Shown here in pieces: positions 1-36,882 of a stretch of 36,882 bases of DNA. Source of the DNA: Bacillota bacterium (GTDB lineage: Bacteria > Bacillota > Clostridia > Lachnospirales > CAG-274); NCBI GenBank assembly GCA_017444985.1, contig JAFSVK010000014.1, forward strand, positions 1 through 36,882, read 5' to 3'. A program made the position numbers and the translations under genes. Within the stretch, counting starts at the first letter, position 1. Each line of letters begins with the position of its first letter. Under the pieces are notes generated by a model. That model ran no database searches. It saw only the letters and a program-made list of their open reading frames with translations, and was not told the DNA's origin.

Positions 1-241
1 CGGGCTTTGTTTTTTATTTCTTACTTTGTTGCTACTCTAATTTACGTTTGCCACATTCAACTCCTAAGCCACATCGACACTCTGCCTCGCCTGAACAGCC
101 ACAGCTGACGGAGAGGTGGCAGCTTTAGCTGACGGAGAGGTCCCGCCACAACAGTAAATTTGTAATTATCAAAACCAATGCCGGAAAAATCAATTTTTTC
201 GCTTTAGCTAAAAATTGATTTGGGTCGATAAATTATAATTT
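1..241. repeat. Intergenic repeat R1 (left part may continue outside the window)
   Basis: This gene-free stretch is a direct repeat of 15571-15782, matching nearly base for base from position 1 to about 241. The shared text includes the block around 22-80, the block GACGGAGAGGT at the end of each sub-unit, and the AT-rich tail. Inside, CTGACGGAGAGGT occurs twice (around 105-117 and 129-141). A hairpin is formed by AAATCAATTTTT (187-198) and AAAAATTGATTT (210-221). R1 carries about 30 extra bases (84-118 region) that R2 lacks at this place, but these recur inverted at 15523-15556. No open reading frame with a ribosome site is visible. Function unknown; it looks like a non-coding interspersed repeat. 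Confidence 0.8.
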
Positions 242-249
242 CTTGACTA

Positions 250-286
250 AAAAAGCGTTTTGCAGCTTTTCCGCAAAACGCTTTTT
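250..286 (-). terminator. Terminator of the rimO-pgsA-S41-pyrG operon
   Basis: AAAAAGCGTTTTGC (250-263) and GCAAAACGCTTTTT (273-286) form a 14-bp stem with a 9-nt loop, just past the pyrG stop. Read on the minus strand it ends in a T run, so it fits an intrinsic terminator for pyrG. Confidence 0.85.
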
Positions 287-296
287 ATAGTCTTTA

Positions 297-3306
<3,010 letters not shown>

Positions 3307-3326
3307 TAAAAACACCTTCTTGTATT

Positions 3327-3875
3327 TTAGGGCTTATCCCTTAAAACATCAATATTTTTAGACACATAATCAAAAGCGGAAACTATGGTAAGCAAAAGGC
3401 TAAGCCATATAAAAATGTTTCCTATGGCTTTGAAGAAGGGTGTGTCTATATTAAGAAGCAGTATTATTATCATTATCATCTGAGAAGTGGTCTTAAGCTT
3501 TCCCCAGATGCTTGCGCTCATTATAATCTTTTTTTCTGCTGCTATGGTCCTGAAGCCCGTGATGAAAAACTCTCTTGCTATTATTATGATCACCACTATG
3601 GCAGGCAAAAGCTTTTTGTCGCAAAGGGCTATCATAGCGGAGCATACAAGAAGTTTATCCGCTAAAGGGTCCATAAACTTGCCAAAGGTAGTTACAAGAT
3701 CCATTTTTCTTGCAAGGTAGCCGTCAAACCAATCGGTTACGGAGGCTAAGCAGAATATAAGGGTGGAGAGCATACAACTCATCTTTTCTTCCATACCCAT
3801 AGGGTTCATAAGTATTACCAAAAAAACAGGTATAAGCAAAACTCTCAGTGTTGTAAGTTTATTCGGCAGATTCAT
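3327..3875 (-). CDS. pgsA: CDP-diacylglycerol--glycerol-3-phosphate 3-phosphatidyltransferase
   Basis: An integral membrane enzyme that makes phosphatidylglycerol phosphate, the first committed step of anionic phospholipid synthesis. The 182-residue protein shows the full CDP-alcohol phosphatidyltransferase signature D-x2-D-G-x2-A-R-x8-G-x3-D-x3-D: Asp48, Asp51, Gly52, Ala55, Arg56, Gly65, Asp69, Asp73. Several hydrophobic helices follow (around 90-105, 130-145, 150-170). AGGAGA precedes the ATG. Its first 17 bases overlap the end of rimO, and the rimO-pgsA pairing is common in Firmicutes. Assignment to pgsA rather than cls-type or pssA rests on length and the overall pattern. Confidence 0.95.
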   Translation of the reverse strand: MNLPNKLTTLRVLLIPVFLVILMNPMGMEEKMSCMLSTLIFCLASVTDWFDGYLARKMDLVTTFGKFMDPLADKLLVCSAMIALCDKKLLPAIVVIIIIAREFFITGFRTIAAEKKIIMSASIWGKLKTTSQMIMIIILLLNIDTPFFKAIGNIFIWLSLLLTIVSAFDYVSKNIDVLRDKP

Positions 3876-5232
3876 AAATTTCTCCTATAAGGTCGTAGTC
3901 TGTAGCTGTGTTTATCTTGATATTGTAAAAGTCTCCCGCTATAAGCTCCTCCTCGGAAGGGAAGAAAACATAGCCGTCTATCTCGTAGCAATCTCTGTAG
4001 CTTCTGCCACAGTAGATATCTCTATCTTCCTTATCCTCATCCAAAACGGTGTCTATCTTGCCTTCTACAATGACTTCAAGCACTTCCCCTACGAACCTTT
4101 GACCTATTTCCGCGGAAATAAGCATTTGTTCTCTCATAAGAGACTCTTTTCTCTCTTCTTTAATGTCTTCTTCTATCTGTCCCTCCATAGCGGCGGCGGG
4201 AGTACCGTCCTCGGGGGAGTAGGTAAAGACTCCTATCCTGTCAAGTTTAAGCTCCTTTAAAAATGCTACCTCTTCATCGAACTCCTCTTCGGTCTCTGTG
4301 GGAAAACCCGTTATAAGGGTAGTTCTTATACAGATATCGGGCATGGCAGTACGCAGTTTTTCAACGGTCTTTCTTATGGTTTCTCCGTTTGATCTTCTGC
4401 CCATAAGCTTTAGTATCCTGTCACCTGTGTGTTGTATGGGCATATCCAAGTAGTGGAGCACTTTCTTGTTCGTTGCCATTTCATTTATGAGCTCATCGTA
4501 GATATTTTCGGGATAGCAGTACATTATACGCAACCACTTGATATCTTCTATGAGAGAAAGCACATGTAAAAGTGTATGGAGCTTATTTTCACCGTAAAGG
4601 TCTTTGCCGTAAACAGAGGTGTCCTGAGCCACAAGTATAAGCTCTCTTACACCTTTTTCTGCAAGTATTTTTGCCTCTTTTACAAGGCTTTCCAATGTTC
4701 TTGAACGGTATTTTCCTCTTAAGGAGGGTATGGTGCAATATGTACAGTGCATATCACAGCCCTCGGCTATTTTGATGTAGCCGAAGCCTCCTACGGTGGT
4801 GAGCATTCTTTTGTAGGAATTGGTCTCTTGTATGTTGTTGTTTATGTCGGTCACAAGTTTAACGGAGTGTTGACCTTCCACAATGCTATCTATTACGGAA
4901 CCTATATTTTCAAAATCTCCCGTTCCAACTACGGCATCCACCTCGGGAAGGGAGTCGAATATTTCTTCTTTGTAGCGTTGCGCCATACAGCCGGTAACTA
5001 TTATGCCTCTGCAGGAGCCGTTTGTTTTGCAATCGGCTACCTCCAGTATCTTATCTATACCTTCTTGGCTTGCACTCATTATAAAGCCACAGCTGTTTAT
5101 GATTATAATATCCGATTCATAGGGGTCGTCGGTTATGATATAGCCCTTTTCGTCTATAAGACCCAACATTATTTCGCTGTCTACAAGGTTTTTGTCACAG
5201 CCGAGGGAAACAAAGTTTATTTTTAAGCTCAT
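3859..5232 (-). CDS. rimO: Ribosomal protein S12 (aspartate) methylthiotransferase, radical SAM
   Basis: RimO adds a methylthio group to an aspartate of ribosomal protein S12. The 457-residue protein has the three-domain layout of methylthiotransferases. The N-terminal UPF0004 domain has Cys12, Cys48 and Cys82 as ligands of one iron-sulfur cluster. The radical SAM core has the CxxxCxxC motif at Cys159, Cys163 and Cys166. A C-terminal TRAM domain ends the protein. The opening motif SLGCDKNLVDSE is typical of RimO rather than MiaB. GGAGG lies before the ATG. First gene of the operon, with its own promoter at 5269-5297. Confidence 0.97.
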   Translation of the reverse strand: MSLKINFVSLGCDKNLVDSEIMLGLIDEKGYIITDDPYESDIIIINSCGFIMSASQEGIDKILEVADCKTNGSCRGIIVTGCMAQRYKEEIFDSLPEVDAVVGTGDFENIGSVIDSIVEGQHSVKLVTDINNNIQETNSYKRMLTTVGGFGYIKIAEGCDMHCTYCTIPSLRGKYRSRTLESLVKEAKILAEKGVRELILVAQDTSVYGKDLYGENKLHTLLHVLSLIEDIKWLRIMYCYPENIYDELINEMATNKKVLHYLDMPIQHTGDRILKLMGRRSNGETIRKTVEKLRTAMPDICIRTTLITGFPTETEEEFDEEVAFLKELKLDRIGVFTYSPEDGTPAAAMEGQIEEDIKEERKESLMREQMLISAEIGQRFVGEVLEVIVEGKIDTVLDEDKEDRDIYCGRSYRDCYEIDGYVFFPSEEELIAGDFYNIKINTATDYDLIGEIYESAE

Positions 5233-5268
5233 ACAGCCTCCGTAAATTTGAAAAATACATTAAAAATT

Positions 5269-5297
5269 ATTCTACCACATTTTTTAAAAAAAATCAA
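5269..5297 (-). promoter_or_regulatory. Promoter of the rimO operon
   Basis: On the minus strand, TTGATT (5292-5297) and TAGAAT (5269-5274) are separated by exactly 17 bp, 37 bp before the rimO ATG. No other good promoter is seen upstream of pgsA, the S41 gene or pyrG. Confidence 0.75.
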
Positions 5298-5316
5298 ATT
5301 ATATAAGTGTGAACTT

Positions 5317-6243
5317 TTATTCAAATAATGGAGTGGAAAAATATCTTTCGGCAGTGTCGGGAAGTATTGTGACAACGGTCTTGCCTTTTCCTAACTTTTC
5401 CGCAAGTTTAAGGGCGGCGGCTACATTTGTGCCCGAGGATATACCGCACATTATACCTTCTTTGGAAGCCAAAAGTTTTGCGGTTTTTATAGCATCCTCA
5501 TCGGATACCACGCAGATATGGTCATAAATACCTCTGTCGAGTATCTCGGGTATAATGCCGTCACCTACTCCCATTTGTAAGTGGGTACCTATGTTTCCTC
5601 CCGAAAGTATAGCTGCATTTTCGGGCTCCACTGCCCATATTTCCATATCGGGATTTTTTTCTTTAAGGACACTGCCTATACCCGTAATGGTACCTCCCGT
5701 GCCTATGCCTGCGCAAAAGCCGTCTATAGTGCTTTCTACCTGTTCCGTTATTTCCGCGGCGGTGTGATACTTGTGGGCATTAAGATTATTTATATTTGAA
5801 AATTGCTGGGGCACAAATACATTTTTATCTTTCTTTGCCATATCCAAAGCCGTATCTAAGCAGGTTTGTATGCACTTTCCTATATCCCCGTCATCGTGTA
5901 TGAGTATTACTTTTGCACCGTAGTGGGATATAAGCTTTCTTCTCTCTTCGCTGACGGAGTCGGGCATAACTATATATGTTTTATATCCTCTTACCGCACC
6001 TACAAGAGCAAGGCCTATGCCTTGATTACCGCTGGTAGGCTCTACTATCACGGTATCCTTTGTGATCTTACCCTCTTTTTCGGCTGCAAGTATCATATTG
6101 TAGGCTGTTCTTGTTTTTATGGAACCGCCTACGTTCAGACCCTCAAATTTCACAAGAATATCGGCATTTGAGGGTTTATTTATATTATTGAGTTTTATTA
6201 TGGGAGTGTGGCCTATAGCCTGAAGAATATTGTCGTATACCAT
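5317..6243 (-). CDS. Cysteine synthase-family PLP enzyme (O-acetylserine sulfhydrylase-like)
   Basis: A fold-type II PLP enzyme that most likely makes cysteine from O-acetylserine and sulfide. The 308 residues match the CysK length. PLP-binding Lys43 is in GGSIKTR; the substrate loop is TSGNQG (70-75); the phosphate-binding glycine loop is GTGGTITG; and SSGTN lies near the C-terminus. The segment PQQFSN matches the CysK MQQF region. Two positions differ from textbook CysK: NVGGSIKTR instead of NPGGSVKDR, and TSGNQG instead of TSGNTG. It may therefore be a CysK paralogue with another amino-acid substrate. AAGGAG precedes the ATG. It stands alone, divergent from the ECF gene, so the context does not settle the substrate. 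Confidence 0.88.
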   Translation of the reverse strand: MVYDNILQAIGHTPIIKLNNINKPSNADILVKFEGLNVGGSIKTRTAYNMILAAEKEGKITKDTVIVEPTSGNQGIGLALVGAVRGYKTYIVMPDSVSEERRKLISHYGAKVILIHDDGDIGKCIQTCLDTALDMAKKDKNVFVPQQFSNINNLNAHKYHTAAEITEQVESTIDGFCAGIGTGGTITGIGSVLKEKNPDMEIWAVEPENAAILSGGNIGTHLQMGVGDGIIPEILDRGIYDHICVVSDEDAIKTAKLLASKEGIMCGISSGTNVAAALKLAEKLGKGKTVVTILPDTAERYFSTPLFE

Positions 6244-6274
6244 AATTTCTCCTTAAGTACATAAAGATGATTAT

Positions 6275-6303
6275 AGTATAATTCATTTTGGGAATAAAAT
6301 CAA
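6275..6303 (-). promoter_or_regulatory. Promoter of the cysK-family gene
   Basis: On the minus strand TTGATT (6298-6303) and TATACT (6275-6280) are 17 bp apart, about 32 bp before the start codon. The -35 box touches the MITE-like end fragment that begins at 6304. Confidence 0.7.
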
Positions 6304-6323
6304 GGGGAGCTCTAAAAAGTGCT
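6304..6323. repeat. Solo end fragment of the MITE-like element
   Basis: GGGGAGCTCTAAAAAGTGCT matches the terminal 20 bases of the elements at 11998-12153 and 33303-33459. No second terminus is seen nearby, so it is a remnant or a solo end. It lies between the two divergent -35 boxes. Confidence 0.65.
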
Positions 6324-6344
6324 GTTTTTAAGAAAGTCATCTAC

Positions 6345-6373
6345 TTGACAATATAGGTAGGATTTAATATAAT
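6345..6373 (+). promoter_or_regulatory. Consensus promoter of the ECF-luxS operon
   Basis: TTGACA (6345-6350), 17 bp, TATAAT (6368-6373): a full sigma-70/SigA consensus. The leader is about 35-38 nt long with a small GTGGG/CCCTAC hairpin (around 6386-6400) and a GGAG ribosome site. No riboswitch class is recognisable in such a short leader. Confidence 0.9.
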
Positions 6374-6417
6374 TCCATAAAAGCGTGGGATAGCCCTACA
6401 GAAAAAGGAGAAAAGAG

Positions 6418-6897
6418 ATGAATAAGACCAAAGATATAGCCTTAACGGCACTTTTTATAGCCTTAACGGCGGTATTTACAATGATCGTAAGGATACCCAT
6501 ACCCAGGGCAACAGGTTACATAAACTTAGGTGATGCGGTGGTACTTATCGCTGCGGGAATGTGCGGTAAAAAGAGAGGAGCACTTTGCGGAGGCTTGGGA
6601 AGTGCGGCGGCGGATGTTCTCAGCGGATATCCTCAGTGGGCGGTATTTACCCTTGTTATAAAGGCTGTAGAGGGCTTTTTGGCAGGCTTGGGAGGCAAGA
6701 AGACGAATCCCTTGTTTGCTGTGCTTTCCCTTATATTTATGGTGGCAGGCTATTTTGTTGCGGGTGTTATATTGGAAGGTTTTGTATCCTCTGTGGCATC
6801 CTTGGGCTTTAATGCCCTTCAGGCTTTGGTTTGCGGTATAATATATTTTATAGCTAAAAACATTTTGAAAAGAGGCAGAATATGGACGAAAGAATAA
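6418..6897 (+). CDS. ECF transporter S component (substrate-binding membrane subunit)
   Basis: A small polytopic membrane protein of 159 residues, the usual size for the S subunit of energy-coupling-factor vitamin importers. It shows about five to six hydrophobic segments. The conserved N-terminal pattern has ALTALFIALTAVFT, then INLGDAVVLIAA and a small-residue loop GGLGSAAAD. It resembles the COG4720 group. The ligand cannot be named from the sequence, and no ATPase or T subunit is nearby, which fits a group II S component sharing a central ECF module. AAAGGAG precedes the ATG. Its 3' end overlaps the M29 peptidase gene by 16 bp, so the two are co-translated, although a functional link is not evident. 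Confidence 0.87.
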   Translation: MNKTKDIALTALFIALTAVFTMIVRIPIPRATGYINLGDAVVLIAAGMCGKKRGALCGGLGSAAADVLSGYPQWAVFTLVIKAVEGFLAGLGGKKTNPLFAVLSLIFMVAGYFVAGVILEGFVSSVASLGFNALQALVCGIIYFIAKNILKRGRIWTKE

Positions 6898-7994
6898 CAA
6901 AACTTGCAAAAAATATTGTAAACTACAGTTGCAAAGTACAAAAGGGAGAAAGCCTTCTCATAGGTTGCAACGGCACAAGTGCCTTCCCTTTGGTGAAAGA
7001 GATCATAAAGCAGACTTATGAGGCGGGAGGCTACCCATATGTGGATATAAAGTCAAACACCGTTGAAAGACAGCTTTTAATGGGAGCAAGTGAAGAACAG
7101 TACAAAAGAATAGCCGAAATAGATGCCAAAAGAATGGATCTTATGGACTGTTATGTAGGTATAGGCTGTAACGACAATACAAGTGAACTTGCCGATGTGC
7201 CTGCGGAAAAAATGGCGATATATTCCAAAAACTACGTAAATCCCGTGCACATGGATGTAAGATTAAAGAAAAAGTGGGTAGTCTTAAGATACCCCAACAA
7301 TTCCCTTGCCCAAGCCTTCGGCTCAAGTTTGGAGGCTTTTGAGGAGTTTTACTACAAGGTTTGTAACCTTGACTATTCCAAAATGAGTAAGGCTATGGAC
7401 AGCCTTGTAAATATTATGAACAATACGGATAAAGTAAGACTTAAGGCTCAAAATACGGATATAAGCTTTTCTGTAAAGGGAATACCCGCCATAAAGTGCG
7501 ACGGTATATATAACCTTCCCGACGGTGAGGTATACACGGCACCCGTAAGGGATAGCATAAACGGAGTGATATCCTATAACACACCCTCGGAGTATGAGGG
7601 CTTTACCTACGAAAATGTGGTATTGGAGTTTGAAAAGGGGAAAATAGTAAAGGCTACCGCCAACGACACACAAAAGATAAATTCCCTTTTGGATACGGAT
7701 GAGGGGGCAAGATATGTGGGTGAGTTTGCCATAGGCGTAAATCCCTACGTTTTAAAGCCTATGAAAAATATACTCTTTGATGAAAAAATAGCGGGAAGCA
7801 TACACTTTACTCCGGGAAATGCCTACGACGATGCAGATAACGGCAACAGGAGTGCGGTGCATTGGGATCTTGTACTTATACAGCGCCCCGAATACGGCGG
7901 CGGAGAAATATATTTCGACGATGTCCTTGTGAGAAAGGACGGCTTGTTCGTAATAGATGAGCTTAAGTGCCTTAATCCCGAAAATTTAATGTAA
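6882..7994 (+). CDS. M29-family aminopeptidase
   Basis: A cytoplasmic metallo-aminopeptidase of the thermophilic aminopeptidase T / AmpS / PepS family, 370 residues, slightly shorter than the ~410 of characterised members. The dinuclear metal ligands can be placed by spacing: Glu216 (in DGEVYTAP), Glu281 (in GEFAIG), His308, Tyr315, His327 and Asp329 (HWD). The Glu-Glu gap of 65, the His-Tyr gap of 7 and the final HxD match the family. It overlaps the ECF gene by 16 bp and is followed 12 bp later by hflX. It probably trims peptides in general turnover. Confidence 0.92.
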   Translation: MDERITKLAKNIVNYSCKVQKGESLLIGCNGTSAFPLVKEIIKQTYEAGGYPYVDIKSNTVERQLLMGASEEQYKRIAEIDAKRMDLMDCYVGIGCNDNTSELADVPAEKMAIYSKNYVNPVHMDVRLKKKWVVLRYPNNSLAQAFGSSLEAFEEFYYKVCNLDYSKMSKAMDSLVNIMNNTDKVRLKAQNTDISFSVKGIPAIKCDGIYNLPDGEVYTAPVRDSINGVISYNTPSEYEGFTYENVVLEFEKGKIVKATANDTQKINSLLDTDEGARYVGEFAIGVNPYVLKPMKNILFDEKIAGSIHFTPGNAYDDADNGNRSAVHWDLVLIQRPEYGGGEIYFDDVLVRKDGLFVIDELKCLNPENLM

Positions 7995-8006
7995 TGAGGT
8001 CATTGG

Positions 8007-9266
8007 ATGTTTGAAACCGAAAAACAGAAGGAAAGACTTATACTTATAGGCATTGATAACGATGCCTCGGTATTTGATATAGAAAACAGCTTGAAGGAGC
8101 TGGAGGAGTTGGCTAAAACCGCAGGTGCGGAAGCGGTGGGGTATATGACTCAGAAAAAAGATACCCCCGATAAAGCCACCTACTTCGGCAAGGGCAAGTT
8201 GGAGGAACTTAAAAATTATATAGAGTTTAAGGAAGCGGACGGTGTACTTTGCGATGACGACCTATCCCCCGCTCAAATAAGAAATTTGGAGAGGATACTT
8301 AAGGTCAAGATAATAAGCCGTACTCTTATAATACTGGATATTTTCGCCATGAGAGCCGCAAGTGCGGAGGGTAAGGTGCAGGTGGAGCTGGCACAGCTGA
8401 AATACTCCCTCACCCACCTAACCGGTCACGGCAGAGAAATGTCAAGGCTTGGAGGCGGTATAGGAACAAGAGGCCCGGGTGAAAAGAAGCTTGAGATAGA
8501 TAAAAGGCTTATATCCGATAGGATATCGGAGCTAAACAAACACCTAAAGCAGATAGAACACCACAGAACGGTACTCAGACAAAAAAGGGAGAAGAACAAA
8601 ATACCCGTTGTTGCCCTTGTAGGCTATACCAATGCCGGAAAGTCCACGCTTTTAAACAAGCTTACGGGCTCGGGGGTATTGGCTGAGGATAAGCTTTTTG
8701 CCACCCTTGACACCACCACAAGAGAATATATTTCAGCAGGCGGTGCAAAGTATCTTTTAACGGATACCGTAGGTTTTATACAAAAGCTTCCCCACGGTCT
8801 TATAAAAGCCTTTAGGGCGACTCTTGAAGAGGTAAAGTATGCGGATGTGCTTATACACATGGTAGATGCCTCAAATCCCAACAGAAATGAGCATATACTT
8901 ACGGTCTACCAAACTTTAAAGGAGTTGGGAGCGGCGGATAAGCCTACCATAACATTTTACAATAAAATGGATGCCCCCGATATTGAAATGCCCCTTCTGC
9001 CCGACAGAAATGCCCTTAAGACCCTTATGGGGTCCGTAAAAGGGGAAGTGGGTCTTGAGGAGCTTGTAACACAGACGGAGGAGGCGGTTAAAAGCCTTAA
9101 AAGATCCGTAAAAGTACTTATACCCTACAGTGAGGGAAAGATGCTCTCCCTCATACACGGCAACTGCGAAATAGTATCCTCAAGCAACGAAGAACAGGGC
9201 TATTTTTTTGAACTTTACACCGATACCGAAACATACAACAGATTGGAAAGGTATATACTGCAATGA
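8007..9266 (+). CDS. hflX: Ribosome-associated GTPase HflX
   Basis: HflX is a GTPase that binds 70S/50S particles and splits stalled ribosomes under stress. The 419-residue protein has the HflX-specific N-terminal domain with the glycine-rich motif GGGIGTRGPGE (149-159), then a coiled region (about 165-195). The G domain has P-loop GYTNAGKST (206-214), DTVGF (253-257) and NKMD (319-322). A C-terminal domain ends the protein. A ribosome site TGAGGT lies 6 bp before the ATG. The stop overlaps the next start as ATGA. Confidence 0.97.
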   Translation: MFETEKQKERLILIGIDNDASVFDIENSLKELEELAKTAGAEAVGYMTQKKDTPDKATYFGKGKLEELKNYIEFKEADGVLCDDDLSPAQIRNLERILKVKIISRTLIILDIFAMRAASAEGKVQVELAQLKYSLTHLTGHGREMSRLGGGIGTRGPGEKKLEIDKRLISDRISELNKHLKQIEHHRTVLRQKREKNKIPVVALVGYTNAGKSTLLNKLTGSGVLAEDKLFATLDTTTREYISAGGAKYLLTDTVGFIQKLPHGLIKAFRATLEEVKYADVLIHMVDASNPNRNEHILTVYQTLKELGAADKPTITFYNKMDAPDIEMPLLPDRNALKTLMGSVKGEVGLEELVTQTEEAVKSLKRSVKVLIPYSEGKMLSLIHGNCEIVSSSNEEQGYFFELYTDTETYNRLERYILQ

Positions 9267-9745
9267 TACATATTATTACGGGAGAGGGAAAAGGCAAGAC
9301 CACCTCTGCTGTCGGCATGGCTGTAAGGGCTGTGGGAAACGGTATGAATGTAATATTCGTGCAGTTTTTAAAGGGTATGGACAGCGGAGAGGTAAAGGCA
9401 CTTAAAAGTCTTAACATAAAGGTGGAAAGGGTAGAAAACATAAAGGATTTTGACTATAAAAATATACCCTACCTTAAAGAAAAACAAGACGAAATGTTAA
9501 AAAATGCCTTCCTTGCCGATTCCGATATGCTCATACTTGATGAGGTGCTTGTTGCCTACAATAACGACTATATAACAAAATCGCTTTTGACCGAACTTAT
9601 GGATAACTACAAGGGCGAGCTTGTATTAACGGGCAGAGGTGCTTGTAAGGAGATACTTGAAAAAGCCGAGTACATAAGCGAGATAAAATTTGTGAAACAC
9701 CCTTATGAAGAAGGAATAGAAGCAAGAAAAGGAATAGAATATTAA
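9263..9745 (+). CDS. Cob(I)yrinic acid a,c-diamide / cobalamin adenosyltransferase (CobA/BtuR type)
   Basis: This ATP-dependent enzyme attaches the adenosyl group to reduced corrinoids, for cobamide synthesis or salvage. At 160 residues it is at the short end of the CobA/CobO/BtuR family. It has the unusual P-loop GEGKGKTT (7-14), the VQFLKG segment (33-38) and the acidic ILDEV motif (Asp93, Glu94), all diagnostic of this family. It starts with a 4-bp ATGA overlap on hflX and lies 13 bp before luxS. No other cobalamin genes are in the window, so a salvage role is likely but inferred. Confidence 0.93.
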   Translation: MIHIITGEGKGKTTSAVGMAVRAVGNGMNVIFVQFLKGMDSGEVKALKSLNIKVERVENIKDFDYKNIPYLKEKQDEMLKNAFLADSDMLILDEVLVAYNNDYITKSLLTELMDNYKGELVLTGRGACKEILEKAEYISEIKFVKHPYEEGIEARKGIEY

Positions 9746-9758
9746 GGAGATAAAAGTT

Positions 9759-10283
9759 ATGGATCTAATACCGAGTTTTTCCGTGGATCATACAGCTATT
9801 GTTCCCGGGATATTTATAAGCAGAATGGATGAGGTGGGAGGCAGCGTTATCACCACCTACGATGTAAGGCTTAAAAGACCTAACAGAGAGCCTGTTATAG
9901 ATGTGGCTGCCATGCACTCTCTCGAACACATTATAGCTACCTACCTGCGTAACGACCCTACATGGAAAGAAGATGTGATATATTGGGGACCTATGGGCTG
10001 TTTAACGGGCTTTTACCTTATACTTAAGGGCTCTCGACCTTCAAAGGAAGTATATGATATAATATACAGAGCCTTTAAAAATGTGAGTGAGCAGGAAAGC
10101 GTACCCGGTACCACAGCGGAGAACTGCGGATATTACCGTATGCACAATTTGGATATGGCTAAGTGGTATGCGGAGGAGTTTGCGCAATATTTAGAGGAAA
10201 ACAAAGATGATCCCAAAATATACGAATATCCCAAAACAGAAAGGCTTACCACCGAACAGGGACAACAATTCTATGATTCGTAA
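9759..10283 (+). CDS. luxS: S-ribosylhomocysteine lyase LuxS
   Basis: LuxS cleaves S-ribosylhomocysteine to homocysteine and DPD, the precursor of autoinducer-2; it belongs to the activated methyl cycle. The 174-residue protein carries all metal and catalytic residues: His53, Glu56 and His57 (HSLEH), Cys123 as third metal ligand (in AENCG) and Cys81 (in GCLTGFY). AAGGAG lies upstream of the ATG. It is the last gene of the operon that starts at 6418; the pfs nucleosidase partner is not in the window. No clear intrinsic terminator follows; the citrate synthase promoter begins 24 bp later. Confidence 0.97.
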   Translation: MDLIPSFSVDHTAIVPGIFISRMDEVGGSVITTYDVRLKRPNREPVIDVAAMHSLEHIIATYLRNDPTWKEDVIYWGPMGCLTGFYLILKGSRPSKEVYDIIYRAFKNVSEQESVPGTTAENCGYYRMHNLDMAKWYAEEFAQYLEENKDDPKIYEYPKTERLTTEQGQQFYDS

Positions 10284-10306
10284 GATTCGTATAGGGAAAA
10301 TTTTAC

Positions 10307-10335
10307 TTGTTAAGGCATAAATAATATGTTATAGT
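10307..10335 (+). promoter_or_regulatory. Promoter of citrate synthase
   Basis: TTGTTA (10307-10312), 17 bp, TATAGT (10330-10335), about 40 bp before the ATG. Confidence 0.6.
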
Positions 10336-10376
10336 AATGTATTATAGCGATATACTGTAAGAGAGGGAGGGGTAAT

Positions 10377-11705
10377 ATGATAAAAAAAGAGATGGATGCC
10401 TTTGCCGCAAAGGCGGGGCAGTTGTGTTTTGAGCACGATAACATAAATGATGAGCTTTACACAAAGTACAACGTAAACCGTGGTTTGAGGGATATCAACG
10501 GTGTGGGGGTACTTACGGGACTTACCAATATTTCCCTTATAGATGCCTTTAAGGTGGAAGACGGAAAGAGAATAGCCATAGATGGGCAACTATGGTACAG
10601 GGGTTATAACATTCGCTCCCTGATAGACGAGCTTGAAGAAAATGAGTTCGGCTTTGAAAAGACCGCTTATTTGCTTTTGTTCGGAGAAAAGCCCGATGAG
10701 GAGAAGCTGGAGGAGTTTAACAAGGTACTTGCTTCTTGCAGGACACTGCCCTCTAACTTTACAAGAGATGTTATAATGAAGGCACCTACCGCCGATATTA
10801 TGAACTCTATGACAAAGAGTATACTTACCCTTGCCTCCTATGACAAAAAGATAAACGGAGATATTGCGGTGAACATAAGCCAATGTTTGGGAATTATAGC
10901 GGTATTTCCCATGTTGGCGGTATACGGCTACCATGCTTACTGTCACTATGTTAAAAACGGAAGTATGTATATACACAGACCTTCAAAGGAGTTATCCACG
11001 GCGGAAAATTTCCTGAGGATATTAAGACCCGATATGAAGTACAGCGCCCTTGAAGCAAAGGTGCTTGATGTGGCGCTTATGCTCCACATGGAACACGGAG
11101 GCGGAAACAACTCCACATTCACAACAAGAGTGGTAACATCTTCGGGCTCCGATACCTACTCCGCCATTGCCGCCGCCATGTCCTCCCTTAAGGGTTCAAG
11201 GCACGGAGGGGCAAATATAAAGGTAATGGAAATGATGCAGGATATCCGCAAGAATGTTCACGATGTTACAGACGAGGAAGAGATAGAAAGATATCTTTCA
11301 CTTATGCTTGAAGGAAAGGCTTTTGACGGTAAGGGACTTATATACGGTATGGGACATGCCATCTACTCCGTATCCGACCCCAGAGAAAAGGCGTTGAAAG
11401 AATATGTGGGTAAACTTGCGGCGGAAAAGGGAAGAGATAAGGATATTATACTCTATGAGAATGTGGAAAAAACAGCCACTTCCCTTATCGCCAAAAAGAG
11501 AAAGATATATAAGGGTGTAAGCCCCAATGTGGACTTCTACAGCGGCTTTGTATACGATATGTTGGGTATACCCGTGGAATTGTATACCCCTCTTTTTGCC
11601 ATTGCAAGAGTTGTGGGCTGGAGCGCCCACAGAATAGAAGAGCTTATTTGTATGAATAAGATCATTCGTCCCGCCTATATGTCGGTAATGGATAAAAAAG
11701 AATAA
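10377..11705 (+). CDS. Citrate synthase (citrate/2-methylcitrate synthase family)
   Basis: Condenses acetyl-CoA with oxaloacetate to citrate. At 442 residues it is in the expected range. Catalytic residues can be aligned: His276 in GSRHGGAN, His327 in GMGHAIY and Asp386 in PNVDFY. An additional conserved HMEHGGGNN lies at 237-245. The motif GMGHAIYSVSDPR replaces the classical GFGHRVY, a form I associate with the anaerobe branch of the family. The substrate preference (citrate or methylcitrate) is not decided. Strong ribosome site GGGAGGGG. Monocistronic, with its own promoter; in an anaerobe it likely feeds glutamate synthesis rather than a full cycle. No terminator is obvious before the ileS promoter. 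Confidence 0.93.
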   Translation: MIKKEMDAFAAKAGQLCFEHDNINDELYTKYNVNRGLRDINGVGVLTGLTNISLIDAFKVEDGKRIAIDGQLWYRGYNIRSLIDELEENEFGFEKTAYLLLFGEKPDEEKLEEFNKVLASCRTLPSNFTRDVIMKAPTADIMNSMTKSILTLASYDKKINGDIAVNISQCLGIIAVFPMLAVYGYHAYCHYVKNGSMYIHRPSKELSTAENFLRILRPDMKYSALEAKVLDVALMLHMEHGGGNNSTFTTRVVTSSGSDTYSAIAAAMSSLKGSRHGGANIKVMEMMQDIRKNVHDVTDEEEIERYLSLMLEGKAFDGKGLIYGMGHAIYSVSDPREKALKEYVGKLAAEKGRDKDIILYENVEKTATSLIAKKRKIYKGVSPNVDFYSGFVYDMLGIPVELYTPLFAIARVVGWSAHRIEELICMNKIIRPAYMSVMDKKE

Positions 11706-11710
11706 AAGTC

Positions 11711-11739
11711 TTTACAAATTCGAAATTTGATATTATAAT
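11711..11739 (+). promoter_or_regulatory. Promoter of the ileS leader
   Basis: TTTACA (11711-11716), 17 bp, TATAAT (11734-11739), just upstream of the T-box leader. Confidence 0.8.
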
Positions 11740-11745
11740 ATTTTT

Positions 11746-11976
11746 TGTTGTAAACACTATAGCAAGGACAAACAGCTTTGAAAAATACCTACAGAGAGTC
11801 GGGAGGGTGGAAACCGACGGCAATTGCAAAGTGAATATCACCTTGGCTGTGCCTGACCGAAATACAGTAGACTCGGGCGTAAGTTCTGCGTTAAAGGACA
11901 TTAAAGTGAAGCTTTATGCTTAATAACGGGTGGTACCGCGCCGCAGGCGTCCTGTTCGGGACGGTTGCGGCTTTTT
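11746..11976 (+). ncRNA. T-box leader responding to tRNA-Ile
   Basis: A tRNA-sensing leader that ends or continues transcription of ileS depending on tRNA-Ile charging. The conserved T-box sequence GGGTGGTACCGCG is at 11928-11940. The stem I region has AGAGAGTCGGG (around 11793-11803) and TGGAAACCGA. The specifier loop GTGAATATCACC places an ATC isoleucine codon at 11837-11839, matching the downstream gene. The competing terminator is a GC-rich stem at 11940-11971 followed by five T. Unlike ordinary T-box operons, about 220 nt, mostly a MITE-like element, separate the terminator from the ileS start. Confidence 0.9.
11940..11976 (+). terminator. T-box regulated terminator
   Basis: GCCGCAGGCGTCC pairs imperfectly with GGGACGGTTGCGGC across a TGTTC-type loop, then TTTTT (11972-11976). 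Its 5' arm overlaps the T-box sequence, as expected for a terminator/antiterminator switch. Confidence 0.85.
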
Positions 11977-11997
11977 GTATTACTTTTTATATCACAA

Positions 11998-12153
11998 GGG
12001 AAGCTCTAAAAAGTGCTATTGAAGTAAAATTGAGATAGCTTGTTCGAGGACCGGGAAATGGCTCGAAGCCAATGTAGAGCATTGGTGAGAGACATTGACG
12101 ACGCAATAGGACAATATAGCCGATTTTACGATTTATGAGTTTTTAGAGGTCCC
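11998..12153. mobile_element. MITE-like palindromic element, copy 1 (inside the ileS leader)
   Basis: A 156-bp non-coding element with terminal inverted repeats GGGAAGCTCTAAAAA and TTTTTAGAGGTCCC. Much of the rest is an imperfect inverted repeat, with an inner hairpin CCAATG/CATTGG at about 12070-12086 and the palindrome GGCTCGAAGCC. It is close to identical to 33303-33459 in the opposite orientation. It has no coding capacity, so a transposase would have to act in trans. A target-site duplication is not clear here. Confidence 0.75.
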
Positions 12154-12196
12154 ATAAGAACAATATATAAGAAAAATAAAACGGGAGGTTCATAAA

Positions 12197-15100
12197 TTGT
12201 ACGAGAAAGTAAACAAAGACCTAAACTTTGTAGACAGAGAAAAAAGCGTTTTAAAATACTGGCAGGAAAATGATATTTTTGCCAAATCCATAGAGGCAAG
12301 AAGGAAGGCACCTGTTTTCACCTTCTATGACGGCCCTCCTACGGCAAACGGCAAGCCTCATATAGGCCATATACTTACAAGAGTTATAAAGGACCTTATA
12401 CCCAGATACAAGACTATGAAGGGTTATAAGGTGCTCAGAAAGGCAGGATGGGATACCCATGGTCTTCCCGTGGAGCTTGAGGTGGAAAAGCAGCTTGGTA
12501 TAAGCGGTAAGCCCCAAATAGAAAACTACGGCGTAGAGCCTTTTATCAAAAAGTGTAAAGACTCCATATTTACCTACGAGTCTCTCTGGAAGGATATGAG
12601 TGAGAGAGTAGGCTATTGGGCGGATATGGAAAACCCTTACGTTACCTACCACAATGAATATATAGAGTCGGTATGGTGGGCACTTAAACAGATATGGGAT
12701 AAGGGTCTTTTGTACAAAGGACATAAGATAGTACCCTACTGCCCTCGCTGCGGTACCGCTCTTTCATCACACGAGGTAGCTCAGGGCTACAAGAATGTAA
12801 AGGAAACATCTTGTACCGCAAGATTTAAACTTAAGGGTAAGGATAACGAATATTTCCTTGCTTGGACAACAACACCTTGGACATTGCCCTCAAATGTGGC
12901 TCTTTGTGTAAATAAGCACGAAGAGTATGCAAAAGTTAAGGCTGAGGACGGTAAAATATACATACTTGCAAAGGCACTTTTGGAAACTGCCTTAAAGCAG
13001 GAATATGAGGAAATAGAGACCGTTACGGGTGATAAGCTTGTGGGAGTGGAGTATGAGCCTCTTTTTGACTATGCTTCACCCGATAAAAAGGCTTATTTTG
13101 TTTGTGAGGACGATTATGTTACACTTACGGACGGTACGGGTATAGTACATATCGCTCCCGCCTTCGGTGAGGACGACTCAAGAGTAGGAAAGAGATTTGA
13201 TCTCCCTTTTGTACAGCTTGTAAACGATCAGGGTACTTTCACAAAGGAAGTGGAAGGTCTTGAAGGTGTATTTGTAAAGGATGGAGATAAGGAAATACTT
13301 AAGAGATTGGAAGAAAGCGGAAAGCTTTACGCTGCCATACCTTTTGAGCATGATTATCCCTTCTGTTGGAGATGCGACACTCCCCTTCTCTACTATGCAA
13401 GAGATACTTGGTTTATAGAAATGACCAAAATAAGGGATCGCCTCCTTAAGAATAACGATACCGTAAACTGGATGCCCGACAACATAAAGCATGGAAGATT
13501 CGGAAACTTCCTTGAAAACGTTATAGACTGGGGTCTTTCAAGAGAAAGATATTGGGGTACACCCCTTCCTATTTGGGAGTGTGAGTGCGGATATAAGCAT
13601 ACCATAGGTTCCATAGAAGAACTTAAGAGTATGAGTGATAACTGTCCCGAGGATATAGAGCTTCATAAGCCCTATATAGATAATGTTTATCTCAATTGTC
13701 CCAAGTGTTCAAAGAAGATGAAGAGAGTTTCCGAGGTTATAGACTGTTGGTTCGACTCGGGTTCCATGCCCTTTGCACAGTGGCACTATCCTTTTGAGAA
13801 CAAGGAACTTTTTGATGAAAACTACCCTGCTGACTTCATTTCCGAGGCTATAGACCAAACAAGAGGTTGGTTCTACACCCTTATGGCTATATCCACCCTT
13901 GTTTTTGACAAGAGCCCTTATAAAAACGTTATCGTTCTGGGACATGTTCAGGATAAGGACGGCAGAAAGATGTCAAAGCACCTTGGAAATGTGGTAGACC
14001 CTTGGAGCGTGCTTGACGAACAGGGAGCGGATGCGGCAAGATGGTATTTCTACATAAACTCCGCACCTTGGCTTCCCAACAGATTTTCATCGGATTCCGT
14101 AAGTGAATATCAGCGTAAATTTATGGGTACTCTTTGGAATACCTATGCCTTCTACATACTTTATGCGGATATAGACTCCTTCGATCCCACAAAGTACACC
14201 TTAGATAAAGAGAGTTTGGCACCTATGGATAAGTGGGTACTTTCAAAGCTCAACTCCCTTATAAAGTTTGTGGATGAGAGCCTTGAAAACTACAAGATAA
14301 CAGAGTCCGCAAGAGCTATGGCAGAGTTTGTGGACGAGCTTTCCAACTGGTATGTTCGCCGTTCGAGAGAAAGATTCTGGGGTAAGGATATGCCTCAGGA
14401 CAAGATAAATGCTTATATGACTCTCTACACGGTATTGGAGGCCCTTACAAGGCTTTCGGCTCCTTTTGTGCCTTTTATGTCGGAGAGCATATACAAAAAC
14501 CTTGTGCTTTCCGTTAACAAAAATGCACCCGAGTCCGTGCACCTTTGCGACTTCCCTACCTATGATGAAAGCCTTATAGACAAGAAGCTTGAAGAAAATA
14601 TGGAGCTTGTTCTTTCCATAGTCGTTTCGGGTCGTGCCGCAAGAGAAAAGGCAAATATCAAAAACAGACAGCCCATAGCCGATATGTATGTTAAAACAAA
14701 CGGCAAGCTTGATGAAGAGTACTACGATATAATACTTGATGAGCTTAATGTAAAGAATATAGAGTTTGTGGAAGATACCGCAAAGTTTACCTCCTACTCC
14801 TTTAAGCCCCAGCTTAGGACATTAGGCAAAAAATACGGTAAACTTGTGCCTAAAATAGGTGAATACCTTAAAAACGGCGACGGAAATGCCTTAATGGGTG
14901 AGCTTAACGACCACGGTATAATCAGCTTTGAGGTAGAGGGCACCAAGGTAGAACTCTCACGTGAGGATGTACTTATATCCACCGAACAGGCAGAGGGCTT
15001 TGCCGCAGAGGAGTATAAAAATACCCTTACCGTACTTTCCACCTCCCTTACAAAAGAGCTTATAGAAGAAGGTTTTGCCAGAGAGCTTACAAGCAAGATA

Positions 15101-15313
15101 CAGACCATGCGTAAAGAGGCTGATTTTGAAGTCCTTGACAGAATAAATGTATACTACCAAGGTAACGAAAAAATAGCCGAAGTTCTTACAAACAACAAAG
15201 AGTCCATATCAAAGAGTGTGCTTGCAGACGATATTAAAGAAGGTCAGGCAGGCTACTCCAAAAAATGGAATATAAACGGCGAAGAGGTAACTCTTTCGGT
15301 TGAGAAATTGTAA
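12197..15313 (+). CDS. ileS: Isoleucyl-tRNA synthetase (type 2, eukaryote/archaea-like)
   Basis: Charges tRNA-Ile with isoleucine. The 1038-residue protein has HIGH at 55-58, the CP1 editing domain (about 190-400), KMSKH at 591-595 and an anticodon-binding domain. The length, the KMSKH form and the motif NYGVEPFIKKC fit the long IleS2 branch rather than the ~920-residue IleS1 branch. IleS2 enzymes as a class tolerate mupirocin better, a family property and not a measurement here. Zinc-type pairs CPRC and CPKC are seen within the body. The start is TTG with GGGAGG 8 bp upstream; no ATG fits better. Controlled by the T-box leader; a strong terminator follows. Confidence 0.97.
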   Translation: MYEKVNKDLNFVDREKSVLKYWQENDIFAKSIEARRKAPVFTFYDGPPTANGKPHIGHILTRVIKDLIPRYKTMKGYKVLRKAGWDTHGLPVELEVEKQLGISGKPQIENYGVEPFIKKCKDSIFTYESLWKDMSERVGYWADMENPYVTYHNEYIESVWWALKQIWDKGLLYKGHKIVPYCPRCGTALSSHEVAQGYKNVKETSCTARFKLKGKDNEYFLAWTTTPWTLPSNVALCVNKHEEYAKVKAEDGKIYILAKALLETALKQEYEEIETVTGDKLVGVEYEPLFDYASPDKKAYFVCEDDYVTLTDGTGIVHIAPAFGEDDSRVGKRFDLPFVQLVNDQGTFTKEVEGLEGVFVKDGDKEILKRLEESGKLYAAIPFEHDYPFCWRCDTPLLYYARDTWFIEMTKIRDRLLKNNDTVNWMPDNIKHGRFGNFLENVIDWGLSRERYWGTPLPIWECECGYKHTIGSIEELKSMSDNCPEDIELHKPYIDNVYLNCPKCSKKMKRVSEVIDCWFDSGSMPFAQWHYPFENKELFDENYPADFISEAIDQTRGWFYTLMAISTLVFDKSPYKNVIVLGHVQDKDGRKMSKHLGNVVDPWSVLDEQGADAARWYFYINSAPWLPNRFSSDSVSEYQRKFMGTLWNTYAFYILYADIDSFDPTKYTLDKESLAPMDKWVLSKLNSLIKFVDESLENYKITESARAMAEFVDELSNWYVRRSRERFWGKDMPQDKINAYMTLYTVLEALTRLSAPFVPFMSESIYKNLVLSVNKNAPESVHLCDFPTYDESLIDKKLEENMELVLSIVVSGRAAREKANIKNRQPIADMYVKTNGKLDEEYYDIILDELNVKNIEFVEDTAKFTSYSFKPQLRTLGKKYGKLVPKIGEYLKNGDGNALMGELNDHGIISFEVEGTKVELSREDVLISTEQAEGFAAEEYKNTLTVLSTSLTKELIEEGFARELTSKIQTMRKEADFEVLDRINVYYQGNEKIAEVLTNNKESISKSVLADDIKEGQAGYSKKWNINGEEVTLSVEKL

Positions 15314-15320
15314 AATGCAA

Positions 15321-15348
15321 AGGCGGTGCGTATTGCACCGCCTTTTTT
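15321..15348 (+). terminator. ileS terminator
   Basis: GGCGGTGC (15322-15329) and GCACCGCC (15335-15342), then six T. Confidence 0.92.
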
Positions 15349-15570
15349 GCGGGGATGGGGTTTTGACCGAAAAATCAGAACTTGTGGGGGTACATTACTT
15401 TTGTGATTTTGAGCGGTATTAATTGCTCTGTGAACATAGGTATTGGTTGTTCCGGCGTCAGCCCTTTGGGCTTCCTTCCCCTCCCGGGGTGGGTAACCTC
15501 TCCGACCCGGCTCCCGCCGTGTCACCTCTCCGTCAGCTGTGGCTGTTCAGGCGAGGCTTTTCCGATGTTT
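15349..15570. other. Gene-free stretch with a GC-rich block
   Basis: No gene with a ribosome site is visible. The part around 15450-15520 is GC-rich and unlike the flanks. Positions 15523-15556 are an inverted copy of 84-118 in repeat R1, so this is part of the same repeat complex. Confidence 0.6.
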
Positions 15571-15782
15571 CGGGTTTTGGTTTTTTTTACTTTGTTGCTA
15601 CTCTAATGTACGTTTGCCATATTCAACTCCTAAGCCACATCGACAGAAAGGGGAGGTGGCAGCTTTAGCTGACGGAGAGGTTCCGTCACAAAGATAAAAT
15701 TTGTAATTATAGGAACCAATGCCGGAAAAATCAATTTTTTCGCGTTAGCTAAAAATTGATTTGGGTCACTAAATCATAATTT
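15571..15782. repeat. Intergenic repeat R2 (direct copy of R1)
   Basis: Aligned with 1-241 over its whole length, apart from a ~30-base deletion after CATCGACA. It keeps the GGAGAGGTGGCAGCTTTAGC unit and the AAATCAATTTTT...AAAAATTGATTT hairpin. No gene lies in it. Confidence 0.8.
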
Positions 15783-15794
15783 TACAAAGTAATA

Positions 15795-15823
15795 TTGAAA
15801 AAAAAACAACCCTATGGTATAAT
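15795..15823 (+). promoter_or_regulatory. Promoter of the small membrane protein gene
   Basis: TTGAAA (15795-15800), 17 bp, TATAAT (15818-15823), 25 bp before the ATG. It starts just outside repeat R2. Confidence 0.75.
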
Positions 15824-15847
15824 ATCCTTAACGAGGAGGATAAGGAT

Positions 15848-16282
15848 ATGGATATATACAATACGGTAATAGAAAATACGGATACTCCCGAAATACAGGA
15901 GCTTTTACGCAAACTTGACAAACATAGAGATGTGCTTATGACTTCCCTCAGTCCCTCTGTACCGGGGCAGGTGGATATACAGTTTATAGAGCCTATAAAT
16001 ACCATCAGAAAGCTTGGAAATATACCCGACTATATCATGGAGGATATAAGGAAGGAATACGGTACCGAAAATGTTACCGTAGATGTTTCGGAGTATATGG
16101 TCACCTACGAAAACGGTGCCTACGGTCTTGTGGTGGATCTCAGCGTTTCCTCCACTGCCCTTGTGGTAAACTCCAAAAAAAGACTTCCCCTTATATTTAT
16201 AATACTCATAGGCATTGCCACAGGTTTTCTTACTCTTGTGCTTATAGTACTTAAGTTTATAGACAGAGTAAGAGAAAAATAA
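15848..16282 (+). CDS. Small tail-anchored protein of unknown function
   Basis: I do not recognise this 144-residue protein. It has no N-terminal signal. About 115 residues of soluble, acidic-basic mixed sequence are followed by one strongly hydrophobic helix (about 116-137) and a short basic tail (RVREK), so it is probably anchored at its C-terminus with the bulk in the cytoplasm. The region around 25-55 is helix-prone with a proline-rich turn. It is a real gene: own promoter, GAGGAGG ribosome site 8 bp before the ATG, own terminator, codon use like its neighbours. It is monocistronic, so the context gives no function. Confidence 0.8.
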   Translation: MDIYNTVIENTDTPEIQELLRKLDKHRDVLMTSLSPSVPGQVDIQFIEPINTIRKLGNIPDYIMEDIRKEYGTENVTVDVSEYMVTYENGAYGLVVDLSVSSTALVVNSKKRLPLIFIILIGIATGFLTLVLIVLKFIDRVREK

Positions 16283-16294
16283 ATATTGCAATAT

Positions 16295-16340
16295 CAAGGA
16301 TGTAGCTTAAGTTTACACTTTTGTTACATCCTTGTTTTTT
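16295..16340 (+). terminator. Terminator of the small membrane protein gene
   Basis: CAAGGATGTA (16295-16304) pairs with TACATCCTTG (16325-16334), followed by six T. Confidence 0.88.
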
Positions 16341-16342
16341 GT

Positions 16343-16371
16343 TTGATATTACATCCCGCAAAGGATATAAT
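16343..16371 (+). promoter_or_regulatory. Promoter of the PrsA-like/lgt transcript
   Basis: TTGATA (16343-16348), 17 bp, TATAAT (16366-16371). Transcription would begin near 16378, giving a ~190-nt leader before the GTG at 16570. Confidence 0.8.
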
Positions 16372-16377
16372 ATAGCA

Positions 16378-16468
16378 AGGTAGCCTCCTCGTATGAGGCA
16401 GTGCCGACCCATTATAGAAATCTTTGGTTTCAAAAAAGATATGGTGATAAAATTCCGGAAGCTTCCAA
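16378..16468 (+). ncRNA. Structured leader or small RNA upstream of the PrsA-like gene
   Basis: Three helices can be drawn by eye. First, GGTA-GCCTC / GAGGC-AG-TGCC with a 7-nt loop (16379-16405). Second, CCAT...ATGG enclosing ATCTTT/AAAGAT (about 16409-16444). Third, the GGAAGCTTCC palindrome (16457-16466). It matches no riboswitch class I know. It could be the 5' leader of the lipoprotein gene or an independent RNA. The repeat hairpin at 16480-16501 follows. Confidence 0.45.
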
Positions 16469-16472
16469 ATGA

Positions 16473-16555
16473 TCTGTAGGGAACGACCCGCATGTCGTTC
16501 CGCTGAGATTTTCTTAGGAAGAGAAATGGAAAGATTACTATGAAATTTTTTAACT
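16473..16555 (+). repeat. Interspersed hairpin repeat, copy A
   Basis: The core is an 8-bp perfect hairpin, GGAACGAC (16480-16487) and GTCGTTCC (16494-16501), preceded by CTGTAG. A right arm conserved with copies B and C contains AAAGATTACTATGAAA (around 16530-16545). TTAGGA and TACTAT (16536-16541) are 16 bp apart and could serve as a weak promoter close to the PrsA-like gene. Confidence 0.75.
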
Positions 16556-16569
16556 CGGAGGGATGAAAG

Positions 16570-17538
16570 GTGAGAGGCTTTAAAAAATACATAGGCTTGA
16601 TATTTGTTATAATACTGTCTCTCGGCTTTTTCGGGTGTAAGAAAACGGGGGATTATGTAGTAAAGATAGGCACGGAAGAAATAAGCAAAGGGGAGTTTAT
16701 GATATATCTCTATGAACAGAAAAGAGATATGGAAGCCACGGCAGAAGAAGGAGAAAGTATTTGGGAAGCGGACTTTGACGGTAAGAGTGCCGAAGAGGTG
16801 GCAAAGGATAGGGCTGTAGAGTCTTTACTCATGGTAAAGAGCGCTGTAAAACAGGCACCCGTACTTAATATCACCTTAGATGAGGCGGACAAAGAGGCTG
16901 TATCTCAAAAGGCAAACGAGGTCTTGGGTTATTTCACACAGGAAGAGTTAAAAAAACTTTCTCTTGATAAGGAAAAAATAGAGGCTATACTTGAACAGGT
17001 AAAGCTGCAACTTAAGGTATATGATTATATAACGGAAAGCTACATTGTGAACGAAGAGGAGTTTAACGACTACTTTGCGCAGTACAAGGCGGAAAACCCC
17101 GGAAAGTTTTCGGACTACACCATAAGGGAAATGTTTTTTCAGGCAGATATACCCGAAAGTAAGGAAAAGGCACAGCAGGCATATACCGCAGTGTCAAACG
17201 GTGTAAACTTTGACGGAGCGGCAGCTACCTTCCTTCCCGGGGATCCTTGTGAAGAAAAGATATTTGAAGAGAGCCTTTACGGTGATGAGTCGGGGGCAAG
17301 GTCGGTATACGAGCTTAAAGAAGGCGAAAACATACTTATAAGCGACAGTGTGGGTTACTATGTTATAAAGCTTGTGAAGATAACCCCTAAAGATGATACG
17401 CAGCTTAAACAGGAGCTTAAACAAAGCTATGTGGATGCCAAAAAGAAAGAAATATACGCTCAGCAAAGCGCAAAATGGATAGACGAGCTTAAAACGGAAA
17501 AGAATGCCGATGTTTGGAACGACATAAAGGTGTCTTAA
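16570..17538 (+). CDS. PrsA/SurA-like lipoprotein foldase
   Basis: A lipoprotein of 322 residues with a signal peptide ending in the lipobox LGFFGC (Cys23 is the lipidated residue). The body shows an N-terminal helical SurA_N/PrsA-like region (about 30-150) and a segment (about 165-275) resembling a parvulin-type PPIase domain with an FSDYTIREMFF strand and a VGYYVIKL closing strand. The classical parvulin catalytic histidines are not obvious, so it may be a non-catalytic chaperone. The start is GTG with CGGAGGG 7-8 bp upstream; the ATG at 16563 is out of frame. It stands just before lgt, whose product would attach its lipid. Confidence 0.82.
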   Translation: MRGFKKYIGLIFVIILSLGFFGCKKTGDYVVKIGTEEISKGEFMIYLYEQKRDMEATAEEGESIWEADFDGKSAEEVAKDRAVESLLMVKSAVKQAPVLNITLDEADKEAVSQKANEVLGYFTQEELKKLSLDKEKIEAILEQVKLQLKVYDYITESYIVNEEEFNDYFAQYKAENPGKFSDYTIREMFFQADIPESKEKAQQAYTAVSNGVNFDGAAATFLPGDPCEEKIFEESLYGDESGARSVYELKEGENILISDSVGYYVIKLVKITPKDDTQLKQELKQSYVDAKKKEIYAQQSAKWIDELKTEKNADVWNDIKVS

Positions 17539-17552
17539 CGGAGGAAAGTGAT

Positions 17553-18434
17553 TTGGGAGAGGTAATATTCCCTAATATAGGAATATATATAAATAAAATA
17601 GACAGGGTCGCATTTAGGATATTCGGATTTGAAATATACAAATACGGCCTTGTAATATGTGTGGGCGCCTTATTGGGCGTGGCACTTTGTTTGTACGAGG
17701 CAAAAAGAAGTAAGCAAAATGCGGATATCTACTCCGACTTTGCCTTTATTGCCTTGCTTAGCGGTATAGTGGGGGCAAGGCTTTATTACCTTGTATTTTA
17801 CGAGGGCAGTATACTGGATTTCTTTAAGTTCAGAGAAGGCGGTCTTGCCATATACGGCGGTGTTCTTGCAGGCTTTATAGCAGGTCTTATATTTGCAAGA
17901 GTTAAAAAAATAAACTTTTTGACTTTTGCCGATACCGTTATGCCAAGCATATATGTAGGGCAGATATTCGGCAGGTGGGGAAACTTCTTTAACAGAGAAG
18001 CCTTCGGCTCCTACACAAACGGCTTACTTGCCATGGGCTATGATGTAAACACCGTTGCGGGGGCTAAGGTAGTGGGAAATACCGTTGTTTACAACTCTGC
18101 TGTATATCCTCTTGTGACCTATTCGGGTACTAACTACATTATGGTGCACCCTACTTTCCTATATGAGAGTTTGTGGAACCTCCTGTCCCTTGTGGTAGTG
18201 CTTTTCTACAGAGCCCATGATTTCAAGCACTTTAAAAAACAAAAGGGCGATGTTATGGCTCTTTATTTCATACTCTACGGTTTCGGAAGATTTTTTACCG
18301 AGTCCTTAAGAACAGACCAACTTAAGTTTTTGGGGCTTCCCGTAAGTATGCTACTCTCCCTCTTGCTTTTTGTGGCGGGAGTGATATTTATGATAGTTAT
18401 AAGAATAAGAAACAGCCGTAAAAAAGAGGTGTGA
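17553..18434 (+). CDS. lgt: Prolipoprotein diacylglyceryl transferase
   Basis: Lgt transfers diacylglycerol from phosphatidylglycerol to the lipobox cysteine of prolipoproteins, at the outer face of the membrane. The frame is open from 17514, but GGAGG at 17540-17544 points to the TTG at 17553 (294 residues), just after the previous stop. Several membrane helices are visible. Signature motifs: EGGLAIYGG, GRWGNFFNREAFG (about 140-152, with the Arg, Asn and Glu of the Lgt signature), HPTFLYES, and GRFFTESLRTD near the C-terminus. Its gene end is built into the terminator hairpin. pgsA at 3327 supplies the same lipid pathway. Confidence 0.95.
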   Translation: MGEVIFPNIGIYINKIDRVAFRIFGFEIYKYGLVICVGALLGVALCLYEAKRSKQNADIYSDFAFIALLSGIVGARLYYLVFYEGSILDFFKFREGGLAIYGGVLAGFIAGLIFARVKKINFLTFADTVMPSIYVGQIFGRWGNFFNREAFGSYTNGLLAMGYDVNTVAGAKVVGNTVVYNSAVYPLVTYSGTNYIMVHPTFLYESLWNLLSLVVVLFYRAHDFKHFKKQKGDVMALYFILYGFGRFFTESLRTDQLKFLGLPVSMLLSLLLFVAGVIFMIVIRIRNSRKKEV

Positions 18435-18453
18435 GCCTCCTTTTTACGGCTGT
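18411..18453 (+). terminator. lgt terminator (overlaps the gene end)
   Basis: AACAGCCGTAAAAAGAGG pairs with CCTCCTTTTTACGGCTGTT; the 5' arm is inside the lgt coding end. Followed by a weak T-rich stretch GGTTTT. Confidence 0.75.
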
Positions 18454-18484
18454 TGGTTTTATACCGATATATAGCGGAAACTTT

Positions 18485-18504
18485 TGAGTTTTTAGAGGTT
18501 CCCT
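18485..18504. repeat. Solo end of the MITE-like element
   Basis: TGAGTTTTTAGAGGTTCCCT matches the terminus found at 12136-12153. ATATAGC at about 18468 may be a further trace. The rest of the element is missing. Confidence 0.6.
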
Positions 18505-18520
18505 AAAGGTTATTTAGAGT

Positions 18521-18550
18521 CTGTAGGGAACGACCCGCGTGTCGTTCCGC
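18521..18550 (+). repeat. Interspersed hairpin repeat, copy D (core only)
   Basis: CTGTAG plus arms GGAACGAC (18527-18534) and GTCGTTCC (18541-18548). The right arm seen in copies A-C is absent. It lies in the convergent gap between lgt and the glycosyltransferase gene and could help end either transcript. Confidence 0.75.
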
Positions 18551-18597
18551 CGGTGCGTTATTCCACCTGTGTATCGTTCTGCTCGTGTGCTTTATAA

Positions 18598-20073
18598 TTA
18601 CATGGACCCTTCTTTTTTTAGCACTACTACAAGGGTCTTAAGCAGTATCTTAATATCAAGACCTATGTTCCAGTTCATGATATAGGACTTATCAAGCTTT
18701 ACTATCTCTTCAAAGTCCGTGATATTACTTCTTCCGCTTACCTGCCATATACCCGTTACACCGGGTTTCGTTGCCATTCTTATTCTGTGGTGGGTATCGT
18801 ATTTTTCCCACTCATCTACCGTAGGGGGCCTTGTACCCACAACAGACATATCACCTTTAAGAACGTTAAAAAACTGAGGGAACTCGTCTATAGACCAGTC
18901 TCTTATAAAGTTTCCTATGCCTTTTTTGGTTTTGCCGTTTGGAAGCTTCTTTGCACCTATTATACGGGGATCCCAATCCAGTTTGAACATCATACCGTCT
19001 TTCACCCTGTTTTGAGCCATAAGTTCTTTCTTGCGCTCTTCGGCATCAAGGTACATACTTCTGAACTTGTACATTTTAAACTTTTTACCGTTTTTACCTA
19101 TTCTTTCCTGAGAGAAGAATATAGGGCCGGGGGATTGTATGTATATAAGGGGGCCGACTATCAAGGTGAGCAAAAGTGTTATTATACAGCCTGCTATTCC
19201 CCCTATAATATCCATTATTCTCTTGCAAACAAGCTCCCAAGGGTTGGGTGCTCTTGCTACGGTGGTGATAACGGTGTATCTGCCTATCTTTTCCACAAAC
19301 TGACAGTTGTCGTCAAGGGAAGAGGCATCGGCTATTTCGTAGTGGGTGGCTATACCCATATCCGTAAGACCGTTCATAAGCTTTGAGGGGTATTTGTCAT
19401 CGCTTTCGGTCATTACGAATACCTCGTCTATCCACTCCCTTGTAAGGTAGTTTTTAAGGGTGGATCTGTCGGCAACTATTACATTACCGTCTATTTCCTT
19501 GCCCTCGCAGTTATCTTCTAAGAGGGCATAGCCTTTTAGTATATAGTTTTTACCCTTATATATCTGTATATTTTCAAAAATGTTGTTGTTTTTAAGACAT
19601 TTTTTCGTGGTGATTATAAGTATGGTGCTTGTACCCTTTGATATTATGTTTTTAAGAAGGGCTTCCTTCCATAATATTCTGAATGCAAAGGCAAGTACTA
19701 TGTATACGGGGCTCAGCATAAGAATTATGGATCTGGAGTAGTTGGAGCTTATCTTCTTAGCAAAGAGGTAGATAAGAAGTATCACCATTACATAAAATGC
19801 TTGTTTTATAGTAGCTACAAACTCTTTGTATATACCTCTTTTTACCACATTCTTAAAAGAATCGGTAAAAAAGCTTACGGCTATGGATATCAAAAGAAGA
19901 TTTAAAGCCATTTCGGCATAGGGGTTGTTTGAGTATAAAGTTACTTTAAAGGAATTAAACCCCATAAGTATACTTATATGGTAGGAAAGCAAAAAGGCAA
20001 GTTGCCAACAGATCATATCTATAATAAGGAAATCTATGTGCTTATACCAACCGTGTAGTCCTTTTTTGTACAT
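18598..20073 (-). CDS. Polyprenyl glycosylphosphotransferase (exopolysaccharide/surface glycan initiation)
   Basis: A membrane enzyme that moves a sugar-1-phosphate from a nucleotide sugar to undecaprenyl phosphate, starting a surface glycan. The 491-residue protein has four to five N-terminal membrane helices (about 12-36, 52-70, 90-105, 115-135). A soluble middle domain follows (about 145-275), then the bacterial sugar transferase domain with a re-entrant helix (about 287-315). Family motifs: SPGPIFFSQERIG, YKFRSM, the acidic SIDEFPQ, GDMSVVGTRPP and PGVTGIWQVSGRS. This is WbaP/CpsE-type architecture; the sugar is not predictable. No other glycan genes lie nearby. It has its own promoter (20111-20139); the ribosome site GCGAG is weak. 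Confidence 0.92.
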   Translation of the reverse strand: MYKKGLHGWYKHIDFLIIDMICWQLAFLLSYHISILMGFNSFKVTLYSNNPYAEMALNLLLISIAVSFFTDSFKNVVKRGIYKEFVATIKQAFYVMVILLIYLFAKKISSNYSRSIILMLSPVYIVLAFAFRILWKEALLKNIISKGTSTILIITTKKCLKNNNIFENIQIYKGKNYILKGYALLEDNCEGKEIDGNVIVADRSTLKNYLTREWIDEVFVMTESDDKYPSKLMNGLTDMGIATHYEIADASSLDDNCQFVEKIGRYTVITTVARAPNPWELVCKRIMDIIGGIAGCIITLLLTLIVGPLIYIQSPGPIFFSQERIGKNGKKFKMYKFRSMYLDAEERKKELMAQNRVKDGMMFKLDWDPRIIGAKKLPNGKTKKGIGNFIRDWSIDEFPQFFNVLKGDMSVVGTRPPTVDEWEKYDTHHRIRMATKPGVTGIWQVSGRSNITDFEEIVKLDKSYIMNWNIGLDIKILLKTLVVVLKKEGSM

Positions 20074-20110
20074 AATAAAACTCGCTTTCGGTTTGTGGTG
20101 TCAATAAAAC

Positions 20111-20139
20111 ATTGTACAATACATTGTTATAAAAATCAA
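20111..20139 (-). promoter_or_regulatory. Promoter of the glycosylphosphotransferase gene
   Basis: On the minus strand TTGATT (20134-20139), 17 bp, TACAAT (20111-20116). The -10 box is part of the palindrome ATTGTACAAT (20111-20120). Confidence 0.6.
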
Positions 20140-20189
20140 CACTTAATAAAGTTAAATTTTAAATTTTTAATCTATATAGGCTGTTTTGA

Positions 20190-23100
20190 TTATTTTTTAA
20201 CTACCACATTTTTTTCGCCCAAAAGTTTTTTAAGCTCCTCTATTGCCCTACCCTCTGCCTTTACAGCATTATCGCTGCGGTATTTCTTTTTTGTTTCGGC
20301 GTTGTATATTACTACATTGTCTCTGCCTTTGCAGTTTGAAATGATGGTATTTATAGCCGTGATTTGGCTGTCATCTTCTATTTTAAGCCAAAGTGTGGCG
20401 GGGTCGTAGCTCATAGCCTCAAGTTCGCTGTAGAGTGTAAGTTTATCGCAAACTATTTTATTTTTTTCTTCGGGGGATATTTGGGCTCTGCCTGCTACCG
20501 TAACTATTTCCTCTTCCTTTAGTATAGCCTCGTATTCGGCATAGCTTTTGGGGAAAAGTATTATCTCTATACTACCGTAGGTGTCCTCCAATGTTATAAA
20601 TGCCATTTTGTCGTTTCTTTTGGTGGTCTTTACGGAAATGGCTGTTATAATACCGCCAAGCACCACCTTTTGTCCGTCTTGCACCTTATCGGGAGATGCC
20701 GCCTCCTCCTCCGAGGTGGGAAAATCCACTGTGGTGTGGGAGGTGAATTTCTTTAAGGTCTCCACATACTCGTCAAGGGGGTGTCCGCTCAGGTACACAC
20801 CTATAAGTGCCCACTCTTTGGAAAGCTTTACCTTTTGAGGAAATTCGGGTATGTCGGGGAGTTTATCCTCGTAAGGGTCCTCCGTAGATACTCCGGGCAG
20901 GTCGAAGAGACTTATTTGCCCGGGGGCTACGGTTTTATGGGAGTTTACAATATCGTCGTAGGTGGTTCTGAAAATATGAAGGTACTGTGTTCTCGCTCCG
21001 CCCAAGCAATCGAAACAGCCCGCAAGTATAAGGGCTTCCAAACAGCGGGAGTTCAGTTGTCCCGATATAAGGTTTAAAAACTGATTAAAGGAGCGGAATT
21101 TACCTATTTCATTCCTTTTTTCCACGATACACCTTATATTTGCCTCTCCCACGTTTTTAACGGCGGAAAGGCCGTAGCGTATATTACCTCCCACAACATT
21201 GAATGAATAAGTACTCTCGTTTATATCTGGAGGCAGTACCTTTATGCCCATTTGTTTGCAGTTTTCTATGTACTGTACTATTTTATCCGTATCGTCCTTT
21301 ACACTTGTAATGAGGGCAGCCATAAACTCTGCGGGATAGTGGGCTTTAAGCCAAGCTGTTTGAAGAGCCACCACCGCATAGGCTGCGGCATGGGATTTAT
21401 TGAAGGCATATTTGGCAAAGTCCATCATTTCGTCGAATATTTTGTTGGCAGTCTCGGGCTTTATGCCCTTTTTAACGCAGCCGCAAACATTTTCGTCACC
21501 GTTTATGAATACCGCCCTTTCCTTTGCCAGTACCGAGGACTTCTTTTTGGACATGGCACGACGTACAAGGTCGCTCCTTCCCAAAGAGTAACCGCCTAAA
21601 TCTCTGAATATCTGCATTACCTGTTCTTGATATACTATACAGCCGTAGGTGGTATTGAGTATAGGTTCAAGAAGGGGGTGGTCGTATACTATGGTGTCGG
21701 AGTTCTTCTTGCCGTTTATGTACTTTGGTATAAAGTCCATGGGACCCGGTCTGTAGAGAGAGATACCCGCTATGATATCTTCTATATTGCTTGGTTTAAG
21801 CTCTCGCATAAAGGAGGTCATACCCGGGCTTTCAAGCTGAAATACGCCTAAGGTATTTCCCGAGGCTATAAGCTCGTATATGGCTTTATCTTTGTAGTCT
21901 ATATCGTTTGTGGAAAGGTGCTTGCCCGTGGTCTTTGCTATGGTCTTAAAGGTGTCGTTTATTACCGTAAGGGTACGCAAGCCCAAAAAGTCCATCTTTA
22001 AAAGTCCCAACTCTTCGCAAGTGGTCATAACATACTGTGTGGAGACCGCACCGTCCTTTGGGTTTTTATATAGAGGCACATAGTCTACTATAGGTCTGTC
22101 GGATATTATTACTCCCGCAGCGTGGGTAGAGGTGTTTCGAGGCAGACCTTCAAGCTGTATGGCTGTATCTATTATAAGCCTTGCCCTTTCATCCTCCTCA
22201 TAGGCGGCTTTAAATTCCTTTACAAGCCTCAAAGTGTTATTTAGGGTCACGGGAATGTCATTGGGTATGTAGGAGGCTATCTCATCCGCAAGCTCTACGG
22301 GTAGAGAGTTTTGGGAGGCAGCCTGTCTCAGTATTACTCCCACCGCCTTATCGGGACCGCTTCTTGGCATCCTTTGAAGTAGGATGGCGCTTTGGGTAAG
22401 TTTTTGTATGTCCCCGTTTTCCTCATACCTTTTCTTAAAGGCATCGTTTACCGCCAGAGAGTTTTCAATGGTTACGGGAAAGGCACGCAGAGGTATAAGC
22501 TTTGCTATCTTATCTACATCTCCGTAGGGTATCTCCATTACCCTGCCTACATCTCTTACGGCGTTTTTGGCTTTCATGGTACCGAAGGTTATTATTTGAC
22601 AAACCTGCTCCGAGCCGTATTTTTCCTTTACATAGTCTATAACTTCCTGTCTTCTTTCGTAGCAGAAGTCAATATCTATATCGGGCATGCTGACTCTTTC
22701 GCTGTTGAGAAATCGCTCAAATATAAGGTCGTAGGCGATAGGGTCTATATCGGTTATCCTTAAACAGAAGGCGACGATAGAGCCAGCGGCGGAACCTCTG
22801 CCGGGGCCTACGGGTATGCCCTTGTTTTTGGCATAGTTTATAAAATCGGACACAATTAGGAAATAGTCCACAAAGCCCATTTGAGATATTACTTCTATTT
22901 CGTAGTTGAGTCTTGTTTTAAGTTCCTCCGTTACGGGGGAGTATCTTTCCTCAAGGCCTTTTTCGCATAAAGCTCTTAGGTAGTCTATACTGCTTTGACC
23001 CGTAGGTACTACGAATTTAGGGAGTTTGTAGTTGTTAAAATCAAAATCCACATTGCAAAGTTCCGCTATTTTCACCGTATTTTCACAGGCACTTTGTGCA

Positions 23101-23870
23101 TAAGGGAAAAGTGCGTACATTTCCTCGGGACTTTTTAAATAAAATTTTTCGGGCTCGTAGGTCATTCTGTCGGGGTCCGACAGGGTGGTGCTTGTTTGCA
23201 CGCAAAGAAGAGCCTCGTGAGCCTCCCAATCCTCGGGATATATGTAGTGAGAATCGTTTGTAGCCACCAAGGGTATACCCGTTTCCTCATGCATACGCAT
23301 TATGGCTTGGTTCACATCCCTTTGTTCGGGTATGCCGTGATCCTGCAACTCAAGATAAAAGTTTCCCTCACCGAAAATATTTAAAAGTTCAAGGGCGAAG
23401 TCCTTAGCCGCCTCATATCCCTTTCTTAGGTATGTTCTGGCAACGGGGCCCGCAAGGCAGGCACTTGTGGCAATAAGACCCCGGCTGTATTTTTTTATAA
23501 GCTCCATATCGGCTCTGGGTTTATAGTAAAAGCCGTCGGTAAAAGCGTAGGATACTATCTTTATAAGGTTCTCATAGCCTCTCCTGTCCTTTGCCAAAAG
23601 TACCAGGTGATAGTAAAAATTATCATCGGATTTTTCTTTGTCAAATCTGTTTGTGTTTGCAAGGTAGATTTCACACCCTATAACGGGCTTTATGCCCTCG
23701 TCCTTGCATTTTTTATAAAAATCTATTACCCCGTACATGGCACCGTGGTCGGTAATGGCAAGAGCCTTCATACCCAGCTCCTTTGCCCTTTTCACCAAGG
23801 GTGCTATCTTTGCGGAACCGTCCAAGAGGGAAAATTCCGTATGTACATGAAGGTGTACAAAATCTTTCAT
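20190..23870 (-). CDS. dnaE: DNA polymerase III subunit alpha (DnaE) with an internal duplication
   Basis: The 1226-residue replicative polymerase begins with a PHP domain (about 1-270; HLHVHTEF, TDHGAMYG and ATNDSHY). The palm follows with the catalytic pair Asp397/Asp399 in PDIDIDF and the third Asp627 in KMDFLGLR. Fingers and a helix-hairpin-helix region come next. An OB fold (about 1065-1150) lies near the C-terminus. The gap between Asp399 and Asp627 is 228 residues, against 152 in the E. coli enzyme (403 to 555). The extra 76 residues are a tandem repeat: 453-514 and 529-589 share the layout DxIAxxIP...PVT...GV-I. GGAGAG precedes the ATG. It may be co-transcribed with the ExbB/ExbD-like genes upstream; a hairpin lies between. 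Confidence 0.96.
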   Translation of the reverse strand: MKDFVHLHVHTEFSLLDGSAKIAPLVKRAKELGMKALAITDHGAMYGVIDFYKKCKDEGIKPVIGCEIYLANTNRFDKEKSDDNFYYHLVLLAKDRRGYENLIKIVSYAFTDGFYYKPRADMELIKKYSRGLIATSACLAGPVARTYLRKGYEAAKDFALELLNIFGEGNFYLELQDHGIPEQRDVNQAIMRMHEETGIPLVATNDSHYIYPEDWEAHEALLCVQTSTTLSDPDRMTYEPEKFYLKSPEEMYALFPYAQSACENTVKIAELCNVDFDFNNYKLPKFVVPTGQSSIDYLRALCEKGLEERYSPVTEELKTRLNYEIEVISQMGFVDYFLIVSDFINYAKNKGIPVGPGRGSAAGSIVAFCLRITDIDPIAYDLIFERFLNSERVSMPDIDIDFCYERRQEVIDYVKEKYGSEQVCQIITFGTMKAKNAVRDVGRVMEIPYGDVDKIAKLIPLRAFPVTIENSLAVNDAFKKRYEENGDIQKLTQSAILLQRMPRSGPDKAVGVILRQAASQNSLPVELADEIASYIPNDIPVTLNNTLRLVKEFKAAYEEDERARLIIDTAIQLEGLPRNTSTHAAGVIISDRPIVDYVPLYKNPKDGAVSTQYVMTTCEELGLLKMDFLGLRTLTVINDTFKTIAKTTGKHLSTNDIDYKDKAIYELIASGNTLGVFQLESPGMTSFMRELKPSNIEDIIAGISLYRPGPMDFIPKYINGKKNSDTIVYDHPLLEPILNTTYGCIVYQEQVMQIFRDLGGYSLGRSDLVRRAMSKKKSSVLAKERAVFINGDENVCGCVKKGIKPETANKIFDEMMDFAKYAFNKSHAAAYAVVALQTAWLKAHYPAEFMAALITSVKDDTDKIVQYIENCKQMGIKVLPPDINESTYSFNVVGGNIRYGLSAVKNVGEANIRCIVEKRNEIGKFRSFNQFLNLISGQLNSRCLEALILAGCFDCLGGARTQYLHIFRTTYDDIVNSHKTVAPGQISLFDLPGVSTEDPYEDKLPDIPEFPQKVKLSKEWALIGVYLSGHPLDEYVETLKKFTSHTTVDFPTSEEEAASPDKVQDGQKVVLGGIITAISVKTTKRNDKMAFITLEDTYGSIEIILFPKSYAEYEAILKEEEIVTVAGRAQISPEEKNKIVCDKLTLYSELEAMSYDPATLWLKIEDDSQITAINTIISNCKGRDNVVIYNAETKKKYRSDNAVKAEGRAIEELKKLLGEKNVVVKK

Positions 23871-23900
23871 ATATTCTCTCCATAAAAAGGATATTTTTTA

Positions 23901-23922
23901 GGGGTGTGACGTATCACACCCC
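23901..23922. other. Intergenic hairpin before dnaE
   Basis: GGGGTGTGA and TCACACCCC form a 9-bp stem with a 4-nt loop. On the minus strand no T run follows (TAAAAAATATCC), so it is not a standard terminator for the upstream operon. It may slow or partly end transcription, or protect an mRNA end. Confidence 0.5.
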
Positions 23923-23927
23923 ATGTT

Positions 23928-24347
23928 TTAGTTTGTTTCCGTATAGTTTACTTTTGCGCTCTCGAGGGCTGCCTTTACCTGCTCGTATACGCCGTTTATG
24001 GCTTTGTCGTTTTCAAGGGTGTAGGTGTAGTCCTTATCCGTATCGAGTACGGAGCCTAAAGAGGCTATATCCGTTTCCTCTCCGTCAAGGGTAACGGTAT
24101 TCTCGGATACTTTGATGCTGTGGCTCTTCTCTTTCGCAGAACCGCTTTCCGTTACGAGGGAAGTTTCTTCTACCGAACTTTCCACCTCGGGCATGGTCCT
24201 TTCGGGCTCTCCGTTACCCGCTCCGAGACCTACACCAAGCCCCAGACCGTGGAAGCCTATAAAAAGTATGGCTGCCGCTATTATAATAAGTATTAGAATT
24301 AAAAGCAGGGGTGAATGTCCCTTTTTCTTTCTCTTTTCTTTAGCCAT
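23928..24347 (-). CDS. Membrane-anchored protein with an ExbD-like extracytoplasmic domain
   Basis: A 139-residue protein: short basic cytoplasmic N-terminus (KEKRKKK), one membrane helix (about 13-32), a Gly-rich and acidic linker, then a ~65-residue domain. This last part (about 75-139: SHSIKVSENTVTLDG, LGSVL, ENDKAING, KAALESAKV) resembles the periplasmic domain of ExbD/TolR in strand-helix order and key positions. The helix lacks the proton-carrying aspartate of ExbD. The second ATG (24347) is chosen because AGGAGG is 9 bp before it; the upstream ATG at 24353 has only 3 bp. It overlaps the previous gene by 8 bp. Function unknown; likely a structural partner of the two genes upstream. Confidence 0.7.
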   Translation of the reverse strand: MAKEKRKKKGHSPLLLILILIIIAAAILFIGFHGLGLGVGLGAGNGEPERTMPEVESSVEETSLVTESGSAKEKSHSIKVSENTVTLDGEETDIASLGSVLDTDKDYTYTLENDKAINGVYEQVKAALESAKVNYTETN

Positions 24348-24876
24348 TTTCATTTTCCTCCTTTTTTGATGTGATTTCGTTTAAGTGTACGAAAAGATTT
24401 GTGTATTTACCTTGAAGGGCTGTGAAGGAGCCCTTTAAAATGTCAAAATCGCTTTTATATATATTGTCGTTGTTGTACTCGAAAAGCAGTATTACGGGGG
24501 AGGAGGCTTCCTTTTTATTAAGTATGTCGGAAATTTTTTCTTTTGTAAACTCTCCCGCTTTATTTACATTTTCCCAGTTGTAGGGGAAACGTAACTCTTC
24601 TCCTTGAGTAAAAATACTTACTACTCTGTTTTCTTCTTGTCTTGTGAGTACTACTCTTATTGTAAGTATATCCGAATATAAGGCATCGTATCTTGCCATT
24701 TCTTCAAGGGCAAGCCTTTTTTCTTCCTTTGCGGCTTCCGCCTCTGCCTCTGCTTTTTTAACCTTTTCGGCAGCTGTTTTGGTACTGCCTATCATTACCA
24801 TAAAAAGCATTATGAATATTACATCAAGAAGGGGGGTGAGGTCGGTGGGTATAAGCTTTCTGCCTTTTGCACTCAT
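24340..24876 (-). CDS. ExbD/TolR-like protein
   Basis: A 178-residue single-pass membrane protein. The N-terminus MSAKGRKLIPTDLTPLLDV leads into a helix (about 15-32) with an aspartate at position 18 in the PLLDVIFIMLFMVMIG motif. This is the place and context of the proton-carrying aspartate in ExbD/TolR/MotB. A coiled coil rich in Ala, Glu and Lys follows (about 33-62), then an extracytoplasmic domain (about 75-170). The coiled coil is longer than in standard ExbD. It overlaps the ExbB-like gene upstream by 4 bp (ATGA arrangement) and the third gene by 8 bp, so the three are translationally coupled. Confidence 0.85.
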   Translation of the reverse strand: MSAKGRKLIPTDLTPLLDVIFIMLFMVMIGSTKTAAEKVKKAEAEAEAAKEEKRLALEEMARYDALYSDILTIRVVLTRQEENRVVSIFTQGEELRFPYNWENVNKAGEFTKEKISDILNKKEASSPVILLFEYNNDNIYKSDFDILKGSFTALQGKYTNLFVHLNEITSKKEENENG

Positions 24877-25442
24877 ATCCTCTTGCCTCCGAAGGTAGCC
24901 TTTTGGTTTTCGGAGGAGTCGTTGAAGTACCTTTCTTCAAGGAATACCGTTATCCTCTCTCCCAAATTCAGCTTTGTGGAAATGCAGGTATCCGCTATTT
25001 TAAATACTATGGTAAAAACTATGCCCCAAAATGTGGAAGTAAGAGCTCCCAAAAATTCGTTGTTTATATCCGCTCCCGAGTTTACTATATTAAGCAGGGA
25101 ACGAACGGTGCCCAGTATTCCCAAAAGGGTGAATATGCCCGTAACATTTGTAAAAAGGGTGTACCAAAAATCCGTTTGTTCCAAAAGCTCCCTGAGGACT
25201 TTATAGCTGCTTTCGCCGTGAGCCCTTTTCAACTCCTTGTCAAAGCTTTTGGAGTTTACGGGCAGGGAGGGCAGTGCCTTCTTATATAATATGGAAGCCT
25301 TTTTCAAGGCTGTGGCGTAAAAAAACAAATTTACCGCCGCAATTATGAATATTATAGCATCGTATTGAAAAAAATTTGCAAAAAGATTCAAACTATCATC
25401 TCGCTTTATACTTTTATACAGTGTTTTGCACCGATGTAGCAT
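24873..25442 (-). CDS. MotA/TolQ/ExbB-family proton channel protein
   Basis: A 189-residue protein with the three-helix layout of ExbB/TolQ: helix 1 (about 26-46), a cytoplasmic loop, helix 2 (about 92-118) with LGILGTVRSL and helix 3 (about 128-150) with ALTSTFWGIVFTI. Both match the conserved LGLLGTV and A-x-x-T-x-x-G motifs. A short basic tail closes it. First gene of the operon. The start is uncertain: a TTGTAA-17-TATACT promoter at 25444-25472 would place the RNA start inside this frame, so a downstream start such as TTG at codon 18 is possible. ExbB/ExbD pairs normally energise outer-membrane TonB systems, which a Gram-positive cell should lack. Confidence 0.85.
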   Translation of the reverse strand: MLHRCKTLYKSIKRDDSLNLFANFFQYDAIIFIIAAVNLFFYATALKKASILYKKALPSLPVNSKSFDKELKRAHGESSYKVLRELLEQTDFWYTLFTNVTGIFTLLGILGTVRSLLNIVNSGADINNEFLGALTSTFWGIVFTIVFKIADTCISTKLNLGERITVFLEERYFNDSSENQKATFGGKRI

Positions 25443-25443
25443 A

Positions 25444-25472
25444 AGTATATCATAAGAAAGAAGGATTTACAA
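25444..25472 (-). promoter_or_regulatory. Candidate promoter of the ExbB/ExbD-like operon
   Basis: On the minus strand TTGTAA (25467-25472), 17 bp, TATACT (25444-25449). It abuts the first ATG, so either this site or the assigned start codon is not the true one. Confidence 0.45.
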
Positions 25473-25609
25473 CAACCACTTTGGCTTGTTTTCCAAAAAA
25501 TATACAAATACGGATTTATTTTCTTTACAGTTATGTTACAAATTTATAAATAAAGCACAAGAGTAAAGAAATTTGGTTTAAAAAAATACGATTTTAAAGT
25601 TATTTTATA

Positions 25610-25638
25610 TTGATTTTTTACAAAAAATGTTTTATAAT
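25610..25638 (+). promoter_or_regulatory. Promoter of the SLH pectate lyase gene
   Basis: TTGATT (25610-25615), 17 bp, TATAAT (25633-25638), set in a very AT-rich stretch (25500-25640) typical of strong promoters. The rest of 25450-25600 shows nothing else. Confidence 0.8.
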
Positions 25639-25644
25639 CTACTA

Positions 25645-25791
25645 CAACTATGAATGTCTTGTTGAGGGGGAGTATGTCCGTTTGCGACGGTTCGGACAGA
25701 TTTTCTCCATGGGAGAATTTGTAGACAAACAGTTTCGGATGTAAAAGAAAGTATCCGAAACAACAAAAATACATAAAGGAGGAATTATTCA
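25645..25791 (+). promoter_or_regulatory. Structured ~150-nt 5' leader with three hairpins
   Basis: Three stems are stacked before the AAAGGAGG ribosome site: TGTCCG/CGGACA (25675-25700), TTCTCC/GGAGAA (25702-25716) and TTTCGGAT/ATCCGAAA (about 25733-25760). None has a T run, so they are not terminators. Such leaders often stabilise abundant surface-protein mRNAs; that role is inferred here. Confidence 0.6.
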
Positions 25792-28700
25792 ATGAAGAGA
25801 CGACTCTTATCATTGGCATTGGCAGTATCGATGATATTCTCATCTGTTGTTGTCAGAGCCGATGAAGTTGTGTCCGAGGATGTGTCCGTTGACGTATCGG
25901 CTGTTGACGAAGTTGAAACAGGTAGTTCCCTTTCAACCTCAAGTACTTCCGTTAAGTTAAACGAGGACTCCCAAGGACCGAGTTGGAGTACCACATCTCC
26001 TTGGCTTGCCACCGTTTACGGCGATGCAGGCGGTCAGGCAAAGATCACAAATTGGAATAATCCCGATTCAACGGAATTTTTCCATGATGCCGACGGTAAT
26101 GTGGTATACCCCTATGATGTTCAGGAAGATGGCAGCAATGTCAGAATGAGAATGGGTATATTCAAATCCGACAACATCACCCCCGAAGATGATGCTTCTT
26201 ACGGAAAGATAGCATCTTCGTCTTCCGGTATAACATACTATTATCAAGAGTTGACAGCGGATGATGATTTCACACTTTCCGCTACGGCACATGTAAATGC
26301 CCTCAACTGTATAGATGATGCGGCTAATCAGAACAGAAATCAGGTTGGTTTCGGTTTATCCGTAAGAGATGTGGTTATACCTTTGGATCTTACATCTAAC
26401 GATGCTAAGAAGGCAGATGCAATAAATGCAGGACCTGTTAAGATGTACAATGCCGTTGACGGCGATGATACAACAAAGATGGGCTTTGCATGGGTAATGC
26501 AGGCTGCAAAACTCACACAGTTCGACAGTGAAAAAACCGTTGCACCTACTCCCGGAAAGGATTACAAATTATCCATAAAGAAGTCCGGTACAGTTTACAC
26601 ACTTACTTTTGATGGAGAAGAGACTACCGTAGATGCAGCCGAATACGGTTTTAAAGACGATCTTTACGCAGGTCTTTTCGTAACAAGAGCAGCTGATGTT
26701 ACATTCTCTAATGTAAGACTCTCCAAAGCGGGGGCAGCTGTTGAGGTGGGTGACTGGGAATCAAACGGAAACGGTTTCAACGGTCAGACACCCGACAACT
26801 CCACATCAAAGGCTAACCAGCTTGACTACATGATAAGTGAAGTCAACGAAGACAACTCCGAGATCTATCTTTCAATAGATCCCACAGCTGTAGAGGATGG
26901 AAAGGGTAAGTTCTCCACCGGTGAGGATTCATATTACTACAGAGCAATGCAGATCCCCGCAGGTGAAGACTTCACACTCACATCGAACATGAGCACAATG
27001 ATAGACATCAATGCATCCGGCACATCGGGCTCAAATGTCAATCAGAGAGGTGCAGGTATCATATTATTCGACCACAAGTATGTTAAGAATGCAAATGATG
27101 CCGAGCTTAAAGCACAGACAGGTCCCAGTGTATTTATTGGTACAGGTCTTACAAGAATGGAAACACAGCCCTTCGTTATAAGAGTAAATGACGGAGCAGG
27201 CAAGATCGACTCCGAGACACTTTTTGAGACAGGTAAGGCTCTTGCGGCTTACGCAGGACCGTATGCCGTTAAGGTAAAGAAGAGCGGAGACGTATTAAAG
27301 ATAAAGATTACCGATACAGAAGGTAACGTATATGAAAAAGATCTCGATGTAACGGGTATCTTTGAAAACAATCAGTATGTGGGCTACTGTGTGGCAAGAG
27401 ACGGTGCCGTTAAGGTTACCGACAACAAGGTAGTTGCAGGATCCAAGAAGGTAGCTTCCTTCGAAGTAGCTTCAATGCCTACAAACAGCACACTTTACAG
27501 CACACAGAAATTCGACCCTTCGGGTATGGTACTTGATGTTAAGTATACAGACGGTACTACAGGTAAATTATCGGGTGATGATGAGGACGACCTTGGCGAA
27601 ATGTCCTTCCTTGGATTTGACGATGCCACAAACAAGTCCTTCACAGATATAGGCGAGAGAACACTTAAGATAAGCTTAGGTTCCGTATCTAAGGATATCA
27701 CAATAAATGTTCGCCCTATAAAGGTAACAAATATAAACATAGCTTACCAGCCCGTTAACACAGAGTACTTAACAGGTGCACTCTTTAGCGATACGGGTAT
27801 CTCCGCTACATATACTCTTGAGGATGGATCTGTTTCCAACCTTGCAAAGGCAAACAGAGTATATACTGTAGACGGTACAGAGCTTAATTCCGACACTCCT
27901 TTTGCTAAAGCGGGAGAGAGAACAGTTAAGCTTGCATTCGGTAACGACCCTAACATAGATCCCAACGGCGTATACGGAGATATTCCCGTAACCGTTAAGG
28001 CTGCTACACTTCAGGGTATCGATATCATGATAAAGGCTTCAAAGACACAGTACTGTGTAGGTGAGAGCCTTGATACAGCAGGTCTTGTAGTACAGGCTGT
28101 TTATTCCGTAGACGGTCAGACGGGCTTTAACTATGTTGTACTCGATCCTTCCGAATACACGGTAACGGGTCTTGACACATCTAAGGCTGTAGCTTCACAG
28201 ACCCTTACAATAGTTTACAACAGAGATACAACAAAGACTTGCACATACGATGTACAGGTAATAGATGTATCCGTATTGGGATGCGAGATATCTTACTATC
28301 CCAGACTTACATACCAGATTGGCGAAGAGTTCGATCCCAGCGGTCTTGCTCTCCAGATAATCTACAACAACGGTAATATCGAAGCCATAGATTATGACGG
28401 ATATTACATGCTTAAGGGTGCGGATGTCGTATTCTTAGACAAGGCAACAGGTACCGAAGAGGCAGCTTCCTTAGAAGCTCTTGAGGCGGCTAACTACTAT
28501 GTTGACCTTTCAGACTTCGATACAAGTGCAGCAGGTTACTCAACTATTCATGTTGTAACAAGAAACTACGGCAAGTTCGATCTTACCGCATCTGTTGTTG
28601 CAGAAAAGAACTACTACTGGAAGGCAGCTTGCTTCGGTGCTTCTTCCTTAGGTGTTAAAGCCGAGAACGAAGCTTCTTCCTTAACTCTTACAAAGACAGA

Positions 28701-31700
28701 CGGAAGCCAGTATGTAAACGGCAAGGAAGCTTTCGAGATAGCTCCCGAACTTATGGTTGACGGCAAACTTAACGATGTAGAAAAAGTAAACGTTCGTTCA
28801 TGGGACGGTTCCGGTAAGGTATCCGGTGACCAGGACGGTATAGCTTACTACTACACAAGGGTTGACGGCAACAAGAACTTCCAACTTTCGGCTGATATAA
28901 CAGTCAACAACTATGTTATAGATCCCGATACTGCAGACGGCAAGGCTCAGATAGCGGCTAAGCAGGCTGAAGTATTAAAGACAACAGGTGAGTCCATAAG
29001 CGAAATAGAGGCTCTTGACAGACTTCGTTCGGGTCAGGAATGCTTCGGTATTATGGCAAGAGACGTTATCCCTCTTGCAGGCGGTGTTTATGACGGCGTT
29101 TACAAGGGTGGTATAACAAACCACATGACAACAGATATCGACTCTGCTTTAATAGACGAGACCACAGGCGAGCCTATGGATCTCTATGAAGCATGGAAGA
29201 AGGGCGTTGTTCTTACAGATGCTGCAGGAGATACCTATAGAGTAGCAAGCGGTGATGTTGAAAATACTTTCGCTTCCAACATAGTTATCGCAGGTGGATG
29301 TACAGATTCCACCTTCCCTACAGATCCCACATCTTCAAGCTACTATCGTAAGTCTATCATGAACAGAATAAACATCATGATAAGAACCGGTGTTATCGCA
29401 ACAAACGGTGGCGGTACTCGTGTTGGTATCAAGTCCACCACAACTTCCGTACCTAAAAAGGGAGATAAGTACAATGTAACATTACAGAAACTCAACAGCG
29501 GTTTCTTGATCACAACTTACGACTACCAGACAGGTACAACAAATACTCAGTACGACAGAAACGACGAGCTTGACTCCGAGGGCGTACTCAACATTCAGAA
29601 TCCCGACAATATCTGGGTAGGTTTCTTCGCATCCAGATGGGCTGATATCGATGTTTCAAACATCACTCTCTACGAGAACGATCCTTCTACCGATAAGGTA
29701 GACGTTCCCAAGACAGAGGAAGAGTACACACCCAGACTTCAGGTTGGTTCAAGTATGTTCACAACAACACCTAACTATACCCTTTATGTTAAGGCTAACA
29801 ACCCTTCGGGCGGTCTTATGACTGTAACATTAAACGGTAATGTTGTTTACAAGAACGTATTGGTTTCCAAGAAGTACGGCGGATATCTTCTTAACCTTAA
29901 GGAGAACTCCATAAACGATGTAACACTTGCTTACACACCTTCAACAGTAGACAATTGTACATCTTACGATACTGTAATATCACGTTACAAGATCACACAA
30001 ACAAATCTTAAGGACCTTAAGGCCCTTTACGTAAGCCCCGACGGTGGCGTTACGGGTGACGGTTCAAGAGAAAATCCTCTTGACCTCGAGTCAGCTATTG
30101 GTTTCGCCGATTTCGGTACAGAGATCATAATGCTTGACGGTACATACAACTTAAGAAACAGCGAAGCTGCAGCTATAGATATAAGCGAGCTTATGTCGGG
30201 TACAGCTGTTGCTCGTAAGACACTCAGAGCCGATACCGAAACAGATGCACATCCTGTTATCGACCTTGAAAGCAAGTATGCAGGTATACTTTGTGCAGGT
30301 AACTATTGGAACTTCGAAAACTTTGCTATAACAAAGTCAGGTCCCAATATGAAGCCTTTCCATATCGGTGCAAACAACTGTATAGTAAGAGGACTTACAT
30401 CTTATCGTAACCAGGATACAGGTATCCAGGTTTCAAGAATAGTATCTACACAGTATACTATCGATCAGTGGCCTTCCAACAACCTTTTCATAGATTGTGA
30501 GGCTTATGACAACTGCGATCCCGCAATGCAGAATGCCGACGGTTTTGCTTCCAAGCTTACCGTAGGTTACAACAATGTATTCGAGGATTGTGTATCTCAC
30601 CATAACTTAGACGATGGTTGGGATTGTTACACCAAGCTTTCCACAGGACCTATAGGACCTGTTACACTTGAAAACTGTATTTCTTACAGAAACGGTATAG
30701 AGCTTAGAGATGACGGTATCGAGTCTCCTTGGGCATCTCCTACCGCATCGGGTAACGGTTTCAAGGTTGGTGGCGAGAACATTATGGTTAAACATTATGT
30801 TAAGGACTCTATCGCCTTTGACAACAGAGCAAACGGTGTAGACTCCAACAACAACCCCGGTTTCAAACTCAGAAACGTTATTTGTATGAACAACTTAGGT
30901 TCTAACTTTGCTCTTTACTCAGGTTCGGGCGAAGTGCTTGCAGACTCCCAGGGTAACTACAGAGAACCCGCTTCTCTTCCCGGCGGAAGCAACAGACCTT
31001 ACAAGTTCAACTACGATTTCAAGGGTGCTGTTTCCATAACAGGTGCATCCGCAGACCAGATCGGTTCCTTGACCGATGATACCATCTACGGAAATGCCAA
31101 CGACACACCTTTGTTGAATTCCACAAACTACTTTATCTATGAAAATGGTAAAGACGCTGTAAGCAAGTACTACGATGAGAACGGTCAGGCTGTAGAGGAT
31201 GTACTTACAACCGATAAGCTTGCAGAAATGTTCTTAAGTATCGATAAGTACAACACAGCACTTGACAGCATGAACTTCTACTCAAGAAATGCCGACGGTA
31301 CATTCGACCACGGTACATATCTTGTAAGAACAGAAGCTTATGTACACGATGCAGGTGATGAGGTAATCTTACCTAACATCGGAGAAGAAACACAGGCAAC
31401 CACATCTCAGTCAGGTACCGAAGCAACTACCGAGAGAAGCCACAGCGGTGGCGGCGGTGGCGGGGGTGGCGGCGGCGGTAGCGCAAGAGTTGCTACTACC
31501 ACAACTACCACAGAAGCTACTACAGCAGCAGTTGTATCCGGCGGAAGCGATGCGGATGACGATACAGAAGACACAACAACATCCTCCAAGACAGGTTTAA
31601 GATACGCTCTTAATCCTCCTAAGGATACAGGTGTTGATGTATACTTCGACGACCTTGAAGGCGTAGCTTGGGCAGAAGATGCTATAAACGCTCTTGCCAA

Positions 31701-32328
31701 AGTAGGCGTTGTAAAGGGTACAGCCGACAGAACATTCAGCCCCAGATTCTCCACAAAGAGAGCAGACCTTGTTCTTACAATAGTAAGAGCATTGGGACTT
31801 GAAGCTAATGTTGACAATGATTTCACGGATGTTGATGATTATGCATACTATGCACACGCTCTTGCAGTAGCAAAGGCATACGGCATAGCAGAGGGTTATC
31901 CCGACGGTACATTCAAGCCCGAAGATCAAATAACAAGACAGGATGTTATGGTTCTTGTATCCAGAGCTTATGAGGCTATGGGTGTAGAGCTTGATAAGGA
32001 CGAGTCCGTTCTTGACAAGTTTGCAGACAACGAAGATATCAGCGGATATGCAAGAGAGCATGTTGCGGCTCTTGTAAACGCAGGTGTTGTTTCAGGCGAT
32101 AACTTAAGCAGAATCAATCCTTTGAACAACATAACAAGAGCAGAGACAGCTATAATAGTTAATGCTCTTTACGACACAGCAGTTGAGGTTAAGGCAGAGG
32201 TTGACGCAGAGGCAGCAGCAGAAGCTGCAGCAGCTGCAGAGACCGAAGCAGCTACAGAAGAGACCACAGAGACGGTTGAGACCGAATCTACAGAGGAAAC
32301 TACTTCTGAAGAAACTACAGCAGCGTAA
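25792..32328 (+). CDS. Giant SLH-anchored pectate lyase (PL9 family)
   Basis: A 2178-residue cell-surface enzyme that should cleave pectate by beta-elimination. Signal peptide 1-24 (cut after VVVRA). Two jelly-roll-like modules (about 62-312 and 318-547), four Ig-like Big_3 domains (about 551-640, 643-740, 741-825, 826-940), a third jelly-roll-like module (941-1300), the PL9 beta-helix (about 1408-1850), a Thr/Gly linker with 11 glycines, three SLH domains (about 1948-2130) and an acidic Thr/Glu tail. By comparison with Pel9A the calcium ligands are Asp1583, Asp1607, Asp1608 and Asp1611 (NADGFA, DDGWD) and the catalytic base is Lys1658 in GNGFKVGG. SLH domains bind secondary cell-wall polymer. 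Strong ribosome site, structured leader and own terminator suggest high expression. The sugar-binding role of the repeated modules is inferred. Confidence 0.93.
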   Translation: MKRRLLSLALAVSMIFSSVVVRADEVVSEDVSVDVSAVDEVETGSSLSTSSTSVKLNEDSQGPSWSTTSPWLATVYGDAGGQAKITNWNNPDSTEFFHDADGNVVYPYDVQEDGSNVRMRMGIFKSDNITPEDDASYGKIASSSSGITYYYQELTADDDFTLSATAHVNALNCIDDAANQNRNQVGFGLSVRDVVIPLDLTSNDAKKADAINAGPVKMYNAVDGDDTTKMGFAWVMQAAKLTQFDSEKTVAPTPGKDYKLSIKKSGTVYTLTFDGEETTVDAAEYGFKDDLYAGLFVTRAADVTFSNVRLSKAGAAVEVGDWESNGNGFNGQTPDNSTSKANQLDYMISEVNEDNSEIYLSIDPTAVEDGKGKFSTGEDSYYYRAMQIPAGEDFTLTSNMSTMIDINASGTSGSNVNQRGAGIILFDHKYVKNANDAELKAQTGPSVFIGTGLTRMETQPFVIRVNDGAGKIDSETLFETGKALAAYAGPYAVKVKKSGDVLKIKITDTEGNVYEKDLDVTGIFENNQYVGYCVARDGAVKVTDNKVVAGSKKVASFEVASMPTNSTLYSTQKFDPSGMVLDVKYTDGTTGKLSGDDEDDLGEMSFLGFDDATNKSFTDIGERTLKISLGSVSKDITINVRPIKVTNINIAYQPVNTEYLTGALFSDTGISATYTLEDGSVSNLAKANRVYTVDGTELNSDTPFAKAGERTVKLAFGNDPNIDPNGVYGDIPVTVKAATLQGIDIMIKASKTQYCVGESLDTAGLVVQAVYSVDGQTGFNYVVLDPSEYTVTGLDTSKAVASQTLTIVYNRDTTKTCTYDVQVIDVSVLGCEISYYPRLTYQIGEEFDPSGLALQIIYNNGNIEAIDYDGYYMLKGADVVFLDKATGTEEAASLEALEAANYYVDLSDFDTSAAGYSTIHVVTRNYGKFDLTASVVAEKNYYWKAACFGASSLGVKAENEASSLTLTKTDGSQYVNGKEAFEIAPELMVDGKLNDVEKVNVRSWDGSGKVSGDQDGIAYYYTRVDGNKNFQLSADITVNNYVIDPDTADGKAQIAAKQAEVLKTTGESISEIEALDRLRSGQECFGIMARDVIPLAGGVYDGVYKGGITNHMTTDIDSALIDETTGEPMDLYEAWKKGVVLTDAAGDTYRVASGDVENTFASNIVIAGGCTDSTFPTDPTSSSYYRKSIMNRINIMIRTGVIATNGGGTRVGIKSTTTSVPKKGDKYNVTLQKLNSGFLITTYDYQTGTTNTQYDRNDELDSEGVLNIQNPDNIWVGFFASRWADIDVSNITLYENDPSTDKVDVPKTEEEYTPRLQVGSSMFTTTPNYTLYVKANNPSGGLMTVTLNGNVVYKNVLVSKKYGGYLLNLKENSINDVTLAYTPSTVDNCTSYDTVISRYKITQTNLKDLKALYVSPDGGVTGDGSRENPLDLESAIGFADFGTEIIMLDGTYNLRNSEAAAIDISELMSGTAVARKTLRADTETDAHPVIDLESKYAGILCAGNYWNFENFAITKSGPNMKPFHIGANNCIVRGLTSYRNQDTGIQVSRIVSTQYTIDQWPSNNLFIDCEAYDNCDPAMQNADGFASKLTVGYNNVFEDCVSHHNLDDGWDCYTKLSTGPIGPVTLENCISYRNGIELRDDGIESPWASPTASGNGFKVGGENIMVKHYVKDSIAFDNRANGVDSNNNPGFKLRNVICMNNLGSNFALYSGSGEVLADSQGNYREPASLPGGSNRPYKFNYDFKGAVSITGASADQIGSLTDDTIYGNANDTPLLNSTNYFIYENGKDAVSKYYDENGQAVEDVLTTDKLAEMFLSIDKYNTALDSMNFYSRNADGTFDHGTYLVRTEAYVHDAGDEVILPNIGEETQATTSQSGTEATTERSHSGGGGGGGGGGGSARVATTTTTTEATTAAVVSGGSDADDDTEDTTTSSKTGLRYALNPPKDTGVDVYFDDLEGVAWAEDAINALAKVGVVKGTADRTFSPRFSTKRADLVLTIVRALGLEANVDNDFTDVDDYAYYAHALAVAKAYGIAEGYPDGTFKPEDQITRQDVMVLVSRAYEAMGVELDKDESVLDKFADNEDISGYAREHVAALVNAGVVSGDNLSRINPLNNITRAETAIIVNALYDTAVEVKAEVDAEAAAEAAAAAETEAATEETTETVETESTEETTSEETTAA
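31447..31479 (+). repeat. Eleven-codon glycine run (GGN repeat)
   Basis: Eleven consecutive GGT/GGC/GGG codons encode a polyglycine hinge between the lyase and the SLH domains, flanked by Thr-rich segments. Length changes in steps of three would keep the frame. Confidence 0.9.
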
Positions 32329-32337
32329 AACATAAGA

Positions 32338-32366
32338 GGCTGCCCCTTAGGGGGCGGCCTTTTTTT
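32338..32366 (+). terminator. Terminator of the SLH pectate lyase gene
   Basis: GGCTGCCCC (32338-32346), loop TTAG, GGGGCGGCC (32351-32359), then seven T. Confidence 0.95.
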
Positions 32367-32409
32367 GGTTTATCGGAAAACAGGGAATGCCTCATGCACC
32401 GCAAAAGTG

Positions 32410-32439
32410 TTGACGTGCGTCTGTTTTGATAGATAATAT
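32410..32439 (+). promoter_or_regulatory. Upstream candidate promoter of efp
   Basis: TTGACG (32410-32415) with GATAAT at 16 bp or TAATAT at 18 bp (32434-32439). An inverted repeat GCACCG (32396-32401) / CGGTGC (32445-32450) brackets it. Confidence 0.45.
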
Positions 32440-32485
32440 CAATTCGGTGCAGAAAACTTAAAATGTAAGAAAAACTTTGTCGCAA

Positions 32486-32570
32486 TCTGTAGGGAACGAC
32501 CCGCGTGTCGTTCCGCCGAGAGTTTTGGAAGAAAAACGTAAAGTTTACTATGAAAGTTTAGTATTATATC
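32486..32570 (+). repeat. Interspersed hairpin repeat, copy B
   Basis: Core arms GGAACGAC (32493-32500) and GTCGTTCC (32507-32514) after CTGTAG. The right arm has TACTATGAAAGTTTAGTA (32546-32563), itself an inverted repeat TACTA/TAGTA. TTTGGA-16-TACTAT is promoter-like. Confidence 0.8.
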
Positions 32571-32597
32571 TATTTTCAACAAAAAAACAAAAAAGTC

Positions 32598-32626
32598 TTG
32601 ATATTTCAATGATTTTAGTTTATTAT
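32598..32626 (+). promoter_or_regulatory. Proximal promoter of efp
   Basis: TTGATA (32598-32603), 17 bp, TATTAT (32621-32626), 34 bp before the ATG. Confidence 0.65.
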
Positions 32627-32660
32627 ATAAAAAATATGTATTTTTCAAGGAGGAAGCAGT

Positions 32661-33224
32661 ATGATCTCTGCCGGCGAATTCAGAAACGGTGTTACAATGG
32701 AATATGAGGGTAATATCTACCAGATAATAGAATTCCAGCATGTAAAGCCCGGAAAAGGTGCGGCTTTTGTTCGTACCAAACTTAAAAATTTAGTATCCGG
32801 AGCTGTGGTTGAAAAAACTTTCAGACCCACCGAAAAGATGCCCAAGGCACATATAGACCGCAAAGATATGACCTATCTCTATGCAGATGGTGATTTCTTC
32901 AACTTTATGGATGTTGAGACCTACGAGCAGATCGCTATAAGCGCATCCGAGGTAGGCGATTCTTTAAAGTATGTTAAAGAAAACGAAAATGTAAAAATAT
33001 TAAGCTATAACGGAAATGTATTCGGTATAGAGCCTCCCCTTCAGGTAGAACTTACTGTTACCGCTACCGAGCCCGGCTTCAAGGGCGATACGGCTACAGG
33101 TGCAACAAAGCCCGCTACCGTTGAGACAGGCGCACAGGTTAACGTTCCTTTGTTCATAAATGAGGGAGAGGTTATAAAGGTGGATACAAGAACGGGAGAA
33201 TATCTCGGAAGAGTTAATTCCTGA
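32661..33224 (+). CDS. efp: Translation elongation factor P
   Basis: EF-P binds between the P and E sites of the ribosome and relieves stalling at polyproline stretches. At 187 residues it has the usual three beta-barrel domains: KOW-like N-terminal domain (1-65), middle domain (about 66-128) and C-terminal OB domain (about 130-187). The tip loop KPGKGAA places Lys32 at the site that is modified in many bacteria. No modification genes (epmA/B, ymfI) lie nearby. AAGGAGG lies 8 bp upstream of the ATG. Monocistronic with its own terminator. Confidence 0.98.
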
Positions 33225-33232
33225 TAAACGAA

Positions 33233-33257
33233 AGGGTACCCGAGGGGTGCCCTTTTT
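33233..33257 (+). terminator. efp terminator
   Basis: GGGTACC pairs with GGTGCCC (one G-U pair), loop CGAGG, then TTTTT. Confidence 0.88.
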
Positions 33258-33302
33258 ATACTAATACTCTGCAGAAATCTTTATATATAAGCATTATATA
33301 TA

Positions 33303-33459
33303 GGGAACCTCTAAAAACTCATAAATCGTAAAATTGGCTATCTTGCCCGATTACGTCGTCAATGTCTCTCACCAATGCTCTACATTGGCTTCGAGCCATT
33401 TCCTAGTCCTCAAACAAGATATCTCAATTTTACTTCAATAGCACTTTTTAGAGGTCCCC
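33303..33459. mobile_element. MITE-like palindromic element, copy 2
   Basis: About 157 bp, in the opposite orientation to copy 1 and matching it over the full length with scattered differences. Ends GGGAACCTCTAAAAA and TTTTTAGAGGTCCCC. TATA stands on both sides (33299-33302 and 33460-33463), a possible target duplication of the TA type used by IS630/Tc1-like elements. It keeps the central CCAATG/CATTGG hairpin. Confidence 0.78.
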
Positions 33460-33475
33460 TATAAACTCGTAACAA

Positions 33476-33576
33476 TCTGTAGGGAACGACCCGCGTGTTG
33501 TTCCGTTGGGAATAATCGGTGTTTTTGCCGTAAAAAATATAAAGATTACTATGGAAATTCAGTATTACACATAGAA
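33476..33576 (+). repeat. Interspersed hairpin repeat, copy C
   Basis: Core GGAACGAC (33483-33490) and GTTGTTCC (33497-33504; one change, a G-U pair in RNA). The right arm TAAAGATTACTATGGAAA is at 33540-33557. TTTGCC-17-TACTAT (33524-33552) may be the pyrE promoter. It begins 17 bp after the MITE-like copy 2. Confidence 0.75.
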
Positions 33577-33603
33577 CCGCATGTCGGAGATTAGGAGTGA
33601 ATT

Positions 33604-34254
33604 ATGAGCTACAAGAAAGATTTTATAAAATTTATGTGTGAAGCGGGAGTGCTCACATTCGGAGATTTTACATTAAAGAGCGGAAGAAAGGCTCCCTACT
33701 TTATAAATACGGGAAATTACAAAACGGGAGAACACATTACAAAGCTGGGTGAATTTTACGTACAGTGTATGGCAGAAAACGGCTTGGATCCCGATGTGCT
33801 TTTCGGTCCCGCCTACAAAGGCATACCTCTATGTGTGTCGGTGGCTATATCCGCCTATGCGGAAATGAACAAGTCCTACAACTACTGCTTTAACAGAAAA
33901 GAGGCCAAAGACCACGGAGAAGGTGGTGTTATGGTAGGCTATAAGCTTAAAGACGGTGACAATGTAGTTATAATAGAGGATGTTATTACGGCAGGTACCG
34001 CCATAAGAGAGACAATACCCATTTTAAAAGAGGCTGCGGATGTAAACATACAGGCGGTCATAATATCCGTAGACAGAATGGAAAAGGGCAAAACCGACAA
34101 ATCGGCTGTGGAAGAGGTGTATGAGCAGTTTGGCATAAAGGTATTTCCCATAGTTACGGTAGAAGACATTATAGATGCTATAGAGGACGGCACCATAGAG
34201 GGTAAAGAATATCTTACAGCTATGAAAGAATACAGAAAGACCTACGGTATTTAA
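33604..34254 (+). CDS. pyrE: Orotate phosphoribosyltransferase
   Basis: Makes orotidine 5'-phosphate from orotate and PRPP in the de novo pyrimidine pathway. The 216-residue protein shows the PRPP-binding motif VVIIEDVITAGTA, the flexible-loop segment NRKEAKDHGEGG and the N-terminal FTLKSGRKAPYFIN, all typical of the longer PyrE branch. TTAGGAG lies 7 bp before the ATG. It is not in a pyr operon; neighbours are efp and a surface protein gene. The only visible promoter lies inside repeat copy C. Confidence 0.97.
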   Translation: MSYKKDFIKFMCEAGVLTFGDFTLKSGRKAPYFINTGNYKTGEHITKLGEFYVQCMAENGLDPDVLFGPAYKGIPLCVSVAISAYAEMNKSYNYCFNRKEAKDHGEGGVMVGYKLKDGDNVVIIEDVITAGTAIRETIPILKEAADVNIQAVIISVDRMEKGKTDKSAVEEVYEQFGIKVFPIVTVEDIIDAIEDGTIEGKEYLTAMKEYRKTYGI

Positions 34255-34279
34255 CAGCTATAAATATTAAAAAAATATA

Positions 34280-34307
34280 AAAAAAATCAAATATTGTGGA
34301 TTTTTTT
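34280..34307 (+). terminator. Weak AT-rich candidate terminator after pyrE
   Basis: AAAAAAATC (34280-34288) and GATTTTTTT (34299-34307), a 9-bp AT-rich stem whose arm supplies the T run. Stability is low. Confidence 0.35.
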
Positions 34308-34324
34308 GTAAAATATAGTATAAT
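34294..34324 (+). promoter_or_regulatory. Candidate promoter of the second SLH gene
   Basis: TATAAT at 34319-34324 is clear. The best -35 is TTGTGG (34294-34299) at a long 19-bp spacing, so the -35 call is weak. Confidence 0.5.
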
Positions 34325-34358
34325 TCACATATAACCCATTTCCGAAAGGAGAGATAAT

Positions 34359-36332
34359 ATGAAGAGAAAAATCGCTTCAAGAATGGTGGGTGCCGTTTGT
34401 GCTCTTACCCTTGCCGCAAGCTTCCCCGTAAGTGCGGATATGACCATAAAGCAGGACAACACACCTACTCAAGACGAAAATACGACTAAAAAGCAAAAAA
34501 CGGTCTCACAGGTACATACTACAAGTACTACCACCACTACCGAAGCTACTACCGAGGCTACCACCGAGGAGTATGAACAGGTAAAGACCGAAAGAAAAAT
34601 AAGAAATGAAAACAAAACAAAGTCTTCATTTTACAGCGATGTAAATGAAAACAGCTATCCTTGGGCTATTGCCTATGTAGATGATATTACAGAAAGAGGT
34701 ATAGCAAAGGGTGTGGGAGGTAATCTCTATGCTCCCGGGAACCTTATAGAAAGAGGAGATTTCTTCTTATTTATAGAAAGAACATTTAAACTCCCTCAGG
34801 CTAACACGGAAATATTCGATATATCCGATGTTAAGCCCGAAGACTACTACTTCGAAGCAGTGGTAAAGGCTAAGGTTTCGGGTATTATAGATTTTACGGG
34901 CCCCGTATATCCCGAAATGAATATCACAAGAGGAGATGCTATGCTCTACATTTACAGAGCACTTGCTTATCAAAATAAAATAGGCAACAACACCTCCATG
35001 GATATTTCAAAATTCGGCGACGCTTCTACCGTTACAGATTCACAGCTTCAGCTTGCTATAGGTACTCTTGCCAACATAGGTATCGTAAAGGGTGACGGAC
35101 AGGGCTTACTTAACATAAACTCCACTCTTACAAGAGCGGAAATGGCATCCGTATTCTCAAATGTATGTGAATACATAGATGATTTCGATGAGGATGCAAG
35201 AAGAGAGGCTGCTGCGGAAAAGGCGCGTCAGGCAAAGGAAAGAGACGAAGAGCTTGAAGAAGAGGGAGATACAAACGTATACGGCAGCGGAGATGTTGTA
35301 ACAAGCCCCATAACAGCCGAAAACGAGCAGATCACCTTAAACGGTACAAACATAAAGCTTTATTCGGGTACAGCCGTATCCCTTTCAAAGGGCGCTACCC
35401 TTAAGAGCAGATCTGCAAAAATAGAAACGGAAAATGCTCAGGCTATAGAAATATTAAACTCCGAGGCTACCTTGGATAACAACAACCTCTACACCACAGG
35501 GGCAAGTGCAATAAATATGTTTGGAGAAGACTCTGTTCTTAATATAAACGGAGGAAAATATCTCCTTAAAGCTTCCGCAGAGGGTCTTGCTCTCATAAAA
35601 ATGACCGACGGTACCGTAAATATAAGTGACGGTGCCTATATGGAAGGCGGCAGTGCTCCCGTAATACTTACCGAAAACGGAAGCAAGATAGCTATAGCCT
35701 CAGATAGCGAGCTTACAAGCACAAGTTCAAAGGGTCTTATAGTTATAAGCGATGACAATGTTAAGACAGATAACAAAGTAGACCGTGATGAGGTAAACAA
35801 CGAAAATGTTGACAGCGAGGTGAAGATCACCGTAACCGATGCCAACCTTAAAAATACCAAATCGGGCGGTTCCATATTCTTCTTACATAACGGTAATGCC
35901 AAAATAAACATAACCGACTCCACACTTGACGCAAGCAACATTATAAATGCTCCTTGGGAAAAGAAGGAAAGACAGGATGTGGGAAGCAATATTACCCTTA
36001 ATACCGAAAATACGGAACTTAAAGGCGATATCGTAATAGACGATCTCACAACACTTAAATTGTATTTCGGCGACAAAGCTAAATTCTCGGGCTCTATAAA
36101 CGGAGAAAAGACTTCCGATAAGGTGGATATCACCATAGACGATGAGGCGATAATAGAATTTACGGGTCAATGCAGATTCCGCAAGTTCGTTACGGAAAAT
36201 GAAGACACGGCATTTAACAACATAGATGCTCACGGCAACATAATATATTATGATGCCTCCGATGACGCCAACGACTACCTTGACGGAGAGGTGCACAACC
36301 TTCCCGGTGGCGGCGAACTCAGACCTTGGTAA
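34359..36332 (+). CDS. SLH-domain surface protein with a beta-solenoid-like tail
   Basis: A secreted 657-residue wall protein. Signal peptide 1-27 (cut after FPVSA). A Thr-rich stretch follows (about 52-70, TTTTTEATTEATTEE), like the linker of the pectate lyase and a possible O-glycosylation site. Three SLH domains occupy about 92-275, the third with the TRAE motif that binds wall polymer. A short charged coiled coil (about 278-305) leads to a ~350-residue tail (309-657) rich in repeated Asn/Ser/Thr/Gly/Asp turns, with strands spaced about 20 residues, typical of a right-handed beta-solenoid (pectate-lyase or adhesin-like fold). No catalytic motif was recognised, so an adhesin or structural role is more likely than an enzyme. 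GAAAGGAG lies before the ATG. Confidence 0.85.
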   Translation: MKRKIASRMVGAVCALTLAASFPVSADMTIKQDNTPTQDENTTKKQKTVSQVHTTSTTTTTEATTEATTEEYEQVKTERKIRNENKTKSSFYSDVNENSYPWAIAYVDDITERGIAKGVGGNLYAPGNLIERGDFFLFIERTFKLPQANTEIFDISDVKPEDYYFEAVVKAKVSGIIDFTGPVYPEMNITRGDAMLYIYRALAYQNKIGNNTSMDISKFGDASTVTDSQLQLAIGTLANIGIVKGDGQGLLNINSTLTRAEMASVFSNVCEYIDDFDEDARREAAAEKARQAKERDEELEEEGDTNVYGSGDVVTSPITAENEQITLNGTNIKLYSGTAVSLSKGATLKSRSAKIETENAQAIEILNSEATLDNNNLYTTGASAINMFGEDSVLNINGGKYLLKASAEGLALIKMTDGTVNISDGAYMEGGSAPVILTENGSKIAIASDSELTSTSSKGLIVISDDNVKTDNKVDRDEVNNENVDSEVKITVTDANLKNTKSGGSIFFLHNGNAKINITDSTLDASNIINAPWEKKERQDVGSNITLNTENTELKGDIVIDDLTTLKLYFGDKAKFSGSINGEKTSDKVDITIDDEAIIEFTGQCRFRKFVTENEDTAFNNIDAHGNIIYYDASDDANDYLDGEVHNLPGGGELRPW

Positions 36333-36341
36333 TAAAAATGC

Positions 36342-36369
36342 GGCACGGTGTAAAAACCGTGCCTTTTTT
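36342..36369 (+). terminator. Terminator of the second SLH gene
   Basis: GGCACGGT (36342-36349), 6-nt loop, ACCGTGCC (36356-36363), then six T. Confidence 0.95.
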
Positions 36370-36506
36370 CTGTGTAACAAAATTTTTGAAACACTTCGAA
36401 TGAACTATTTATATTAGTTTATATTAGTTCATCGTAGAAAAACTTTATATTTAACGAAACACTCTGTTCATAAAAAAATCGAGCACAAAAAATAACAAGT
36501 AACTAA

Positions 36507-36551
36507 GCCTCGCCTGAAAGGAGAGGTGGCAGCCGCAGGCTGACGGAGAGG
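36507..36551. repeat. Intergenic repeat R3 (short relative of R1/R2)
   Basis: It contains GCCTCGCCTGAA, GGAGAGGTGGCAGC and GCTGACGGAGAGG, the same blocks as R1 (84-141), but without the AT-rich hairpin half. The rest of 36370-36670 is AT-rich and holds no gene; TTTATATTAG is repeated at about 36408 and 36418. Confidence 0.7.
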
Positions 36552-36677
36552 TTTTATGTTGTTACGACTTCATTTTTTCGCCTAAAAAACCGGCGAATAC
36601 CGTCGTTTTGATAAAATTGCCCAAAAAACCACAAAAAACTTCTGCCTTTTTTGGTCAACAAAAAACCAAACTTTTCG

Positions 36678-36706
36678 TTGACATGAACCTTTCTTTGTGG
36701 TAATAT
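36678..36706 (+). promoter_or_regulatory. rRNA operon promoter
   Basis: TTGACA (36678-36683), 17 bp, TAATAT (36701-36706): near-consensus, about 160 bp before the 16S 5' end. Confidence 0.9.
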
Positions 36707-36711
36707 ATTTA

Positions 36712-36864
36712 AGCTGTTGTTGAGACAGCGACTTGAACATTGAAAACCGAATAATCAAAGACGAATTGTTTTAAACTTATCCCAAAAATTCCTTTTATTT
36801 TAAATAAAAGCAGAAGTCACGACTGTAAATAGTGACATATAGTCAGCAAATGAGCTGGAAACTT
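36712..36864 (+). other. 16S rRNA leader
   Basis: It holds the Firmicutes-typical TTGAACATTGAAAAC segment (36733-36747), which may belong to a boxA-like antitermination region. Two hairpins follow: CTTTTATTT/AAATAAAAG (36792-36810) and GTCAC/GTGAC (36816-36836). The latter may be processing stems. Confidence 0.65.
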
Positions 36865-36882
36865 TTATTAGAGAGTTTGATC
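36865..36882 (+). rRNA. 16S ribosomal RNA, first ~18 nt (cut by window end)
   Basis: The window ends in GAGAGTTTGATC, the conserved start of 16S rRNA. Aligning the final C to E. coli position 18 puts nucleotide 1 near 36865. Confidence 0.88.

Follow-up and report, generated by a model that had tools for sequence, protein, structure and literature searches.

Three open reading frames, here termed B, D and C, lie one after the other on the minus strand of the window, the whole 36,882-nucleotide stretch of DNA that was analyzed (contig JAFSVK010000014.1 of assembly GCA_017444985.1). A sequence-only reading had described them as a three-gene ExbB/ExbD-like set with overlaps of 4-8 bp, and the set itself was confirmed. 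The 4 bp overlap of B with D also stood, and the overlap of D with C was corrected to 14 bp, being 8 bp only when counted from the second Met of C, which seems to be the start taken in the earlier reading. Coordinates of the genes and of the surrounding features are given in Table 1.

Table 1. Features of the trio locus and of its surroundings, in positions of the window.
Feature	Position	Strand	Description
gene B	24873..25442	minus	189 aa ORF, ExbB/TolQ/MotA-like channel subunit
gene D	24340..24876	minus	178 aa ORF, ExbD/TolR-like subunit
gene C	23928..24353	minus	141 aa ORF, third subunit
hairpin	23901-23922		between C and dnaE; perfect 9-bp inverted repeat, arms GGGGTGTGA / TCACACCCC
dnaE	23870-20190	minus	same strand as the trio, after C; named from its own sequence
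SLH protein with Big_3 domain	25792-32328	plus	2178 residues; divergent from the trio
T-box leader	11750-11957	plus	Rfam RF00230, 95.6 bits; class I tRNA synthetase gene downstream at 12197

The T-rich tail of the hairpin was found on the plus strand only, and the end of the operon was therefore left uncalled. In the SLH protein, a pectate-lyase-like stretch was noted, by eye only.

The product of gene B matched Pfam MotA_ExbB at 9.9e-5, slightly under the curated cut-off. When the host genome (98.5% complete) was searched with PF01618 (MotA/ExbB family), B was the sole match, with a score of 23.4, above the cut-off. A profile built from 14 relatives of B matched solved MotA (1.6e-7) and TolQ (1.4e-4), as well as PomA and ExbB chains, the best solved match being MotA (8gqy). 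Hydropathy placed hydrophobic helices at residues ~24-46, 95-120 and 131-149. Invariant residues among the 14 relatives were G108, L110, G111 and T112, and A133, L134, S136, T137 and G140; Thr112 and Thr137 aligned with both TolQ motif threonines, Thr145 and Thr178 (counted along the alignment), which are marked together with TolR Asp23 in a 2026 review (PMC12905483). The three helices, together with the Pfam and solved-chain profile matches, uphold the ExbB/TolQ-like assignment of the first gene.

For D, the match to Pfam ExbD (3.6e-5) also fell slightly under the curated cut-off. In a profile comparison, LTPLLDV of D aligned with VTPFIDV, the motif of E. coli ExbD/TolR, and Asp18 with the motif Asp. 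Asp18 was kept in 107/107 relatives having a residue at that position, so the essential Asp proposed for the second gene passed the test of invariance. The AlphaFold2 model (mean pLDDT 88.9) predicted a single helix at 14-68, taking in the membrane part and a stalk; the linker of ExbD/TolR is described as unstructured and ~20 residues long (PMC12905483), whereas the stalk predicted for D is a rigid helix. The predicted outer domain (71-167) had the order beta-beta-beta-alpha-beta-alpha-beta, and its best structural match was TolR (5by4, Z 9.8, rmsd 2.9 over 86), which exceeds the RNase H-like background of ~Z 8. Structural matches to HIV integrase and to ribosomal chains were taken as the common RNase H-like arrangement. 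All of the 5:2 family features checked were present in the trio, namely homology of the channel subunit, the pore threonines of helices 2 and 3, and the pore-helix Asp.

The third protein, C, has a Lys-rich N-terminus, an apolar membrane helix (15-34), a Gly-rich/disordered linker (~36-74) and an outer domain (75-141). Its AlphaFold2 model had a mean pLDDT of 75, and pLDDT values of 83-95 in the blocks of the outer domain. When the predicted outer domain was searched with Foldseek, the three best chains were E. coli ExbD (8vgd, 8p9r, 8vgc); with VIA-align, ranks 1-6 were all ExbD/TolR, the best being 8p9r (Z 9.4, rmsd 1.9 over 67). TonB structures were absent from the structural match list, an absence that carries no weight, and other folds may match as well. 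The C of the window had no Pfam match, and Pfam ExbD was reached at E <= 0.01 by 4/100 C members (best 5.1e-5). By hhalign, C against ExbD/TolR was weak (E 0.055), the C and D profiles gave no match to each other, and comparison with TolA by sequence gave no useful match. The best PDB sequence match of the C profile, FliL, ran through the membrane helix and the low-complexity region, and was treated as compositional. Judged from the predicted model, C would thus be an ExbD-fold protein whose sequence link to that family is weak.

In the core of the C membrane helix, no D, E or H was found in 100 relatives, and polar residues were almost absent; C therefore cannot carry protons in the manner of ExbD. 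Likewise, the SHLS motif, by which TonB and TolA bind their motor (PMC12204202), was not found in the helix core of the 100 relatives. The earlier description of an ExbD-like outer domain without a helix Asp was borne out, in the predicted fold and in the 100 relatives respectively. The best reading of C is a lineage-specific third subunit, neither TonB nor a proton-carrying ExbD. C may be a force receiver replacing TonB, as had been suggested; a heterodimeric stator role is equally compatible, because its outer domain is ExbD-like, and because the SHLS motif and a useful TolA match are both absent.

Omp85 was not found in the host genome (controls positive in 8/14 genomes), nor was TonB_C (controls positive in 7/14 genomes), and a diderm genome was rejected on these two negative searches. 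In eight further carriers, Omp85 was again not found. SLH proteins, lgt and the T-box all lie within the window. As judged from this gene content, the monoderm context that the sequence-only reading had drawn from the neighbouring genes agrees with the genome searches, and the host is probably single-membraned.

Conservation of the trio was assessed in the loci of the order search and of a species-genome scan combined, where B, D and C were in order on one strand in 102/109 loci. Contig ends or ORF calling explained 5/7 exceptions: B lay within ~1 kb of a sequence end in four, and at L107 an ORF-calling artefact was found, with B, D and C all there. At L150, C was 5.6 kb distant, and at L082 no C was detectable. 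Between B and D the median spacing was -4 bp, and between D and C it was +14 bp. Two consecutive copies of C were present in L021, L028 and L087. Median dN/dS among close relatives was lowest for B (0.09), followed by D (0.15) and C (0.18), which indicates that all three are maintained by purifying selection. The co-occurrence proposed for Clostridia genomes is thus conserved; scattered order, an Asp that is not conserved and a diderm genome had been named as grounds for rejecting the set, and none of the three was found.

A B-profile scan of 84,980 species genomes gave 385 relatives. Nearly all of the best 80 of these 385 carry the label Ruminococcus, Lachnospiraceae, Oscillospiraceae or that of an unnamed member of the Clostridia; a large number came from the rumen, and cultured carriers among the same best 80 include R. 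flavefaciens XPD3002 and R. bicirculans 80/3. One trio-bearing contig (L162) was labelled Alistipes senegalensis and has a neighbourhood resembling Ruminococcus loci; it is probably a mislabelled or contaminated bin. Within the order, D alone matched in 13/295 genomes and the D profile in 40/295 (36/295 at E < 1e-10). Loci from the D search of the order and the B search of the host family had the B-D-C set again in those read out. In the family sample of R. bicirculans, D was matched in 13/148 genomes. In a phylum sample of 398 genomes, D matches outside the order were weak or marginal, several being of ordinary short ExbD length, and C matches were few and weak; this sample does not bound the distribution, as each family was thinly represented in it and the carriers in Ruminococcus were not picked up. 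A B sequence search of the host's own family identified no other carrier in 36 other genomes, and the trio may therefore have been horizontally acquired, or be a lone survivor in that family. The distribution of the trio is patchy.

No conserved fourth gene was identified, as clustering of the neighbours over 95 loci gave clade-local partners only, which points to the trio as a self-contained module. In one Ruminococcus clade, a ROK gene was upstream and patatin-like and metallophosphoesterase genes were downstream, and in another clade aro genes (aroB/aroA) were beside the trio; the ROK, patatin, phosphoesterase and aro names were read from the sequences, with no family search. In five loci of rumen Lachnospiraceae (L089, L091, L092, L093, L094), a hybrid histidine kinase of ~930 residues (7TM sensor, HisKA, HATPase, receiver, Hpt) was directly downstream of C, which suggests a signalling link in that clade; B of these loci was among the closest to B of the window (47-49% identity). 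Genes for a MoxR-like AAA ATPase, a DUF58 protein and a transglutaminase were upstream of the trio in L021. A further downstream protein, secreted-looking and of ~340 aa, was shared by L021 and L028. No SLH or surface-enzyme gene recurred beside the trio in the 95 loci. The link that had been drawn to the giant SLH surface protein was therefore not sustained, the neighbours being lineage-specific, and a role in surface-polymer handling is unsupported, since neither the flanking surface protein nor the other neighbours are conserved.

We read the trio as a functional pmf motor of the ExbBD/TolQR/MotAB 5:2 family in a single-membraned cell, with a probability of roughly 0.6. The five-to-two assembly, the passage of protons and the generation of torque are what we infer from the family, by analogy. 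In such a motor, five B subunits would build a ring, with the D helices inside the B pore and protons carried on Asp18, and the stiff helical stalk of D would carry the outer domain out into the cell-wall zone. C would belong to the same complex, sitting at the rim of the B ring or pairing with D; through its flexible Gly-rich linker and its outer domain, it would pass movement to a component of the cell wall or surface, or would anchor the motor on it. In a TonB-like arrangement C would bind outside the ring, though without an SHLS motif, and as half of the stator it would share the pore, leaving one Asp instead of two. The load of the motor may differ by lineage. Taken further, the trio could be a dedicated proton-driven mechanical motor of the single-membraned envelope, in which C, Asp-less, SHLS-less and with an outer domain of ExbD type, would be a new class of transducer working on the Clostridia cell wall or surface; this is put forward tentatively, at somewhat short of even odds.

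The role of C is where the readings of a working motor divide. C might be a second stator-type subunit and no force transducer, in a D:C heterodimer whose helices share the B pore with one Asp and whose outer domains pair like ExbD/TolR dimers, as a variant of AglR-AglQ-AglS. The predicted ExbD outer fold of C, coded together with B and D, is consistent with this, as are the lack of an SHLS motif for binding at the ring edge, the two C copies in L021, L028 and L087, and the precedent of AglRQS, where one TolQ-like protein is joined by two that are ExbD/TolR-like (PMC3169522). However, the C helix is without D, E or H in 100 relatives, the linker of C is long, flexible and Gly-rich compared with the rigid stalk of D, and the C and D sequence profiles do not match; we regard this arrangement as possible but doubtful, with the balance leaning against it.

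Two further explanations dispense with a working motor. The hybrid histidine kinase with a 7TM sensor that directly follows the trio in five Lachnospiraceae loci from the rumen would fit a regulated ion channel, or a sensor of pmf or of the cell wall, in which D and C would use their outer domains to gate proton entry and report to a kinase or adjust pH, and no load is moved. The kinase is limited to that clade, however, with unrelated neighbours elsewhere, and the family members listed in a 2026 review (PMC12905483), MotAB, GldLM, ZorAB, Ton and Tol, are all presented there as motors that depend on pmf; a channel or sensor is considered unlikely. Decay is less probable still. Occasional Ton systems of monoderm Clostridia were recorded in a 2025 survey (PMC12204202), which considered them likely to be without function; these cases may or may not include the present trio, and together with the patchy distribution they would suit a vestigial or laterally acquired Ton system without function. 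Against it stand the purifying selection on B, D and C, the invariant Asp and Thr residues, the gene order kept across deep divergence, the lack of TonB_C in the host, and a third protein that we do not take for TonB, and we hold a non-functional Ton system to be very improbable.

The motor family itself is known, and the existence of Ton and Tol motors is accounted for by an outer membrane that has to be energized. What looks undescribed, in the literature searched, is a selected, fixed three-gene set in monoderms with an Asp-less, SHLS-less third subunit of predicted ExbD fold; literature on ExbD/ExbB with Ruminococcus or Lachnospiraceae yielded no title or abstract describing the trio. A trio under selection in Clostridia of the gut and rumen that lack Omp85, cultured Ruminococcus among them, raises the question of which task an ExbBD-type motor has in a cell with no outer membrane, and offers a natural test of the purpose of the third subunit in such motors. 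The trio is directly testable in the isolates R. bicirculans 80/3 and R. flavefaciens XPD3002.

Compared with known systems, the trio belongs to the same channel family as MotA-MotB, PomA-PomB and ZorA-ZorB. Unlike in MotA-MotB/PomA-PomB, the outer domain of D is nearest to TolR, and a flagellar stator was rejected because no second MotA-family gene was found in the host genome. Zorya was also rejected: PADLOC gave D against ZorB at 0.0074 only and no match for B or C, and the adjacent genes are dnaE and the SLH protein, with no Zor effector genes. AglR-AglQ-AglS, the gliding motor of Myxococcus, is likewise coded as a set of one TolQ-like protein and two of ExbD/TolR type, AglQ and AglS matching Pfam ExbD strongly, at 6.7e-18 and 3.1e-15 (PMC3169522); unlike AglQ/AglS, the C of the window has no Pfam match and no helix Asp, and Myxococcus is a diderm.

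With ExbB-ExbD-TonB, the trio shares a B that has both pore threonines, a D that has the essential pore-helix Asp, and a membrane-anchored third protein with a flexible linker and a small outer domain. Unlike TonB, C is without the SHLS motif, and its predicted outer domain resembles that of ExbD. The gene for C almost always accompanies those for B and D, whereas tonB infrequently adjoins exbBD (PMC12204202). The host differs from Ton carriers in having no detected Omp85, and the stalk of D is long and helical, against an unstructured linker of ~20 residues. As for TolQ-TolR-TolA, C is without a useful TolA sequence match and the host without detected Omp85, but B aligns with TolQ, the outer domain of D is closest to TolR (5by4, Z 9.8), and the gene order Q-R-A parallels B-D-C.
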